Assembly (NCBI RefSeq): GCF_027947575.1
Contig: NZ_CP116256.1
Coordinates: 5,084,001-5,148,000, forward strand
Source: Streptomyces rubrogriseus
GTDB taxonomy: Bacteria; Actinomycetota; Actinomycetes; Streptomycetales; Streptomycetaceae
Reading direction: 5' to 3'
DNA length: 64,000 nucleotides
The position numbers were made by a program, and so were the translations under genes. The notes below the pieces were generated by a model. It saw nothing but the letters and a program-made list of their open reading frames with translations. It was not told where the DNA came from and searched no databases. Shown here one piece after another: positions 1-64,000 of this stretch (the stretch's first letter is position 1; each line of letters starts with the position of its first letter).

Positions 1-703
1 CGTGCTCCACCACCGGAACGTCGGGGAAGCGCTCGCGCCACGGTGCGAGAGCCTCGCCGAGCGCCTTGCGCTCGTACTGCTCCAGGCCTCCGGCCTCGTC
101 CGCGAGGGCCATCGAGCCGGGGCTGTAGGTGAAGACCGTCGGCAGGGCCCAGGCCCGCACGGCGCGCACGGTGGCGCCCCGCGCGGCGGCCGCCTCGAAC
201 GCGAACCCGATGACGTCGGCGCTGTCCTCCGGCTCGCCCTGCTGGCCCACCACGACCTCGCGGCCCCCCGCCTCGGCGGCGGCCTCGTCACCGGCCCGGA
301 CGAGGACGACGGGCCGGGTCGCCTCGGCGATCACCTGCTGGCCGACCGAGCCGAGCAGGAAGCCGACGACCGCGCCGTGGCCGCGCGAGCCGAGGACCAG
401 CGTCTCGGCGTCGGCCGCGGCGGCGAGCAGGGCCGCGACGGCGTCGCCCTCGCGGACGTCGGTGGTCACCGTGAGACCGGGATGGCGCTCGGCGACGGTG
501 CCGACCGCCCGGGCGAGGGCATCCCGCGCCCACCCCTCCTGCGTCTCCCGGTCCACCGCGTCGGCCACGCCCTGCCCCTGGAACCGCCAGGCGTGCACGA
601 CGTGCAGCGGTGCACCGCGGCGCACCGCCTCCCTCGCCGCCCAGGCCAGTGCGGCCAGGCTCTCCTCCGAACCGTCCGAGCCTGCCGTGATCGGGCGCGT
701 CAT
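1..703 (-). CDS. Universal stress protein, tandem UspA domains (3' end off window)
   Basis: The reading frame starts at ATG 703 and runs leftward off the window, so 234 residues are visible and no stop is seen. The N-terminus MTRPITAGSDGSEES is a typical Usp start, and a second Usp unit begins near residue 140 (REVVVGQQGEPEDS). The first domain carries a nucleotide-loop-like LVLGSRGHGAVVGFLLGSV segment. Tandem-Usp proteins of this type are common in actinobacteria, bind ATP, and are often induced by low oxygen or starvation; the role here is inferred from the family. It is divergent from the flavoprotein/kinase operon, with about 210 bp between the two starts. Confidence 0.9.
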   Translation of the reverse strand, partial: MTRPITAGSDGSEESLAALAWAAREAVRRGAPLHVVHAWRFQGQGVADAVDRETQEGWARDALARAVGTVAERHPGLTVTTDVREGDAVAALLAAAADAETLVLGSRGHGAVVGFLLGSVGQQVIAEATRPVVLVRAGDEAAAEAGGREVVVGQQGEPEDSADVIGFAFEAAAARGATVRAVRAWALPTVFTYSPGSMALADEAGGLEQYERKALGEALAPWRERFPDVPVVEH

Positions 704-913
704 GCGGGTCCCTCCCTGGGTCGCGGGAACGTCGTTCTCGGAGCCCAGTCTTCCCCAAGCCGTCCGCACGGCCGCGCGGGGGGAGCTTACGGACGCCGGC
801 GGCCCGTCCCCGCCGCCCGAGCGAGGACCCGCGATCGAACATACGATGGCCGCAGGCCGGTGCGGTGACGGGGACGCCGTGCCGTGAACCCGGCCGCTCG
901 ACGTGGGGGACGT

Positions 914-2590
914 ATGGCACAGGCCGACGCGGAGACACGGACCGTCATCATGACCGTGGACGACGATCCGGGGGTGTCCCGCGCCGTCGCCCGCGACCTG
1001 CGGCGGCGCTACGGCGCCACGTACCGGATCGTGCGCGCGGAGTCCGGCGAGTCGGCCCTCGACGCGCTGCGGGAACTGAAACTCCGCGGCGACCTGGTGG
1101 CCGTGATCCTGGCCGACTACCGGATGCCGCAGATGAACGGCATCGAGTTCCTGGAACAGGCCCTGGACGTCTACCCGGGTGCCCGGCGGGTGCTGCTGAC
1201 GGCGTACGCGGACACCAACGCGGCGATCGACGCGATCAACGTCGTCGATCTGGACCACTACCTGCTCAAGCCCTGGGACCCGCCCGAGGAGAAGCTCTAC
1301 CCGGTCCTGGACGACCTGCTCCAGGCCTGGCGGGCCGGCGACCACCGTCCGGTGCCCAGCACCAAGGTCGTCGGACACCGCTGGTCGGCGCGGTCCTCGG
1401 AGGTCCGGGAGTTCCTGGCCCGCAACCAGGTGCCCTACCGCTGGTACTCCTCGGACGAGCCGGAGGGGCGGCGACTGCTGTCGGCGGCCGGGCAGGACGG
1501 GCAGCGGCTGCCGGTGGTGATCACGCCGGACGGGACCCCGCTGGTGGAGCCGGAGGCGCCCGAGCTGGCGGCGCGGGTGGGCCTGGCGACCACGCCGACG
1601 GCCGACTTCTACGACCTGGTGGTGATCGGCGGCGGCCCGGCGGGGCTCGGCGCGGCCGTGTACGGGGCCTCGGAGGGGCTGCGCACGGTGCTGGTGGAGC
1701 GGTCGGCGACCGGCGGGCAGGCCGGGCAGAGCTCCCGCATCGAGAACTACCTCGGCTTCCCCGACGGAGTGTCCGGCGGCCAGCTCACCGAGCGGGCCCG
1801 GCGGCAGGCGGCGAGGTTCGGCGCCGAGATCCTCACCGCGCGCGAGGTGACCGGCCTGGAGGCGAACGGCGCGGCGCGCGTCGTACGGTTCTCGGACGGC
1901 TCGGCGATCGCCGCGCACAGCGTCATCCTGGCGACCGGCGTGTCCTACCGGCAGCTGGCCGCGCCGGGCACCGAGGACCTGGCCGGCTGCGGGGTGTTCT
2001 ACGGCTCGGCGCTGACCGAGGCGGCCTCCTGCCAGGGCCACGACGTGTACGTCGTCGGCGGCGCCAACTCGGCCGGGCAGGCCGCGATGTACCTGGCCCG
2101 GGGTGCCAAGTCGGTGACCCTGCTGGTGCGCGGCGAGTCCCTGGCGGCGTCGATGTCGTACTACCTGATCCAGCAGATCGAGGAGACGCCCAACATCCAC
2201 GTGCGCTGCTCCACCGTCGTCGAGGGCGCGCACGGCGACGGCCACCTGGAGCGGCTCACCCTGCGCGACGCGGTCGACGGCGCCACCGAACTCGTCGACG
2301 CGCAGTGGCTGTTCGTGTTCATCGGCGCGGCGCCGCTGACCGACTGGCTGGACGGCACGGTGCTGCGGGACGAGCGCGGGTTCATCCTTGCCGGGCCCGA
2401 TCTGACCCCCGACGGGCGGCCGCCGGCCGACTGGGAGCTGGACCGGCCGCCGTACCACCTGGAGACCAGCGTCCCGGGCGTGTTCGTGGCGGGTGACGCC
2501 CGCGCGGAGTCCGCCAAGCGGGTCGCGTCCGCCGTAGGAGAGGGAGCCATGGCCGTGATGCTCGTCCACCGGTACCTGGAGCAGTCGTGA
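914..2590 (+). CDS. Response-regulator receiver fused to thioredoxin-reductase-like FAD oxidoreductase
   Basis: The product is 558 residues from ATG 914; an in-frame GTG at 884 would add ten. Residues 11-135 form a complete receiver domain: acidic DDD at 16-18, phospho-acceptor D68 in ADYRMP, T96 and K119 in LLKPW. Residues about 152-225 look like a glutaredoxin fold without a CxxC. Residues 233-558 are a thioredoxin-reductase-like flavoprotein, with an FAD loop GGGPAG at 239-244 and an NAD(P) loop GGANSAG at 382-388. The CATC dithiol of true thioredoxin reductases is missing: the equivalent stretch is GSALTEAASC. It probably uses NAD(P)H and FAD, but the acceptor is unknown. The stop overlaps the kinase start by four bases, so receiver and kinase are plausibly partners. 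Confidence 0.88.
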   Translation: MAQADAETRTVIMTVDDDPGVSRAVARDLRRRYGATYRIVRAESGESALDALRELKLRGDLVAVILADYRMPQMNGIEFLEQALDVYPGARRVLLTAYADTNAAIDAINVVDLDHYLLKPWDPPEEKLYPVLDDLLQAWRAGDHRPVPSTKVVGHRWSARSSEVREFLARNQVPYRWYSSDEPEGRRLLSAAGQDGQRLPVVITPDGTPLVEPEAPELAARVGLATTPTADFYDLVVIGGGPAGLGAAVYGASEGLRTVLVERSATGGQAGQSSRIENYLGFPDGVSGGQLTERARRQAARFGAEILTAREVTGLEANGAARVVRFSDGSAIAAHSVILATGVSYRQLAAPGTEDLAGCGVFYGSALTEAASCQGHDVYVVGGANSAGQAAMYLARGAKSVTLLVRGESLAASMSYYLIQQIEETPNIHVRCSTVVEGAHGDGHLERLTLRDAVDGATELVDAQWLFVFIGAAPLTDWLDGTVLRDERGFILAGPDLTPDGRPPADWELDRPPYHLETSVPGVFVAGDARAESAKRVASAVGEGAMAVMLVHRYLEQS

Positions 2591-4062
2591 GCGGGCGGCC
2601 GATGCCGTGCAGCCCCGAGGAGATCGGGAAGCTGTTCCTGTTCGAGAAGCTGACGCCCGAGCAGCTGGGCCGGCTGTGCGCCGAGGGCCGGGTGGAGCTG
2701 TTCGACCCGGGCCCGGTGTACGCCGAGGGCGAGGACGCCACCTGCTTCTACGTGATGCTGGCGGGGACGGTCGTGCTGTCCCGCCGGGTCGGCGCGGACG
2801 ACGTGGAGACCAACCGCACCTCGCAGCCCGGGGTGTACGCGGGCGCGATGCAGGCCTACGTCGGCGACCGGGTGCCGCAGGTCTACAACAACTCCATGCG
2901 GGTCACCGAGCCGACCCGGTTCTTCGTGCTCCCGGCCGACACCTTCGCGGCCGTGATGCGGGAGTGGTTCCCGATGGCGGTGCACCTGCTGGAGGGGCTG
3001 TTCTTCGGGTCCAAGAACACCCAGCGCACCATCGGCCAGCGCGAACGGCTGCTGGCGCTGGGGTCGCTGTCCGCCGGTCTCACGCACGAGCTGAACAACC
3101 CGGCGGCGGCCGCGGTACGGGCCACCTCGTCACTGCGGGAGCGGGTGGCGAAGATGCGGCACAAGCTCGCGGTGATCGCCGAGGGCCCGTTCTCCCGCGA
3201 GGCGCTCGCGGGACTCATCGAGATCCAGGAGCGCACGGCGGAGCGGGTGGCCAAGGCCCCCTCGCTCAGCCCGCTGGAGGCCGCCGACCGGGAGGACGAC
3301 CTCGGCGACTGGCTGGAGGACCACGGCATCGAGCACGGCTGGCAGCTCGCGCCGACCTTCGTGCAGGCCGGTCTGGACACCGAGTGGCTCGAACAGGTCG
3401 CGGCGGCCGTGGACGCGGAGATCCTGCCGGGAGCGGTGGGCTGGCTCAACTACACGGTCGAGACCGAGCTGCTGATGAACGAGATCGCGGACTCCACCGC
3501 CCGCATCTCCCATCTGGTGGACGCGGCCAAGCAGTACGCGCAGCTCGACCGGGCGCCCTACCGGACGGTCGACGTCCACGAACTCCTCGACAGCACCCTG
3601 CTGATGCTCTCCGGGAAGATCGGCCCGCGGATCGAGGTCGTCAAGGAGTACGAACGCACGGTGCCGCGGGTCCCGGCCTATCCGGCAGAGCTGAACCAGG
3701 TGTGGACCAACCTGATCGACAACGCCGTCGCCGCGGTGAACGACGCGGGCGGCGAGGGGACGCTGACCGTGCGGACGGCGCTGCACCACGACCGGCTGCT
3801 GGTGGAGTTCCGCGACACCGGCACCGGGATCGACCCGGAGATCCGGGAGCGCATCTTCGACCCGTTCTTCACCACCAAGCCGGTGGGCGAGGGCACCGGG
3901 CTCGGGCTGGACATCTCCTGGCGGATCGTGGTCGACAAGCACCACGGCAGCCTCCAGGTCGAGTCCGTGCCGGGCGACACCCGGTTCCAGGTCCTCCTGC
4001 CGCTCACCGCCCCGGAAACCGACCAGACGGATACAGCCGAACCGAGCGAGGAGCCGGTATGA
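2587..4062 (+). CDS. Cyclic-nucleotide-binding-domain sensor histidine kinase, soluble
   Basis: GTG start at 2587 overlaps the preceding TGA (GTGA); 491 residues. Residues about 15-140 form a cNMP-binding/Crp-type beta-barrel sensor (LFLFEKLTPEQL, then FYVMLAGTV). The phospho-acceptor box is THELNNP with H167, the N box is NLIDNAVAAVN, and the G boxes are DTGTGID and GTGLGL before the end of the domain. No transmembrane segment is visible, so this should be a cytosolic kinase reading a soluble ligand. The obvious partner is the receiver in the upstream flavoprotein; pairing is inferred from translational coupling. Its own stop overlaps the next ATG, making a three-gene coupled operon. Confidence 0.88.
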   Translation: MSGRPMPCSPEEIGKLFLFEKLTPEQLGRLCAEGRVELFDPGPVYAEGEDATCFYVMLAGTVVLSRRVGADDVETNRTSQPGVYAGAMQAYVGDRVPQVYNNSMRVTEPTRFFVLPADTFAAVMREWFPMAVHLLEGLFFGSKNTQRTIGQRERLLALGSLSAGLTHELNNPAAAAVRATSSLRERVAKMRHKLAVIAEGPFSREALAGLIEIQERTAERVAKAPSLSPLEAADREDDLGDWLEDHGIEHGWQLAPTFVQAGLDTEWLEQVAAAVDAEILPGAVGWLNYTVETELLMNEIADSTARISHLVDAAKQYAQLDRAPYRTVDVHELLDSTLLMLSGKIGPRIEVVKEYERTVPRVPAYPAELNQVWTNLIDNAVAAVNDAGGEGTLTVRTALHHDRLLVEFRDTGTGIDPEIRERIFDPFFTTKPVGEGTGLGLDISWRIVVDKHHGSLQVESVPGDTRFQVLLPLTAPETDQTDTAEPSEEPV

Positions 4063-4412
4063 CCAGCGACACCGGAATCGATCCCACCGTCCCGCCGAGC
4101 GGCACCGGGTGCGCCGAGTGCGACGCGGCCGGCGGCTGGTGGTTCCACCTGCGGCGCTGTGCGAGCTGCGGCCACGTCGGCTGCTGCGACAGCTCGCCCG
4201 GACAGCACGCGACCGGCCACTACCGGTCCACCGGGCACCCGCTGGTGCAGAGCTTCGAGCCGGGCGAGGAGTGGTACTGGGACTACGCGACCAGCGAGGT
4301 GCGCGAGTCGGGCCCGGGCCTCGCCCCGCCCGGCAGCCACCCGGCCGACCAGCCCTCCCCGGGCCCGGCGGGCCGGGTCCCGGACGACTGGGCGAGCACG
4401 CTCCACCGCTGA
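4059..4412 (+). CDS. UBP-type zinc finger protein
   Basis: 117 residues from ATG 4059, overlapping the kinase stop as ATGA. It carries the ubiquitin-protease-type zinc finger signature: a CAEC pair, WWFHLRRC, CGHVGCC, then HATGHYRSTGHP and EPGEEWYWDY, giving the expected Cys and His ligands. In eukaryotes this fold binds ubiquitin C-termini. In actinobacteria the ligand is unknown and there is no classical ubiquitin, so I assign no function beyond zinc binding. The C-terminal 35 residues are Pro- and Gly-rich and probably disordered. Its place at the end of the flavoprotein/kinase operon suggests a role in the same signalling or redox pathway. Confidence 0.9.
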   Translation: MTSDTGIDPTVPPSGTGCAECDAAGGWWFHLRRCASCGHVGCCDSSPGQHATGHYRSTGHPLVQSFEPGEEWYWDYATSEVRESGPGLAPPGSHPADQPSPGPAGRVPDDWASTLHR

Positions 4413-4478
4413 CCCGGCGGCGGGCCGGCGGCCGGGCCCCTGAAACCGGGCAGCCCGCTGCCGGACCCGCGTGTCAGG

Positions 4479-7445
4479 ATGGGCGGCGTGCCGCAGACCT
4501 CACTCACCAGCCCGCTCGTCGGCCGCGAGGACGAACTCGCGCGTCTCACCGGCGTACTGGAACGCGCCCGCGCCGGTGAGGCCCGCGCGGTCCTCGTGGC
4601 CGGGGACGCCGGGGTCGGCAAGACCCGGACCCTGGACGAGGTCGCCGGGCGCGCCGCCGCGGCCGGGACGACCGTGCTCACCGGTCACTGCGTGGACCTG
4701 GGCGACGTGGGTCTGCCGTATCTGCCGTTCACCGAGATCCTGGGCGTGCTCGCCGGCGACCAGCGGTTCGCCGCCGTGCTGGCCGGGCACCCGGTGGCCG
4801 ACCGGCTGCTCGGCGGCGGGCCGGACGACGGGACCGACGCCGCGCCCTCGCGCCTCAGGCTCTTCGAGGGCGTGGCCGCCCTCCTGACCGACCTGGCGGA
4901 CGTCGCACCGCTGCTGCTGGTCCTGGAGGACCTGCACTGGGCCGACCAGTCCTCCCGGGACCTGCTGAGGTTCCTGCTCGGCCGGGGGGTTCTCCAGCGG
5001 CCGGCGGGCGGGGCCCCGGGCCACCGCCTCGCGCTGTTCGCCTCGTACCGGGCGGACGACCTGCACCGCCGCCATCCGCTGCGCCCGCTGCTGGCCGAAC
5101 TGGTGCGCCTGCCCGGCGTGGAGCGGCTGGAGCTGCGGCCGCTGCCGGACGCCGACGTGGCCCGGCTGGTGCGCTCGCTGCGGGAGCGCCGGCTGCCGGA
5201 CAGCACCGTGCGCCGCATCGTGGAGCGGGCCGAGGGCAACGCCTTCTACGCCGAGGAGCTGGTCGCCGCCACGGACGCGCCGGCCGGGGGCGTCCCCAGC
5301 GGGCTGGCCGACGTCCTGCTCATCCGGTTCGAGCAGCTGTCCGAGACCGCTCAGCAGGTGCTGCGCACCGCCGCCGTGGCGGGCCGACGGGTGGGTCACG
5401 ACCTGCTGCGGGACGCCGTCGGGCTGCCCGAGGAGGAGCTGGAGTCGGCGCTGCGCGAGGCGGTGGAGCGGCAGTTGCTGGTCTCCGGCGAGGGGGGCAC
5501 CTACTCCTTCCGGCACGCCCTCGCCCGGGAGGCGGTCTACGCCGACCTGCTGCCCGGCGAACGGGCCCGGCTGCACGGCGCGTTCGCCCGGCTGCTCGCC
5601 GGTCCCGACCGCCGGTCCGACAGCGCGGCCGAGCGCGCGCACCACTACCGCGAGAGCCACGACCTGCCCGAGGCGCTCGCCGCCTCCCTGGAGGCCGCCG
5701 ACCACGCCCAGCGGGTCGGCGCGCCCGCCGAGGAGCTGCGGCACGTCGAGGCGGCGCTCGACCTGTGGACGGCGGTCGACGCCACCGCCCGGCCCGCCGG
5801 ACCGGACGCGGTGACGCTCACGCTGCGCGCCTCCGCGGCCGCCGCGCACGCCGGTGAGCTGCACCGCGCGGTCTCCCTCACCCGCGCCGCACTGGCCGGC
5901 CTCGGTCAGGACGCGGACCTGGAGCTGGCCGCCCGGGTCCGCTACACGCTGGCCGGCAATCTGCTGAGCGTCGACAACCTTGAGTCCGCGTACGCCTACA
6001 GCAGTGAGGCGCTGGGCCTGATCCCCGCCGAACCGCCCTCGTCGACCTGGGTGTGGGCGGCGGCCACGCATGTGACGGCGGCCCGCCAGGTCGGGGAGAA
6101 CGAGACGGCGCTGCGGGTGGCCCGCCGGGCGCTGCGGGCCGCCGAGGAGCTGGCGGTCACCGACGCCCGCGCCGATCTGCTGATCTCGCTGACCAGCCTG
6201 GAGGGCGGCAACCGCTCCACCCCCGAGGGCCGGGAGCGGCTTCTGGAGGCACGCGAGCTGGCGCGGCGGGCGGGCAACGCGCCCGTGGAGCTGAGGGCGC
6301 TGTTCAACCTCGCCATCGGCTGCTTCGAGTCCGGAGACCTGGAGGAGTGCCTGCCCTGGGCGTCCGAGGGACTGGACCGGGCCCGCCGCTCGGGGCTGCT
6401 GTCCTCGCCGTACCCGCGGGAGATGCGGTATCTGCGGCTGCTCGTGCAGTACACGCTGGGCCACTGGGACGAGGTGCTGCGCGAGTCCGCCGAGCACGCC
6501 GGGGAGCGGTCGGCCGTGGACGGTCACGCCCTCGGGCCGGGGCTGTACGTGGCACTGGCGCGCGGCGACTCGGGGGTGGCCGACCGGGCGCGGGCCCTGC
6601 TGAACGGGCCGTTCGACTGGATGGCGCGCATGGTCGCGGGCGTCGTGCTGACCGACGCGGCGGCGCTGCGCGGGGACGCGGAGGACGCCGTGCGGTGGAT
6701 GCGCTCCAGCGTCGAGACGCTCACCGAGGCGGGCACCCGGCCCACCGTGACCCTGCGGCTGGCCACCCTCGCGCTGTCCGCCGTCGCCGACACCGTGACC
6801 GAGCTGCGCCGGGCCGGGGACGACGCCGGGGCGGCCCGCTGGTCGGACACTGCGGCCGAGCTGCTGGCCGACGCCCGCTGGTCCGCCGGGCACGGCTACG
6901 ACGACACGCCGCAGGGCCCTGAGGGCCAGGCGTGGCTGGCGCGCGCGGAGGCCGAGTGGTCCCGGGTCGCCGGACCCGCGCCGGACCCGGCGGCCTGGGA
7001 GAAGGCGGTGGCCGCGTTCACGTACGGCGACGCCTACGAACGGGCGCGGTGCAGGCTGCGGCTGGCCGACGCCCTGCTGGCGGCCGACCGTCGCGAGGAG
7101 GCGGCCGCCGAGGCGGGCAGCGTTCGCCGGGAGGCCGACCGGCTCGGCGCGACGGTGCTGCGCAAGCGGGTCGACGACCTGGTCCGCCGCGGCCGGCTCG
7201 CGGGCACCGCCCGGGCCGGGGCGGGCGCCGCGGTGCTGACCGCCCGCGAGCAGGACGTCCTGCGGCTGCTCGCGCTGGGGCACAGCAACCGCCGGATCGG
7301 GCAGGAGCTGTTCATCAGCGCCAAGACGGCCAGCGTCCACGTGTCCAACATCCTCGCCAAGCTGAACGCGGCCAGCCGCACGGAGGCGGTCGCGGTCGCC
7401 CACCGGCAGGGCCTGGTCGCCCCGGAGCCCACGTCGTCGCACTGA
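4479..7445 (+). CDS. LAL-family LuxR transcriptional regulator (AAA ATPase)
   Basis: 988 residues, the usual size for Large ATP-binding regulators of the LuxR family. Walker A GDAGVGKT lies at 42-49 and a Walker B-like LLLVLEDLHWAD near 140-155. The long middle is helical and TPR-like. The C-terminus is a LuxR helix-turn-helix (LTAREQDVLRLLALGHSNRRIG, then KTASVHVSNILAKL). LALs are ATP-dependent transcription activators, often of secondary metabolism or sugar use. No biosynthetic cluster is adjacent, so its targets are unknown. The start could be ATG 4479 or the in-frame GTG 4488. It follows the zinc-finger gene by 66 bp on the same strand. Confidence 0.9.
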   Translation: MGGVPQTSLTSPLVGREDELARLTGVLERARAGEARAVLVAGDAGVGKTRTLDEVAGRAAAAGTTVLTGHCVDLGDVGLPYLPFTEILGVLAGDQRFAAVLAGHPVADRLLGGGPDDGTDAAPSRLRLFEGVAALLTDLADVAPLLLVLEDLHWADQSSRDLLRFLLGRGVLQRPAGGAPGHRLALFASYRADDLHRRHPLRPLLAELVRLPGVERLELRPLPDADVARLVRSLRERRLPDSTVRRIVERAEGNAFYAEELVAATDAPAGGVPSGLADVLLIRFEQLSETAQQVLRTAAVAGRRVGHDLLRDAVGLPEEELESALREAVERQLLVSGEGGTYSFRHALAREAVYADLLPGERARLHGAFARLLAGPDRRSDSAAERAHHYRESHDLPEALAASLEAADHAQRVGAPAEELRHVEAALDLWTAVDATARPAGPDAVTLTLRASAAAAHAGELHRAVSLTRAALAGLGQDADLELAARVRYTLAGNLLSVDNLESAYAYSSEALGLIPAEPPSSTWVWAAATHVTAARQVGENETALRVARRALRAAEELAVTDARADLLISLTSLEGGNRSTPEGRERLLEARELARRAGNAPVELRALFNLAIGCFESGDLEECLPWASEGLDRARRSGLLSSPYPREMRYLRLLVQYTLGHWDEVLRESAEHAGERSAVDGHALGPGLYVALARGDSGVADRARALLNGPFDWMARMVAGVVLTDAAALRGDAEDAVRWMRSSVETLTEAGTRPTVTLRLATLALSAVADTVTELRRAGDDAGAARWSDTAAELLADARWSAGHGYDDTPQGPEGQAWLARAEAEWSRVAGPAPDPAAWEKAVAAFTYGDAYERARCRLRLADALLAADRREEAAAEAGSVRREADRLGATVLRKRVDDLVRRGRLAGTARAGAGAAVLTAREQDVLRLLALGHSNRRIGQELFISAKTASVHVSNILAKLNAASRTEAVAVAHRQGLVAPEPTSSH

Positions 7446-7536
7446 GGCGGGCCCGGGGAACCCCGGCCGCCCGGCGGACGTTGACCCGGCACCGACATCC
7501 ACGCCCGGAGCGCGCACCACGACACAGGACGGCACG

Positions 7537-8841
7537 ATGAGCGACTTGGTCCCCGGGGGCAACGTCCCCCTGCCGGGCGGCCCCGTGAGCGTACGGGTGC
7601 CCGGCGGCTTCGACGTGTCGGCGCTCGTCACGGACGAGGGCGGCAAGGTCGGCGGCGACGCGGACTTCGTCTTCTACAACCAGCCGGAGGCGCCCGGCGC
7701 GAGGCTGCGGGGCGACACGCTCACCGTCGATCCGGCGCGGCTGCGGCGGGGCGCCGCGCGCGTGACGGTGGCGGTCGGCCCGTCGGACCCCGGCACCCCG
7801 CTCGGCGCGCTCCCCTCCCCCACGGTCCGTGTCACCGACGCCCGCGGCCGGGCCGTCGCCCGGTTCACCCCCGCGCGGCCCGGGCGGGAGACCGTGCTGC
7901 TGCTCGTGGAGTTCTACCGGCGCGGCGAGGGCTGGAAGGTGCGCGCCCTGGGGCAGGGGTATGCGGACGGACTCGCCGGTCTCGCCCGGGACTTCGGCGT
8001 GGAGGTGACCGACGACGCGCCGCCGGAGCCGGCCACGGCACCGGAACCGCCCACGCCCGGCACCGACTCCGACGGGTTCCTCGACCTGGTCAACTCCGCC
8101 CGTGCCGCGGCCGGTTCGCCCGCCGTACGGAGCGATCCCCGGCTCCGCTCGGCGGCCCGCGCGCACGCCGCCGCCATGGCCGCCGCGGGCACGCTGAGCG
8201 TCGAGACCCGGGACGGCGTCTCGGTCCACCAGCGCGTCGTCTCGGCCGGGTTCGCGTACCTCACGGTCGGCGAGCACCTGGTGTCGGGCCCGCGCACGCC
8301 CGCCGAGTTCGTCGCGTACTGCCTGCGCGCCGAGCGCACCCGGCGCACCCTGCACGACACCGCCTTCACGCACGCCGGGTGGGCGTCCGTCACCGGCGGG
8401 CCCTCGGGCGACACGTACTGGACGGCGCTGTGGGCCGTGCCGCTCACGCCGGACGGCCTGGCCCGCACGACGGCGGAGGTCGTCGGTCTCACCAACCGGG
8501 AGCGGGCCGGGGCCGGGCTGCCCGCCCTGGCCGTCGACGCCCGGCTGACCGCGGCGGCACAGGCGCACAGCGCGGACATGGTGACCCGCGACTTCTACTC
8601 GCACACCGACCCCGGCGGCGGCAAGCCGTGGGACCGGGCGGCCGCCGCGGGCGCGGACCGGCGCACGGTCGGTGAGAACATCGCCTGCGGCCAGCGCTCC
8701 CCCGCCGAGGTGGTGGAGGGCTGGATGAACAGCCCGGGACACCGCGCCAACATCCTCAAGGCCGGATTCACCCACATCGGCGTCGGTCTGGCCGGCGGCG
8801 GCCGGGCGGGCACGTACTGGACGCAACTCTTCGGTGGCTGA
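7537..8841 (+). CDS. TerD-domain protein fused to two CAP/SCP domains
   Basis: 434 residues. Residues 1-165 match TerD: LVPGGNVPL at the N-terminus, the calcium-ligand-type DADFVFYN, and WKVRALGQGYADGL near the end. After a Pro-rich linker come two CAP (cysteine-rich secretory/PR-1) units. The first, about 180-312, is divergent. The second, about 318-434, keeps the family core (HSADMVTRDFYSHTDP, GENIACG, SPGHRANIL). No signal peptide is seen, which is odd for CAP domains and normal for TerD. TerD proteins are linked to tellurite and envelope stress. The combination suggests a calcium-dependent stress protein, but the biochemical role is open. Confidence 0.85.
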   Translation: MSDLVPGGNVPLPGGPVSVRVPGGFDVSALVTDEGGKVGGDADFVFYNQPEAPGARLRGDTLTVDPARLRRGAARVTVAVGPSDPGTPLGALPSPTVRVTDARGRAVARFTPARPGRETVLLLVEFYRRGEGWKVRALGQGYADGLAGLARDFGVEVTDDAPPEPATAPEPPTPGTDSDGFLDLVNSARAAAGSPAVRSDPRLRSAARAHAAAMAAAGTLSVETRDGVSVHQRVVSAGFAYLTVGEHLVSGPRTPAEFVAYCLRAERTRRTLHDTAFTHAGWASVTGGPSGDTYWTALWAVPLTPDGLARTTAEVVGLTNRERAGAGLPALAVDARLTAAAQAHSADMVTRDFYSHTDPGGGKPWDRAAAAGADRRTVGENIACGQRSPAEVVEGWMNSPGHRANILKAGFTHIGVGLAGGGRAGTYWTQLFGG

Positions 8842-8852
8842 AGGATGACCCC

Positions 8853-9530
8853 ATGAAGGGTGACCTCTTTTCCAGCGAGCACATGGTGCAGCCCGCCACG
8901 GCGCCGGGCATGACCGTCGAGAACTCCAAGTGCATCCGTTACGCCGTGAACGGCGAGATGCACGCCCGGCAGGGCGCGATGATCGCCTACCGCGGCAATC
9001 TCCAGTTCGAGCGCAAGGGCCAGGGTGTGGGCGGCATGCTCAAGCGCGCGGTCACCGGGGAGGGACTGCCGCTGATGGCGGTGCGCGGACAGGGCGAGGC
9101 CTGGTTCGCGAACGAGGCCCAGAACTGCTTCATCGTCGAGGTGGAGCCGGGCGACGAGTTCACCGTCAACGGCCGCAACGTCCTGTGCTTCGACGCGTCG
9201 TTGTCGTACCGCATCGCCACCGTCAAGGGCTCGGGCATCGCCGGTGGCGGACTGTTCAACAGTGTCTTCACCGGACAGGGCAGGCTGGGCCTGGTGTGCG
9301 AGGGCAGTCCGCTGGTCATCCCGGTCTCGCAGCAGTACCCGGTCTACGTCGACACGGACGCGGTCGTCGGCTGGTCGGCCGGGCTCGCGACCTCCCTGCA
9401 CCGTTCGCAGTCGATCGGCTCGATGCTGCGCGGCGGGTCCGGCGAGGCCGTGCAACTGGTGCTCCAGGGCGAGGGCTTCGTCGTGGTACGGCCGAGCGAG
9501 GCGACCTCGCAGAAGCCGCAGCAGCACTGA
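8853..9530 (+). CDS. AIM24 family protein
   Basis: 225 residues starting at ATG 8853, 11 bp after the TerD-CAP stop, so probably co-transcribed. The sequence is a beta-rich AIM24/TraP-type fold: ARQGAMIAYRGNLQFE near 40, then FIVEVEPGDEFTVNG, and VCEGSPLVIPV with VDTDAVVGWS further on. Mitochondrial AIM24 supports inner-membrane architecture. Bacterial members are often found beside Ter-type stress genes, as here, but have no established biochemical activity. The C-terminal 12 residues are polar and probably a tail. Confidence 0.88.
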   Translation: MKGDLFSSEHMVQPATAPGMTVENSKCIRYAVNGEMHARQGAMIAYRGNLQFERKGQGVGGMLKRAVTGEGLPLMAVRGQGEAWFANEAQNCFIVEVEPGDEFTVNGRNVLCFDASLSYRIATVKGSGIAGGGLFNSVFTGQGRLGLVCEGSPLVIPVSQQYPVYVDTDAVVGWSAGLATSLHRSQSIGSMLRGGSGEAVQLVLQGEGFVVVRPSEATSQKPQQH

Positions 9531-9556
9531 GCCCTCCCCCCGGAAGGAAGACTGCC

Positions 9557-10516
9557 TTGATCGCGATCACGGAGATCGAAGCCGCCGCCGAGCGGATCGC
9601 CGGACATGTCGTACGCACGCCGACCGTGCCGAGCCCGGGCCTGTCCGCGCTGCTCGGCGTCCCGGTCACCGCGAAGCTGGAGCTGCTCCAGCGCACCGGT
9701 TCGTTCAAGGCGCGCGGGGCCACGGCGAAACTGCTGTCCCTGACCGAGGCCGAGCGGGCCGCGGGCGTCGTCGCGGTCAGCGGCGGCAACCACGGCATCG
9801 CGGTGGCGGTGATGGCCGCCGCCCTGGACGTGAAGGCCACGGTGGTCATGCCGCGTACGGCGCCGGCCCGTTCCGTGGAGATCGCCGAGGAGGCGGGCGC
9901 GCTGGTGCGGCTCACCGACGGCATGGACAGTGCCTTCGCGCTGGTCACCCGGCTCCGGGAGGAGGGGCTGACGCTGGTCCACCCCTTCGACGACCCCGTG
10001 GTGGTCGCGGGGCAGGGCACCGTGGGCCTGGAGTTCGCCGAGGACGCCTCCGACCTCACCGACGTGCTGGTCAGCATCGGGGGCGGGGGGCTCGTCGCCG
10101 GCGTGGCGGCGGCGCTGCGGGCGCTGCGGCCCGGGGTGCGGCTCTGGGGTGTGGAGACCGAGGGCGCCGAGGCCATGTCGCGGGCGCTCGCGGCGGGCGG
10201 GCCGCTCACGGTGCCCCTGTCCTCGGTCGTCACCACGCTCAGCGCGCCGTCCGTCTCGCAGCTGACGTACGACCATGTGTCGGAGCTGGTCACCGAGGTG
10301 CTCGTGGTGCCGGACCGGGAGGCCGTGCGGGGTTCGCTCGCGCTCGCCGAGCACGCCAAGGTGTGGACCGAGCCGGCCGCCGGCTGTCTGCTCCCGGCGG
10401 CCCGGCGGGTGGTGGAGCGGGTGGGGGACGGAGCCCGGATCGGGCTCGTGGTGTGCGGGGGCAACTCCACGGTGGGCGACATGGCGGTGTGGGCGGACCG
10501 CTTCGGCCTGCGCTGA
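9557..10516 (+). CDS. Threonine/serine dehydratase-like PLP enzyme
   Basis: 319 residues from TTG 9557, chosen because GGAAGGAAG at 9542-9550 sits six bases upstream. Fold-type II PLP enzyme: the Schiff-base lysine is K51 in SFKARGA, the substrate loop is SGGNHG, and the phosphate-binding loop is SIGGGGL. The family deaminates threonine or serine to the 2-oxo acid, or racemises serine. The short length, with no C-terminal ACT regulatory domain, fits a catabolic or racemase-like member rather than biosynthetic IlvA. A hairpin with a T-tract follows the stop. Confidence 0.88.
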   Translation: MIAITEIEAAAERIAGHVVRTPTVPSPGLSALLGVPVTAKLELLQRTGSFKARGATAKLLSLTEAERAAGVVAVSGGNHGIAVAVMAAALDVKATVVMPRTAPARSVEIAEEAGALVRLTDGMDSAFALVTRLREEGLTLVHPFDDPVVVAGQGTVGLEFAEDASDLTDVLVSIGGGGLVAGVAAALRALRPGVRLWGVETEGAEAMSRALAAGGPLTVPLSSVVTTLSAPSVSQLTYDHVSELVTEVLVVPDREAVRGSLALAEHAKVWTEPAAGCLLPAARRVVERVGDGARIGLVVCGGNSTVGDMAVWADRFGLR

Positions 10517-10519
10517 CGC

Positions 10520-10570
10520 GGTCCGGGCCCGGACCCGGCGGGCCCCGCACCCGGCGGGCCCCGGGTTTTT
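10520..10570 (+). terminator. Rho-independent-type terminator after the dehydratase gene
   Basis: A perfect palindrome GGTCCGGGCCCGGACC at 10520-10535 is followed by repeated CCCGGCGGGCC sequence. A last short hairpin (CCCGG...CCGGG) at about 10550-10565 is directly followed by TTTTT. A T-run after a GC stem is uncommon in this genome, which makes a real terminator likely. Confidence 0.65.
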
Positions 10571-10679
10571 GAAGAAGGGTCAGAAACGGGGCCGGGACGC
10601 GCGGTCGCTGAACACACCCCGGTGCCCCCGACGTACCTCTGGTCGAGCGAAGAACCGGCGGTGCGAGCGAGGGATGGCC

Positions 10680-12295
10680 ATGGGCAGGGCGCACGTCTCC
10701 ACACACGAGCTGGTCGCCGGACGCTACCGCCTGTTCGAGGTCGTCCAGCGCGAGACGAACCGGGTCTGCTGGTCCGGGGAGGACGCCACGACCGGCCACC
10801 CGTGCCTGGTGACGCGGATCGAGCTGCCGGAGGGCCGGACGGGCGAGGCCGCCCGCAGGGCCCCGGGCCGGGTGATCCGCACCGGCGAGACCATGGCGGC
10901 GCTGTGCCCCGGGCGGATCGCGCGGGTACTGGACGCGGTGGTCGCGGACGGCATGCTGTGGACGGTCACCGAGTGGGTCGCCGGTGTGCCGCTCGGTGAC
11001 CTCCTCGACCGTCGGGGCGCGTTCAGCTACGCCCGGGCCGCGCGCGTCGGTCTGGAACTGCTCGCGGTGCTGGAGGCGGCGCACACCCACGGAGTGACGC
11101 ACGGCGAGCTGAGCCCGGGGCAGGTGTTCGTGCGCGAGGAGGGGTCCGTCCTCGTCACCGGCTTCGGGCTGGCCGGCGCCACCCTCGCCCCGCGGCTCAC
11201 CGCCCCCGCGTACGCCTCGCCCGAGCAGGCCCGCGACGAGCGGATCGGGCCCGCGGCCGATCTGTGGACGCTGGGCGCGATCCTCTACACGATGGTGGAG
11301 GGCCGTCCGCCGTTCCGTGACCGTGGCCGGCCCGAGGCGACGCTGAAAGGCGTGGACCGGCTGCCGCTGCGCACCCCGGTGCGCGCCGGTCCGCTCGCCC
11401 GGGCCGTGACGGGACTGCTGCGCAAGAACTCCCGGGAGCGGCTGACCCGGCCGGTGGTGCGCGCTGCCCTCGCCCGGGCGCTGACCGAGGACCCCGGCAC
11501 CGCCGTGGCCGAGGTGACGACCAGGCCCGGGCCGCGCAGTGTGTACGCGGCCGTCCGGACGGCGGGCCGCGACCGTTCGCGGCGGACCGTGGCCGCCGGG
11601 ACCGCTCTGGCCGTCGTGACGGTCGCGGTCGCCGTCCTCGCGGTCCTCGCCGTCACCGACGGGCTCCCCGGCAGGGGCGACGGCGTCGCCACGGGTGCCC
11701 GGCAGCGCCCCTCGGCGTCCGCCGCCCCGTCCACCGGCTCCGCGCCCCCGCAGCCTCCCCCGTGTCCCCCTCCTCCCCGCCGGCATAGCCGAGCGCGAGC
11801 GCCCCGCCGCCGGAACCGGGCGTCCCCGCTCCGGCCGGGTTCCGCCGCTACGACGCGCCGGAGGGCTTCTCCGTCGCGCTTCCCGAGGGCTGGCGGCGCC
11901 TGGGCACCTCGAGCGCGCCGGGTGGCGCGTACCGGGTGGTCTTCGGTGCGTCCGGCGACCCCCGGACGCTCGCCGTCACCTACAGCAGGCGCGCGGGCGC
12001 GGACCCCGTGGCCGTCTGGCGGGACGACGTCGAGCCGGGCCTCGCGCGCTCGGACGGCTACCGGCGGATCGGCGAGATCCGCGCGACCACCTACCGGGGG
12101 CGTGCGGCGGCCGACATGGAGTGGCTGGTCCGGGACGACGGCACCCGGGTCCGTACCTTCGGCCGCGGCTTCCTGCTCGGCGGCGGGCGCAGCTTCTCGC
12201 TGCGCTGGACGACGCCGGCCGGCGACTGGGAGGCCGACGCCAACGAGCGGGCGCTCGCCGCGTTCCTCGGCACCTTCCACGACGATGCGGCCTGA
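10680..12295 (+). pseudogene. Frame-broken Hanks-type pseudokinase with extracytoplasmic C-terminal domain
   Basis: ATG 10680 lies six bases after GAGGG and is preferred over ATG 10674. The kinase fold is clear (YASPEQA, DLWTLGAILYTMVEGRPPF), but the catalytic residues are lost. HRD is HGE at 141-143, DFG is GFG at 161-163, the beta-3 lysine position reads TRI, and there is no glycine loop. A membrane helix follows near residues 305-330. The frame then fails in a Pro-rich linker. The sensor-like C-terminal part (GFRRYDAPEGFSVALPEGW through FLGTFHDDAA, about 11806-12295) is in another frame. A TAG at 11786-11788 also lies in that second frame. Either a real disruption or an indel error in a GC run explains it. 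Confidence 0.7.
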
Positions 12296-12354
12296 CCCCT
12301 TCCCGCCCTGTTTACACCTGTTTTCCCTCGGGCCGGGCGGGGGACCCGGCCGTC

Positions 12355-13332
12355 ATGGCACACATCGGATACACGATGATGACCGAGCAGGCCGGCCCGC
12401 GGGAACTCGTCGGCCATCTGGTGCGGGCCGAGGAGGTGGGTTTCGACTTCTCGGTGACTTCGGACCACTACTTCCCCTGGCTGCGCGCGCAGGGCCACTC
12501 GCCCTACGCCTGGAGCGTGCTGGGCGCGGCGGCGCAGGCGACCTCGCGCATCCCGCTGATGACGTACGTGACCTGTCCGACGTTCCGCTATCACCCGGCG
12601 GTGGTGGCGCAGAAGGCGGCGACGCTGCAGTTGCTGTCGGAGGGCCGGTTCCGGCTGGGGCTCGGCTCGGGCGAGAACCTCAACGAACACGTGGTGGGCG
12701 GCGGCTGGCCGTCCGTCGACGTGCGGCACGAGATGCTCCGGGAGGCCGTGGAGATCATCCGCGCGCTGTTCGACGGCGGCCACGTGAACCGTCGCGGCAC
12801 CCACTTCGACGTGGAGTCGGCCCGGCTGTGGGACCTGCCCGAGAGCGCGCCCCCCATCGGCATCGCCGTCTCCGGCGAGCGTTCCTGCGAGCTGGCGGGC
12901 GAGTTCGCCGACCTGGTGATCGCCACCGAGCCGAAGCCGGAACTGCTGGAGGCCTTCGACCGGCACGGCGGCGGCGGCAAGCCGCGCGTCGGCCAGCTTC
13001 CCGTCTCCTACGACCCGGACCGGAACACGGCGATCGAGCGGGCCCACGCCCAGTTCCGCTGGTTCGGCAGCGGCTGGAAGGTCAACTCCGAACTGCCGCA
13101 CCCGGACTCCTTCGAGGCGGCCACCCAGTTCGTGACGCCGGACGACGTCGCCGAGTCCATTCCCTGCGGCGACGACCCGGACGCCTTCGTGGCGGCCGTA
13201 CGCCCCTACGTCGAGGCCGGGTTCACCGAGGTCGCCCTGGTGCAGATCGGCGGCGACTCGCAACCCGCCTTCCTGGACTGGTCGGAGAAGACCTTGCTGC
13301 CCGCCCTGCGGGAGGCGTTCGGGCGCGACTGA
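12355..13332 (+). CDS. F420-dependent LLM-class oxidoreductase (TIGR03557-like)
   Basis: 325 residues from ATG 12355. The luciferase-like TIM-barrel is recognisable from FDFSVTSDHYFPW, RFRLGLGSGENLNEH and the C-terminal FTEVALVQIGGD. The GSGENLNEH signature is typical of the F420-dependent subfamily close to F420-linked glucose-6-phosphate dehydrogenase. The substrate cannot be read from sequence. The gene stands alone between the broken pseudokinase and the SsgA-like gene, with only a weak G-rich ribosome binding site. Confidence 0.88.
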   Translation: MAHIGYTMMTEQAGPRELVGHLVRAEEVGFDFSVTSDHYFPWLRAQGHSPYAWSVLGAAAQATSRIPLMTYVTCPTFRYHPAVVAQKAATLQLLSEGRFRLGLGSGENLNEHVVGGGWPSVDVRHEMLREAVEIIRALFDGGHVNRRGTHFDVESARLWDLPESAPPIGIAVSGERSCELAGEFADLVIATEPKPELLEAFDRHGGGGKPRVGQLPVSYDPDRNTAIERAHAQFRWFGSGWKVNSELPHPDSFEAATQFVTPDDVAESIPCGDDPDAFVAAVRPYVEAGFTEVALVQIGGDSQPAFLDWSEKTLLPALREAFGRD

Positions 13333-13366
13333 AACCCGGGGGCGGGCGAATCACCCGGACGACTGA

Positions 13367-13390
13367 GCATCTTGCCGGTGGGCGGGGTAC
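13367..13390 (+). promoter_or_regulatory. Candidate SigB-type promoter for the SsgA-like gene
   Basis: GCAT at 13367-13370, then 14 bases, then GGGTAC at 13385-13390. This fits the Streptomyces SigB-group consensus GNNT-N14-16-GGGTAC/T as I recall it, and lies 35 bases before the GTG start. The -35 half is weak, so a chance match is possible. Confidence 0.45.
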
Positions 13391-13425
13391 TAGAGGGCTC
13401 TACGTCCGTCCTCCTGGAGGCCCCC

Positions 13426-13854
13426 GTGAACACCGTCGTGCACAAGACCCTGGTCGTGCAGCTCCAGGCGGGCGCCACCGCCGACCGGTTCCCGGTGCTC
13501 GCGCACCTCGCGTACGACGCGGCGGACCCGTTCGCCCTCACGGCGGTCTTCAGCCACGACGGCCGGGTGCTCGCCCGCTGGACGCTGGACCGGGAGATGG
13601 TCGCGGAGGGGCTCACCCGGCCGGTGGGCGTGGGCGACGTGCGGCTGCGGCCGGAGTCGCGCGGCATGTGGGACGAGCTGCGCATCGAGCTGCTGGGCGA
13701 CGGCCGGGCCGACGGGGAGCGCCACCGCGCGGTGGTGTTCGTGTGGGCCGCGGCCGTCGATGCCTTCCTGCGCGAGACCCACGCGGTGGTCCGGCCGGGG
13801 CGGGAAGTGGTGCGCGTCGACGACTTCCTCGCCGAGCTGACCGCCGAGGGCTGA
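13426..13854 (+). CDS. ssgC: SsgA-like sporulation/cell-division protein (SALP, probably SsgC)
   Basis: 142 residues from GTG 13426, selected because GGAGG at 13416-13420 is five bases upstream. SALP features: YDAADPFALTAVF, WTLDREMVAEGL, GVGDVRLRPE and a C-terminal FLRETHAVVRPG. SALPs are small actinomycete proteins that control septum placement, peptidoglycan remodelling and spore maturation, usually through partner divisome proteins. The ssgC label rests on recalled gene order near clpP3-clpP4 rather than on an alignment, so the SALP type is less certain than the family. Confidence 0.85.
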   Translation: MNTVVHKTLVVQLQAGATADRFPVLAHLAYDAADPFALTAVFSHDGRVLARWTLDREMVAEGLTRPVGVGDVRLRPESRGMWDELRIELLGDGRADGERHRAVVFVWAAAVDAFLRETHAVVRPGREVVRVDDFLAELTAEG

Positions 13855-13922
13855 ACGCCCGGGTCGGCCGGGTCCCGGGGCGCTGGGCGCCGGGGCTCGG
13901 ACGCCCTGGGGCCGGCACCGCC

Positions 13923-14426
13923 TCAGCGTGCCGTGTGGCGGTGCCGGGTCCACAGCGGTATCCCGAACCAGCACAGCAGGTACCAGAGCACCACGCCGGT
14001 GACGAGGTAGGGCACGAAGCCGTCGTGGGTGGCGACCCGCAGGATCAGCAGGAGCGAACAGGCCGTCGTCGCGAGCAGCAGCACGAGGCCGAGCACGGTC
14101 AGCCGGGACGCCCACCGCACCGCCTGGGGTTTCACCCGGCGTCCGGAGACGAGCCGGTGCAGGGACACCGGGCCGATCAGGGCGCCGGTCGTCACGGCGC
14201 CGAGGACCACCGTGATCAGGTAGATCATCTGATCGGTGTCCGAGAGGGTCTCGTACTTCGGCTGGAAGACGACCGTGAGCAGGAAGCCGAACAGGATCTG
14301 CACGCCCATCTGCGCGACGCGGACCTCCTGGATCAGCTCGGTCCACATCCGGTCGGCCCGCTCTTCCTCGGTCTCGTTGCGGCCTCTGCGCCGGCCCGAG
14401 CCCTCAGCCGCTTCCGCGTCCCTCAC
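13923..14426 (-). CDS. Four-helix membrane protein, DUF6328-like
   Basis: 167 residues from GTG 14426 behind GGGAGGA. The first 40 residues are charged (ETEEERADRMWTELIQEVR). Four hydrophobic helices follow: VQILFGFLLTVVF, MIYLITVVLGAVTTGAL, LTVLGLVLLLATTACSLLLI and YLVTGVVLWYLLCWFGIPLW. The layout and the WTELIQEVRVAQ-GVQILF segment match the actinobacterial DUF6328 family, which has no known function. Its 3' end faces the SsgA-like gene, with 68 bp between the stops. Confidence 0.8.
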   Translation of the reverse strand: MRDAEAAEGSGRRRGRNETEEERADRMWTELIQEVRVAQMGVQILFGFLLTVVFQPKYETLSDTDQMIYLITVVLGAVTTGALIGPVSLHRLVSGRRVKPQAVRWASRLTVLGLVLLLATTACSLLLILRVATHDGFVPYLVTGVVLWYLLCWFGIPLWTRHRHTAR

Positions 14427-14580
14427 GTCGTCCTCCCGGTGACCGTCGCCTGCGTCCTCTTCCCTGTTCCCGGGATCCCGCCACTCAGGCGCCGGGCCGG
14501 GGCGGTGACGCCCGGTTTGGGTGATCGGGGGGCGGTTACACGGGCCGGGAACGACCCAGGCGCGGCAAGGAAGGCGAAGG

Positions 14581-14931
14581 ATGTCCGACACTCGGCTCAC
14601 CGTGACACTCGACGGCGGCATCGACGACGCGCGGGCGATCGTCCGCTCACTGGAGGGCGTCTTCGGCGCTCCCGACGGCCGGCCCGCGGACGAGGGGGCG
14701 ACGGTGCACACCGCGACCTTCGACGCCCCGGACACCCGGCACGTCCCGGACGCGTCCTCGGCGCACCCGACGGGCGGCGCGCTGTCCGCACCGGTGACGG
14801 TCACCGTTCAGGGCACGCCGCAGGCCGTGGAGGCGGCGAGCGAGACGCTGTCCCGTGCCTTCACCGCGCGGAACGAGGGATCGGCCTCGGGCGACCAGGA
14901 GCGGGAGCGGCAGTTGCTCCTGGTGCCGTGA
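14581..14931 (+). CDS. Small hypothetical protein
   Basis: 116 residues from ATG 14581, preceded by AAGGCGAAGG. I do not recognise the family. The protein is polar and acidic, with a predicted alpha/beta start (TRLTVTLDGGIDDARAIVRSLEG), a linker rich in Ala, Asp and His, then a second beta-strand segment (PVTVTVQGTPQAVEAASETL). No membrane segment or metal motif is seen. Codon use is typical of the host. It starts about 150 bp from the divergent DUF6328-like gene. Confidence 0.65.
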   Translation: MSDTRLTVTLDGGIDDARAIVRSLEGVFGAPDGRPADEGATVHTATFDAPDTRHVPDASSAHPTGGALSAPVTVTVQGTPQAVEAASETLSRAFTARNEGSASGDQERERQLLLVP

Positions 14932-14958
14932 GGCCGGGACCGCTCACCCGTCGGCCGC

Positions 14959-15942
14959 CTACCAGCGGCCCTCGACCTGGTCCTTGACGCGCCGGTCGTA
15001 GAGGTCGCGGATCGCGGGCAGGGTGTCCTCGGACAGCTCCGGCAGCCGGGCGGCGTCCGTGTTGGCACGGGCCTGCTCGGGCGAACGGGCGCCCGGGATC
15101 ACACTCGTCACGCCGGGCTGCTGGACGATCCAGCGCAGCGCCAGCTGGGCCGGGGTGTATCCCTCGGGCGCGAGCGCGGCGAACTCGGCGGCGGCCTCCA
15201 CCCCGGTGGCGTAGTCCACGCCGGAGAAGGTCTCGCCCTGGTCGAAGGCCTCGCCGTGCCGGTTGAAGTTGCGGTGGTCGTTGGCCGCGAACACGGTGTC
15301 CTTGGTGTACTTGCCGGTCAGCAGGCCGGACGCCAGCGGCACCCGGGCGATGATGCCGACGCCGGCCTCGCGGGCCGCGGGCAGGACCTCGCGCAGGGGC
15401 TTCATCCGGAACGGGTTGAGGATGATCTGAACGCTCGCCACGTTCGGCCGGGCGATCGCGGTCAGCGCCTCCGCGCACGTCTCGACGCTCACGCCGTACG
15501 CGGCGACGCGCTCCTCCTCGACGAGGGTGTCCAGGGCGTCGAACACCTCGTCGCTGGAGTAGACGGGCGTCGGCGGGCAGTGCAGCTGCACCAGGTCGAG
15601 GCGGTCGACGCCGAGGTTGCGGCGGGAACGGTCGTTCCACTCCCGGAAGTTGTCCAGGACGTAGTTCTGCGGGACCTGCTCGACCCGGCGGCCCATCTTG
15701 GTGGCGACCAGGACGTGCAGGTCCGGCCTGCTCGCCAGGAAGGTCGCGATGGTCTGCTCGCTGCGGCCGTCGCCGTAGACGTCCGCCGTGTCGAAGAAGG
15801 TCACCCCCGACTCGGCCGCCGCCTCCAGCACCGCGAGGGCTTCCTTGTCGTCTACGTCTCCCCAGTCGGCGCCCAGTTGCCAGGTGCCGAGGCCGACCAC
15901 CGACGCGTGCTGATCCGACCTGCCGAAAGTGCGCTCGTCCAT
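14959..15942 (-). CDS. Aldo/keto reductase
   Basis: 327 residues from ATG 15942. The AKR TIM-barrel tetrad is visible: DTADVYGDG (Asp, Tyr), VATKMG (Lys) and LVQLHCPP (His). The NADPH-binding end contains SVIPGARSPEQ. The family reduces aldehydes and ketones with NADPH; no neighbour fixes the substrate. It lies head-to-tail with the downstream end of the FAD monooxygenase gene, 12 bp away, so the two may be co-transcribed. Confidence 0.88.
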   Translation of the reverse strand: MDERTFGRSDQHASVVGLGTWQLGADWGDVDDKEALAVLEAAAESGVTFFDTADVYGDGRSEQTIATFLASRPDLHVLVATKMGRRVEQVPQNYVLDNFREWNDRSRRNLGVDRLDLVQLHCPPTPVYSSDEVFDALDTLVEEERVAAYGVSVETCAEALTAIARPNVASVQIILNPFRMKPLREVLPAAREAGVGIIARVPLASGLLTGKYTKDTVFAANDHRNFNRHGEAFDQGETFSGVDYATGVEAAAEFAALAPEGYTPAQLALRWIVQQPGVTSVIPGARSPEQARANTDAARLPELSEDTLPAIRDLYDRRVKDQVEGRW

Positions 15943-15954
15943 GGTGTCAGTCTG

Positions 15955-17220
15955 TCATCCGCGGTGCGCGGGCACCGCGTCGGGACGCCCGGAGCGGACC
16001 CGTCCGTCGCCGGCGGCGAGTCTGCGTGCCTGGACGGTGCGCGCGATCACGGGCCCCAGCCGGCGCTTGACCCTGCGCAGCGTCTCCAGCCGGCCGGCCG
16101 CCCGGTCGATCCGGTAGTACAGCCGGGGCGGGAGGTGCGGCAGCAGCGGCGAGTGGCGCTGGCCGAGCAGGGCGAACATCTGCTCCGGCGGCAGGTGGAT
16201 GTAGCGGGGCAGGTTCTCGTACCACTGGGCGCTGAGTCGGGCCGCGCTCTGCACCGGCAGCAGGGCCGCCCGCCGTTCGCGTTCGTAGTGGGCGAGGGCC
16301 TCCGGCAGGGTGTCCCGCTCGCGCAGGGCGGTGGCCAGGGCCATGGCGTCCTCCAGGGCGAGCGTGGTGCCGGCGCCGATGGAGTAGTGCGTGGTGTGGG
16401 CGGCGTCGCCGAGCAGGACGAGGTTGTCCCGCGACCAGGTGCGGTTGGTGAGGGTGCGGAAGACGGGCCAGGCGGTACCGGCCCGCCCGGAGGACCGCGC
16501 GGTGAGCGGGTGTCCGTCCAGGACGTCGGCGAAGAGCTTCTCCAGCAGGACGAGCCCCTCGGCCTCGTCGGCGCGGTCCAGGCCCAGGCCGGTCCAGGTC
16601 CCGGGCGCGCACTCGACGACGCAGGTGCTGCCCTCGGGGCCGAAACCGTAGCCGTACGCCCAGATCCAGCCGTGGTCGGTCTCGACGAAGGCGAAGGTGA
16701 AGGCGTCGAAGACCTTGGTGGTGCCGAGCCACACGTAGTGGTCGCGGCCGCCGGTGATCTCGGTGCCGAAGTGGTCGGCGTGGTGGGTGCGCAGGGCGCT
16801 GCCCGCCCCGTCGGCCGCCACCACGAGGTCGGCGGCGGGCGGGTTCGCGCCGGTGACCGAATGCTCGAACGCCAGGCGCACGCCCAGCTCGCGGGCGCGG
16901 GCGGCGAGGATCGCGAGGAGCCGGTGGCGGCCGATGCCGAAGCCCTCGTCGCCGTGGTGCCGGGTGGCCAGGCCGCCGACGTGGGCGACACCGTCCCGCC
17001 AGCGCACGGAGTGCTCCTCGACGGCGCGGGCGGAGTCGGGGTCGTGCTCGCGGAGCCGGTCGAGCAGTCCGCGCCAGTAGGTGACGCCCCAGCCGTAGGT
17101 GGAGCCCTCCGGATCGCGTTCGTACACGGTGACGTCATGGGCCGGGTCCTGCCGCTTCAGCAGGATCGACAGATACAGTCCGGCGGGCCCACCGCCGACG
17201 CAGGCGACCTTCACACACAC
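15955..17220 (-). CDS. FAD-dependent monooxygenase, aromatic hydroxylase type
   Basis: 421 residues. The start is GTG 17220 or the in-frame GTG 17214. The N-terminal Rossmann loop is CVGGGPAGLYLS, and the second FAD motif is LVLLGDAAHTTHYSIGAGT. These place it with flavoprotein aromatic hydroxylases. The YGWGVTYWRG segment recalls the flavin part of salicylyl-CoA or anthraniloyl-CoA hydroxylases. The C-terminal 50 residues are basic. Three tandem 9-bp repeats lie just upstream. The adjacent aldo/keto reductase could act in the same pathway; this is inference only. Confidence 0.85.
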   Translation of the reverse strand: MCVKVACVGGGPAGLYLSILLKRQDPAHDVTVYERDPEGSTYGWGVTYWRGLLDRLREHDPDSARAVEEHSVRWRDGVAHVGGLATRHHGDEGFGIGRHRLLAILAARARELGVRLAFEHSVTGANPPAADLVVAADGAGSALRTHHADHFGTEITGGRDHYVWLGTTKVFDAFTFAFVETDHGWIWAYGYGFGPEGSTCVVECAPGTWTGLGLDRADEAEGLVLLEKLFADVLDGHPLTARSSGRAGTAWPVFRTLTNRTWSRDNLVLLGDAAHTTHYSIGAGTTLALEDAMALATALRERDTLPEALAHYERERRAALLPVQSAARLSAQWYENLPRYIHLPPEQMFALLGQRHSPLLPHLPPRLYYRIDRAAGRLETLRRVKRRLGPVIARTVQARRLAAGDGRVRSGRPDAVPAHRG

Positions 17221-17233
17221 CCCTGGTATGCAC

Positions 17234-17259
17234 TCATTACGGTCATTACGGTCATTCGG
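17234..17259. repeat. Three tandem 9-bp repeats upstream of the monooxygenase
   Basis: TCATTACGG occurs at 17234-17242 and 17243-17251, followed by the variant TCATTCGG at 17252-17259. The array ends 14 bp before the GTG 17220 start of the minus-strand monooxygenase gene. Direct repeats in this position are a plausible regulator binding array. It is also a local AT-rich island. Confidence 0.6.
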
Positions 17260-17322
17260 GACCGCAGAGTAACAAGGCAGGGGCCGCGGACGGGGGCTAC
17301 ACGGCCGTGGGGGTCGTCGGGG

Positions 17323-18030
17323 TCATCCGGTGGCCACCGTGCGGCACTCCGGGTGGCCCCAGCCCTGGTCGTTCTTGGCGATGGGTTCGCCGGCCGCGTA
17401 CGAGCGGCCGCACAGGCAGCGTCCGGGGAACTTCGCCTTGATGGTGCGGGCCGAGGAGCCGCCGCCGCCCTTTCGTGCCGCGCCGGACGACCCCCGGCGC
17501 GGTGCCTTGCGGGCCGCCGGAACGTCGGGGGCGGGCGGCGGCTCCGGGGAGCCGAGACCGCTGCCCGCGGCTTCCTGGACGACGGCCGCCTGGCTGGCGG
17601 CACGGTCGGCGAAGTCGTTGAGCCGGTCGCCGTCCACCTGGTGGGCGGGTACGTAGCGGAACTCGACGGAGCGGCCGTCGAGCAGCTCGTCGATGCGCAC
17701 GACCAGCTCCTGGTTGGCGACCGGCTTGCCGGCGGCCGTCTTCCAGCCGTTGCGCTTCCAACCGGGCAGCCAGGTGGTGACGGCCTTCATGGCGTACTGC
17801 GAGTCCATCCGGACCTCGAGCGGCACGTCGGGGTCGGTGGACGCCAGCAGGCGCTCCAGCGCGGTCAGTTCGGCGATGTTGTTGGTGGCCCTGCCCAGCG
17901 GGCCGGCCTCCCAGCGGACCGGGTTCTCCGACGCGTCGGCGACCACCCAGGCCCAGCCGGCCGGACCCGGGTTTCCCTTCGAAGCCCCGTCGCACGCGGC
18001 CACTGCACGTTCACGCATGCGCCCGATCAT
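17323..18030 (-). CDS. Ribonuclease HI family protein with C-terminal Cys/His domain
   Basis: 235 residues. The RNase H catalytic carboxylates are present: D14 in ACDGASKGNPGP, E54 in NNIAELTAL, D76 in RMDSQYA, and D142 in NDFADRAA, with H130 in PAHQVDGD. It cleaves the RNA strand of RNA-DNA hybrids. A Gly/Ser/Pro-rich linker (residues about 150-195) leads to a C-terminal metal-binding-like patch, with a CLCG pair and a later WGHPEC. This arrangement is common in Streptomyces and may bind nucleic acid. It is the first gene after the divergent promoter gap near 18030. Confidence 0.9.
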   Translation of the reverse strand: MIGRMRERAVAACDGASKGNPGPAGWAWVVADASENPVRWEAGPLGRATNNIAELTALERLLASTDPDVPLEVRMDSQYAMKAVTTWLPGWKRNGWKTAAGKPVANQELVVRIDELLDGRSVEFRYVPAHQVDGDRLNDFADRAASQAAVVQEAAGSGLGSPEPPPAPDVPAARKAPRRGSSGAARKGGGGSSARTIKAKFPGRCLCGRSYAAGEPIAKNDQGWGHPECRTVATG

Positions 18031-18061
18031 GCCATGGCCCGGCGGGGCTTCCGGACAGGGC

Positions 18062-18859
18062 TCAGGAGACGTCCGTGACCTCGGGCATCTCTCCCTCGGT
18101 GGTCGTGACGTCGATCACCGAGAAGCTCGCGCCCTGCGGGTCGCTCAGCGCCGCGAACCGGCCGAAGGGGGTCGTGACCGGACCGAACCGCAGGATGCCG
18201 CCCCGCTCGGTGGCGCGGGACACGGCCGCGTCGCAGTCGCCGACGGTGAAGTAGACGTTGATGTAGGGCGGGACCTCGGGCGGGAAGTCCTCCGTCATGG
18301 CCATGCGGCCCAGGACGGGGTCGTCGCCGAGGTCGAAGAGGCGGAAGTCCACCTGGTCGTCCTGCATCTGCCGGGCCCGGTAGGAGAAGACCGCGGGGAA
18401 GAAGGCGTCCGACTTCGCGGGCTCGCGGGTGAAGACCTCGGCCCAGCAGTACGCGCCGGGGACGGCCGTCGCCTCGAAGCCCTCGTGCCTGTCGCCCTGC
18501 CAGACTCCGAAGACCACCCCGCTCGGGTCGCGGGCCAGGCACATGGTGCCGAAGTCGCCGACCTTCATCGGCTCCAGCAGCAGCTCACCGCCGGCCTCGC
18601 GGATCCGCCCGGCGGTCGCCGCCGCGTCCGGGGAGGCGAAGTAGAGGCACCACTGGGACTGGTCCTCGTGACCGGGCGGGGGCGGGACCACGGCGGCCAC
18701 CGCCTTGCCGTCCGCGTAGCACTGGGTGTAGTTGCCGAACTCCGTCGACGACTCGCCGAAGGTCCAGCCGAGGACGTCGCCGTAGAAGCTCTTGGCTCCC
18801 TCGACGTCGGTGAACATCGCGTCGGCCCAGCAAGGGGCCCCTTGGGGTTGCACGGCCAT
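18062..18859 (-). CDS. VOC-superfamily protein, two glyoxalase-like domains
   Basis: 265 residues from ATG 18859, preferred over an in-frame start at 18883 because GGAGG lies eight bases upstream. Two vicinal-oxygen-chelate units are recognised. The first is CWADAMFTDVEGAKSFYGDVLGW, ending at DPSGVVFGVWQ. The second is CWAEVFTREPAKSDAFFPAVF, ending at DPQGASFSVID. Such two-domain proteins resemble antibiotic-binding or hydroxylase-like VOC proteins (for example CFP32-type), but activity cannot be assigned. The next gene upstream is also VOC-type. Confidence 0.88.
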   Translation of the reverse strand: MAVQPQGAPCWADAMFTDVEGAKSFYGDVLGWTFGESSTEFGNYTQCYADGKAVAAVVPPPPGHEDQSQWCLYFASPDAAATAGRIREAGGELLLEPMKVGDFGTMCLARDPSGVVFGVWQGDRHEGFEATAVPGAYCWAEVFTREPAKSDAFFPAVFSYRARQMQDDQVDFRLFDLGDDPVLGRMAMTEDFPPEVPPYINVYFTVGDCDAAVSRATERGGILRFGPVTTPFGRFAALSDPQGASFSVIDVTTTEGEMPEVTDVS

Positions 18860-18975
18860 GACTGCCGCCTCCTGTACGGACAAATGGTTCGGACTGCGAG
18901 GGGACGGAACGACCCGGACCCGGTCCGGTTCCTCACGCTAGCCATCCCGTCCCCGCCCCGCGCGCCGGCGGCGCG

Positions 18976-19458
18976 TCACTCCCCGGCGTACGCCTGCTCC
19001 AGTGCGGCGATGTCGAGCTTGCGCATCGACATCATGGCCTTGTTGGCCCGCGCCACCCTGGCGGGATCGGGGTCGCGGAACATCTCCTCGAGCCGACGCG
19101 GGACGACCTGCCAGGACACGCCGAACCGGTCCTTGAGCCAGCCGCAGGGCCCGTCCTCGCCGCCGCCCTCGGTGAGCCTGGTCCAGTAGTGGTCGACCTC
19201 GTCCTGGTCCTCGCAGGTGATCTGGAAGGAGATCGCCTCGTTGAACGTGAACTGCGGGCCGCCGTTGAGGCCCACGAACTTCTGGCCGTTGGCGGTGAAC
19301 TCGACGGTCAGCACCGAGCCGGCGGGCTGCGGAGCTCCCTCGGGGTAGCGGGTGACGGCGCCGATGCCGGAGTTCTTGAAGACGGAGACGTAGAAGTGGG
19401 CGGCGTCCTCGGCGTCGCCGTCGAACCACAGGCAGGTGGTGAATCCGTCGGTGCTCAT
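18976..19458 (-). CDS. VOC-superfamily protein, PhnB-like
   Basis: 160 residues from ATG 19458 behind a GGAGGT site. Typical features of the PhnB/3-demethylubiquinone-methyltransferase-like VOC subfamily: TCLWFDGDAEDAAHFY at the start, NGGPQFTFNEAISFQI, and CGWLKDRFGVSWQVVP. The C-terminal MMSMRKLDIAALEQAY tail is also family-typical. Function is unknown; members often sit with sigma factors or stress genes. It is divergent from clpP3, with the PopR-type palindromes in between. Confidence 0.9.
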   Translation of the reverse strand: MSTDGFTTCLWFDGDAEDAAHFYVSVFKNSGIGAVTRYPEGAPQPAGSVLTVEFTANGQKFVGLNGGPQFTFNEAISFQITCEDQDEVDHYWTRLTEGGGEDGPCGWLKDRFGVSWQVVPRRLEEMFRDPDPARVARANKAMMSMRKLDIAALEQAYAGE

Positions 19459-19522
19459 GAGTACCTCCAGGGAGCGGAACACGGTCACCACTGTCGACCG
19501 GCGCGGACCGCGGAACTCATCG

Positions 19523-19553
19523 CTCTGCCGGTGGCGAATCTGCCGCGGGCAGA
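19523..19553. promoter_or_regulatory. Tandem PopR-type operators upstream of clpP3
   Basis: TCTGCC-GCG-GGCAGA at 19539-19553 is a perfect dyad. CTCTGCC-GGT-GGCGAAT at 19523-19539 is an imperfect copy directly abutting it. The S. lividans PopR operator reported for the clpP3 promoter is, as I recall, TTCTGCC-N3-GGCAGAA, which the first site matches at all but the outermost bases. The sites are 124 bp or more upstream of the clpP3 start. Confidence 0.7.
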
Positions 19554-19676
19554 GAAGTCCCCTGTCCGGGCCTCGACGGGCCGAGAGTGGAGGAACCGCG
19601 GCGCCGTTCGGCCGCACACCCCGCACCACCCCCGCACGGCCGGCCACGCCTGGCCACGACTCGACAAGGAGCGCCG

Positions 19677-20330
19677 ATGTCTCCATTCACCGCCGGCCCC
19701 GCCCCGGCCCGAACGCCCAGGGCCGAGGAGGGCGACACCCCCGCGACCCGGTTCGACGACCGGCTCGCCGAGCAGCTGCTCGACCAGCGGATCGTGCTCC
19801 TCGGCACGCAGGTCGACGAGGTCTCCGCGAACCGGGTCTGCGCGCAGCTGCTGATCCTGTCCGCACAGGACCCGCGCACCGACATCAGCCTGTACGTCAA
19901 CAGCCCCGGCGGCTCCGTGCACGCGGGGCTCGCCATCTACGACACCATGCGGCTGATCCCCAACGACGTCTCGACGCTCGCCATGGGCTTCGCCGCCAGC
20001 ATGGGGCAGTTCCTGCTGAGCGTGGGCACCGCTGGCAAGCGCTACGCGCTGCCGAACGCGCGGATCATGATGCACCAGCCCTCGGCGGGCATCGGCGGCA
20101 CCACCGCCGACATCGAGATCCAGGCGGACAACCTGGACTTCACCAAGCGGACCATCGAGCGGATCACCGCCGAGCACACCGGTCAGAGCCCCGAGACCAT
20201 CTCCCGGGACGGCGACCGCGACCGCTGGTTCACGGCCGAGGAGGCCAGGGAGTACGGAATGGTGGACCAGGTCGTGCAGTCCCTCGCGGACGTGCGCCCG
20301 GCCGCCACCAGGCGACGGATGGGACTGTGA
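19677..20330 (+). CDS. clpP3: ATP-dependent Clp protease proteolytic subunit ClpP3
   Basis: 217 residues from ATG 19677, fixed by AAGGAG at 19666-19671. The serine-protease triad is intact: S108 in GFAASMG, H133 in MMHQPSAG, and D178 in SRDGDRD. ClpP subunits form barrel-shaped heptamer rings that degrade unfolded or tagged proteins fed by Clp ATPases. In Streptomyces, clpP3-clpP4 is a backup operon switched on by PopR when ClpP1/P2 activity is low. The gene is followed after one base by clpP4, and popR is convergent downstream, so the whole locus is conserved here. Confidence 0.93.
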
Positions 20331-20331
20331 C

Positions 20332-20934
20332 ATGGGCAGCTACACGATTCCGAACGTCGTCGAGCGGACCCCGCAGGGCGAACGGTCCTACGACGTGTTC
20401 AGCCGGCTGCTGTCCGAGCGGATCATCTTCCTGGGGACCGAGATCGACGACGGCGTGGCCAACGTCGTGATCGCACAGCTCCTGCACCTGGAGTCGTCGG
20501 CCCCCGAGAGCGAGATCGCCGTCTACATCAACTCTCCCGGCGGCTCGTTCACGTCGCTGATGGCGATCTACGACACGATGACCTTCGTGCAGGCGCCGAT
20601 CTCGACGTTCTGTGTGGGGCAGGCGGCGTCCACGGCGGCCGTCCTGCTGGCGGGCGGGGACCCCGGGCGGCGGTTCGTGCTCGAGCACGCGCGGGTCCTG
20701 CTGGGGCAGCCGGCCAGCGGCGGCCGCCAGGGCACGGTGTCCGACCTGGCACTCCAGGCCAAGGAGATGGTGCGGATCCGCTCCCAGGTGGAGGAGGTGC
20801 TGGCCCGCCACACGCACCACGACGTCGCGACGCTGCGTGCGGACATGGACCGGGACAAGGTGTTCACCGCCCAGGAGGCGGTGGCCTACGGGCTGGCCGA
20901 CGAGGTGCTCGCGCGGCGCCTGGCGAGGGTCTGA
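20332..20934 (+). CDS. clpP4: Clp protease subunit ClpP4, catalytic His position replaced
   Basis: 200 residues, starting one base after the clpP3 stop. The ClpP fold is clear, with nucleophile S100 in GQAAST and the acidic residue D171 in RADMDRD. The segment that should carry the catalytic His (M-H-Q-P in ClpP3) reads LLGQPASG, with Gly125 in its place. The subunit is therefore probably inactive alone and may be structural or allosteric in a mixed ClpP3-ClpP4 barrel. Whether Gly is usual for ClpP4 orthologues I cannot check here. Confidence 0.9.
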
Positions 20935-20940
20935 GCCGCC

Positions 20941-20975
20941 GGGCCGGCGTCCCCGCGGTGCGGGGGCGCCGGCCC
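20941..20975. terminator. Bidirectional hairpin between clpP4 and popR
   Basis: A 16-bp stem lies at 20941-20956 and 20960-20975 with a GGT loop, fully paired except for one G-U wobble. It sits between the convergent stops of clpP4 and popR, as expected for a shared terminator. There is no T-run. Confidence 0.7.
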
Positions 20976-20985
20976 GTGCGCGTCC

Positions 20986-21462
20986 TCAGGCGGCCAGGCA
21001 CATCCCGTCGAACCGCGCGCCGGACGCCCCGCGGCCCGCTCCCGGGCCGGTGTGCCGGGAGGTGAGCCGGATCAGCTCGCCCTGCGCGCGGGCGAGCAGG
21101 TCGCCCAGACCCAGTCCGAGGGCGCCCGCGGCGGCGGCCAGTACTTCGGAGGACGCCTCCTTGCGGCCGCGCTCCACCTCCGAGAGGTAGGGCATGGAGA
21201 TCCGGGCGGCCTCGGCGACCTCCTTCAGCGTGCGCTCCTGCTCCAGGCGTTCACGCCGCAGGACGTCTCCGACCAGGTCGCGCCACAGGGGCTCTCGCGC
21301 GGTGGGCGGCCTTCGCTCCGGGGGAACCGGTGAGGCGGCGGGCCGCACCCCCGGGCGCGTGGCCTGCGGGCGCGTGGCCTGCGGGCGCGTGGCCTGCGGG
21401 CGCGTGGCCTGCGGGCGCGTGGCCTGTGGGCGCAGCGGAATGACGCGGGCTTCGTTCGGCAC
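20986..21462 (-). CDS. popR: PopR-like activator of clpP3-clpP4
   Basis: 158 residues from GTG 21462; an upstream GTG at 21474 touches the GAGGAGG site and so is less likely. After an N-terminal low-complexity arm made of repeated QATRP units, an XRE-type helix-turn-helix follows (LKEVAEAARISMPYLSEVERGRKEAS). The protein ends MCLAA. In S. lividans, PopR activates clpP3-clpP4 and is degraded by ClpP1/P2 through its C-terminal alanines, so the Leu-Ala-Ala end is the expected degron. It is convergent with its target operon, and palindromes matching its operator precede clpP3. Confidence 0.88.
   Translation of the reverse strand: MPNEARVIPLRPQATRPQATRPQATRPQATRPQATRPGVRPAASPVPPERRPPTAREPLWRDLVGDVLRRERLEQERTLKEVAEAARISMPYLSEVERGRKEASSEVLAAAAGALGLGLGDLLARAQGELIRLTSRHTGPGAGRGASGARFDGMCLAA
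21353..21427. repeat. Five 15-bp tandem repeats inside popR
   Basis: Five copies of GGGCGCGTGGCCTGC run from 21353 to 21427, the last with one C-to-T change. The unit is five codons long, so copy-number change keeps frame. It encodes repeated Q-A-T-R-P in the N-terminal arm of PopR. Confidence 0.95.
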
Positions 21463-21606
21463 GTGGCTGGTCACCTCCTCAGCCTAGGGTTCCGCGCGCG
21501 TCCCGGAAGGGTGCGGCGTTCCGCCCTCAGGAGAATCCGCGGCGCTCGCCCCAGCGGCCCGGATGCCGCGGGCCGTCGGCGGGACTAGGCTGGTCGGAAA
21601 TCGGAG

Positions 21607-21631
21607 GCATGAGCCGTCGCGACCCGGGTAC
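21607..21631 (+). promoter_or_regulatory. Candidate SigB-type promoter for the sigma factor gene
   Basis: GCAT at 21607-21610, 15 bases, then GGGTAC at 21626-21631, about 30 bases before the GTG start. It fits the recalled SigB-group consensus and would allow autoregulation. Confidence 0.5.
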
Positions 21632-21660
21632 CCGCAAGCGCGAAAAGCCTAGGGAGAGCC

Positions 21661-22569
21661 GTGACTTTCGTGGGAGAGGCAATGCAGACCGCCGTGGTCC
21701 GTCCGCAAGCGCAGGTTGTCGGGAAGACCGCCGGGAGCGGGACGGGTGAGGGATCACCGCGGGACGTCGGGGACCCCCGGAGCGTGGCACCGCGCGACGC
21801 GCGGCAGTTGTCCCGCCAGTTCTTCCGGCGTCTGACGGAACTCGAAGAGGGCACGGCCGAGTACCAGTTCGCGCGCAACACGCTGATCGAGATGAACATG
21901 TCGCTCGTGCGGTTCGCCGCGGGCCGTTTCCGCGGTCGCGGGAACGACATGGAGGACATCGTCCAGACCGGCATGATCGGCCTGATCAAGGCCATCGACC
22001 GCTTCGAGTTGTCGCGCGAGGTCGAGTTCACGTCCTTCGCGCTGCCCTACATCGTCGGCGAGATCAAGCGCTTCTTCCGGGACACCACCTGGGCGGTGCA
22101 CGTCCCGCGCCGGCTCCAGGAGCTGCGCGTGGAGCTGGCCAGGGCCCGCGAGGAGCTCTCCACCCGCCTGGACCGCGAGCCCACGGTCGCCGAACTCGCC
22201 ACGCTGATGAACATCGGCGAGGACCAGGTGATCGAGGGCCAGATCGCGTCCAACGGCTACAACTCCTCCTCGCTGGACGCCGCGCTGACCGGTGACGGAC
22301 CCGAGAACGGCGAGTCGGTGCTGGCGGACTTCATCGGTGTGGAGGAGGACGGGCTGCGGCTCGTGGAGGACTTCCACTCGCTGGCCCCGCTGATGGCCGA
22401 GCTGAGCGAGCGGGACCGGCAGATCATCCACCTGCGGTTCGTGGAGGAGGCCACCCAGGCGGAGATCGGCGAACGGCTCGGCTGCTCGCAGATGCACGTG
22501 TCCCGGCTGATCAAGCGGATCATCACCCGGCTGCGCGAGGGCATGCTGGGCGAACTCGGCTGCGCCTGA
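21661..22569 (+). CDS. sigL: RNA polymerase sigma factor, SigB/SigF group (probably SigL)
   Basis: 302 residues from GTG 21661; ATG 21682 with GGGAGAGG just upstream is an alternative. Regions 2, 3 and 4 of a SigB/SigF/SigG-type sigma factor are all present: DIVQTGMIGLIKAIDRFE, FTSFALPYIVGEIKRFFRD, then EEATQAEIGERLGCSQMHVSRL as the region 4 helix-turn-helix. These factors direct stress and development regulons in Streptomyces. The sigL label comes from recalled order next to popR in S. coelicolor. The convergent ATPase gene is a candidate anti-sigma partner. Confidence 0.9.
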   Translation: MTFVGEAMQTAVVRPQAQVVGKTAGSGTGEGSPRDVGDPRSVAPRDARQLSRQFFRRLTELEEGTAEYQFARNTLIEMNMSLVRFAAGRFRGRGNDMEDIVQTGMIGLIKAIDRFELSREVEFTSFALPYIVGEIKRFFRDTTWAVHVPRRLQELRVELARAREELSTRLDREPTVAELATLMNIGEDQVIEGQIASNGYNSSSLDAALTGDGPENGESVLADFIGVEEDGLRLVEDFHSLAPLMAELSERDRQIIHLRFVEEATQAEIGERLGCSQMHVSRLIKRIITRLREGMLGELGCA

Positions 22570-22576
22570 GCCCCGC

Positions 22577-22622
22577 CGCGCGGTGGTGCCCGTCAGCCTT
22601 CGGTGAGGGGCACCACCGCGCG
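22577..22622. terminator. Bidirectional hairpin between sigma factor and ATPase genes
   Basis: A perfect 15-bp stem lies at 22577-22591 and 22608-22622, enclosing a 16-base loop that contains the last codons and stop of the ATPase gene. It is well placed to terminate both convergent transcripts. Confidence 0.65.
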
Positions 22623-23048
22623 CACCCGCTTGCCGACCGGCACGCGTTCGACGACGACCGTCTCCACCAGGGCGTGCACGATCTCCAGGCCGTGCTGCCC
22701 GATGCGTTCGGGGTCGCGGGGGAAGCGCTCCGGCACCGCGCCGCTGCTGTCGTACACGGTCACCGCCACCGAGGCGCCCGTCCCCTCGAGCTCCAGGATG
22801 TACGGCCCCATGCTGTGCCGGTCCGCGTTGGTGACCAGCTCGCTCACCACGAGGAGCACCGCCCCGTCGGCGCGGGGGCCGATCGTGGCGCACCACTCGG
22901 TCCTCAGCTGGTCGAGGAAGAGCGAGGCGAAGGAACGCGCCTGCGCTATGCATCCCGGCTCGCCGGAGTAGTGTGCCGCCCGCCTGAGCGGTTCAACGGG
23001 TACGTCGAAACCAGTCGGTATCACTGCCCCGTCCAGGTACTCGGTCAT
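22593..23048 (-). CDS. GHKL ATP-binding regulatory protein (anti-sigma kinase-like)
   Basis: 151 residues. A HATPase_c domain of the RsbW type is visible: N box LVVSELVTNADRHS, then IGQHGLEIVHALVE as the G1-like box. Streptomyces has many such proteins; some bind and inhibit SigB-group sigma factors, others act in serine-kinase switches. Its convergent placement with the sigma gene and a matching SigB-type promoter motif upstream make it a candidate regulator of that sigma factor, which is inference. No anti-anti-sigma (STAS) gene is next to it. Confidence 0.85.
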   Translation of the reverse strand: MTEYLDGAVIPTGFDVPVEPLRRAAHYSGEPGCIAQARSFASLFLDQLRTEWCATIGPRADGAVLLVVSELVTNADRHSMGPYILELEGTGASVAVTVYDSSGAVPERFPRDPERIGQHGLEIVHALVETVVVERVPVGKRVRAVVPLTEG

Positions 23049-23099
23049 GCGTTTCTCTCTCGGAAGCCGGACTGGCCGGACGCTGCTGCACCTGTCCTC

Positions 23100-23124
23100 G
23101 TACCCCGAGTCGCGCGTCGCAGTC
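23100..23124 (-). promoter_or_regulatory. Candidate SigB-type promoter for the ATPase gene
   Basis: Reading the minus strand, GACT at 23124-23121, 15 bases, then GGGTAC at 23105-23100, about 52 bases before the ATG at 23048. It matches the same pattern as the site upstream of the neighbouring sigma gene. Confidence 0.45.
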
Positions 23125-23217
23125 CACGTCTCTTCGCAGTGCGGGCATCGTCACAGTGGTCCGGGGAACCCGTGGCGTCGAGAAGGGTGTGCGATCTGGA
23201 CGGGGGAAGGGTGTGCG

Positions 23218-23802
23218 ATGGACGAACTGATGGCCGCGCGAAGCCTCACCACCCGGCCGGTGGTCACCCTCGGCGGCGATGCGGTCGCCCACGTCAAGGA
23301 CACCGTATGCGACGCCGCCGCGGAGCGGATCACCGGTTTCACCCTGACGGGGCGGGGCCTGCTGTCCGGCCCGCTCAAGGAGGGCCTGCCGTGGTCGGCC
23401 GTGTACGCGCTGGGCCATGACGCGGTGATGATCCGGGACCGGCGGGGCCTGGTGAACGCGGCGGCGATGACGGCGCACCAGCAGAACCTCCGGGCCCGGT
23501 TGCGGGGGGCGAGGGTGCTGACCGAGGCGGGGACGGAGATCGGCACGGTGCTCGACGTCGTGGTGGAGGGCGGCACCGGCGGCCGGGTGGTCGGCTTCCG
23601 GGTGGCGGCGAGCCGGCGGTTCGTGCCGGGCCCCACCCGGCACCGGCGCCGGGTGTACGTGCCGCGCGGCCGGACGCTCACCGTCAGCGGCCGGGCCCTG
23701 GTGCTTCCCGACGGCGCGGTCCGGCACGTCGCCGACGACCTGCCCGGTTTCACCGCCCTGGTCGGCGGTGTGCCCGGCCCGTGGCAGGGGTCGCTGCCGT
23801 GA
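23218..23802 (+). CDS. PRC-barrel domain protein
   Basis: 194 residues from ATG 23218, with GGGGGAAGG ending seven bases upstream. Two PRC-barrel-like beta domains are suggested: GGDAVAHVKDTVCDAAAERITGF near the start, and RVLTEAGTEIGTVLDVVVE with GRVVGFRV after residue 95. PRC-barrels occur in ribosome maturation and photosynthetic reaction-centre proteins, and in many actinobacterial stress proteins of unknown role. The next gene encodes a related protein and overlaps by one base. Confidence 0.82.
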   Translation: MDELMAARSLTTRPVVTLGGDAVAHVKDTVCDAAAERITGFTLTGRGLLSGPLKEGLPWSAVYALGHDAVMIRDRRGLVNAAAMTAHQQNLRARLRGARVLTEAGTEIGTVLDVVVEGGTGGRVVGFRVAASRRFVPGPTRHRRRVYVPRGRTLTVSGRALVLPDGAVRHVADDLPGFTALVGGVPGPWQGSLP

Positions 23803-24218
23803 TGCTCTTCACCGAGGTGTGCGGGCTGCCGGTGATACCGCAGGAGGGCGCCGCGCCGCTCGGCACCGTGACGTCCCTGGACGTAGACGTGGTCTCCGGC
23901 GCCGTCAGCCACGTCCGGTGGCGCGGCGGCCGGTTCCGGAGGGAGACGGCGCTGCCCTGGGACGCCGTGCACACCGTCGGACCGGGCGCGGTGCGGGTAC
24001 GGTCCGCCGCCCTCGAAGCGGTGCCGCTCCACCACGACCACGAGTTGCTGGGCCGCCGGATCCTCACCGAGACGGGAACCGAGCGGGGCACGGTGCTGGA
24101 CGTCGCGTTCGACACCCTGAGCGCCCGCCTCCTCGCGCTCTTCACCACCCGCGGCGAGCTGCCGCCCGACCGTCTGCTGGGTCTCGGCGACTACGCCCTC
24201 ATCGTGCGGGCGGCCTGA
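23802..24218 (+). CDS. Second PRC-barrel domain protein
   Basis: 138 residues from ATG 23802, which shares one base with the preceding TGA. It repeats the pattern of its neighbour: a short barrel at the N-terminus (LGTVTSLDVDVVSGAVSHVRW), then RILTETGTERGTVLDVAFDT. The ILTEXGTEXGTVLDV core is shared by both proteins, pointing to duplication. Translational coupling suggests they act as a heteromeric pair. No function is known. Confidence 0.8.
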   Translation: MLFTEVCGLPVIPQEGAAPLGTVTSLDVDVVSGAVSHVRWRGGRFRRETALPWDAVHTVGPGAVRVRSAALEAVPLHHDHELLGRRILTETGTERGTVLDVAFDTLSARLLALFTTRGELPPDRLLGLGDYALIVRAA

Positions 24219-24319
24219 ACCCCGGCCGCCCCGGCGCCGGGCCCGGGGCCTAGGCCGCCGTCCGACGCGTACGGCTCTGTCGGCGGGCGTGCCCGGCGGG
24301 GGCTGCTTAGCGTGGCAGC

Positions 24320-25651
24320 GTGAGTCCGCGAACCCCCGCAGTACCTCCCGTACCCCCCGGGCCTCCCGGTTCCCCCGGGCCTCCGGGGTCTCCCGGGTCC
24401 CCCGGTCGGGCGGTCGCCCGGCACGGCTGGGCGCAGGCCCTGGGCACGGTGCTGGCCGGGCTGGTCGCCATGGAGGGCGTGGCGGCGCTCGGGTTGTGGG
24501 CCGCCGGTGCCGCGGACCTGCCCGACCGCGCCTTTCCCCGGGTCGTCGTGGCGACGTTCGTCACCTCCGTGGGCGGTGCGGTGGAGATGTCCGGCGACGC
24601 GGGTGAGCTGGCGGCCACCGACGCGGGTCTGACCGTGATGCCGCTGTCCGTCACCCTGACCGGCGCGCTGGTGATCGCCCGGGGCTTCCTGCGGCCGCTG
24701 CGCCACCGGGCCGTCGTCGGGACGCGGGAACTGGCCGGCTGGGCGGGGCGGATCGCCGTGCTGTGGCTGCTCGCCCTCCTCGGGGCGGGGTTCGCGGCGC
24801 GGCAGACGTTCGAGGTCTCCCTCGGTGAGGGGCTGCTGAGTGACCTCGGCGACCTGTTCGGCGTGCGTCCGACCGTCGGTTTCACCACGGACGTGCCGCT
24901 GACCGTCCTGTTCGGACTGCTGTGGCTGGCGGGGGTGCTCGTCCTCGCCCTGCTGGTCTCGCACCGGGCGCCGCTGCCCGGGCGGCTGCTGCGGCTGCGG
25001 ACGTCGGTGCGGCCGGCCGCGTACGCGATGGTCGCGCTGCTGCTGGCGTACGTGGTCGTGGGCGTCGTCGTCGCGCTGGTCGTCGCCGCGACGCGGGACC
25101 GTCCGGCGGACACCTTCGCCGTGCTGCTGCTCGGGCTGCCGAACCTGGCCTGGCCCGCGCTCACGATCGGTCTCGGGGCCACCTGGAACGGGCGGGTGGA
25201 GGGGCCGTTCGGGCTCCCGATGCCGCGGGTGCTCGACGAGGTGCTGCGCACGCCGGACGTCTCGACCGTGAACGTGGGCACGCTCGCCGAGCACGACGGA
25301 CGGATGTGGTGGCTCCTGGTCGCCGCGGCCGTCCTGGTCCTGTCGGCCGGATTCCTCATGGCGTCCCGCTGTCCGGCCCGGCTGCCCGCCTGGCTGCACG
25401 CCGTGCGCATGGCCGTCGCCCTGGCCCTCACCGTCCTCATGATCGGCCTGGTCGGGCGGGTCTCCGCCCACTACGGGCTGTCGGTGCTCGGCATCGGCGA
25501 CCTGGGCGGCGGGCTGGCGGGGCAGGTGTTCCTGCGGCCGCGTCTGTGGGGTGCGGTGGGTCTCGCGCTGCTGTGGGGGCTGGTCGCCGGGTTCCTGGGC
25601 GCGTTGCTCGCCCGGTGGGTGGGCGGGCGGTCCCGTCGGGTCCGGCACTGA
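24320..25651 (+). CDS. Streptophobe-like multi-pass membrane protein with collagen-like N-terminus
   Basis: 443 residues from GTG 24320. Residues 8-30 are Pro-Gly rich with Gly-X-Y triplets. At least eight hydrophobic helices follow, including ALGTVLAGLVAMEGVAALGLW, WAGRIAVLWLLALLGAGF and LWGAVGLALLWGLVAGFLGALLA. The GVAALGLWAAG opening and the LWG..G..G..LA ending resemble the Streptomyces-specific streptophobe family, whose function is unknown. Codon use is normal for the host. The gene stands alone between the PRC-barrel pair and a convergent small gene. Confidence 0.75.
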   Translation: MSPRTPAVPPVPPGPPGSPGPPGSPGSPGRAVARHGWAQALGTVLAGLVAMEGVAALGLWAAGAADLPDRAFPRVVVATFVTSVGGAVEMSGDAGELAATDAGLTVMPLSVTLTGALVIARGFLRPLRHRAVVGTRELAGWAGRIAVLWLLALLGAGFAARQTFEVSLGEGLLSDLGDLFGVRPTVGFTTDVPLTVLFGLLWLAGVLVLALLVSHRAPLPGRLLRLRTSVRPAAYAMVALLLAYVVVGVVVALVVAATRDRPADTFAVLLLGLPNLAWPALTIGLGATWNGRVEGPFGLPMPRVLDEVLRTPDVSTVNVGTLAEHDGRMWWLLVAAAVLVLSAGFLMASRCPARLPAWLHAVRMAVALALTVLMIGLVGRVSAHYGLSVLGIGDLGGGLAGQVFLRPRLWGAVGLALLWGLVAGFLGALLARWVGGRSRRVRH

Positions 25652-25674
25652 GGGGTGTCGGTCCGGGGCCGGGG

Positions 25675-26085
25675 TCAGGCGACGGGGACGACCAGGGGCG
25701 GCGCGGCCCGCTGCATCCGCAGCGCGTCCACGGACTCGGCCATCAGTTCGTACTCGGTGGTCTCGTCACTGGTCGCGAGGCGTACCAGATTCCCCGCGGC
25801 GAGTTCGTCGGCGACCAGCTCCTGCTGTACGTCGTCGGCGCACCAGGCGCGCAGCCTGAGCGGCACGTCGGGCGCGTCGTCGGCGACGGGAGTCAGGGCG
25901 CCGCGCGGTAAGTGGGGGGTGTCGGGCTGCGGATCCAGCCGCTCGGCGATCCACATCGCCCGGTCGCGCAGCCACCACAGGGCCAGCGCGAGGGTGGGGG
26001 CCCGGTAGGTGCCCAGGGGGACGCCGATGCGCCGGCCGTCACAGACACCGTAGGCGGTGACATGGCACAGGAATTCGTCGTGCAC
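25675..26085 (-). CDS. Hypothetical protein
   Basis: 136 residues from GTG 26085. I do not recognise the family. The N-terminal half contains GRRIGVPLGTYRAPTLALALWWLRDRAMWIAERLDP, an amphipathic helix rather than a clear membrane helix. The C-terminal half is acidic (ADDVQQELVADELAAGN). It is convergent with the streptophobe-like gene, 23 bp apart, and followed on the other side by a long intergenic gap. Confidence 0.65.
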   Translation of the reverse strand: MHDEFLCHVTAYGVCDGRRIGVPLGTYRAPTLALALWWLRDRAMWIAERLDPQPDTPHLPRGALTPVADDAPDVPLRLRAWCADDVQQELVADELAAGNLVRLATSDETTEYELMAESVDALRMQRAAPPLVVPVA

Positions 26086-26419
26086 TGCTACCCTCCCCCG
26101 TCACTCAGCCCGCCTGCCGGTCCGGCATGACGTCCGTGCGGCTCGTGTGCTGTGCGTGAGGGCGCTGTCGCATGGTGTGAAAGGCCCTAGTGGTGAGTAT
26201 GTTCACTACTGAACCACTGTCACCATGAATTTCCGGCCAGTCTCCTGGCATATTCGCGGCGTGGGTTGGCCGAAATGCCGCGCCGCCTCCGTGCCGCCTG
26301 CCATGACCCCGGGGGTAATCGACGGTGCCGACGGGCCCGGGCAGGGTGGTCGTACCGGGTCACCGGAACCGGGACCCGGCTCCTGACCAGCACGCCCACC
26401 TCATTGGAGGCTGATCGCC
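26086..26419. other. 334-bp intergenic region
   Basis: No convincing gene is seen here. The segment 26160-26260 is unusually AT-rich for this window and holds the inverted repeat listed separately. It separates the divergent starts of the hypothetical gene (26085) and the NTF2-like gene (26420), so it should contain both promoters. Confidence 0.6.
26189..26218. promoter_or_regulatory. Nested inverted repeats in divergent promoter region
   Basis: AGTGGT at 26189-26194 pairs with ACCACT at 26213-26218. Inside it, GTGGTGA at 26190-26196 pairs with TCACTAC at 26203-26209 with one mismatch. The arrangement resembles an operator for a dimeric repressor. No regulator gene is adjacent. Confidence 0.45.
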
Positions 26420-26803
26420 ATGTCCGCACCCACCCGCCGTTACGAGGACGCCGTCGCCCGCTACTTCGAGGCCTGGAACGCGGGTCCGGACGCGGTGGCC
26501 AAGGCGGTCGCCGCGGCCTGGACGGAGGACGGCGGCTACACCGACCCCTTGGCCGACGTGCGCGGCCACGACGGGATCGCCGCCGTGATCGCGGCGGCGC
26601 ACGAGCAGTTCCCCGGCTTCTCCTTCCGGCTGTTGGGCCCGGTCGACGGGCACCACGACACGGCGCGCTTCTCCTGGGAGCTGGTGAGCGACGCCGAGGA
26701 GGGCGGGGCGCCGGTGGCCGGGTTCGACGTGATCACCCTGGACGGCGAGGACCGCATCCGGTCGGTGTTCGGCTTCCTGGACCGGGTGCCCGCGGGGGCG
26801 TGA
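26420..26803 (+). CDS. NTF2/SnoaL-like domain protein
   Basis: 127 residues from ATG 26420, with TTGGAGG upstream. The cone-shaped NTF2-like fold is suggested by YEDAVARYFEAWNAG, WTEDGGYTDPLADVRGHDGI and the C-terminal FDVITLDGEDRIRSVFGFLD. Members include polyketide cyclases, isomerases and many uncharacterised stress proteins. No catalytic assignment can be made. A strong hairpin follows the stop. Confidence 0.85.
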   Translation: MSAPTRRYEDAVARYFEAWNAGPDAVAKAVAAAWTEDGGYTDPLADVRGHDGIAAVIAAAHEQFPGFSFRLLGPVDGHHDTARFSWELVSDAEEGGAPVAGFDVITLDGEDRIRSVFGFLDRVPAGA

Positions 26804-26820
26804 GCACCGGACGACGCGAA

Positions 26821-26863
26821 CACGGCGGTTCCGGAGGCGCCGTACGCCTCCGGAACCGCCGTG
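26821..26863. terminator. Bidirectional hairpin terminator
   Basis: A perfect 19-bp stem (26821-26839 with 26845-26863) and a CCGTA loop lie between the convergent NTF2-like and aldo/keto reductase genes. There is no T-run, as is usual in this genome. Confidence 0.75.
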
Positions 26864-26888
26864 CACGTCCGGTCCGGTCGGACAGGCC

Positions 26889-27881
<993 letters not shown>

Positions 27882-28009
27882 CGCGACTCCAGAGGGGTTG
27901 GCCCCCGAGGTACGGGGCTTGGGTGGAACCGTCCTCCACTCTCGCGTGACCTGCGTGCAGTGGTCCAACAGAAGAATCCGATGGGATTGCGCGGTTAGGC
28001 TTCTGAGTC

Positions 28010-28894
28010 ATGGAACTGCGTCATCTCCAGCATTTCGTGGCGGTCGCCGAGGACCAGCACTTCACCCGCGCGGCGGAACGGCTGCTGGTGTCCCAGTCCG
28101 GGCTGTCGGCGTCGATCCGGGCGCTGGAGCGGGAGCTGCGGGCGCCGCTGTTCGTGCGCACCACCCGCCGGGTGACGCTGACGGAGGCCGGGCGGGCGCT
28201 GCTGGAGGAGGCCCGGCGGATCCTCGCCCAGGTGCGCTCGGCGCACGAGGCGGTCGCCGCGGTGCAGGGGGTGTTGCGCGGGACGCTGTCGCTGGGCGCC
28301 GAGCAGTGCATCGCCGGGGTGCCGGTGGCCCGGCTGCTGGCCGCGTTCCGGCGCGGCCACCCGGACGTGGAGATCCGGCTGCGGCAGGCGGGCTCCGGGG
28401 AACTGGCCGAGGAGGTCGCGGCGGGGCGGCTCGACCTGGCCTTCGCTTACCGCACCCAGGCGGACACGGACCAGTTGCGCTCGGTCTCACTGGCGGGCGA
28501 GCCGATGACGGTGCTGTGCCACCCGGACCACCGGCTGGCGGCGGACGGCGCGGTGCTCACCCCGCACGACCTGGCCGACGAGGTGTTCGTCGACTTCCAC
28601 CCGGACTGGGGTCCGCGCCGCGTGACCGACGCCGTGTTCGCCGCGGCGGGCGTGCGACGGACCGTGCCGCTGGAGGTGAACGACGTGCACGGGCTGCTCG
28701 ACCTGATCGACGAGAACCTCGGCATCGCGGTCGTGCCGCGGCACTTCCGCCACAAGCGGGCCGCCCTCACCTCGCTGCCGCTCAAGGACGCCGACGGCAC
28801 GGAGTACGAGACCATCGCGCTGCTCCCGTCCGCGCGGGCGACCAGCCCGGCGGCGCGGGCGCTGATGGGGTTGCTGGAGACGGGAAGCGCGTGA
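28010..28894 (+). CDS. LysR-family transcriptional regulator
   Basis: 294 residues. The N-terminal winged helix is MELRHLQHFVAVAEDQHFTRAAERLLVSQSGLSASIRALE-like, followed by the substrate-binding domain (LSLGAEQCIAGVPVARLL, then LDLIDENLGIAVVP). LysR regulators usually control a divergent gene, here the aldo/keto reductase, in response to a small ligand. The shared 128-bp promoter gap is the place to look for a T-N11-A box. Confidence 0.92.
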   Translation: MELRHLQHFVAVAEDQHFTRAAERLLVSQSGLSASIRALERELRAPLFVRTTRRVTLTEAGRALLEEARRILAQVRSAHEAVAAVQGVLRGTLSLGAEQCIAGVPVARLLAAFRRGHPDVEIRLRQAGSGELAEEVAAGRLDLAFAYRTQADTDQLRSVSLAGEPMTVLCHPDHRLAADGAVLTPHDLADEVFVDFHPDWGPRRVTDAVFAAAGVRRTVPLEVNDVHGLLDLIDENLGIAVVPRHFRHKRAALTSLPLKDADGTEYETIALLPSARATSPAARALMGLLETGSA

Positions 28895-28934
28895 ACGGGG
28901 GGCGCGGGCGGGCGGACTGCGCGATGGTGGACGC

Positions 28935-29450
28935 ATGCATGCGAAGGACATCCTCATCGAGGGCTACGGCCGCATCCAGGAAGAAGTCCACGCCGCCGTC
29001 GAGGGCCTGGACCCCGACGGCCTGAACGCCCGCCCGGCCGTCGGCGCCAACTCCGTCGCCTGGCTGGTCTGGCATCTCACCCGCGTCCAGGACGACCACG
29101 TCGCCGACGCCTTCGGGCTCGACCAGATGTGGCTCACCGGCGAGTGGGAGAAACGCTTCGGCCTGGGCCTGCCCCGCCGCGACACCGGGTACGGGCACAG
29201 CCCCGCCGAGGTCGCGAAGGTGCGGGTCGACTCGGGCGAGCTACTGACCGGCTACTACGACGCCGTGCACGAGCAGACGCTCACGGCCCTGCGTTCCCTG
29301 ACCGCGAAGGACCTGGAGCGGGTCGTCGACGACAACTGGGATCCGCCGGTCACGCTTGCCGTGCGGCTGGTCAGCGTCCTGTCCGACGATCTCCAGCACG
29401 TCGGACAGGCCGCCTATGTGCGCGGGCTCGTTCAGAGCGCGGAGGCGTAG
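28935..29450 (+). CDS. DinB/DUF664 family protein
   Basis: 171 residues. The four-helix DinB fold with metal-ligand histidines is suggested by [18 protein letters not shown] and the C-terminal [21 protein letters not shown]. Related actinobacterial proteins use mycothiol as a thiol cofactor (mycothiol S-transferases), which is a possible activity here. Its last 19 bases overlap the 3' end of the convergent adenosine deaminase gene. Confidence 0.87.
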
Positions 29451-30511
29451 GCCGGCAGGACCACGTCCTCGATGAGGGCGTTGCGCTCGTCGAAGGGGAC
29501 GAAGGCGCTCTTCAGGGCGTTCACCGTGACCGTGCGCAGGTCCTCGACGCTCCAACCCGCCTGCTCGACCAGCAGGGACATCTCGCGGGTCATCGTCGTG
29601 CCCGACACCAGGCGGTTGTCGGTGTTGAGGGTGACGCGGAAGCCGAGGTCCTTGAGCGCGGTGATCGGGTGCTCGGCGATCGAGGTCGCGGCGCCGGTCT
29701 GGAGGTTGGAGGTCGGGCACATCTCCAGGGCGATGCGCCGGTCGCGCACCCAGGCGGCGAGCCGGCCGAGCTTGCCCGCCGCGAGGTCCGGGATGTCGTC
29801 GGTGATCCGCACGCCGTGGCCGATGCGCTGGGCGCCGCACACCTGGAGGGCCTGGTGGATGCTGGGCAGCCCGTGCGCCTCACCGGCGTGGATGGTGAAG
29901 GGCACGTTCTCGCGGCGCAGGTGTTCGAAGGCGTCGAGGTGGTCGGCGGGCGGGAAGCCGTCCTCGGCCCCGGCGATGTCGAAGCCGACGACCCCTGCGT
30001 CCCGGAAGGCGACGGCGAGGTCGGCGGCCTCGCGGACCCGGTCGAACATCCGCATGCCGCAGAGCAGGGTGCCGACCCGGACGGGTGTCCCGGCGGCGGC
30101 CGCCTTGGCCATGCCGGCGGCGAGACCCTCCTGGACGGTCTCCACGACCTCCCTCATCGACAGTCCGCCCCTGGTGTTCAGCTCCGGGGCGTAGCGGACC
30201 TCGCCGTAGACGACGCCGTCGGCGGCGAGGTCCAGGACGTACTCCTCGGCGGTGCGCAGCAGCCCCTCGCGGTTCTGCATCACGGCGAGGGTGTGCTCGA
30301 AGGTGGCGATGTAGCGCACCAGGTCACCGGAGTTGGCGGCCTCGTAGTACCAGGCGGCCAGCTCGTCGGGGTCGGTGGTGGGCAGGGTGTGGCCGACGCT
30401 CCGCGCCAGCTCGACGACGGTGGCGGGACGCAGGCCGCCGTCGAGGTGGTCGTGCAGGACCGCCTTGGGGAGGCGGCGGAGGGTCTCGGTGTCTATGCGC
30501 GTAGATGCCAT
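29432..30511 (-). CDS. add: Adenosine deaminase
   Basis: 359 residues. Zinc and catalytic motifs are complete: HDHLDGG (two His ligands) near residue 20, [10 protein letters not shown] (His, Glu), RIGHGVRI (His), and [10 protein letters not shown] (Asp). It hydrolyses adenosine or deoxyadenosine to inosine plus ammonia for purine salvage. The [11 protein letters not shown] segment is typical of bacterial Add. The upstream neighbour is a VOC gene on the same strand, 34 bp away. Confidence 0.93.
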
Positions 30512-30545
30512 GTGCGGGGGTTCCTCGACGGTTCTGGGGGGACGA

Positions 30546-30941
30546 TCAGGGGGCGACGGGCTGGAGCAGGTCCCAGCGGTTGCCGTACAGGTCCTGGAAG
30601 ACGGCGACCGAACCGTAGGGCTCGTGCCGCGGCTCCTCCAGGAAGGTCACGCCCGCCGCGGTCATGCGGGCGTGGTCGCGGGCGAAGTCGTCGGTGTGCA
30701 GGAAGAACCCGACGCGCCCACCCGTCTGGTCGCCGACCCGGGCCCGCTGGGCCCCACCCTTGGCGCGGGCCAGCAGGAGAGCGGTGCCCGCGGCCGGGCC
30801 GCCGGGCTCGACCACGACCCAGCGGGAGCCGTCGGGCCTGGGCGTGTCCTCGGCGAGGCGGAAGCCGAGGGCCTCGGTGTAGAAGCGGATCGCCTCGTCG
30901 TAGTCGTCGACGACGAGGGCGACCAGGGCGATGCGTGTCAT
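30546..30941 (-). CDS. VOC-superfamily (glyoxalase/bleomycin-resistance-like) protein
   Basis: 131 residues from ATG 30941, chosen for GGAAGG five bases upstream; GTG 30947 is the alternative. A single VOC unit: [23 protein letters not shown], then [16 protein letters not shown] and [11 protein letters not shown] at the end. It probably binds or converts a small electrophile or drug, but no substrate can be named. It lies just upstream of adenosine deaminase on the same strand. Confidence 0.88.
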
Positions 30942-31040
30942 CGGCACCTTCCGGGACGGGCGATTGACGGGAGAGGTTATACGTAAAACTCCCTGGACGC
31001 CAAGTCCCCGCCCGCGGGGCCTGGGCAGGTACGGCGGAGG

Positions 31041-31940
31041 TCAGCCCGTACGCGCCCCGTCGAGCCGCGCCAGGTCCGCGTCGGTGAGGCGCAGGGCGCC
31101 CGCGGCGACGTTCTCGGCGAGGTGTTCCGGGTCGCCGGTGCCGGGGATGGCCAGCACGTGCGGGCCCTGGTGCAGGGTCCAGGCGATCCTGACCTGCGCG
31201 GGGCTCGCCCCGTGCGCCCGGGCCACCGCGCGCACCTCCTCCTCGTGGGCGGTGCCGGCACCCCGCGGCCCGGCCTCGCCCGCGATGGCGTAGAACGGCA
31301 CGAAGGCGATGCCCTGGGCGCGGCACTGGGCGAGGAGCGCGTCGGTGGCGGGGTCGTGGAAGCCGAGACCGTACCGGTTCTGGACGCTCACCACCGGGGC
31401 GATGGCCTGCGCCTCGGCGAGGTGCCGGGGCTCCACGCCGGAGAGGCCGAGGTGGCGGATCAGTCCCGCCTCGCGCAGTTCGGCCAGGGCGCCGAAGTGC
31501 TCGGCGACCGAGTCCTGGCGCATGCGGCGCAGGTAGACGACGTCGAGGTGGTCGCGGCCGAGCTGGCGCAGGTTCTCCTCGACGTGGGCGCGCAGGTCCG
31601 CGGGGCGGGCGGAGGTGCCCCACTCCCCCGACCAGTCGCGGTAGGGCCCGACCTTGGTGGCGACGACCAGGTCGTCCGCGTAGGGCGCGAGCGCGCTGTT
31701 GATCAGTTCGTTGGCGGAGCGCAGGGAGGAGAAGTAGAAGGCGGCGGTGTCGATGTGGTTGACGCCGAGTTCGACGGCCCGGCGCAGTACGGCGAGGGAG
31801 CGTGCGCGGTCGCTCGGGGCGCCGAGGTGGAAGGCGGCGCTGCCCGTCAGCCGCATCGCGCCGAAGCCGACGCGGCGGACGGGCAGGTCGCCGAGGTGCC
31901 AGGTGCCGGCCGACTCCGCGGTGATCGTTTCCGAGGTCAT
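31041..31940 (-). CDS. Aldo/keto reductase
   Basis: 299 residues from ATG 31940. Shorter member of the AKR family: GFGAMRLTG, HIDTAAFYFSSLRSANELI (Asp and Tyr), VATKVGPY (Lys). The usual catalytic His is not obvious: the region reads DVVYLRRMRQ, so Arg seems to replace it, as in some AKR subfamilies. The cofactor end is HVLAIPGTGDPEHL. This is the third aldo/keto reductase in the window; the substrate is unknown. Confidence 0.86.
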   Translation of the reverse strand: MTSETITAESAGTWHLGDLPVRRVGFGAMRLTGSAAFHLGAPSDRARSLAVLRRAVELGVNHIDTAAFYFSSLRSANELINSALAPYADDLVVATKVGPYRDWSGEWGTSARPADLRAHVEENLRQLGRDHLDVVYLRRMRQDSVAEHFGALAELREAGLIRHLGLSGVEPRHLAEAQAIAPVVSVQNRYGLGFHDPATDALLAQCRAQGIAFVPFYAIAGEAGPRGAGTAHEEEVRAVARAHGASPAQVRIAWTLHQGPHVLAIPGTGDPEHLAENVAAGALRLTDADLARLDGARTG

Positions 31941-31968
31941 CGGCGGAGTTTCGCACACCCGGGCGGCG

Positions 31969-32859
31969 TCAGCAGTACAGGTTGCCACCCGGGGAGACAC
32001 CGAGGATCTGGCTGAACTGCTGGTACTTGGTGACCCGGCTCTGCACCTGCGCGGGGTTCCTGCCGTCGCACTCCAGCGAGCCGTTGATGGAGCGGATGGT
32101 CTGGCCGAAGCCGGCGCCGTTGACCATCGCGTTGTGCGGGGTCATGGTGCCGGGCCCGGACTGGGTGTTCCAGTACCACAGGCCGGTCTTCCAGGCCACG
32201 GCCGCGTCGTTCTGCACCAGCCAGGGGTTGCCCAGCAGGTCGATGCCGAGCGCGTCGCCCGCGGCCTTGTAGTTGAAGTTCCAGCTGAGCTGGATCGGTC
32301 CGCGCCCGTAGTAGGCGGCCTGGCCCGCCGGGCAGCCGTAGGGCTGGTTCCAGTCGCAGTAGTGCGGGTAGTTGGCGGTGTTCTGCTCGACGATGTGCAC
32401 CAGGCCGCCGGTCTCGTGGCTGACGTTGGCGAGGAAGGCCGCGGCCTCCTGCTTCTTGGTGGTGTCGCTGCCGGTGTTGGCGAAGCCGGGGTAGGCGCTG
32501 AGCGCGGCGGTCAGGCCGCTGTAGGTGTAGAAGGAGTTCCGGCCCGGGAACATCTGGTTGAACTGGGCCTCGCTGACCACGAAGTTGCCGACCGGCGTCT
32601 GCGAACCGCCGTCACAGGCGTACGGGTCCCAGTACCAGGTGCTGATGAGCGGGTCGTAGCCCGGGTTGGCGTGCTCGGCGATGTAGGCCTTGCCGTCGGT
32701 GTAGCGGACGATGTCGCCGGTGTTGTAGTTCGCGTCGGCCGACCAGGCGGGGTAGCTCGAACACGAGGCGGCGGAGGCCTCGTTGGCGGGCATCAGCAAC
32801 GGCACTGCGCCGGCGAGGGCGAGAGCGGTCACCACGGCGGATATACGGCGCCTCGACAC
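31969..32859 (-). CDS. chiF: GH19 chitinase with N-terminal chitin-binding module, secreted
   Basis: 296 residues from GTG 32859, with AAGGAG eight bases upstream. The signal peptide is about residues 1-31 (ending ANEASAA). A CBM5/12-type module spans about 33-80 (YPAWSADANYNTGDIVRYTDGKAY split by the usual aromatic residues). The GH19 catalytic domain spans about 90-296, with catalytic E149 in SHETGG and the YYGRGPIQLSWNFNY signature. It hydrolyses chitin with inversion. The promoter carries DasR/chitinase-type repeats. The chiF label is from recalled synteny. Confidence 0.88.
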   Translation of the reverse strand: MSRRRISAVVTALALAGAVPLLMPANEASAASCSSYPAWSADANYNTGDIVRYTDGKAYIAEHANPGYDPLISTWYWDPYACDGGSQTPVGNFVVSEAQFNQMFPGRNSFYTYSGLTAALSAYPGFANTGSDTTKKQEAAAFLANVSHETGGLVHIVEQNTANYPHYCDWNQPYGCPAGQAAYYGRGPIQLSWNFNYKAAGDALGIDLLGNPWLVQNDAAVAWKTGLWYWNTQSGPGTMTPHNAMVNGAGFGQTIRSINGSLECDGRNPAQVQSRVTKYQQFSQILGVSPGGNLYC

Positions 32860-32996
32860 AGGTCTGTCTCCTTCTGCGGAGCACGGCCGCTCCCGTACAG
32901 GGCGGAGTGGGGCGCGGAACCTGTGCGCACGTGCCGGTCGGACCGGCCACGGCGTGGGGGCGGCCGTGGAGGGGGGTTGGAGGCACACTCAACCGC

Positions 32997-33030
32997 CTTG
33001 GTCTGTACCAGTCAAGGGTGTAGACCAGTT
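32997..33030 (-). promoter_or_regulatory. Chitinase promoter with two dre-like direct repeats
   Basis: On the minus strand, ACTGGTCTACACCCT (33029-33015) is followed by ACTGGTACAGACCAAG (33012-32997). Both resemble the DasR element ACTGGTCTAGACCACT and the classical 12-bp chitinase direct repeats. A -35 TTGACT lies between and into them (33015-33010), with a TTGAGT -10 after a 17-base spacer. The gene should therefore be repressed by DasR and induced by chitin or GlcNAc. Confidence 0.75.
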
Positions 33031-33097
33031 CAGCTTGACGGGCCCGGCCGGACGTTGTGCCGGACCCGTCGGCGCCGGGGCGCCGGGTAACGCGCCT

Positions 33098-33676
33098 TCA
33101 GCTCGCGGCGGCCAGCGCGGGGGCCGCCGGCCGGGGTTCGGCCGGACGGCCGGCCAGGGCGGCCGAGAACTGGTCGACCACCTGGGCGAGAGCCTCCGCG
33201 GCACCCGGGGCGACGGTGACCGTGCCGTCCTCATGCGTCGTGATGTCGCGGTCCAGGGTGAACCAGCCCTGCACGACGTGCGCCGCGCCCATGGAGTTCA
33301 GCACCGGGCGCAACGCGTAGTCGATCGCCAGGACATGGGCGGTCGACCCTCCGGTGGCGAGCGGCAGCACCGTCTTGCCGGTGAGCGCGTACTGCGGGAG
33401 CAGGTCGAGCAGGGCCTTCAGGACACCGGAGTACGACGCCTTGTAGACGGGCGTCCCGACGACGACGCCGTCGGCACGGGCGAACAGTCCGGCGGCCTCG
33501 GTGATCGCGGGGTGCCCGAGGTCGGCGCCGAGCAGCGCCTGTGCGGGCAGGGCGCGGACGTCGAGTGGGACCACCTCGTGGCCCTGGGCGGCCAGCCGGT
33601 CGTCGAGGTGGCGCAGCAGCCGGTTGGTGCGCGAGGAGGCGGAGGGACTGCCGGAGACGGACAGAACGGTGGCCAT
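33098..33676 (-). CDS. NAD(P)H-dependent FMN reductase, SsuE-like
   Basis: 192 residues from ATG 33676. The flavodoxin-like FMN loop is SVSGSPSASSRTNRLL, with GTPVYKASYSGVLKALLDLLP as the SsuE family core and PLATGGSTAHVLAIDYALRPVL. These enzymes supply reduced FMN to alkanesulfonate or similar monooxygenases that release sulfite for sulfur assimilation. The upstream Cys-containing leader peptide supports control by sulfur or cysteine supply. No ssuD or sulfonate ABC transporter is adjacent, so the partner enzyme is elsewhere. Confidence 0.9.
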   Translation of the reverse strand: MATVLSVSGSPSASSRTNRLLRHLDDRLAAQGHEVVPLDVRALPAQALLGADLGHPAITEAAGLFARADGVVVGTPVYKASYSGVLKALLDLLPQYALTGKTVLPLATGGSTAHVLAIDYALRPVLNSMGAAHVVQGWFTLDRDITTHEDGTVTVAPGAAEALAQVVDQFSAALAGRPAEPRPAAPALAAAS

Positions 33677-34242
33677 GGGTTCTCTTTTCGGGACGGAGGA
33701 CGCGGCGGAGCACCCGGCGACGGGTGGGCGTCGCGGTCGGGTCGGGGCGGCGCGGAGCGACGGGATCGGGCGGCGTGGAGCGGCACGCGCAGGGCGGCAC
33801 CGGGCCGGTGCGGCGGCGTGCGGACGAGGCCGGAGCGTGCGGACGATGCGGGGGATCGACAGATCGGCGAACCGGCGGATGACGGGTCGACAGATCGGCG
33901 GGATCAGGCCGCGGTGCGACAGGAGGCGCTGGAGACGCGCGCGAGGTCGACGTGGCGTCGCCGCGTGAGATCCGGTCGCGTTGTCATGCCTTCGATCGTG
34001 GCAGCCGCCGCCGAGCACGGTCAAGGAAGATCCGGCCGGTCTCATCGTCCGGCCCCGGATTTCACATGGGCGTGACACTGCGGACCGGCGGTTCCCGGGC
34101 CGTGCGCGGCGCTCGCACCCGTCGGGAGATCCCTTCCCTCACCACTACACATAAGGGAGAAATAAGAGCAGAATGCACTTATGCGGCGCTACCGCACACC
34201 GCATCCGAAGCGGTCGGCCCTGCAAGTCAAAGGAGACGACTC
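33677..34242. other. 566-bp intergenic region between divergent genes
   Basis: This gap contains the minus-strand leader peptide (33904-33987) and about 230 bp between it and the FMN reductase start, where an attenuation structure would lie. A small perfect dyad GCACCGG-N-CCGGTGC is at 33797-33811. The part at 34140-34200 is AT-rich and probably carries the promoter of the plus-strand SPW gene. I see no other gene. Confidence 0.6.
33904..33987 (-). CDS. Cysteine-type leader peptide upstream of FMN reductase
   Basis: A 27-codon ORF, ATG 33987 to TGA 33904. The peptide starts MTTRPDLTRRRHVDLARV and ends SSASCRTAA. The RRHVDLARV core with one Cys near the end matches the small actinobacterial leader peptides found upstream of sulfur-metabolism genes and proposed to sense cysteine by ribosome-mediated attenuation. 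It is too short for ordinary gene calling, but position, motif and downstream SsuE-like gene all agree. Confidence 0.8.
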   Translation of the reverse strand: MTTRPDLTRRRHVDLARVSSASCRTAA

Positions 34243-34686
34243 ATGGCCAACGTCTCGCACCCCCGAGGTGACATCACCAGCCACCCGGACGCCCCGGAAA
34301 TGCAGGCGCGCTACGCGCGCGTGCTCGGTGGCCGCGACGTGGCACTCGTGGACGGGCCGGTGTTCCTGCTCGGCCTCTACTGTGCCGTGTCCCCGTGGAT
34401 ACTCCACTTCACGACCAGCCAGCCCTCCCTGGTGGCCCACAACCTGATCGTGGGCATCGCCATCGGCCTGCTGGCCCTCGGGTTCACCCGCGCCCCGGAG
34501 CGCATGTACGGCCTCAGTTGGGCCATGTGCGCGATCGGAGTCTGGATGATCATTTCACCCTGGATCGTGGGCTCGAGTCCGGACGCCGGTGTCATCTGGA
34601 ACAACATCGTCATCGGCGCCCTGGCCCTGCTACTCGGCATGGTCTGCGCCGGTACGGCGGCGCGGAGCGCCCCACGCAGGTCCTAG
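34243..34686 (+). CDS. SPW repeat membrane protein
   Basis: 147 residues from ATG 34243, after AAAGGAG. Two copies of the Ser-Pro-Trp motif define the family: VSPWILHF near residue 48 and ISPWIVGSSPD near 105. Each sits at the end of a hydrophobic helix, with four helices in total (for example NLIVGIAIGLLALGF and IVIGALALLLGMVCAG). SPW proteins are small integral membrane proteins of unknown function, often induced by stress. The upstream region is AT-rich. Confidence 0.92.
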   Translation: MANVSHPRGDITSHPDAPEMQARYARVLGGRDVALVDGPVFLLGLYCAVSPWILHFTTSQPSLVAHNLIVGIAIGLLALGFTRAPERMYGLSWAMCAIGVWMIISPWIVGSSPDAGVIWNNIVIGALALLLGMVCAGTAARSAPRRS

Positions 34687-34706
34687 ACGCACCGGAAGGA
34701 AACGGC

Positions 34707-34740
34707 ACGGGCCGGTCCCGCACCCGCGGAACCGGCCCGT
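34707..34740 (+). terminator. Hairpin downstream of the SPW gene
   Basis: A 15-bp stem (34707-34721 with 34726-34740) with one mismatch and a four-base loop begins 20 bp after the SPW stop. A terminator role is likely. There is no T-run. Confidence 0.65.
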
Positions 34741-34823
34741 CGCCCGTGCCACCGCCGACGGACTGCACCCGCCCGCAGCGGGCAGACGCATTCCTGCGGG
34801 GGTTTCGGCGGAGAGGGGTGGAG

Positions 34824-35093
34824 ATGGAGATCGACGGCATTGTCAGCGCCATCGTCATCGGCGTCGTCATCGGCGTGCTGGGCCGGCTGGTGGTGCCCGG
34901 CCGGCAGCGCATCGGCGTCGTGTGGACGATCCTCGTCGGCATCGTGGCCGCGCTCGTCGGATCGTGGGTCGCCTCGGCGTTCGACGTGGCCGACACGGAC
35001 GGCGTCGACTGGGTCGAGTGGCTCATCCAGATCGGCCTGGCCGCGGTCGGCGTGGCCGCGCTGGACCGGTCCCGGTCGCGCCCGGGGCGTTGA
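34824..35093 (+). CDS. GlsB/YeaQ/YmgE-family small membrane protein
   Basis: 89 residues from ATG 34824, preceded by GAGAGGGGTGGAG. The transglycosylase-associated GlsB/YmgE fold shows as three hydrophobic stretches: IVSAIVIGVVIGVLGRLVVPG, IGVVWTILVGIVAALVGSWVA and WLIQIGLAAVGVAAL. The family is associated with general stress; activity is unknown. It follows the SPW gene and its hairpin and converges on the epimerase gene with only 11 bp between. Confidence 0.88.
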   Translation: MEIDGIVSAIVIGVVIGVLGRLVVPGRQRIGVVWTILVGIVAALVGSWVASAFDVADTDGVDWVEWLIQIGLAAVGVAALDRSRSRPGR

Positions 35094-35104
35094 GGGCCTG
35101 ACCG

Positions 35105-36064
35105 TCACCTGCCGCGGAGCCACTCCTCGTACCAGGTGACGGTCGCGTCCACGGTGTCCGCCAGCGGCGTCGGAGCCGCCCCGAAGAACCGCTCGAAGGC
35201 GCCGGAGTCCATGATCTGCGCCTCCGTGTGCTGGTAGAACATCTCCTCGTACTCGGCCATGAACTGTTCGTCGAAGGGGCCGAAGGGACGGGGCCGTTCC
35301 AGGACCACGACGTTCAGCGGGCGGCCCACACGCTTCTCGATCAGCGCGTGGATCCCGCGCGTGCTGACGGCGGGCGCGGTCGGCAGGTGCCAGACACGGC
35401 CGTCCCCGTCGGGACGCTCGCCGAGGGTGGCGAGAGCGGCTGCCACGTCCTCGATGCCGGTGTAGCTGTGCGGGAGATCGATGTTCCCCATGGCCACGAC
35501 GTCCCCGCCGGTGAGGGCGCCGGGGAAGACGGCCGCGCCCAGGGACGAGTTGAGCACGCCGGGCCCGACGAAGTCGGCACTGCGGCCGAGGACCACCCGG
35601 GCCCGGCCGGACCGGTGGGCGGCGAGGTACCGCTCGTCCAGTTCGGCACGCATCCGACCCTTGCGGCTGGTGGCCTTCCAGGGACTGTCCTCGGTCATCA
35701 CCGCTCCCCCGGTCTCGCCGTACGGGTAGAGCGTGTCCAGCACCACCAGCCGGGCGCCGCTCTCCTCGACGGCGGCCAGGACCGCCTCCTGGACCCGGGG
35801 CATCACCTCCACCTGGAGGTGGTAGGCGACGTTGACGCAGTGGTACACGACGGCCGCGTCGCGTATGGCGGCACGGGCACCGTCGGCCGTGCCCACGTCG
35901 GCGGCAACCCGCTCGACGCCCTCGACGGCGGGACCGGCGGCCCTGCGGTCCACCAGGCGGACGGGGTGACCCCTGCGCACCAGCTCACGGGCGAGCGCGG
36001 TGCCGGCGGGACCTGATCCCAGGACGACGTGCGGGGCGGGCGGCTGCGGGGTGGCGGCGGACAT
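35105..36064 (-). CDS. NAD-dependent epimerase/dehydratase family protein
   Basis: 319 residues from ATG 36064, chosen over an upstream ATG at 36097 because GAGGAG sits four bases before it. The extended-SDR Rossmann loop is VVLGSGPAGTALA. The usual YxxxK is not clear; the region reads DTLYPYGETGG and SRKGRMRAELDERY. This pattern is seen in atypical SDRs that act as NAD(P)-binding sensors or reductases. A perfect operator-like palindrome lies 42 bp upstream of the start. Confidence 0.82.
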   Translation of the reverse strand: MSAATPQPPAPHVVLGSGPAGTALARELVRRGHPVRLVDRRAAGPAVEGVERVAADVGTADGARAAIRDAAVVYHCVNVAYHLQVEVMPRVQEAVLAAVEESGARLVVLDTLYPYGETGGAVMTEDSPWKATSRKGRMRAELDERYLAAHRSGRARVVLGRSADFVGPGVLNSSLGAAVFPGALTGGDVVAMGNIDLPHSYTGIEDVAAALATLGERPDGDGRVWHLPTAPAVSTRGIHALIEKRVGRPLNVVVLERPRPFGPFDEQFMAEYEEMFYQHTEAQIMDSGAFERFFGAAPTPLADTVDATVTWYEEWLRGR

Positions 36065-36105
36065 GGCGCTCCTCTTGCCTTGAATCGCTATGAACACTTA
36101 CTTCT

Positions 36106-36120
36106 GTTAGAGACTCTAAC
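36106..36120. promoter_or_regulatory. Perfect operator-like palindrome GTTAGAG-A-CTCTAAC
   Basis: A 15-bp perfect dyad in an AT-rich island between the divergent epimerase and deaminase genes. The shape fits TetR or MarR operators, but neither neighbour is a regulator, so the binding protein must be encoded elsewhere. Confidence 0.6.
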
Positions 36121-36206
36121 GTCAGCGATTATGAATAGCAAGATGGTCGGGCCGGGGGGACATAGGCTGGCCGGGAGGGATCACGTCACGAGGAGGACGG
36201 TGCGCC

Positions 36207-36692
36207 ATGGTCGTGAAGGACGCCGAACTGCCACACCTGCGCCGGTGTGTGGAGCTGGCGGCCGAGGCGCTGGAGGCCGGCGACGAGCCGTTCGGGTCGG
36301 TGCTGGTGGGCGCGGACGGCACGGTACTGGCCGAGGACCACAACCGGGTGGCCTCCGGCGACCGGACCCGTCACCCGGAGTTCGAGCTCGCACGCTGGTC
36401 CGCCGCCCGTCTGACTCCGGGGGAACGGGCCGCGGCCACCGTGTACACGTCCGGCGAGCACTGCCCGATGTGCGCGGCCGCCCACGCGTGGGTGGGCCTG
36501 GGACGCATCGTGTACGTCGCCTCGTCGGAGCAACTGGTGGGCTGGCTGCAGGAGTTGGGCGTACCGGCGCCGCCGGTGCGGCCGCTCCCGGTGCGGGAGG
36601 TGGCGCCCGGCGTGACCGTGGAGGGCCCGGTGCCGCAGCTCACGCGGGAGATCCACGCCCTGCACCGGCGCTTCCACGCGGGACGCGCCTGA
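36207..36692 (+). CDS. Nucleoside/cytidine deaminase-like protein
   Basis: 161 residues from ATG 36207, with GAGGAGG upstream. The zinc deaminase fold is shown by HPEFELARW (the usual His-Ala-Glu is His-Pro-Glu) and SGEHCPMCAAAH (the PCxxC-type ligand pair). Related proteins deaminate guanine, cytosine nucleosides or tRNA adenosine. The MCAAAHAWVGLGRIVYVAS segment is close to bacterial guanine or nucleoside deaminases, so TadA is unlikely. The exact substrate is open. Confidence 0.87.
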   Translation: MVVKDAELPHLRRCVELAAEALEAGDEPFGSVLVGADGTVLAEDHNRVASGDRTRHPEFELARWSAARLTPGERAAATVYTSGEHCPMCAAAHAWVGLGRIVYVASSEQLVGWLQELGVPAPPVRPLPVREVAPGVTVEGPVPQLTREIHALHRRFHAGRA

Positions 36693-36693
36693 G

Positions 36694-36726
36694 CCGGGGC
36701 ACCCGTCCTGGCGGCGGGTGCCCCGG
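36694..36726. terminator. Bidirectional hairpin between deaminase and chaplin genes
   Basis: CCGGGGCACCCG (36694-36705) pairs perfectly with CGGGTGCCCCGG (36715-36726). It sits between the convergent stops at 36692 and 36736. Confidence 0.7.
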
Positions 36727-36735
36727 TCGACGCGG

Positions 36736-37464
36736 TCAGTCCCCGGAGCTCGGCCGGAAGCGCCGGTAGAGGACGGTTCCGCCCAGCACGAGCGCGGCGC
36801 CGCCCGCGAGGGTGGGCAGGGTGCGGTCCGTCCCGGTGTGGGCGAGGGACACCTCTTCCCGGGGCGGGACGGCGCGCGGGGACGGCCCGGGCCCGGCGCG
36901 CTCCTCCTCCGGGGCGGACGGCTCCGGCTCCGCCGGGGGCCGTACGGGCTCCGGGTGGTCGCCGGAGTCGTTCGTCGACTCGTTGCCGACGGCCGGGTTG
37001 CCGATGCCGACCACGTTGACGCTGTTGCCGCTGACGTTCACCGGGAGGTGCACCGGCAGCTGTACCCCGTTGCCGGAGAGCACGCCGGGCGAATCCTTTC
37101 CGCTTCCCTCGGCGGCCGCGCCGCCGGACGTCGCCCCGGTCGCGCTGCCGGACGTACCGCCCGAGGCTCCCGCCGCCTGGTGCGACGCTCCCTGGTGCGA
37201 CGCCCCCGGCTCGCCGGAGTTGGCGCAGCCGTTGCCCGCGGCCGGGTTGAGGAGCCCCACCACGTTCACGGTGTTGCCGCACACGTCGACCGGCACGTCC
37301 ACCGGGAGCTGCACGGTGTTGCCGGAGATCAGCCCGGGCGAACCGGCCGCGGACCCCTCGGCGCCGGCCCCGTCGGACGCGAACGCCGCGTACGCCGGCA
37401 TCGTCACGGCCAGCGCGCCTGAGGCGGCGACGGCGAGCACACCGTTTCGGGTAACCCTTCTCAT
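36736..37464 (-). CDS. chpB: Long chaplin with two chaplin domains and LAHTG sorting signal
   Basis: 242 residues from ATG 37464. Signal peptide about residues 1-29 (ending PAYAAFA). Chaplin domain 1 spans about 41-82 with C62 and C80. Domain 2 spans about 126-166 and keeps the GNxVQLPVHLPVNVSGNSVNVVG-type core but has Ser and Glu where domain 1 has Cys. A Pro/Glu-rich stalk leads to LAHTG at 207-211, a helix and a basic end, the signal for sortase E anchoring. Long chaplins coat aerial hyphae and anchor short chaplins. The chpB label is from recalled synteny. Confidence 0.9.
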   Translation of the reverse strand: MRRVTRNGVLAVAASGALAVTMPAYAAFASDGAGAEGSAAGSPGLISGNTVQLPVDVPVDVCGNTVNVVGLLNPAAGNGCANSGEPGASHQGASHQAAGASGGTSGSATGATSGGAAAEGSGKDSPGVLSGNGVQLPVHLPVNVSGNSVNVVGIGNPAVGNESTNDSGDHPEPVRPPAEPEPSAPEEERAGPGPSPRAVPPREEVSLAHTGTDRTLPTLAGGAALVLGGTVLYRRFRPSSGD

Positions 37465-37697
37465 GAGGCTCCCTGCCTTCCAGACATGGTCGCGGGCAGT
37501 CGCCCGCACCGTCTAAAACGCGGGCGCACCATCCGAGTTATGGCTTATCGGTCTTTCACCCCATCGAGTGGGCGGTTCATCGAACAAGCGGCGCGCGGTC
37601 CGGTGCGATGCCGCCCGGAGGCGCCGGGTGCGCGGCCCGCTTATGGTGAGCGAGGGCGCCGACCACCGGTCCGCGACGGGGCGCCCGGGAGGCATCG

Positions 37698-39338
37698 ATG
37701 CAGGCCAAGCTGGAGACTCGGCCCTCGGTCCGGCGCTGCGCGGTGACCGGAGCGCTCGGCCTGGCCCTGTTGGGTGCGGGACTGCCCGCCGCCGCGAACG
37801 GCGCGACCACCGCGACCACCGCGACCACGCGGGACGCCGGATCGGGCCTGTCCCGGTTCTACGACCAGCGGGTCGAGTGGACGGCGTGCGAGGGCACGGA
37901 CATGCCGAAGGACCTCCAGTGCGGCAAGGTCACCGTCCCCCTCGACTACGCGCGACCCCGGGGCGGGACCCTCGACGTGGCCCTGGCCCGGTACCGGGCG
38001 ACCGGCGACTCACGGGGCTCGGTCCTGCTGAACTTCGGCGGGCCCGGCGGCTCCGGCATCAACGAACTCGCCGTGGGCGGCAAGGAGTTCATGCACCTCA
38101 CCAACGGCTACGACGTGGTGACCTTCGACCCGCGCGGCGTCGGCCGGTCCTCCCCGGTCTCCTGCGGACCGGCCACCCTGAAGATCATGGAGGCGACGGA
38201 CGGGGACGGGGGGATGACCGACCCCGAGGGCGTGCTGGAACGGCTGCGCGACGCGGCGGCCGAGTGCGCCAAGTACTCCGGTCCCGTGCTGCCCCACATA
38301 GGCACGGTCGACGCGGCCCGCGACATGGACGTGATGCGCCGGGCACTCGGCGACGACCGGCTCAACTACCTGGGCTTCTCGTACGGGACCCGGCTGGGGG
38401 CGGTCTACGCGGCGCGGTTCCCGGACAAGGTCGGCCGGATGGTCCTGGACGGCGTGGACACGCTGACGGAACCGCTGGCCGAACAGGGGCTGGCCGGGGC
38501 GCGGGGGCAGCAGACCGCGCTGGAGAACTTCCTCGACTGGTGCGTCGAGGACGTCGCCTGCCCGTTCGGCCAGGACGCCCGGGACGCCCGGGACCAGGTG
38601 GAGCGGCTCGTCACCTCCCTCGACTCCGACCCGGTGCCGTCGGCCTTCGGCGAGCCCTTCACCGGGCAGGACATGGTCGGCGCGATCGGCCAGGCCCTGT
38701 ACAGCAGGGAGTTGTGGCCCTCGCTGGAGCGGGCCCTCGCGCAGTTGCTCGAGGACGGCGACACCCGCGGCCTGGAGGGCTTCTCGTCGGGCGGCGTCAC
38801 CTTCCCGGTCCGGGCCCCGGCCCGCACACCCGTCCGGGGCGACAGGACGGCCGGCCTCACCGACGAGGAGGACGTCCCCATGGACAACCTTCCGGCCGCC
38901 CTGATGGCGATCAACTGCGCCGACGACCCCGACCGCCCCACCGCCGCCCAGGTCACCGCGTCCCTCGACCGGCTGCGCGCCCGGTACGAGGACGTCTCGC
39001 CGGTCTTCGGCCGGTACCGGCTCACCCAGGTGCTCATGTGCTACGGCAGGCCCAAGGGAACGGACTACATCCGGGACGACGTGAAGGACCTCGACACCGC
39101 GAGGATGCTCCTGGTCGGCACCCGCGGCGACCCGGCCACGCCGTACCGCTGGACGACGGAGACGGCGCACCGGCTCGGCCCGTCCGCCGTGGTCCTGGAC
39201 AACCGGGGCGAGGGGCACACCGGCTACGCGTCGTCCAAGTGCGTGCACCGCAAGGTCGACGACTTCCTCCTGTACGGCTCCCTGCCGCCCGACGGCAGCT
39301 CCTGCGGTCCCGAGTCCACCGGCGACGGGTCCGACTGA
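37698..39338 (+). CDS. Secreted alpha/beta hydrolase, tripeptidyl aminopeptidase type
   Basis: 546 residues. Signal peptide about residues 1-35 (CAVTGALGLALLGAGLPAAA). Triad visible: Ser in LGFSYGTRLG, Asp in LLVGTRGDPATP, His in RGEGHTGYAS. The oxyanion loop is NFGGPGGSG. The C-terminal part matches the TAP-like domain of Streptomyces secreted tripeptidyl aminopeptidases, which remove N-terminal tripeptides from exported proteins. Four Cys in the mature part could form disulfides. It is divergent from the chaplin gene. Confidence 0.9.
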   Translation: MQAKLETRPSVRRCAVTGALGLALLGAGLPAAANGATTATTATTRDAGSGLSRFYDQRVEWTACEGTDMPKDLQCGKVTVPLDYARPRGGTLDVALARYRATGDSRGSVLLNFGGPGGSGINELAVGGKEFMHLTNGYDVVTFDPRGVGRSSPVSCGPATLKIMEATDGDGGMTDPEGVLERLRDAAAECAKYSGPVLPHIGTVDAARDMDVMRRALGDDRLNYLGFSYGTRLGAVYAARFPDKVGRMVLDGVDTLTEPLAEQGLAGARGQQTALENFLDWCVEDVACPFGQDARDARDQVERLVTSLDSDPVPSAFGEPFTGQDMVGAIGQALYSRELWPSLERALAQLLEDGDTRGLEGFSSGGVTFPVRAPARTPVRGDRTAGLTDEEDVPMDNLPAALMAINCADDPDRPTAAQVTASLDRLRARYEDVSPVFGRYRLTQVLMCYGRPKGTDYIRDDVKDLDTARMLLVGTRGDPATPYRWTTETAHRLGPSAVVLDNRGEGHTGYASSKCVHRKVDDFLLYGSLPPDGSSCGPESTGDGSD

Positions 39339-39380
39339 GCGGCGCCGGGTCGGACCGGGCGGAGATCCGCTCCGAATGCC

Positions 39381-39412
39381 CGATATGCCTTATATAGCCG
39401 TGGCGCATATCG
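39381..39412. promoter_or_regulatory. Inverted repeat just before a start with no ribosome binding site
   Basis: CGATATG (39381-39387) pairs with CATATCG (39406-39412), spanning a TATATA core. The next gene starts eight bases later with no Shine-Dalgarno sequence. The core could be a -10 box, giving a very short or leaderless mRNA under control of whatever binds the dyad. Confidence 0.45.
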
Positions 39413-39419
39413 TTCTGAC

Positions 39420-40514
39420 ATGGAGCACGATCTGAGTCCCGCCACCCTCGCCGGACTGCGGCGCCCCCGCCCGTATCCGGCCGTGTCCGTACTGACGCCG
39501 ACGCACCGCCGCGAGCCGGACAACGCCCAGGACCGGGTCCGGCTGCGCAACGCGGTCGCCGCGGCCAAGAAGCAGTTGGAGGAGGATCCGGCGGTCAGCC
39601 GTGACCGGCGCGCGGAGGTGTCCCGCGAGCTGGACCGGGCGCTGGCCGAGATCGACCTGACGTACGCCGAGGACGGTCTGGCGATCTTCGCCGCCCCGGG
39701 TGAGCACCAGGTCTGGACGCTCAGCCGTTCCGTGCCCGAGCGCGTGGTTCTCTCGGACACCTTCCTGACCCGCAACCTCGTCGCCGCCCAGGCGGCCGAG
39801 CGGCCGTTCTGGGTCCTGTCGGTCGCCGCCGACCGGGTCAAACTGTGGAGCGGCGGCGCGGGCCGCGTCGTGGAGGAACACCTCGGCGGCTTCCCGCTCG
39901 ACCGCCCGGCGGAGGACTTCGACCCCGAGCGCCAGGAGCGGATCGGCGACGCGCCGAGCACCTTCCGGGACGAGGGCACCCGCAGGTTCCTGCGCGACGC
40001 CGACGCCGCGATGGGCAAGGTCCTGCGCGCCCACCCCCGGCCGCTGTACATCACCGGCCCCGAGCCCGCCCTGTCCCTGTTCGAGGAGGCGGGCGCGCTC
40101 GCCTCGGACGCGGTGCTCGTCCCGCACGGCGGGCTCGCGCACGGCACCGCCGAGGCGGTGTGGCAGGCGGTCCGGCCCGTGCTCGAGAAGGAGGCGCGCG
40201 GTTCGGTCGAGGCGGTGGCCAGGGAACTGGACGCGGCCCGCGGCCGCAAGGACTTCGCGGCCGGGGTCGACGAGCTGTGGGAGAGCGCCCACACGGGCCG
40301 TGTCCGGCTGCTGGCCGTCGAGGAGAACTTCAAGGTGACGATGCGCGACGACGGCGAGCACCTGCTCCCGGCCCACGACGGCGACCTCGACGCCCGGGAG
40401 GACATCGTGGACGAGATCGTCGAACAGTGCCTGGAGACCGGCGCCGACGTCCGTTTCGTGCCGGACGGCGCGCTCGGGGACGCGGACGGCATCGCGGGGG
40501 TACTGCGCTACTGA
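39420..40514 (+). CDS. baeRF3-like protein (bacterial archaeo-eukaryotic release-factor family)
   Basis: 364 residues from ATG 39420. The three-domain layout recalls the bacterial eRF1-like proteins: SVLTPTHRREPDNAQDRVRLRNAV at the start, FWVLSVAADRVKLWSGG in the middle, and VRLLAVEENFKVTM near the C-terminus. These proteins are thought to act on stalled ribosomes or peptidyl-tRNA in place of eRF1 or Pelota; direct evidence for this subfamily is thin. It lacks an obvious GGQ. The promoter dyad immediately upstream is unusual. Confidence 0.7.
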   Translation: MEHDLSPATLAGLRRPRPYPAVSVLTPTHRREPDNAQDRVRLRNAVAAAKKQLEEDPAVSRDRRAEVSRELDRALAEIDLTYAEDGLAIFAAPGEHQVWTLSRSVPERVVLSDTFLTRNLVAAQAAERPFWVLSVAADRVKLWSGGAGRVVEEHLGGFPLDRPAEDFDPERQERIGDAPSTFRDEGTRRFLRDADAAMGKVLRAHPRPLYITGPEPALSLFEEAGALASDAVLVPHGGLAHGTAEAVWQAVRPVLEKEARGSVEAVARELDAARGRKDFAAGVDELWESAHTGRVRLLAVEENFKVTMRDDGEHLLPAHDGDLDAREDIVDEIVEQCLETGADVRFVPDGALGDADGIAGVLRY

Positions 40515-40637
40515 CGCCGGCCGCCGCACCCGCGTACCGGCCCGCCCCCGGCCTCTTGACGCACGTGAAAGCCTGTTCGCCGTACACGTACCCGCTGTCG
40601 GCGGGTGCGCGGCGGACGACGAAGGAGCGGGCGCGGC

Positions 40638-41666
40638 GTGAGTGAACTTCTGGGTGTGGCGGTCCTGGGTGCGGGGCACATGGGTGCCGACCACATACGA
40701 CGCGTCGACCGGGTGGTGAGCGGCGCCCGGGTCGCCGCGGTGGCGGACCCCGACGCCGAGCGGGCGAAGGAGGCCGTGGGCGGGATCGGCGGGACCGGCA
40801 GGATCACCGTGCACACCGACGTCGAGGCCGCGCTGGACGCGCCGGGTGTCGAGGCCGTCCTGATCGCCTCGCCCGGCGAGGCGCACGAGGAGGCCCTGCT
40901 GGCCGCCTTCGCGCGGGGGCTGCCGGTGCTGTGCGAGAAGCCGATGGTGCCGGACTCCGCCGGCGCGCTGCGCGTGGTGGAGGCCGAGGCGCGCCTCGGC
41001 AGGAGGCTGGCGCAGATCGGGTTCATGCGGCGGTACGACGCCGAGTACCGGCAGTTGAAGTCCCTCCTGGACGGCGGGCGGCTGGGCCGGCCGCTGATGC
41101 TGCACTGCGTGCACCGCAACGTCTCCTCGCCCCCGCACTTCACCTCGGCGATGCTGATCAACAGTTCCGTCTCGCACGAGATCGACGCGGCCCGCTGGCT
41201 GCTCGGCCAGGAGCTGAGTGCGGTGACCGTGCTGCGTCCGCGCCCCTCGGCGGGTGCGCCCGAGGGCCTGCTCGATCCGCAGCTCGTGCTCTTCGAGACC
41301 GAGGGCGGCGCCGTGGTGGACGTGGAGGTCTTCGTCAACTGCGGCTTCGGCTACGAGGTGCGCTGCGAAGCCGTCTGCGAGGCGGGCAGCGCCCGGATCG
41401 GTGCGGCGCACACCATGGTGGTCACCGCGGCTGGCGGCGCGCGGGAGGAGGTGCCGCAGGACTACCTGGTGCGGTTCGCCGACGCCTACGACCGCCAGGT
41501 GCAGAGCTGGGTCGACGCCACCCGACGCGGCCTGGTCACCGGGCCGGGCACCTGGGACGGGTACGCGGCCGCCGCGGCCGCCGAGGCCGGGGTGCGGGCG
41601 CTGGACACGGGCGCGCGCACCCCCGTCGACCTGGCACCGCGTCCGGCCCTGCACGACCGGGCATAG
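40638..41666 (+). CDS. Gfo/Idh/MocA-family NAD(P)-dependent oxidoreductase
   Basis: 342 residues from GTG 40638, with GAAGGAG about ten bases upstream. The Rossmann loop is [13 protein letters not shown], the catalytic motif is LCEKPM, and the substrate-side His is in [14 protein letters not shown]. The family oxidises or reduces sugars and inositols. Inositol 2-dehydrogenase is the closest remembered type, but the substrate cannot be fixed without neighbours of a sugar pathway, and none is present. Confidence 0.9.
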
Positions 41667-41938
41667 AACAAGGGTCCACCGAACATCAGGGCGACGACGC
41701 CTTCGGGCCCTCCTCCACCTCAAGTCCCGTAGGAGACCTACGACTTAACCCGCACCCGGAGTACACCGAACACGTACCCGAGTCACCAGGGGAAGACTGT
41801 GGCATATGCCGGAAGCACCACCGTATCGTGTGTCGCCGAATCCCTTACGAGGCGTGGCGGGCTGTGCAACAGTCGTAACGGTCCTTCCGCCGGCCCCGGT
41901 TCCACCTCGGTCGTACCGTCAGCACATCGGAGTGCGTC

Positions 41939-43255
41939 ATGTCGTCCCATCTCTCCGCGGACCACCCGGCCGCCCAGTCACCGGGACAGGGCTCGGTCGA
42001 GGCGCTCATATCGCAGACCCGGCGGCTGCGGGGCGACGTGGACGCGGTACGGCGGGACAGCCAGGACGACACGACGGACCCCCGGGGGCGCTGGCAGCGC
42101 GCCCTGTACGACCTGGCACTGCACCAACTCACCGACCTCGACGCGCATCTGGCTCAGCTCCGGGACGGCCCGGCACCCGCGCCGCGCGCCGGTTCGCTGC
42201 TCAGCCGGGTCGGCAGCGCGGAGTGGAACCTGCTGACCGACGAGGCCGAGTGGTCCGCGGAACTCTTCCACATCCTGGGCCGCGACCCGGCGTCCGTCCC
42301 GCTCAGCCTCGACGAACTCCCGTCCGTGGTACTCACCGAGGACCGCCCGAAGCTCACCGCGATGGTCACGGACTGCCTCGTCGACGGCCGGCCCATCGAC
42401 GGCGAGTTCCGCGTGGTGCGCCCCGACGGGAGCGTACGCACCGTGCACATGATGGGCGAGCCCGTCCTCGACACCGACGGCAGCACCGCATCGATGTGGG
42501 CGGTGCTGCGGGACGTCGGCGAACTGCGCCGCAGCCAGCGGGCGGTGAGCGAGACCCGTGACTCGCTCCGGCACCGTCCGGCGCCGCCCTGGCACGGTCT
42601 CCTGCGCTTCCCGGACGAGGGCCGGCCCGGCCTGGACCTGGCCGCGGCGCACCTCCCGCCGACGTCCGCGACGGGCCGGCGGTCCCGGGACGGCGGGTGG
42701 TACGACGCGTGTCCGCTCGGCGCCGACGGCGAAACCCTGCTCACCGTGGGCGACTTCGGACGCCCGGAGGCCGAGGCGTACGGCCCGGCGGTGCTGATCG
42801 GCGGCCTGCGCGGCCTGGCACTGGCCGGCACCCGGCCGGGACGACTGCGGGACCGGCTCGCCGAACTGCTCCGGGCCACCGCCCTGCCGCCGGTGGCCGA
42901 CGCCGTCTACTGCGGCTACCGGCCGGACACCCACACCCTGACGTGGGCGCACGCCTCGGGCCCCGTCCCGCTGCTCTTCCGCGGCGGAACGGGGCGTGCG
43001 CTGTCCGGACAGGACGGACCGTCGGGACAGGACGGGCCGTCAGGAGAGGCCGAGGCGACCCTCGAAGCGGGCGACCTGCTCCTCCTGCACACCGGGGCAC
43101 TCGAACCGGAGGCCGTGGAGCACCTCCTCACCCTGGCCCCCCGCCTGACCACGGCGGATTCGGCCGGGGACGGTGTACGGCTGGTGACACGGGAGCTGGA
43201 CGAGTTTCCGGGTCGTCGGGACGCCTGCGTTCTGATGGCCCGGGTGACGCCCTAG
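41939..43255 (+). CDS. PAS-domain protein with degenerate SpoIIE/RsbU-like phosphatase domain
   Basis: 438 residues from ATG 41939, with GGAG six bases upstream. A coiled N-terminus is followed by a PAS-like domain (residues about 90-200: EWNLLTDEAEWSAELFHILG, FRVVRPDGSVRTVHMMGEP). The C-terminal PP2C-type domain begins near 245 with GGWYDACPL. The usual GDVSGHG is GDFGRPE, TDG is TGA, and the final DD pair is RD, so metal-binding aspartates are mostly lost. A GQDGPS repeat occurs twice near 350. It may be a pseudophosphatase in a sigma-factor pathway. Confidence 0.8.
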   Translation: MSSHLSADHPAAQSPGQGSVEALISQTRRLRGDVDAVRRDSQDDTTDPRGRWQRALYDLALHQLTDLDAHLAQLRDGPAPAPRAGSLLSRVGSAEWNLLTDEAEWSAELFHILGRDPASVPLSLDELPSVVLTEDRPKLTAMVTDCLVDGRPIDGEFRVVRPDGSVRTVHMMGEPVLDTDGSTASMWAVLRDVGELRRSQRAVSETRDSLRHRPAPPWHGLLRFPDEGRPGLDLAAAHLPPTSATGRRSRDGGWYDACPLGADGETLLTVGDFGRPEAEAYGPAVLIGGLRGLALAGTRPGRLRDRLAELLRATALPPVADAVYCGYRPDTHTLTWAHASGPVPLLFRGGTGRALSGQDGPSGQDGPSGEAEATLEAGDLLLLHTGALEPEAVEHLLTLAPRLTTADSAGDGVRLVTRELDEFPGRRDACVLMARVTP

Positions 43256-43275
43256 GTCCGCGGAGCGCGTCGCGC

Positions 43276-44784
43276 CTACGCCGGCGCGACGGTGCCGCCC
43301 GGCCCCTTCCCCCGGGGCGACTTGCCCTTGGGCAGCGCCAGCTTGATCTCCTCCCGCAGCTCCTGGATCTTCGGGTATCCGGCGTACTCGGCGGTGAGCC
43401 GGTACATCTGACGCAGCCGGTCCCAGGTCCGCTGGGAGGAGTTCGAGCCCATCGACACCAGGGCCAGGCGCGCGTACCGGTCAGCCTGTTCGGGGTCGTC
43501 GGCGATGAAGCAGGCGGAGGCCATGGACAGGTAGTCGAAGATCTTCGACCGCTGCCGGCCGTCGATCCTGAGGGCCAGGGCCTTGTCCGCGTAGTGCTGG
43601 GCGTGCGCGGCGGCTCCCGGTTCGAACTCGGCGAGCGTCCGGTAGGCGAGGGCCTGCATGCCGTACAGGTCCTCCTCCTTGAACGTCTGCATCCAGTCCG
43701 GGGGCGGCACGTCCGCCTTGTCGGAGACGAAGAGGTCCTCGGCCCGTCCCAGGGTGCGGCGCATCGCCTGGCCCTTGCCCATCGAGGCCTGGGCCCAGGC
43801 CTCGATGGTGTACAGCATGGCCTTGGTGCGCGGCAGTACCTGTTCGCCGGAGCCGGACTTGGCGAGCTTCATGAGGTCCAGTGCCTCGTCGGGCTTGCCC
43901 AGGTGCACCATCTGGCGGGCCGCCCGGGACAGGGCCTCGCCCGCCCGCGGCCGGTCGCCGCCCTCGCGCGCGGCGTGTGCGGCGATGACGAAGTACTTCT
44001 GGGCCGTGGGTTCCAGGCCCACGTCGTGCGACATCCAGCCCGCGAGGACGGCGAGGTTGGCGGCGACGCCCCACAAGCGGCGCTGGAGATGGGGTGGGTG
44101 GTGGTAGGCGAGCATGCCGCCCACCTCGTTGAGCTGGCCCACCACGGCCTTGCGCTGGAGGCCGCCGCCCCGGGCGGCGTCCCAGGCGCGGAACACCTCG
44201 ACCGAGCGCTCCAGTTCCTCCACTTCCTGCGACCCGATGGGGGCGGCCTCGTAGCGGTCGAACCCGGCGGGGTCGGCGTGCAGGGGTTGGTGGAGGTCGG
44301 GGGCGTCGGCCGCGAGGGCCGGGTCGGTGTGCAGCCAGTCGTGCATGGCGCTGCTGAGTGCGGAGCCCGCGGCGAGCGCGGCGCCCGCGCCCACCAAGCC
44401 GCGTCGGTTGAGCATGAGGTCCATTCCCGTGAATTCGGTGAGGACCGCCGCGGTCCGCTCGGGCGCCCACGGCACGCCGTCGGGATGCTCTTCGCTCCCG
44501 TCGTGTGGCCGTTTCCCCGCACGCCCGTGCCGGACCAGACCGAGGTCCTCGATGGTCACGACACGGCCGAGACGCTCGGTGAACAGAGCCGCCAGCACCC
44601 GCGGCACCGGATCGCGCGGGATCTCTCCCATGTCGATCCACCGCCGCACCCGCGAGGTGTCGGTCGCCAGCTGGGGGTGGCCCATGGCCGCCGCCTGCCG
44701 GTTGACCAGCCTCGCGAGCTCGCCCTTGGACCAGCCGGCCAGGCCGAACAGGTCCGACAGACGGGTGTTGGGTTCTTTGCTCAC
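43276..44784 (-). CDS. nsdB: NsdA/NsdB-family TPR regulator of development and antibiotic production
   Basis: 502 residues from GTG 44784, with GGGGG six bases upstream. The N-terminus WSKGELARLVNRQA followed by TDTSRVRRWIDMGEIPR is the helix-turn-helix-like part of the NsdA/NsdB and S. griseus ORF1590 family. The remainder is helical with TPR-like units (for example AHAQHYADKALALRIDG and DDPEQADRYARLALVSMG). NsdA and NsdB are negative regulators of antibiotic production in S. coelicolor. The nsdB label relies on recalled location. It is divergent from a phosphotransferase gene across 300 bp. Confidence 0.82.
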   Translation of the reverse strand: MSKEPNTRLSDLFGLAGWSKGELARLVNRQAAAMGHPQLATDTSRVRRWIDMGEIPRDPVPRVLAALFTERLGRVVTIEDLGLVRHGRAGKRPHDGSEEHPDGVPWAPERTAAVLTEFTGMDLMLNRRGLVGAGAALAAGSALSSAMHDWLHTDPALAADAPDLHQPLHADPAGFDRYEAAPIGSQEVEELERSVEVFRAWDAARGGGLQRKAVVGQLNEVGGMLAYHHPPHLQRRLWGVAANLAVLAGWMSHDVGLEPTAQKYFVIAAHAAREGGDRPRAGEALSRAARQMVHLGKPDEALDLMKLAKSGSGEQVLPRTKAMLYTIEAWAQASMGKGQAMRRTLGRAEDLFVSDKADVPPPDWMQTFKEEDLYGMQALAYRTLAEFEPGAAAHAQHYADKALALRIDGRQRSKIFDYLSMASACFIADDPEQADRYARLALVSMGSNSSQRTWDRLRQMYRLTAEYAGYPKIQELREEIKLALPKGKSPRGKGPGGTVAPA

Positions 44785-45084
44785 TACAAGCCCCCAGGTT
44801 CTCGGCTGAGTTGACAGTAGCCCCGTGCGGGTTGCCGGGCGACTATTCGCCACCGTTCGCCAGGGTGCGCCAGATGGTGTGCCACGGGCGGCCGGGTGTC
44901 AGGTAGGAATGCGCCACCCCGACCCGGTCGCCGCGGGGGTACTCCCCAGGGTGGCCCCCGGCGGCCGGTCGGGCGGCGCGACGGCTTTCGGAAGACGTGC
45001 CGCCCCGGTACCGAACGGACTGGACCGGACCGGCACCCCTCTTCAGGCAGGCACAGCAGGCACACGAAGGGATCTGTCTCGCCC

Positions 45085-46227
45085 ATGTACGCAGCATCGT
45101 CCTCCGTGTCCGCCCCGCAGCGCGCGCTGCACCCCCGCCCGACGGCGGGCGGCGGCCCCTATCTCGCCCCAGCGCGTCCGGCGGCCCCGGTGCTCGGGGC
45201 CGGCAGGGCGCGGCTCGGCGCGGGGCCCGGCACCCAGCCGCTCAGCGGGAGAATCGACCTGTCCGGCCCCCAGGGGGCCCAACTGCGCACGGCGATCGCC
45301 GCCGTGCACCGGATCTGCCCCGAGTTCTCCCCCGTGCAGGTGCTGCGCCGCAGCGGACGCTCGGTGCTCCTGGTCGGAACGACCGGGCGCAGCACGGCGG
45401 TGGCCAAGTGCTTAGTGGACCACTCCCCCGCTTGGGCGGAACGAAGCCGGCACGAGATAGGGGCATACCGCTCGTTCGTCCGGCAGCGCCCTCCGGTGCG
45501 GGTGCCGAGACTGATCGCGGCGGATCCGGACAACGGCACGCTGGTCATCGAGCGGATGCCCGGAAGGGTGGCGGCGCTGCAACGGCATCCCCTGGAGGCC
45601 CCGCCGCGGGCGGACATCAGGGCGGCGATCGGAGCGGTCTGCCGGCTGAACGCCTGGCGGCCGCCGGCCGGCACCTTCGACGCCCCACTGGACTACGCGG
45701 CCGGGATCTCCCGCTACCACGAGCTGGGGCTGCTCACCGACCGGGACCTGGGCGACCTGCAGAAGCTGCTGCACGGCATCGCCCACGCGGGCGGGCGCCA
45801 GGGCATGGGCCAGTTCTGTCACGGTGACGCGCTGCTGTCCAACGTCCTCATGTCCCCGGCCGGTCCGGTGCTGGTGGACTGGGAGCACGCGGGCTGGTAC
45901 CTGCCGGGCTACGACCTGGCCACACTGTGGGCGGTCCTCGGGGACGCTCCGGTGGCCCGCCGTCAGATCAGCCAGATCGCCCAGTCGACGGGCACGGCCG
46001 CGCGCGACGCGTTCCTGGTGAACCTGATGCTCGTACTGACCAGGGAGATCCGTACGTACGAGACGGCCGTGCAGCGTTCGATGCACGACCCGGTCGGGGC
46101 GACGCCGGGGCCGGCCCACCCGGGTGCCGCGCCGACCGGCGAGGAACAGCGGCTGCTGCTGCGCCGGTTGCACGACGACTGCCAGCTGGCCCGGCGGGCC
46201 GTGCGGGCGGCGGTCGGCACGCGCTGA
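45085..46227 (+). CDS. Aminoglycoside-phosphotransferase-family protein
   Basis: 380 residues from ATG 45085. The kinase-like catalytic loop is [13 protein letters not shown] (HGD and the Asn), followed by [21 protein letters not shown], the DWE replacing DFG. The first 55 residues are Pro/Gly-rich and probably disordered. Family members phosphorylate antibiotics or small metabolites, or act as choline or fructosamine kinases. There is no support for a resistance role here. Its divergence from nsdB suggests a shared promoter region. Confidence 0.85.
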
Positions 46228-46252
46228 CGGGACCGCGCGAGAGGACGACGGT

Positions 46253-46293
46253 GCGCGGTGTGCCCCTCCGACAGGGGGGCGCACCGCGCTTTT
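46253..46293 (+). terminator. Rho-independent terminator after the phosphotransferase gene
   Basis: A 14-bp stem (46253-46266 with 46276-46289) containing one G-U pair is followed by TTTT at 46290-46293. It begins 26 bp after the stop codon. Confidence 0.8.
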
Positions 46294-46519
46294 CGTGTCC
46301 GTCCGCCCGGGTGTGCGCAGGGGCCACAGGTGTACGCCACTGACGCCCCGCAGGCCCGCGGGCCGTCGCCACGAAACTCGCCGAACCCCTTGCTGACGTG
46401 GGAAATCACCGCCATGACGGCATGATTGACGGATCGTCGGACCGCCGGGTACGACTGACCCAGCCCGGCCCCGCACGCCCGTCACGTCCCCCCACGCCCG
46501 ACCGTCACAGGAGGCCGTT

Positions 46520-48457
46520 TTGCGAGGATCCCCCGTCGTGCCCGCCCTGGCCACCGCGGCACTGCTGCTGCCGCTGCTCGGCGCGGCCCCGTCGGCCGCC
46601 GCTCCCACGGAGGCACCACCCGCCCCGGACCGACTCCAGCGGGCGTTCGCCACCGCGGCGGCCGAGTACCACGTGCCGCAGAGTGTTCTGCTCGGCGTCT
46701 CCTACCTCCAGTCCCGCTGGGACGCGCACGGCGGCGCGCCGAGCGTGACCGGCGGCTACGGCCCGCTGCACCTGACCGACGCCCGTACGGCCCTGGCCGG
46801 GGCGTCGCACCACGGCGGGGGCTCGGAGGACCCGCGCGGCGACGACGCGCGCGCCGCGCTGCACCCGACCGGCGGTGCCACCGTGCCGTCCGGCGACCTG
46901 CCAGCCCGGCTGACCACGCTGCCGAGGGCCGCCGAGCTGACCGGAATGAGCCCCGAGGCGCTGCGCACGGACCCGGCCGCGAACGTGGCCGGCGGTGCGG
47001 CGCTGCTCGCCGCCGCGCAGCGCGACCTGGGTGAGCCGCTGAGCGCGGACCCGGCGGACTGGTACGCGGCGGTGGCCCGCTTCTCCGGCGCGGAGGACTC
47101 CGCGACGGCGGCGGCGTACGCGGACGACGTCTACGAGGTCATCCGCACGGGTGAGCGGCGCACCACGGACGCCGGCCAGCGGGTCTCGCTGGCCGCCCGC
47201 CCCGGCGTGGCGCCGGACGTCTCACGGCTGGACGGCGCCGGCCTGCGCGCCGCCTCCGCCGCCGGTACGGAGTGCCCGAGGTCGGTGTCCTGCGAGTGGG
47301 TCCCGGCCCCGTACGAGGAGTTCGGCGACGGCGACTATGGCAACCACGACCTGGGCACCCGGCCGGCCTCCCAGCGGATCCGCTACATCGTCGTGCACGA
47401 CACGGAGGGCACCTGGAACGGGGTCCTCAACATGGTCCAGGACCCCACCTATGTGTCCTGGAACTACACGCTGCGCTCCACCGACGGCCACATCGCCCAG
47501 CATGTGAAGGCGAAGGACGTCGCCTGGCACGCGGGGAACTGGTACGTCAACGCGAAGTCGATCGGTCTGGAGCACGAGGGTTTCCTGGCGGAGCCGGACG
47601 CCTGGTACACGGAGGCGATGTACCGGTCGTCGGCGCGGCTGGTGAAGTACCTGGCGAAGAAGTACGACATCCCGCTGGACCGGCAGCACGTCCTCGGCCA
47701 CGACAACGTGCCCGGCACCACGACGGCGACCATCCCGGGCATGCACACCGACCCGGGCCCGTACTGGGACTGGCGGCACTACTTCCAGCTGCTCGGCCGG
47801 CCCTTCCAGCCGACCGCCGGGAAGAAGTCCTCCCTGGTGACGATCCGCCCCGACTACGACGCCAACCGCCCCGGGTACACCGGCTGCGAGACGGCGGGCG
47901 AGCCCTGCGCGCCGCACGGCTCCAGTGAGGTCCGGCTGTACGCCGACCACGACGTGAACGCGCCGCTGATCAAGGACATCGGCCTCGGCACCACCCCCAC
48001 GACCGGGGTGAACGACCTGTCCTCCCGGGTCTCCACGGGCCAGCAGTACGCGGTGGCCGACCGGTGGGGCGACTGGACGGCCATCTGGTACCTCGGGCAG
48101 AAGGCGTGGTTCCACAACCCGCCGAAGAGCCCGGCCGCGGTGCCCGCCTCCGGGCGGGTGCTCACCCCGAGGAAGGGCCTCGCGAACGTCCCGGTGTACG
48201 GGCGCGCGTACCCGGAGAAGGCCGCCTACCCGGCGGACGTGCCCGCCCAGGCCGTGTCACCCCTGCCGTACACCCTGCCCGCGGGGCAGAAGTACGTGGT
48301 CGGTGAGAAGGTGCCCGGCGAGTACTACTACGCGGTCACCTTCGACGAGGCGTCCCACCGGGTGGTGACGGGCGAGGACCAGTACTACGAGATCCAGTAC
48401 GGTCACCGGGTCGCGTACGTGCGCGCCGCCGACGTGACGGTCTCCGCGGCCCGGTAG
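46520..48457 (+). CDS. Secreted N-acetylmuramoyl-L-alanine amidase (PGRP/amidase_2)
   Basis: 645 residues from TTG 46520, behind AGGAGG five bases upstream. Sec signal peptide about 1-28. Residues 35-180 resemble a lytic-transglycosylase-like or structural helical domain (VPQSVLLGVSYLQSRWD). The amidase_2 domain spans about 285-430: IRYIVVHDTEGTW, VAWHAGNWYVNAKSIGLEHEGF and HVLGHDNVPGTTTA carry the zinc and catalytic residues. The C-terminal 200 residues contain SH3-like beta repeats that may bind cell wall. It cleaves the amide between muramic acid and the stem peptide. Confidence 0.9.
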   Translation: MRGSPVVPALATAALLLPLLGAAPSAAAPTEAPPAPDRLQRAFATAAAEYHVPQSVLLGVSYLQSRWDAHGGAPSVTGGYGPLHLTDARTALAGASHHGGGSEDPRGDDARAALHPTGGATVPSGDLPARLTTLPRAAELTGMSPEALRTDPAANVAGGAALLAAAQRDLGEPLSADPADWYAAVARFSGAEDSATAAAYADDVYEVIRTGERRTTDAGQRVSLAARPGVAPDVSRLDGAGLRAASAAGTECPRSVSCEWVPAPYEEFGDGDYGNHDLGTRPASQRIRYIVVHDTEGTWNGVLNMVQDPTYVSWNYTLRSTDGHIAQHVKAKDVAWHAGNWYVNAKSIGLEHEGFLAEPDAWYTEAMYRSSARLVKYLAKKYDIPLDRQHVLGHDNVPGTTTATIPGMHTDPGPYWDWRHYFQLLGRPFQPTAGKKSSLVTIRPDYDANRPGYTGCETAGEPCAPHGSSEVRLYADHDVNAPLIKDIGLGTTPTTGVNDLSSRVSTGQQYAVADRWGDWTAIWYLGQKAWFHNPPKSPAAVPASGRVLTPRKGLANVPVYGRAYPEKAAYPADVPAQAVSPLPYTLPAGQKYVVGEKVPGEYYYAVTFDEASHRVVTGEDQYYEIQYGHRVAYVRAADVTVSAAR

Positions 48458-48478
48458 CCCGCTGCCGGGAGCCGGGTC

Positions 48479-48976
48479 TCAGCCCTGCTGGAAAAGCTCC
48501 GCCGGGAGCGGCTTCAGCAGGGCGTACAGGTCGTCGGTGATGGGGCGGTCCCAGGCGGCGATGGTCACCAGGACGCCGTCGCTGCGGTCGAACTGGACGC
48601 AGGAGATCCGGCTCTCGGAGAGCTTGAGGCGGCGCACGATGAGCAGGTTGTCGCCCTGCATCACGGGGACGTCCTCGGCGCCGACGACCGTGATCTCCTC
48701 GTCGTTCTCCAGCGCGAGCAGCAGCTGGGCCACCTCGAAGGGGATCTCTCCCTCGGGGACCTCGCGGGCCGGTGAGCCGTCCGGGAGGTTGCCGATGATC
48801 ATCGCGGGGCCGCGGCCGCCGAACAGGTCGTAGCGCAGGAAGACGCCCTGACAGCTGCCGTCGGGCGCGGGCAGCAGACCGGCGCCGAGATTGCCGGGCC
48901 AGTCGCCCGGGTCCATGGCCAGTACGTCGAAGTCGGGCCCGGCGGGCGTGGCGCTGCGGCGGCGGAGGAACGACAT
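48479..48976 (-). CDS. Hypothetical protein
   Basis: 165 residues from ATG 48976. I do not recognise the family by name. It opens with a basic start (SFLRRRS), then mixed alpha/beta sequence with WPGNLGAGLLPAPDG, EGEIPFEVAQLLLALEND and a C-terminal VLVTIAAWDRPITDDLYALLKPLP. No signal peptide, membrane helix or metal motif is visible. Codon use is typical, so it is a real gene. The amidase gene is convergent, with 21 bp between stops. Confidence 0.7.
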   Translation of the reverse strand: MSFLRRRSATPAGPDFDVLAMDPGDWPGNLGAGLLPAPDGSCQGVFLRYDLFGGRGPAMIIGNLPDGSPAREVPEGEIPFEVAQLLLALENDEEITVVGAEDVPVMQGDNLLIVRRLKLSESRISCVQFDRSDGVLVTIAAWDRPITDDLYALLKPLPAELFQQG

Positions 48977-49034
48977 GCCGCCATGGTACGTGGCCGGGGG
49001 CCGGGAACGGCGTGCGGGCGGCGGCCCGGCCGGG

Positions 49035-49637
49035 CTACGCGGTCCGCCGCTGCCGGTCCTGGTGGCGGGCCACCCTGGCCCGGTTGCCGCAGGAGGGCCT
49101 GCACCATTCCTGCCGGGGGTGCTCCTTGAGGAAGTAGCGCACGCAGCGCGGCGCGTGGCAGGCCCGCAGCCGTTTCAGGTCGGGCCCCGCGAGGAAGCCG
49201 ATCACGGCCTGGGCGAGGGCGGCTGCGAGGTCCGCCCGTACGCCCTGCGCGGGGGCGGCGCGCACGACGGGCCCGGCGGCGTCGGCCCAGGCCAGGACGG
49301 GGACCGTGGGGGTGCGGGCGGCGGCCTCGTTCAGGAGCCGCAGGGCCTGGGGCACGGGCAGCAGCCGGGCGGCGTCGGCGGGGCTCGGCTCGCCGGGGCG
49401 CACGGCGCGGGCGAAGAGGGCCCGGGCGGCGGCCCGTACGTCGCGTACGGCGGCCAGGGTGGACGCGTCGGCCTCGAAGACCTCGGCGTCCGGCACCACG
49501 CCGGGGTGTGCCCAGGCCCAGGCGGTGAGCCCGGCCGGGTCGGCCAGTTCGTCGGCGACGCCGCCCTGCCCGTCGTGCCGGACGGTCAGCGCCAGGTCGA
49601 GCGCGATCCGGGTGTCCCTGCTGGCCGAGTCCTGCAT
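49035..49637 (-). CDS. CGNR zinc finger / ABATE domain protein
   Basis: 200 residues from ATG 49637; GTG 49655 would add six. The N-terminal stress-induced helical domain (ABATE-type) spans about 15-130, with LAAVRDVRAAARALFARAV. The C-terminal CGNR motif is complete: RLRACHAPRCVRYFLKEHPRQEWC, then SCGNRARVARH. The zinc finger with the CGNR loop is proposed to bind DNA, and these proteins are probable transcription regulators. No regulatory target is suggested by the surroundings. Confidence 0.9.
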   Translation of the reverse strand: MQDSASRDTRIALDLALTVRHDGQGGVADELADPAGLTAWAWAHPGVVPDAEVFEADASTLAAVRDVRAAARALFARAVRPGEPSPADAARLLPVPQALRLLNEAAARTPTVPVLAWADAAGPVVRAAPAQGVRADLAAALAQAVIGFLAGPDLKRLRACHAPRCVRYFLKEHPRQEWCRPSCGNRARVARHQDRQRRTA

Positions 49638-49673
49638 GCGGCCGATGATAGGCACGCCGGGCCCGGCGGGGTG

Positions 49674-50576
49674 TCACTCCTGCGAGGGACCGGGGGGCAC
49701 CACCGCGATCGGGGCCGCCGCGTGCAGCAGCACGGCGTGGGTGACCGAGCCCATCATCCGGGCGGGGGCCAGCAGGCGCCGGCGGTGCCGGCCGACGACG
49801 ATCAGGTCGGCGTCCTTGGAGGACGCGACCAGGTTTCCGGCGGCGTCGCCGGGCACCACGTGGGTGTCGGCCCGGACGTCGGGGTGGCGTCCGCGGTAGG
49901 GGGCGAGCAGGCCGTCGGCCAGGACCCGGGTCTCGCTCTCGATGGAGACCTCGTCGATCACCAGGGGCATCATCTGGCCCGCGGCGGCCCAGGTCTGCAC
50001 CGGCCACGGGTAGGCCGCGACCACCTGGAGGCGGGCGCCGCGCAGCCCGGCCTCGGTGAAGGCGAAGGACAGGGTGGCGTCGTCGGGGCTGTCCACGTGC
50101 AGGCCGACCACCACCCGGGGGCCGGGTTCGGCCGGTGCCTCGCCGTGGACCTCGCGTCCGGGCCGGGGCACCACGACGACCGGGCACTCCGCGTCGCGGG
50201 CGGCGGCCATGCCGTTGGAGCCCAGCAGCAGGCCGGCGAAGCCGCCCCGGCCCCGGGAGCCGAGGACGAGCAGCTGGGCGTCCGCGCCCAGTTCCGGCAG
50301 CAGGGCACCCGGAACGCCTTCCATGCCCACGTACTCCGTCGGCACCGCGAAGGCCCGTCCCTGAAGGTGCGCCCGCGCCTGGTCGAGCGCGGGGTCCTCG
50401 GCGGTGTCCGGCGGGCCCGCGACCAGGACGTCGGTCTGGGCCCAGGCGGCGTACTGGCGCACGTGCACCACCCGCAGGGGTGCCTCGCGCCGGTGGGCGG
50501 CGTCGAGCGCCCAGTCCAGGGCGCGCAGGCCGTCGTCCGAACCGTCGACCGCCGCGATGACCGGCAGGGTGCTCAT
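49674..50576 (-). CDS. Universal stress protein, tandem UspA domains
   Basis: 300 residues from ATG 50576, behind GGAGGTGAGG. Two Usp units: residues 1-150 (VIAAVDGSDDGLRALDWALDAA, then LVLGSRGRGGFAGLLLGSNG) and 155-300 (VVVGLHVDSPDDATLSFAF, then LIVVGRHRRRLLAPARMMGSV). The first keeps the ATP-loop pattern GxRGxG; the second is looser. It is the second tandem-Usp gene in the window after the one at 1-703. A role in stress or dormancy is inferred from the family. Confidence 0.93.
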   Translation of the reverse strand: MSTLPVIAAVDGSDDGLRALDWALDAAHRREAPLRVVHVRQYAAWAQTDVLVAGPPDTAEDPALDQARAHLQGRAFAVPTEYVGMEGVPGALLPELGADAQLLVLGSRGRGGFAGLLLGSNGMAAARDAECPVVVVPRPGREVHGEAPAEPGPRVVVGLHVDSPDDATLSFAFTEAGLRGARLQVVAAYPWPVQTWAAAGQMMPLVIDEVSIESETRVLADGLLAPYRGRHPDVRADTHVVPGDAAGNLVASSKDADLIVVGRHRRRLLAPARMMGSVTHAVLLHAAAPIAVVPPGPSQE

Positions 50577-50660
50577 GGGTCCTCACCTCCGGAGTACGGA
50601 CTTCCCCCCGGCGGCGGACCGAACACCCCGGTTCGGCCGGTCGGCGCACCCCGCGGTGTC

Positions 50661-50903
50661 CTACGTGAGGTCGAACTCCCCTTCCCGCGCTCCCGACACG
50701 AACGCGCCCCATTCCGCCGGGGTGAAGATCAGGGAGGGGCTCTGCGGGCTGCCGCTGTTCCGCATGGCGATGAATCCCTCGACAAAGGCGATCTGGACAT
50801 CCCCCAGGCCTCGGCTGCTGGACTGCCACTGCGCGTTGCTGAGATCCAGCTCCGGCTTGTCCCAGCCCATGAGCGTGCGCTGGTGGGTGGTGCTCTCGGC
50901 CAC
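50661..50903 (-). CDS. DUF397 domain protein
   Basis: 80 residues from GTG 50903, with GGAGGAG eight bases upstream. DUF397 core: WQSSSRGLGDVQIAFVEGFIAMRNS, then LIFTPAEWGAFVSG and EFDLT at the end. In Streptomyces these small proteins usually sit beside an XRE regulator and may act as its antitoxin-like partner (WhiJ-type clusters). Here no such regulator is adjacent, so this copy is an orphan. Confidence 0.9.
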   Translation of the reverse strand: MAESTTHQRTLMGWDKPELDLSNAQWQSSSRGLGDVQIAFVEGFIAMRNSGSPQSPSLIFTPAEWGAFVSGAREGEFDLT

Positions 50904-50940
50904 GTCCGTGCTCCTCCCGGTTTCGTCGTCCGCGGCCAGC

Positions 50941-51846
50941 CTAGCGACCGGGTTCGACCGCCGACAGGCCACGTGGGAAGTGCCTTGCGGGGAGATGCGA
51001 AGGAGATCGGTTCGGTCCGAGGAAGGTGGCGATCCGGTGGGTGAACCAGCGCGGGTCGTCCAGCCACGGGTAGTGCCCGGCGCCGGGCTGGACGGCGAGC
51101 TCGGCGCGCGGGAAGACGTCGGCGCAGCGGCGCGCCAGCTCCGGGCTGGGGCCGCCGTCGCGCTCACCGGCGAGGACGAGCACCGGGGCGAGGCAGCGGG
51201 CGAGCGCGGCCCTGGTGGCGGGCGGGTCGAAGGCGTCCGGGGAGAGGAAGACGTCGCCCGCCCCGTCGTTGCTCTCCTCGTCGGCGCGCGCGTCGTGTGC
51301 GCGGGCCGTGTCGTCCCAGCGGCCGAAGAAGAAGGGCGCGAACACGGGGTCGAACTCGCCGGTCCCGGCGAGCCAGGCCCGGAAGGGCCCGATGGCCTCC
51401 TCGAACCACGGCTCGTCCGCGCGCAGGAGCGCCGCCCGGAGCCGGTCCTCGGGCGTCGCCGGCATGTCCAGGGCCCAGGGGGTGGCGGTGACCAGGACGA
51501 GCCGTGACACCCGTTCCGGGTGGCGGGCGGCGTACAGCAGGGCGAGGCTGCCTCCGGCCGAGTGCGCGAGGAGGTCCATGCGTGCGAGGCCGAGGTGCTC
51601 GCGCAGTGCCTCCACGTCGGCCACGAGCCGGTCGCAGCGGTATGTCGCAGGGTCCTGAGGGACGGCGGAGCCGCCGGTGCCGCGCAGGTCGAGGAGGACC
51701 AGCAGGCGGTGTGCGGCGAGGCCGCCCAGGTCGCCGAGGTAGCTGGACGCGCGCATGGGTCCGCCCGGCAGCACGACCAGCGGGTCCCCCTCGCCGCGTA
51801 CGTGGAAGGCGAGGCGGGTCCCGTCGTGGGCGGTGAAGGTCTGCAT
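50941..51846 (-). CDS. Alpha/beta hydrolase
   Basis: 301 residues from ATG 51846. Nucleophile in LLAHSAGGSLALL, oxyanion loop VVLPGGPMRASSY, Asp near LVLAGERDGGPSPEL, and His in QPGAGHYPWLDDPRW. The family includes proline iminopeptidases, haloperoxidase-like enzymes and esterases; the VLPGGPM loop favours a peptidase-like member, but this is uncertain. It is followed on the same strand by the DUF397 gene. Confidence 0.88.
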   Translation of the reverse strand: MQTFTAHDGTRLAFHVRGEGDPLVVLPGGPMRASSYLGDLGGLAAHRLLVLLDLRGTGGSAVPQDPATYRCDRLVADVEALREHLGLARMDLLAHSAGGSLALLYAARHPERVSRLVLVTATPWALDMPATPEDRLRAALLRADEPWFEEAIGPFRAWLAGTGEFDPVFAPFFFGRWDDTARAHDARADEESNDGAGDVFLSPDAFDPPATRAALARCLAPVLVLAGERDGGPSPELARRCADVFPRAELAVQPGAGHYPWLDDPRWFTHRIATFLGPNRSPSHLPARHFPRGLSAVEPGR

Positions 51847-51909
51847 GGCGCCGATCCTCACCGTCCGCCGCGCTGCCGCGCAACGGGGTTGGGGAACCGG
51901 GCCCCGGGT

Positions 51910-53418
51910 TCAGGCACCGGCGAAGCGGTCCCGCAGTTCCCTCTTGAGGATCTTCCCGCTGGCGTTGCGCGGCAGGGCGTCCACGAACAGGACGCGTTTG
52001 GGCGCCTTGAAGGCGGTGAGCCTCTCGCGGGTGTGGGCGATCAGCTCGTCCTCGGTGACCTCCGAGCGGGGGACGACGACGGCCGTGACGGCCTCGATCC
52101 ACCGTTCGTCGGGCAGGGCGATCACGGCCGCCTCGGCGACGGCGTGGTGCGTGTAGAGGGCGTCCTCGACCTGGCGTGAGGCGACCAGTACGCCACCGGA
52201 GTTGATGACGTCCTTCACCCGGTCGACGATGGTGTAGTAGCCGTCGGCGTCCCGGACGGCGAGGTCGCCGGAGTGGAACCAGCCGTCGCGGAAGGCGGCC
52301 TCGGTCTCCTCGGGCCGGTCCCAGTAGCCGTCGCACAGCTGCGGGGAGCGGTAGACGACTTCGCCGGGCGTGCCGTCGGGGACGTCCTTGCCGTCCTCGT
52401 CGACCACACGGGCGTCGACGAAGAGGACCGGGCGGCCGCAGGAGTCCATGCGGCCCTCGTGCTCGTCCGGGCCGAGCACGGTGGCGAGCGGGCCGATCTC
52501 GCTCTGGCCGAAGCAGTTGTAGAAGGCGAGGTGCGGCAGGCGTGCGCGCAGTCGTTCCAGAACGGGCACCGGCATGATGGACGCGCCGTAGTAGGCCTTG
52601 CGCAGGCCGGTCAGGTCGCGGGTGGCGAAGTCGGCGCGGTTCGCCAGGCCGATCCACACGGTGGGCGGTGCGAACAGGCTGTCCACGCGGCCCGCTTCGA
52701 TCAGGTCGAAGAGCCGGTCGCCGTCGGGCGCGTCCAGGATGATGTTGGTCGCGCCGACGGCGAGGTAGGGCAGCAGGAAGACGTGGGTCTGGGCCGAGTG
52801 GTAGAGCGGGAGCGCGTGCACGGGGCGGTCGCCGGCGCCGAGGTCCAGCGCGGTGATGGCGCTCAGGTACTCGTGCACCAGCGCCCGGTGGGTCATCATC
52901 GCGCCCTTGGGCAGCGCGGTGGTGCCCGAGGTGTACAGGAGCTGCACCAGGTCCTCGGCGCCCGGCTCGGGGCCGTCGTACGGGGGCGCCGCCGCGAGGC
53001 GGGCCAGGAGCGAGTCGTCGGTGTCGCGCAGCGGCAGGGTGCGGGCCTGGCCGGGGAGCCGGGCGGCGAGGCCGGGGTCGGTGAGGACCAGGGTGCTGCC
53101 GGACTGGCCGACGATGTGGGCGAGGTCCTCGCCGGTGAGGTTCTGGTTGACCGGGACGTGCACCAGGCCCGCGCGGGCGCAGGCCAGGAACGCGATCAGG
53201 TAGGCGTCGGAGTTGTGGCCGTAGGCGGCGACCCGGTCGCCCGGGGACAGTCCCTCGCCCAGCAGGACGCTCGCCGCGCGGGAGACCGCGGTGTCGAGTT
53301 CCGCGTACGTCCAGGAACGGTCGCGGTACTCCACCGCGACGCGTGCCGGAGTGCGTCGGGCGCTGCGGCGCAGCACCCCGTCAACAGTGCTGCCGGTGCT
53401 GCCGTGTCCGGGCGTCAT
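51910..53418 (-). CDS. AMP-dependent acyl-CoA synthetase
   Basis: 502 residues from ATG 53418. ANL-family motifs: P-loop-like LLYTSGTTALPKGAMMTH, A5-type YNCFGQSEIGPL, A7/A8 SGDLAVRDADGYYTIVDRVKD, and A10 with the catalytic Lys in NASGKILKREL. It activates a carboxylic acid as the adenylate and transfers it to CoA. Substrate chain length cannot be read. It is divergent from a serine hydrolase gene, with about 170 bp between the starts. Confidence 0.9.
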   Translation of the reverse strand: MTPGHGSTGSTVDGVLRRSARRTPARVAVEYRDRSWTYAELDTAVSRAASVLLGEGLSPGDRVAAYGHNSDAYLIAFLACARAGLVHVPVNQNLTGEDLAHIVGQSGSTLVLTDPGLAARLPGQARTLPLRDTDDSLLARLAAAPPYDGPEPGAEDLVQLLYTSGTTALPKGAMMTHRALVHEYLSAITALDLGAGDRPVHALPLYHSAQTHVFLLPYLAVGATNIILDAPDGDRLFDLIEAGRVDSLFAPPTVWIGLANRADFATRDLTGLRKAYYGASIMPVPVLERLRARLPHLAFYNCFGQSEIGPLATVLGPDEHEGRMDSCGRPVLFVDARVVDEDGKDVPDGTPGEVVYRSPQLCDGYWDRPEETEAAFRDGWFHSGDLAVRDADGYYTIVDRVKDVINSGGVLVASRQVEDALYTHHAVAEAAVIALPDERWIEAVTAVVVPRSEVTEDELIAHTRERLTAFKAPKRVLFVDALPRNASGKILKRELRDRFAGA

Positions 53419-53591
53419 GACCTGATCCTCGGCCGGTCGCGGGGGCGGGTCAAGCGGTGTGCGCCGGTCCGCCGGCTCCCGGCGCCCGCTCGGTCCGCCC
53501 CATTGACACGGCCCGTCGCTGACAGGAAAGTTTCACTCCGCACGGCGATCCGGGAAAGATACTTTCAGCTTCGGTGGCGGGAGACTCTTCG

Positions 53592-55367
53592 ATGGCCGGT
53601 CAGGCGACGAACGGATTCAGTCGGCGTCAACTGGGCGCCGGCGCCCTGGCCCTGGGGGGTGCCCTGGCCGTCGCCCCGTTCGCGGCCGGGCCGGCCGAGG
53701 CCGTCTCGGACACAGGCCGCCGTCCCACCCTGCGGCGCGGTTCCGCCGAACGCGCCGGGCTCCTCCCCGGCCATCTGCGCCGGCTCGTCACCGACGCCGA
53801 GGCATTCCTCGGCCCGTCCCCCGAGCACCCGTGGTACGCGGGCGCCGTGCTGCTCGCCGGCCGGGGCGGCACGGTGGCGCTGCACGAACCGATCGGCATG
53901 GCGGTGCGCTACCGGGCCTACGACGAGGCGACGGACACCGGTGTCGAGTTCCCGCCGGACGAGCAGATCCCGATGGCCGGGGACACGGTGTTCGACCTCG
54001 CGTCGATCTCCAAGCTGTTCACCTCGATCCTCGCCGTGCAGCAGCTGGAGCGGGGCGCGCTGGAGCTGGCGGCGCCGGTCGCCTCGTACCTGCCGGACTT
54101 CGGCCGGGCGGGCAAGAAGGACGTGACGATCCGGCACCTGCTGACCCACACCTCGGGTTTCCGGGCGTGGATCCCGCTGTACAGCGCGCCCACGTACGAG
54201 GAGAAGGTGCAACTCGTCTACGCCGAGGCCCCCGTCAGCGCGCCCGGCACGGCGTACCTGTACTCGGACCTCAACATGATCTCGCTCCAGCTGGTGCTGG
54301 AGGAGGTCACGGGCCGCACACTGGACGTCCTGCTGCGCGAGGAGATCACGAGGCCGCTGGGTCTCACCCGCACCCGCTACAACCCGCCCGCCTCCTGGCG
54401 GCCCGGGATCGCGGCCACCGAGGACGCCCGCAAGCCCTGGTCCGGTCTGGACCGGGGGCTGGTGTGGGGCGAGGTGCACGACGAGAACGCCTTCAGCCTG
54501 GGCGGCGTCGCGGGACACGCGGGGGTGTTCTCCTGCGCGTGGGACCTCGCGGTCCTCGGTCGGGCCCTGCTCAACGGCGGGTCCTACGGGCGGGCGCGGA
54601 TCCTGCGGCCGGAGTCCGTGGAGCTGATGTTCACGGACTTCAACACCGACTTCCCGGGCGACGAGCACGGCCTGGGCTTCGAGCTGTACCAGCACTGGTA
54701 CATGGGTGCGATGGCCACGCCGCGCACGGCCGGGCACACCGGTTTCACGGGCACCTCGCTGGTGCTCGACCCGACGACCGACTCCTTCCTCGTCGTCCTC
54801 GGCAACTCCGTCCACCCGGTGCGCGGTTGGCGTTCCGGGTCGGCCCCCCGGGTGGCGGCGGGCACCAACCTGGCGCGGGCGGTACCGGTCCGTCCGGCAC
54901 ACGGGCGCACGGCGTGGTTCTCGGGGACGGCGAATTCCACCACGGCCACGCTCACGCTGCCCGCCCTGGACACGTCGGCCGGGCGGGCCCGACTGCGCTG
55001 CGCGCTGTGGTGGGACACCGAGCCCGGCTCGGACGTGCTGGTCCTGGAGGCCTCGACCGACGGCGGCGCGGAATGGCGGCCGGTGCCGTTCACCACCACG
55101 CGCCGCGGCGAGGCGCCCCGCGACCATCCGGCGGGCTCGGCCACCGGCTGGTCGGGACGCGTCTGGCACCGGCTGAGCGCCGCGCTCCCGGCCGCGCACG
55201 GGCTCACCCTGCGCTGGCGGTACACGACCGACCGGCTGTACGTGGGCCGCGGGGCGTACGTCGACGGCCTGCGCGCGGACGCGGCCGGCGAGGTCCTGTT
55301 CCACGACGCGCGCCCGGCGGACGCGGCACGCGTCGTGGCCGAGGGGTGGACGGCGTCGGCGGACTAG
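53592..55367 (+). CDS. Tat-exported serine hydrolase (beta-lactamase/esterase family)
   Basis: 591 residues from ATG 53592, behind GGGAGA; GTG 53574 is less likely. The N-terminus has a Tat signal, SRRQLGAGALALGGALA. The penicillin-binding/class C fold shows the SISKL SxxK motif, YSDLN as the second motif, and HTGFTG as the third. A C-terminal beta-sandwich-like domain from about 440 may bind carbohydrate or membrane. The family includes D-alanyl-D-alanine carboxypeptidase-like enzymes and esterases. Its last four bases overlap the convergent oxidoreductase gene. Confidence 0.87.
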   Translation: MAGQATNGFSRRQLGAGALALGGALAVAPFAAGPAEAVSDTGRRPTLRRGSAERAGLLPGHLRRLVTDAEAFLGPSPEHPWYAGAVLLAGRGGTVALHEPIGMAVRYRAYDEATDTGVEFPPDEQIPMAGDTVFDLASISKLFTSILAVQQLERGALELAAPVASYLPDFGRAGKKDVTIRHLLTHTSGFRAWIPLYSAPTYEEKVQLVYAEAPVSAPGTAYLYSDLNMISLQLVLEEVTGRTLDVLLREEITRPLGLTRTRYNPPASWRPGIAATEDARKPWSGLDRGLVWGEVHDENAFSLGGVAGHAGVFSCAWDLAVLGRALLNGGSYGRARILRPESVELMFTDFNTDFPGDEHGLGFELYQHWYMGAMATPRTAGHTGFTGTSLVLDPTTDSFLVVLGNSVHPVRGWRSGSAPRVAAGTNLARAVPVRPAHGRTAWFSGTANSTTATLTLPALDTSAGRARLRCALWWDTEPGSDVLVLEASTDGGAEWRPVPFTTTRRGEAPRDHPAGSATGWSGRVWHRLSAALPAAHGLTLRWRYTTDRLYVGRGAYVDGLRADAAGEVLFHDARPADAARVVAEGWTASAD

Positions 55368-56935
55368 GCCCTGTCCTGTTCCAGCACCGCCATCGCCGCG
55401 TTGTGCCCCGGTACCCCGCTCACGCCTCCTCCGCGCACGGCGCCCGCGCCGCACAGCAGGACGCCTGCCCGGCCGGTCTCCACGCCCCAGTGGCCGGTGC
55501 CCTCCTGGGCGTGGGGCCAGGACAGCTCGCGGTGGAAGATGTTGCCGCCGGGCAGGCGCAGGTCGCGTTCCAGGTCGAGGGGCGATCTGGCCTCGATGCA
55601 GGGCCGTCCGTCGGCGTCGGTCGCCAGGCAGTCGGCGAGGGGCTCGGCCAGGTGGGCGTCGAGCTGGGCGAGGGTCGACTGGAGCAGTTCCTCGCGTACG
55701 GCGTCGTTGTCCCGGGCGAAGAGGCGGGCGGGCGTGTGCAGGCCGAACAGGGTGAGGGTGTGCATGCCCTTGGCGGCCAGGCCGGGCCCGAGGATCGTGG
55801 GGTCGGTCAGCGAGTGGCAGTAGATCTCCGAGGGCGGGGCGGCGGGCAGTTCACCGGCGGCCGCCCGGGCGTGCGCGGCGGCCAGTTGCTCGTAGCCCTC
55901 GGCGATGTGGAAGGTCCCGGCGAAGGCCTCGCGCGGGTCGGTGTCCGGGTCGCGCAGCCGCGGCAGCCTGGTCAGCAGCATGTTCACCTTGAGCTGGGCG
56001 CCCTCGGCCGGTGCGGGCGGGGCGTCCCCCGTGAGCGCCGCCAGCTCGCGCGGCGAGGCGTTCACCAGGACGTGGCGGGCGGCGGCGACGCCCTCGCCGT
56101 CGGCCGAGCGGAAGGTGACCTCGGCGCTGTGCCCGTCCGCGTCGATCCGGACCGCCTCGTGGCCGGTGGCGAGCACGGCACCCGCGGCGCGGGCGGCGTC
56201 GGCCAGCGCGTCGGTGAGCGCGCCCATGCCGCCGACGGGTACGTTCCAGGCTCCGGTGCCGCCGCCGATCACGTGGTAGAGGAAGCAGCGGTTCTGGGCC
56301 AGGGAGGGGTCGTGGGCGTCGGCGAAGGTGCCGATCAGCGCGTCGGTGAGGGCCACGCCCCGCACCAGGTCGTCGGCGAAGTGCTCCTCGATCGCGACGC
56401 CGACCGGCTCCTCGAACAGGGCCCGCCAGGCCGTCTCGTCGTCGACCCGGCGGCGCAGTTCGTCCCGGGTGGGCAGCGGTTCGGTGAGGGTGGGGAAGAC
56501 CCGCTGGGCCACGTGGCCGGTCATGGCGTAGAAGCGCTGCCAGGCGGCGTACTCCCGCTGCGAGCCGGTGAGCCGGGCGAACGACTCGCGGGTGCGGCGC
56601 TCGCCCCCGCCGACGAGGAGCCCGGTGGGCCGCCCGGCGCGCTCGACGGGCGTGTACGAGGAGACGGTGCGCGCACGCACCCGGAAGTCCAGGCCGAGAT
56701 CCCGCACGATCTTCCTGGGCAGCAGGCTGACCAGGTACGAGTAGCGCGACAGCCGTGCGTCGACCCCGGCGAACGGCGCCGTGGACACGGCCGCTCCGCC
56801 GGTGTGGTCCAGCCGTTCGAGGACCAGCACGGAGCGGCCGGCCCGGGCCAGGTAGGCGGCGGCGACCAGGCCGTTGTGGCCGCCGCCGACGATGACGGCG
56901 TCGTAGCTGCGGGAGGTGCTGGGCGGGGGCGTCAT
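55364..56935 (-). CDS. Phytoene-desaturase-like NAD(P)/FAD oxidoreductase
   Basis: 523 residues from ATG 56935, after AAGAG. FAD-binding GxGxxG loop: VIVGGGHNGLVAAAYLARAG; C-terminal FAD signature GAGAVRGGGVSGVPGHNAAMAVL. The family covers carotenoid desaturases, isomerases and the uncharacterised PYROXD2-type oxidoreductases; the VGGGHNGLVAAAYLA opening is closest to the latter. No carotenoid genes are nearby, so a role in pigment synthesis is not supported. Confidence 0.88.
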   Translation of the reverse strand: MTPPPSTSRSYDAVIVGGGHNGLVAAAYLARAGRSVLVLERLDHTGGAAVSTAPFAGVDARLSRYSYLVSLLPRKIVRDLGLDFRVRARTVSSYTPVERAGRPTGLLVGGGERRTRESFARLTGSQREYAAWQRFYAMTGHVAQRVFPTLTEPLPTRDELRRRVDDETAWRALFEEPVGVAIEEHFADDLVRGVALTDALIGTFADAHDPSLAQNRCFLYHVIGGGTGAWNVPVGGMGALTDALADAARAAGAVLATGHEAVRIDADGHSAEVTFRSADGEGVAAARHVLVNASPRELAALTGDAPPAPAEGAQLKVNMLLTRLPRLRDPDTDPREAFAGTFHIAEGYEQLAAAHARAAAGELPAAPPSEIYCHSLTDPTILGPGLAAKGMHTLTLFGLHTPARLFARDNDAVREELLQSTLAQLDAHLAEPLADCLATDADGRPCIEARSPLDLERDLRLPGGNIFHRELSWPHAQEGTGHWGVETGRAGVLLCGAGAVRGGGVSGVPGHNAAMAVLEQDRA

Positions 56936-56995
56936 GGCTCTTGGTAGCACGGCCCGATCCGGGGCGGCCAGCCCGGCGTCGCGCACCGTGCCCGG

Positions 56996-58135
56996 TCAGC
57001 GGGCGGCCACCGAGCGCAGTGTCGCGACCCTGCGGTACAGCTCCGCCGCCTCGGCCGCGCGGCCGAGCTGTTCCAGGCAGTGGGCCTCGTCGTCGCGGGC
57101 GACGAGGGTGTCGGGCCGGTCGGGGCCCAGGACCCGTTCGCGGGCGGCGGCGACCAGCCGGTACTCGGTGAGGGCGGCGGCCCAGCGGCCCAGCCAGCCC
57201 AGGGCGACGGCGACCTCGCGGTGGCTGACCAGGGTGTCGGGATGGTCGGGGCCCAGCACCCGTCCGCGGGCCGCGCACACCGCGCGGGCCTCGTCCAGCG
57301 CCTCCGCCCAGCGGCCCAGCCTGCCGAGGTTGACGCCCCGGCCGTGCCGGGCGCGCAGGGTCTCGGGATGATCGGCGCCCTGGGCGCGGGCGCGGTCGGC
57401 GATCAGTTCCTCGTAGGCGGTCAGCGCCTCGGCGCAGCGGCCGAGGCGGCCGAGGGCGACGCCGGTCTCGTAGCGGGCGGCGAAGGTGTCGGGGTGGTCG
57501 GGGCCGAGAGCTCGGGCGCGGGCGGCGGCGACCTCGCGGTAGGTCGCCAGAGCCTCCTGCCAGCGGTCGAGCCGCCCGAGTTCGTAGGCCACCTCGTAGC
57601 GGGTGACGAGAGTGTCGGGGTGGCCGGGGCCGAGCACCCGGGCCCGGGCCGCGGCCACCTCGCGGGCCATCCGGTGGGCGTCCTCGGTACGGCCGAGCCG
57701 GCCCAGGTTGAAGGCCAGGTTGTGCCGGCAGCGCAGGGTGTCGGGATGGTCGGCGCCCATGGTGCGCTCACGGGCGGTCAGCACCGACGTGTACACCTGG
57801 TGGGCGTCGGTGTGGCGGCCCAGCCGGCCCAGGGTGTAGGCCATCTCCTGGCGGACGGCGAGGGTGTCGGCGTGGTCGGCGCCCAGCGTCCTGATCCGGG
57901 CCTGGGCGACACCCTTGTAGGCGCGCAGCGCGTCGGCGGCCCGGCCGGTGCGCCCCAGTGCGAAGGCGGCCTCGTAGCGGCTGGCGAGCGTGTCGGGGTG
58001 GTCGGGGCCGAGCAGGCGCTCGCGTTCGGCCGCGACCGCGCGGTGCGCCCGGCCCGCCTCCTCCCAACGGCCGAGGCGGCCCAGGCTCAGTGCCGCGTTG
58101 TGGCGCTCGGCGAGCCCGGCGGCGGCCTCGGACGC
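56996..58135 (-). pseudogene. TPR region, frame-shifted continuation of the Hanks kinase
   Basis: Coding-like TPR sequence runs from just below an in-frame TAG (58138-58136) to the stop at 56996. The first standard start is only ATG 57844, yet good TPR sequence begins earlier (LAERHNAALSLGRLGRWEEAG). Units of about 42 residues repeat the pattern LGPDHPDTLxxRYExxxxLGRLGR at least eight times. The kinase upstream and the segment between (PSWTHGMTTGHKATG, then SGEWIPRP) lie in other frames. I read it as the C-terminal TPR part of a kinase-TPR fusion broken by about three small indels. Confidence 0.7.
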
Positions 58136-58287
58136 CTAGCTCGGGCCACTCGTCCGGGGCGGGGGCGACGCTTCGGCCGCCGTCGGTCCCGTCGCCGGCG
58201 GGCCGCGGGATCCACTCGCCGGACAGGCCCGCCCCGGGGTCCGGGGTGTGGCGCGCGGGCCGGTGCCGGTCGCCTTGTGACCGGTGG

Positions 58288-59232
<945 letters not shown>

Positions 59233-59253
59233 GACTTCGCCCGCCCCCGTGGT

Positions 59254-60156
59254 TCAGTCCGCCGCGCCCTCCCCTGGCCGGTCCAGTATGGCCGCTTGTC
59301 GTCCGATTTTGTATGGCGCCGGGCGCACACCCGGGCCGAGCCGTGCCATGGCGCGCAGGATGTGTTTGGGCGGCAGCTGCCAGCGCAGACGTGCGGGGAC
59401 GAGGCGCAGCAGGGTGCCCGTGGAGCGCAGCCGGCGGGTGACGGTGGCGGGCGGCGGCGCGGATCTGCCGTAGAGCTCGTGCGCGTACGGCGGTAGGGAG
59501 TCGTACGCAAGACGGGCGACCCGCCGCCACAGCAGCTCGCGGGCCGGGACCAGGAGGGGGTGCGTGGGCGGGCGGAGCAGGAAGTCGTCCACCTCGTGCG
59601 CGTCCGCTCCCGCGGCCAGTTCGGGCCGTACCCGCGCGAAGTAGGCGGCCAGCTCGGCCCGGTTCGCGGGTACGGAGGCGGGGTCGAGGCCGACCAGACG
59701 GGCGCTGTGCCGGTGTTCGGCGAGGTAGCGGTCGGCGTGGGCGTCGGTGAGCGGGAACCCGGAGCGGCGCAGGACGTGCAGGTAGGAGCCGATCTCGGCG
59801 CAGTGCACCCACAGCAGCAGGGCGGGTTCGTCGACGCCGTAGCGCTCGCCCGTGTCGGGGTCGGTGGCGCCGAGCATGCTGTGGATCTTCCTGACCCGGG
59901 CCCCGGCCCGCTCGGCCGCCTCGGTGGTGCCGTACGTCGTGGTGCCGACGAAGCCCGCGGTGCGCATCAGCCGGCCCCACGCGTCGCGCCGGAAGTCGCT
60001 GTTCTGCATCACGCCGCGCACCGCGCGCGGGTGCAGGGCCTGGAGGTAGAGGGCGCGGACGCCGGCCACCCACATCATCGGGTCGCCGTGCGCCTGCCAG
60101 GTCACGGAACCCGGGCCGAACAGTCCCGGGTCGCCGTCCGTCCGTGTCGCCGCCAT
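59254..60156 (-). CDS. MpaB/latex-clearing-protein-type oxygenase (DUF2236)
   Basis: 300 residues from ATG 60156. Family features: WVAGVRALYLQALHPRAVRGVMQNSDFRRDAWGRL at the N-terminus (split by the heme-pocket residues) and VHCAEIGSYLHVLRRSG in the middle. The group includes MpaB and the heme-containing rubber oxygenase Lcp. Short versions like this one are common in Streptomyces and have no proven substrate. It lies 21 bp from the kinase gene on the same strand. Confidence 0.88.
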   Translation of the reverse strand: MAATRTDGDPGLFGPGSVTWQAHGDPMMWVAGVRALYLQALHPRAVRGVMQNSDFRRDAWGRLMRTAGFVGTTTYGTTEAAERAGARVRKIHSMLGATDPDTGERYGVDEPALLLWVHCAEIGSYLHVLRRSGFPLTDAHADRYLAEHRHSARLVGLDPASVPANRAELAAYFARVRPELAAGADAHEVDDFLLRPPTHPLLVPARELLWRRVARLAYDSLPPYAHELYGRSAPPPATVTRRLRSTGTLLRLVPARLRWQLPPKHILRAMARLGPGVRPAPYKIGRQAAILDRPGEGAAD

Positions 60157-60196
60157 ACGGGCAGGCTAACGCGGCGCCGGACCCGTTCCCAGGGCC

Positions 60197-60574
60197 TCAG
60201 CGCAGGGTGGCCAGGAACTCTCCGCAGGCGCGGGCGCAGTCGCGGCAGGCCTGGGCGCTGTCCTCGGCGCCCGGGTGGTCGTCGAACACGTGCGCGCTCT
60301 CCAGGCACACCTGGCGGCACCACTCCAGCTGGGCGCGGATGGCGGCCTCGTCCACCTGGTTCTGCTCGGACAGCACCCGGCAGGTCGCGTCGCACACCTC
60401 CGCGCACATGATGCCCCGGCGCCGCACGAGTTCCTGGTTCTCGGTCCCGTCCGGGTCCACGAGGCTCGCCCGCAGGGCGCAGGCCCGGGCGCACTCGGTG
60501 CACGCCTGTGCGCAGGCGAAGCGGTCCTCGAGGAAGCGGAACAGTTCCTGCTGGGAAGTCGTCGTCGATGTCAC
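60197..60574 (-). CDS. Four-helix-bundle copper-binding protein (Csp-like)
   Basis: 125 residues. About a dozen cysteines are spaced through helical sequence (FACAQACTECARACALRAS, MCAEVCDATCRVL, WCRQVCLESAHVF, CRDCARACGEF), the pattern of Csp copper-storage proteins and DUF326. In such proteins Cys thiolates inside the bundle bind many Cu(I) ions. There is no signal peptide, so this is a cytosolic Csp3-like form. It could protect respiratory copper enzymes nearby; that link is inference. Confidence 0.9.
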   Translation of the reverse strand: MTSTTTSQQELFRFLEDRFACAQACTECARACALRASLVDPDGTENQELVRRRGIMCAEVCDATCRVLSEQNQVDEAAIRAQLEWCRQVCLESAHVFDDHPGAEDSAQACRDCARACGEFLATLR

Positions 60575-60700
60575 ACCGAGCGGGTTGCCGCCGGCCGCGG
60601 CGCCAAACGGCCGGACCCGGTGTTTCCAAGGGTTCCGGGCCGTTTCCGATCGGAAAGGCCGGCTCTTCGAGGGCGCGGGCGTCGCGGTGGCCGGTGAGCA

Positions 60701-60725
60701 GGTTCGTCACGCGGGCCGCGGGTAC
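60701..60725 (+). promoter_or_regulatory. Candidate SigB-type promoter, near-leaderless
   Basis: GGTT at 60701-60704, 15 bases, then GGGTAC at 60720-60725. The next gene starts at ATG 60735, about three bases after the expected transcription start, and there is no ribosome binding site. This fits a leaderless mRNA. Confidence 0.5.
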
Positions 60726-60734
60726 CCGCGCTCC

Positions 60735-61094
60735 ATGACCAACGCATGGATGGACCTGGCCGCGGGCGGCTCCGGCGCGCTCGCCGTCTGGCTGATCGTC
60801 GCGGCCGTCGTGGTGGTGGCCGTACTGATCGGCGCGTTCGCCTTCGGCAGCCGGCAAAAGCGCCGGGAGCCGCCGCCGCCTCGTCCCGAGGAGCAGCCCC
60901 GTATGCCCGACGACGGTCCCGTCCACGAGGAGCGGGAGCGCCGGGAGCCCGACGAGATGCCCCGGAGCGACGAACGCACGCTGCCGCACGAGATGGGGCA
61001 CCAGGGCAGCCGTACCGCCTCCGACCAGGAGCGCCCGCGCTGGGACGAGGGCAGCAGCGGGTCCTTCGGCAGCGGCGGCCCGGGCGGACGCTGA
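60735..61094 (+). CDS. Single-pass membrane protein, DUF6479-like
   Basis: 119 residues from ATG 60735. One N-terminal helix (LAVWLIVAAVVVVAVLIGAFAFG) is followed by a basic stop-transfer (SRQKRR) and a Pro-, Glu- and Ser-rich cytosolic tail. The FGSRQKRREPPPPRPEEQP section matches the Streptomyces DUF6479 family as I recall it. Function unknown. The start lies immediately behind a SigB-type promoter motif. Confidence 0.82.
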   Translation: MTNAWMDLAAGGSGALAVWLIVAAVVVVAVLIGAFAFGSRQKRREPPPPRPEEQPRMPDDGPVHEERERREPDEMPRSDERTLPHEMGHQGSRTASDQERPRWDEGSSGSFGSGGPGGR

Positions 61095-61150
61095 TCCGGC
61101 AAGCCGAAGAGTGACGGTACGTGGCCGCTGCGTAGTTTCCGGCACGGGCG

Positions 61151-62833
61151 GTGGGGAACCCATGCGCCGTGCTGTTGCAGAGGAGAAGGGCCCGCGCCGG
61201 TGCGCGGGCCCGCCACGCGGCCGAACACACCGTCAACTGGGCCGACGGACGGCTCCCCGTCTCCGAGGGCGGGGGGCTGCTGCGCAAGGCCTTTCCCGAG
61301 CACTGGTCGTTCCTGCTGGGCGAGATCGCCCTGTACAGCTTCGTCGTGCTGCTGCTGACCGGGGTCTGGCTGACCCTGTTCTTCAAGCCCTCGATGACGG
61401 AGGTCGTCTACGACGGCTCGTACGAGCCCCTGCTGGGGATGAGCATGTCGGAGGCCTACCGATCGACTCTGGACATCAGTTTCGACGTGCGCGGCGGGCT
61501 GTTGATCCGGCAGGTGCACCACTGGGCCTCCTTGGTGTTCCTGTCCGCCATCGGGGTGCATCTGCTGCGAGTTTTCTTCACCGGCGCGTTCCGCCGACCG
61601 CGTGAGGTCAACTGGCTGATCGGCCTCACGCTCTTCGTGCTGGCGCTCGCCGAGGGCTTCGCCGGCTATTCGCTGCCGGACGACCTGCTGTCCGGGACGG
61701 GGCTGCGCATCGCCCAGGGGATCATGCTGTCCATCCCGGTGGTGGGGACGTACATCAGCATGTTCGTGTTCGGCGGCGAGTATCCCGGCCACGACATCGT
61801 GCCGCGGCTGTACTCGTTGCACATCCTGCTGGTTCCCGCGCTGCTGGTCGCGCTGGTCACGCTCCATCTGATCCTGGTGTTCTACCTGAAGCACACTCAG
61901 TGGGCGGGCCGCGGCCGCACCAACCGCAACGCGGTGGGCAAGCCGATGTTCCCGCCGTTCATGACGAACTCCACCGGCCTGTTCTTCATGGTCTTCGGGG
62001 TCCTGGTCGTGCTGGCGGCGGTGGCCGAGATCAACCCGATCTGGACGTACGGCCCCTACCGCCCCGACATCGTCTCCACCGGCTCGCAGCCGGACTGGTA
62101 CGTCGGTTTCCTGGAGGGCTCGCTGCGGCTGATGCCGCCGTTCGAGACGGCGGTGGCGGGCCACACGGTCATGTGGAACGTGCTGGTGCCGGCGGTCCTG
62201 CTGCCGGGCGCCCTGTTCGCGGTGCTGTACGCCTATCCGTTCTTCGAGCGGTGGGTGACGGGCGACCACGAGGAACACCACCTGTGCGACCGGCCCCGGG
62301 ACAAGCCCGTCCGCACCGGGCTGGGCGTCGCCGCGATCGTCTTCTACGGCATCCTGCTGCTGGCCGGCGGCAACGACATCCTCGCCCACACCTTCCACGT
62401 CTCGCTGAACCTGCTCACGTGGATCTTCCGCGTCTCGCTGGTGCTGGCACCGCCGCTGGCCTTCGTCGTGACCAAGCGGGTCTGCCTGGCACTCCAGGAG
62501 CACGACCGTGAGCGCCTGACCGAGGGCGAGGAGACGGGCGAGGTGCACCAGACCCTCGCGGGCGGCTACGCCGAGAGCCACGGTCCCCTCGACCCCGAGG
62601 AGCGTCACGTGCTGCGGGCGCGCAGGCAGCCCGCACCGCTCGCGCCGTCCCCGAAGGTGGGCGACGCGCCGCACGTGGGCCGGCTGCGGGCGACGCTCAG
62701 CGAGTGGTACTACGGCGACCGGGTCGACGTAGAGGACGCGGAGCCGGAACGGGAACGGGAGTCGGTGGCGCAGACGGAGGCGTCGGCGGAAGCGGTGGAA
62801 CGGGGCTCCTACTCGGGCGAGCCGGAGCGCTGA
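61151..62833 (+). CDS. qcrB: Cytochrome b subunit of a bc complex (QcrB paralogue)
   Basis: Up to 560 residues; GTG 61151 is a guess because no start has a good ribosome binding site, and GTG 61169 is another option. Heme-b His pairs are present: QVHHWASLVFLSAIGVHLLR and LYSLHILLVPALLVALVTLHLI. The quinol-site region WTYGPYRPD and multiple helices are intact. It would oxidise menaquinol. It lacks adjacent qcrA and qcrC, so it is a second copy next to oxidase genes. Its 3' end overlaps ctaF by 25 bp. Confidence 0.9.
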   Translation: MGNPCAVLLQRRRARAGARARHAAEHTVNWADGRLPVSEGGGLLRKAFPEHWSFLLGEIALYSFVVLLLTGVWLTLFFKPSMTEVVYDGSYEPLLGMSMSEAYRSTLDISFDVRGGLLIRQVHHWASLVFLSAIGVHLLRVFFTGAFRRPREVNWLIGLTLFVLALAEGFAGYSLPDDLLSGTGLRIAQGIMLSIPVVGTYISMFVFGGEYPGHDIVPRLYSLHILLVPALLVALVTLHLILVFYLKHTQWAGRGRTNRNAVGKPMFPPFMTNSTGLFFMVFGVLVVLAAVAEINPIWTYGPYRPDIVSTGSQPDWYVGFLEGSLRLMPPFETAVAGHTVMWNVLVPAVLLPGALFAVLYAYPFFERWVTGDHEEHHLCDRPRDKPVRTGLGVAAIVFYGILLLAGGNDILAHTFHVSLNLLTWIFRVSLVLAPPLAFVVTKRVCLALQEHDRERLTEGEETGEVHQTLAGGYAESHGPLDPEERHVLRARRQPAPLAPSPKVGDAPHVGRLRATLSEWYYGDRVDVEDAEPERERESVAQTEASAEAVERGSYSGEPER

Positions 62834-63219
62834 ACGCCCCGGTCGGCGTACTGGAAGACCAGTCCGCAGACCCCCATGGCGAGCAGGCCGAAGCCGATCA
62901 GGGCCAGCCACAGGCCGAAGACGATGCCGAACGCGAGCACCACGGCGGCCAGCGCGATGCTGATCGGCCAGGCGCTGCGCGGCGGGAAGAAGTCGATCGG
63001 ACCCGCGGTGTCCACGACCTCACCATCGCCGCGGTCCTGCGCCCGCAGCCCGCGCCTGCGGTACTGCACGCGCAGGAAGAACGCGACGAGCGAGGCCATC
63101 AGGAAGGCGAGGACGAGGGCGGCGGTGCCGGCGGGCTCACGGGACCACCAGCCGTAGAGGGCCGCCTCGGCGCCGAAGAAGACCGCCACACCGGTGAACA
63201 GACGGGATTCGGTCCTCAC
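62809..63219 (-). CDS. ctaF: Cytochrome c oxidase subunit IV (CtaF)
   Basis: 136 residues from GTG 63219, which overlaps the subunit I stop (GTGA), showing translational coupling. Four helices: [59 protein letters not shown] and [18 protein letters not shown]. The arrangement with [10 protein letters not shown] in the loop is typical of actinobacterial CtaF, a structural subunit of the aa3 oxidase. Its 3' end overlaps that of the convergent cytochrome b gene. Confidence 0.9.
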
Positions 63220-64000
63220 TGCACATGCCTCTGATCGTGTCGGGCGACGTCGGGGTGGTGGAGGTCGAAGGCCGGGGACTCGGAGCGGATCCGGGGCAGG
63301 GACGTGAAGTTGTGGCGCGGCGGCGGGCTGCTGGTGGCCCATTCGAGGGAACGGCCGTAGCCCCAGGGGTCGTCCCGCCCGACCTTCTGGCCGTAGTGGT
63401 GGGTGCGCCACACGTTGTAGAGGAACGGCAGTGTGGACAGCCCGAGGAGGAAGGCGCCGATGGAGCTGATGGTGTTCAGCGTGGTGAAGCCGTCCGCGGC
63501 CAGGTAGTCGGCGTAGCGGCGCGGCATGCCCTGCTCGCCGAGCCAGTGCTGGACGAGGAAGGTGGTCTGGAAGCCGACGAAGAGGGTCCAGAAGTGGATC
63601 TTGCCGAGGCGTTCGTCGAGCAGTTTGCCGGTGAACTTCGGCCACCAGAAGTAGAAGCCGGCGAACATCGCGAAGACGACCGTGCCGAACAGCACGTAGT
63701 GCAGGTGGGCGACGATGAAGTACGAGTCCGTCAGGTGGAAGTCCAGGGGCGGGGAGGCGATGAGGACGCCGCTCATGCCGCCGAGCAGGAAGGTCACCAG
63801 GAAGCCGCACGCCCACAGCATGGGTGTCTCGAAGGAGAGCGAGCCGCGGATCATCGTGCCGATCCAGTTGAAGAACTTCACCCCGGTCGGCACGGCGATG
63901 AGGAACGACATGAGGGAGAAGAACGGGAGCAGCACGGCGCCGGTGGCGAACATGTGGTGGGCCCACACCACCGCGGAGAGAAAGGTGATGGCGATGGTGG
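63216..64000 (-). CDS. ctaD: Cytochrome c oxidase subunit I (CtaD), 5' part off window
   Basis: At least 261 C-terminal residues are visible; the N-terminal part lies beyond 64000. Heme-copper oxidase features: WAHHMFATG (Cu-B histidines), then [19 protein letters not shown] (heme a and a3 His ligands), and [13 protein letters not shown]. The C-terminus ends [17 protein letters not shown]. With ctaF and a cytochrome b this forms a second terminal-oxidase set. ctaC would be expected upstream, outside the window. Confidence 0.93.

Follow-up and report, generated by a model that had tools for sequence, protein, structure and literature searches.

We describe here a three-gene operon of Streptomyces rubrogriseus that, judged by comparison across genomes, probably encodes a two-component pathway with an enzyme as its output, controlled by the kinase through a receiver domain. 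The operon lies in a window of 64,000 nucleotides, the whole stretch of DNA that was analysed, and consists of coupled open reading frames on the forward strand at 914-2590, 2587-4062 and 4059-4412, in the order flavoprotein, kinase and zinc finger. Gene 1 encodes a protein of 558 aa that joins a receiver, a glutaredoxin-like domain and a thioredoxin-reductase-like flavoprotein, gene 2 a soluble histidine kinase of 491 aa and gene 3 a UBP-type zinc finger protein of 117 aa (domain at aa 18-79). Genes 1 and 2 overlap by four bases (GTGA, 2587-2590), as do genes 2 and 3 (ATGA, 4059-4062); the operon with 4-base stop-to-start overlaps that an earlier note had proposed is real, with both overlaps present and the domains confirmed by Pfam. 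The arrangement is more than chance, because a Tsukamurella annotation has the same three genes, likewise with 4-base overlaps, and the register of the flavoprotein-kinase junction is identical in all 12 Streptomyces loci inspected by tblastn coordinates. Aligned upstream regions reveal a conserved promoter-like element (819-849, forward strand) made of GAGCGA (819-824), a 17-nt spacer and TACGAT (842-847), which is overlapped by ATCGAACATACGATGG at 834-849 on the same strand; scanning with the sigma-70 consensus detected no promoter. Of 26 Streptomyces genomes that carry a close copy, 21 have the element, with at most one mismatch, ahead of the flavoprotein; the consensus of the element is derived from 20. 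The own genome holds one exact copy and one site with two mismatches, against 0 for the reversed-pattern control, and no set of sites that would form a regulon was found there beyond these. Genus-wide, 9 of 31 matches to the element do not precede an intact or broken flavoprotein gene (tblastn). Five of these nine were inspected: two stand before TetR-like genes (by eye), two beside other genes and the fifth, in G349, before the cut-off start of a flavoprotein frame.

Kinase and flavoprotein are closely linked. Among 296 actinobacterial genomes, the kinase lies within 300 bp of the flavoprotein in 38 of 40 cases of the kinase-linked type, a count in which one kinase is cut by its contig and for which the limits of the set of 40 were drawn once kinase-bearing loci had already been seen. 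One exception (G221) has a contig end about 405 bases away on the downstream side, and the genome of the other (G183) contains no more of the kinase than a fragment on a separate contig. Intact receivers without a kinase in the locus number six, and for five of them a full-length family kinase is encoded at another place in the genome. In G301 the receiver is intact and no family kinase is present. Fourteen genomes selected because their flavoproteins are all of the unlinked type contained no family kinase. In 80 named loci from about ten phyla, drawn with a pattern (T96 included) from alignment A1, which was built of kinase-linked types, so that the linked type is over-represented in the set and T96 in it is no independent evidence, a kinase is present in 67 and missing in 13; on the same strand and within 500 bp it is present in only 60.

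The flavin part of gene 1 (about aa 231-556; 1604..2581, forward strand) is a thioredoxin-reductase-fold FAD/NAD(P)H domain according to Pfam (Pyr_redox_2, 108.4 bits) and a search of structural relatives, and it has the cofactor-binding motifs GGGPAG, GGQAG, GGANSA and GD. The thioredoxin-reductase-like flavoprotein of the earlier note is borne out in this fold and not in the dithiol: in alignments, the site of the missing CxxC reads GSAL (aa 364-367; 2003..2014, forward strand). A CxxC is absent from 57 of 59 aligned rows, which retain the cofactor motifs, and none was found in the flavin domain among the 80 named loci. Ahead of it lies a decayed glutaredoxin-like domain (about aa 150-225; 1361..1588, forward strand), which hhalign matches to the glutaredoxin segment of the relatives L087 and L088 with a probability of 99% and an E-value of 5e-18; L087 in turn matches Pfam Glutaredoxin. 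This domain keeps Pro200 and reads SARS for CPDC, thus it has neither a CxxC nor a CxxS active site, and in each of 81 rows position 158 is occupied by S, A or N. With both dithiol centres gone while the cofactor motifs persist, and with no electron acceptor recognised among the recurrent neighbours (by eye, not by family search), the flavoprotein might be a pseudoenzyme that acts as redox sensor; FAD/NAD(P)H occupancy would then tune gain or loss of phosphate at the receiver, and information would run from the flavin to the kinase or another partner. We consider this rather unlikely. The enzyme domain is as conserved in the clade of flavoproteins without a linked kinase (pairwise identity 0.563) as in the kinase-linked type (0.569), so it does something there without phosphorylation. 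Furthermore, the loop in place of the CxxC has conserved small residues and an invariant Glu369 in the alignment of named loci and looks like a remodelled active site.

The reading of gene 1 as a kinase-controlled enzyme draws mainly on its receiver (about aa 11-135; 944..1318, forward strand; Pfam and alignments). As had been claimed from the sequence, this domain is intact: it scores 53.7 bits against Response_reg and has the acidic pair D16 and D17, the phosphoacceptor D68, T96 and K119. The predicted phosphoacceptor Asp68 (1115..1117, forward strand) is kept in 80 of 81 alignment rows. The full phosphorylation residue set, D68 included, is intact in 20 of 20 assessable kinase-linked receivers versus 0 of 26 unlinked ones, nine of which still hold D68. 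Independent losses are few, because the unlinked receivers comprise one clade of 25 plus L074. With this limit, phosphotransfer to D68 is supported, since receiver identity drops from 0.657 in the kinase-linked to 0.360 in the unlinked type and the enzyme domain has not diverged in this way. If the receiver had no more than a structural or dimerisation role and the kinase served another regulator, the degenerate receiver that the unlinked flavoproteins retain would be understandable; we regard this as improbable, as the constraint on the receiver is weaker where the linked kinase is missing and 35 of the 36 genomes (of 296) with a kinase of at least 340 bits carry the linked flavoprotein type. 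In the remaining one, G141, a flavoprotein match is present on the contig of the kinase but is broken. Linkage, co-occurrence, residue retention and receiver constraint lend comparative support to the earlier proposal that the phosphorelay controls a flavoenzyme rather than DNA binding.

The nearest solved relatives of gene 1 are thioredoxin reductases (153 bits) and Grx-TrxR relatives that retain both CxxC motifs exist (L087, L088), but that gene 1 encodes a regulated reductase of thioredoxin or mycothiol disulfides, in line with its database name 'thioredoxin-disulfide reductase', is very improbable and a thioredoxin reductase function is rejected, because both dithiol motifs are gone and the TIGR01292 score of 217 bits lies below the cut-off of 343. 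The fusion as such has precedent: a REC-thioredoxin reductase, termed 'Mycobacterium-like', is included among response regulators with enzymatic outputs and, like gene 1, joins a receiver to a thioredoxin-reductase-type enzyme (PMC5847659). The accessible passages of that paper do not speak of a kinase partner, a zinc finger, a relic of glutaredoxin, the lost CxxC or an exchange of the receiver for a CNB domain. The claim that no pathway of this form is described hence stands for the three-gene module, for which literature searches covering the operon, the fusion, the fold and bacterial zinc fingers gave no paper, and falls for the receiver-thioredoxin reductase fusion, which is in print in the accessible part of PMC5847659. 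A thioredoxin-reductase fold without CXXC is described, in the part of the source available, for TrxR-like ferredoxin/flavodoxin NADP reductases (PMC10294844); gene 1, fused to a receiver, has only the missing CxxC in common with them. The loss in gene 1 looks independent, because its score is higher against true thioredoxin reductases than against any ferredoxin-NADP reductase, the best of which reaches 71 bits. Proteins that carry the annotation 'cyclic nucleotide-binding domain-containing thioredoxin-disulfide reductase' share the glutaredoxin-like and flavin domains of gene 1 and have a CNB domain instead of the receiver; the CNB loci read are also devoid of the CxxC, and some adjoin a UBP zinc finger. 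In AhpF a thioredoxin-fold domain precedes the thioredoxin-reductase domain, an order shared by the Grx-TrxR fusions and gene 1. The dithiols of AhpF and of the Grx-TrxR fusions L087 and L088 carry electrons, whereas gene 1 has neither of them.

Gene 2 has a HATPase_c catalytic domain (aa 367-474; 3685..4008, forward strand; Pfam, 83.6 bits) and keeps the H, N and G boxes (AGLTHELNNPAA, LNQVWTNLIDNA, DTGTGI and GTGLGLD), with H167 in the H-box as the phospho-histidine predicted from alignments (3085..3087, forward strand). A standard compact DHp domain was not found in gene 2, which has no Pfam HisKA match; about 120 aa, including conserved E236 and W242, lie between the H-box and the second DHp helix (3115..3474, forward strand). 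This spacing is 110-140 residues in 36 rows and about 20 residues in CckA, though the alignment over the CckA H-box itself is weak. Pfam and alignments place a CNB-type domain with a degenerate ligand pocket at about aa 13-137 (2623..2997, forward strand), where cNMP_binding scores 26.4 bits, just below the cut-off of 27.5. CNB domains that bind cAMP or cGMP have a phosphate-binding cassette with Glu and Arg; both residues are absent from this stretch of gene 2, which reads GVYAGAMQAYVGDRVPQVYNNSMRV. A few kinase relatives, for example L166 and L205, have a canonical-looking pocket. For gene 2 itself we do not accept a cyclic nucleotide as ligand, given the degenerate pocket, so the earlier description of a soluble kinase with a cyclic-nucleotide-type sensor is right about the kinase and the domain type, and the cyclic nucleotide signal finds no support. 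The long insert in the DHp region had been overlooked at first reading, as had the glutaredoxin-like domain and the loss of the CxxC.

Gene 3 is a ubiquitin-protease-type zinc finger, as the earlier note had it (zf-UBP, 50.7 bits), and its zinc-binding Cys/His set is conserved across 11 rows. At the position of the Arg that grips the ubiquitin C-terminus in ubiquitin-binding UBP fingers, R221 in USP5, the aligned residue is Lys in USP13 and His in gene 3. The same domain occurs in the bacterial UBP finger PDB 2ida (89.7 bits), deposited as a hypothetical protein and given no function in the search result, and a narrow literature search found nothing on bacterial UBP zinc fingers. Of 92 zinc fingers, 22 are no more than 10 kb away from a flavoprotein, where about 0.6 would be expected, and the other 70 are not close to one; five of the 22 are in genomes without a family kinase. 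G050, G092 and G247 have a CNB-type flavoprotein beside the zinc finger and no family kinase in the genome. No in-frame fusion of zinc finger and flavoprotein was found by coordinates in three loci (G106, G177 and G268). A wider cluster search in 60 loci (L031-L090) gave SDR-like and ABC-transporter-like families in seven loci each (by eye), the zinc finger in six and every remaining neighbour cluster besides flavoprotein and kinase in at most five. Taken alone, this neighbour test fails to set the zinc finger apart, because other families are as frequent, but the proximity counts do. Co-occurrence, suggested earlier as a check, holds for kinase and flavoprotein, and the trio is found in several phyla, so that the proposal passes the refuting condition of the earlier note that the genes are not kept together, but only 13 of the 80 named loci contain the zinc finger.

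Comparison shows that kinase and flavoprotein are linked, that the catalytic residues are conserved, that the linked kinase and the receiver site are lost together and that the dithiols are gone; phosphotransfer, the direction of its effect, the acceptor and the role of the zinc finger are what we infer from it. In the proposed pathway, the soluble kinase would sense an intracellular signal through its CNB-type domain, autophosphorylate at H167 and pass the phosphate to D68 of the flavoprotein receiver, which may change activity or assembly of the FAD/NAD(P)H enzyme. As both dithiol centres are lost, this enzyme must hand its electrons to an acceptor that is not a thioredoxin-type disulfide. 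The zinc finger protein is most likely a helper that binds to the flavoprotein, as partner or targeting factor, and not to the kinase. More tentatively, these genes may represent a widespread, uncharacterised type of two-component pathway: a disulfide-free flavoenzyme of the thioredoxin-reductase fold is switched directly by a soluble kinase whose DHp insert is unusual, a CNB domain in place of the receiver rewires the input, and the UBP zinc finger is a dedicated partner or substrate. With this kinase comes a form of DHp that escapes recognition by Pfam HisKA. If the proposal is true, bacteria of about ten phyla would control redox chemistry directly by phosphorelay, with no need for transcription, the label 'thioredoxin-disulfide reductase' in databases would be misleading for a large family, and bacterial UBP zinc fingers would gain a physiological setting.

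The three genes lie on the forward strand, with four bases shared between gene 1 (914-2590) and gene 2 (2587-4062) and four between gene 2 and gene 3 (4059-4412). The best-scoring relatives with a named source are Streptomyces proteins, and the window spans 5,084,001-5,148,000 of an 8.4-Mb contig. Conservation of the flavoprotein together with the kinase, part of the three-gene co-occurrence that the earlier note proposed to check, is borne out. We compared a protein search for the flavoprotein with a kinase-profile search in the same 296 actinobacterial genomes and defined the kinase-linked type as the 40 best of the flavoprotein matches listed, to E 5.5e-168, a line set after the neighbours had been seen; 38 of these 40 have a kinase within 300 bp, one of these kinases being cut by its contig. 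At 340 bits or more, kinases are present in 36 genomes: 35 also hold a kinase-linked-type flavoprotein, and in the exception, G141, the same contig bears a broken flavoprotein match. Within 6 kb of such a flavoprotein lie 46 of the 52 kinases of this strength. Among 80 named loci, the best 80 of 582 candidates in a scan of named genomes, 67 have the kinase, 60 of them on the same strand and within 500 bp. The named loci span Acidobacteriota, Cyanobacteriota, Chloroflexota, Actinomycetota, Pseudomonadota, Deinococcota, Gemmatimonadota, Verrucomicrobiota, Bacteroidota and one Nitrososphaeraceae MAG, with taxa taken from record titles, phylum names assigned by us and many MAGs included. Some loci carry two or three consecutive kinases; at L040-L042 and L150, two or three CNB-type kinases stand in series behind a single flavoprotein, an arrangement suggesting that several inputs feed one output.

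Gene 2 encodes a soluble kinase in which Pfam finds HATPase_c and no HisKA. About 120 residues separate its H-box from the second helix, compared with about 20 in CckA (the H-box part of the alignment is weak, 3.9 bits), and this spacing suggests why HisKA is not matched. The insert measures 110-140 residues across the 36-row kinase alignment and has conserved positions (E236 in 35 rows, W242 and L268 in 34 each). The CNB-type domain scores slightly below the Pfam cut-off and lacks the usual cassette residues, which are present in a few relatives. Two linked kinases (L048, L177) have, by eye, an N-terminal receiver-like segment where others have the CNB domain.

The product of gene 1 had been described as a receiver joined to a thioredoxin-reductase-like flavoprotein. 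Both parts are there, but the domains number three and not two, the third being glutaredoxin-like. The receiver (approximately residues 11-135) has its residue set complete. Residues 150-225 have no match in Pfam; their profile aligns with the glutaredoxin segment of L087 and L088, stand-alone Grx-TrxR proteins, with a probability of 99% (E 5e-18), and L087 itself is above the Pfam Glutaredoxin threshold (46.6 bits). L087 and L088 carry CPDC and CATC, whereas gene 1 has SARS and GSAL at the same positions. The flavin-domain CxxC occurs in 2 of 59 aligned rows, only L087 and L088. Across the named loci and the window (81 rows), Gly occupies position 364 in 79 rows and Tyr in the other two, hence none of the 81 has a CxxC at this site. 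The loop in its place has conserved small residues in these rows and an invariant E369 (36 of 36 rows of the flavoprotein alignment), and a single Cys373 is kept in 64 of 81. We consider an enzyme-output two-component system the best reading of the operon, and a somewhat probable one. The main rival, in which the flavoprotein acts as a redox sensor without turnover, is rather doubtful. A thioredoxin reductase is very improbable. TrxR-like reductases without CXXC have been described (PMC10294844, in the text accessible), and the accessible part of PMC5847659 reports receiver-thioredoxin reductase combinations, termed Mycobacterium-like, in two Heimdallarchaeota. In the available portion of PMC8945050 "response regulator" is confined to the reference list, and that of PMC12632262, on pseudo-receivers, has no mention of thioredoxin, FAD or oxidoreductase. 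A literature search on the operon, the fusion and the bacterial zinc finger, with most subscription journals outside its range, turned up no published account of the module.

Gene 3 encodes a UBP finger whose closest solved protein is 2ida; in 11 rows its family conserves the Cys/His residues and most of W-HLR, GCCD-S, HA--H, HP and EPGE-W. Among the 296 genomes, 68 have zf-UBP, 63 the flavoprotein family (among the matches listed) and 49 both. A flavoprotein among the matches listed lies within 10 kb of 22 of 92 zinc fingers, against about 0.6 expected if genomes outside Streptomyces are taken as 4 Mb. Since five of these 22 (G106, G247, G050, G268, G092) come from genomes that lack a family kinase, the distribution points to the flavoprotein as the probable partner. 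Plasmid records present in both sets of listed matches (60 each) give 25 pairs, 23 of them no more than 2.5 kb apart, ten of the 23 being near-copies with the same 479-base spacing. Against exclusivity speak the 70 of 92 zinc fingers without flavoprotein linkage, some on short contigs, and those that overlap or fuse with cation:proton antiporters, as at L128:5001-5270 (Deinococcus, by annotation) and L103 (an actinobacterium, by eye), where the finger lies at the antiporter's end or is fused to it. Thirteen of the named loci (best 80 of 582 candidates) contain the finger, 11 of them within 3.5 kb; the order flavoprotein-kinase-zinc finger recurs in Solibacteraceae (L133), Acidoferrales (L146) and Pelatocladus (L169), and in Mucilaginibacter (L208) the finger immediately follows the flavoprotein. 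On a Tsukamurella plasmid (L127:9556-11264), S-(hydroxymethyl)mycothiol dehydrogenase and an MBL-fold hydrolase follow the trio, which may point to formaldehyde or nitrosothiol stress. On two cyanobacterial plasmids (among L123, L124 and L121), glgX and an AGE-family epimerase precede the flavoprotein-kinase pair, and a low temperature requirement protein A gene is near the pair at L121 and L123.

Upstream lies a universal stress protein gene (PF00582, 173.6 bits; window 1-703, minus strand, L210:5832-6704) that starts at 703 and is divergent from the operon, with one intergenic region between them. This region contains the element ATCGAACATACGATGG (834-849), with one exact copy and one two-mismatch site in its own genome (control 0). 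Of 61 genomes surveyed in the genus, a close flavoprotein (at least 87% identity) is present in 26 and a more distant one in three; in 21 of the 26 the element, with at most one mismatch, lies 75-118 bp ahead of the flavoprotein start (G324 by coordinates only). It also precedes a broken copy in G310 (L221), where flavoprotein matches spread over several frames. In another natural broken copy (G349, L233), the element and first codons lie about 13 kb away from the remainder. The consensus, GAGCG, nine nucleotides and GATCGAACATACGATGG, can be read as a putative promoter (GAGCGA, 17 nt, TACGAT); a standard sigma-70 scan gave no promoter. Downstream is a separate AAA/LuxR-type gene, absent among the recurrent neighbours of the flavoprotein loci L031-L090. 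Further on, a single ORF (7537-8841) combines a TerD domain with two CAP/SCP matches, followed by an AIM24-like gene (8853-9530).

We read 48 receiver-type loci (L031-L078), chosen among the flavoprotein matches listed, of which 46 were assessable (one was contig-cut, one had a broken frame). The intact set D16, D17, D68, T96 and K119 is present in 20 of 20 receivers with a linked kinase and in 0 of 26 without, some of the latter on short contigs; among these 26, D68 is kept in nine and T96 in two. Such co-occurrence is what a working kinase-receiver pair would predict. In the tree, 25 of the unlinked receivers group in a single clade (support 100/99) and L074 stands apart, hence independent losses are few. 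Receivers of the linked group (20 rows) share a mean pairwise identity of 0.657 and those of the unlinked clade (25 rows) one of 0.360, whereas the enzyme-domain values are 0.569 and 0.563. Thirteen named loci (best 80 of 582 candidates) are without a kinase; six of these with long flanks were searched genome-wide, and in five a full-length kinase of the family lies elsewhere in the genome (536-638 bits), the sixth, G301, having none (best 140 bits). The family kinase is likewise absent from 14 of 14 actinobacterial genomes chosen for the unlinked type only (best 124 bits), for 13 of which, all except G032, a degenerate receiver was read. By eye, a CNB domain replaces the receiver in 9 of 60 loci (L079-L086, L089; set L031-L090 chosen by us), and Pfam backs this in both loci tested (L079, 71.4 bits; L084, 52.1 bits). 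The input domain of the flavoprotein can be exchanged. The receiver and kinase distribution also indicates that the enzyme is of use even without the kinase.
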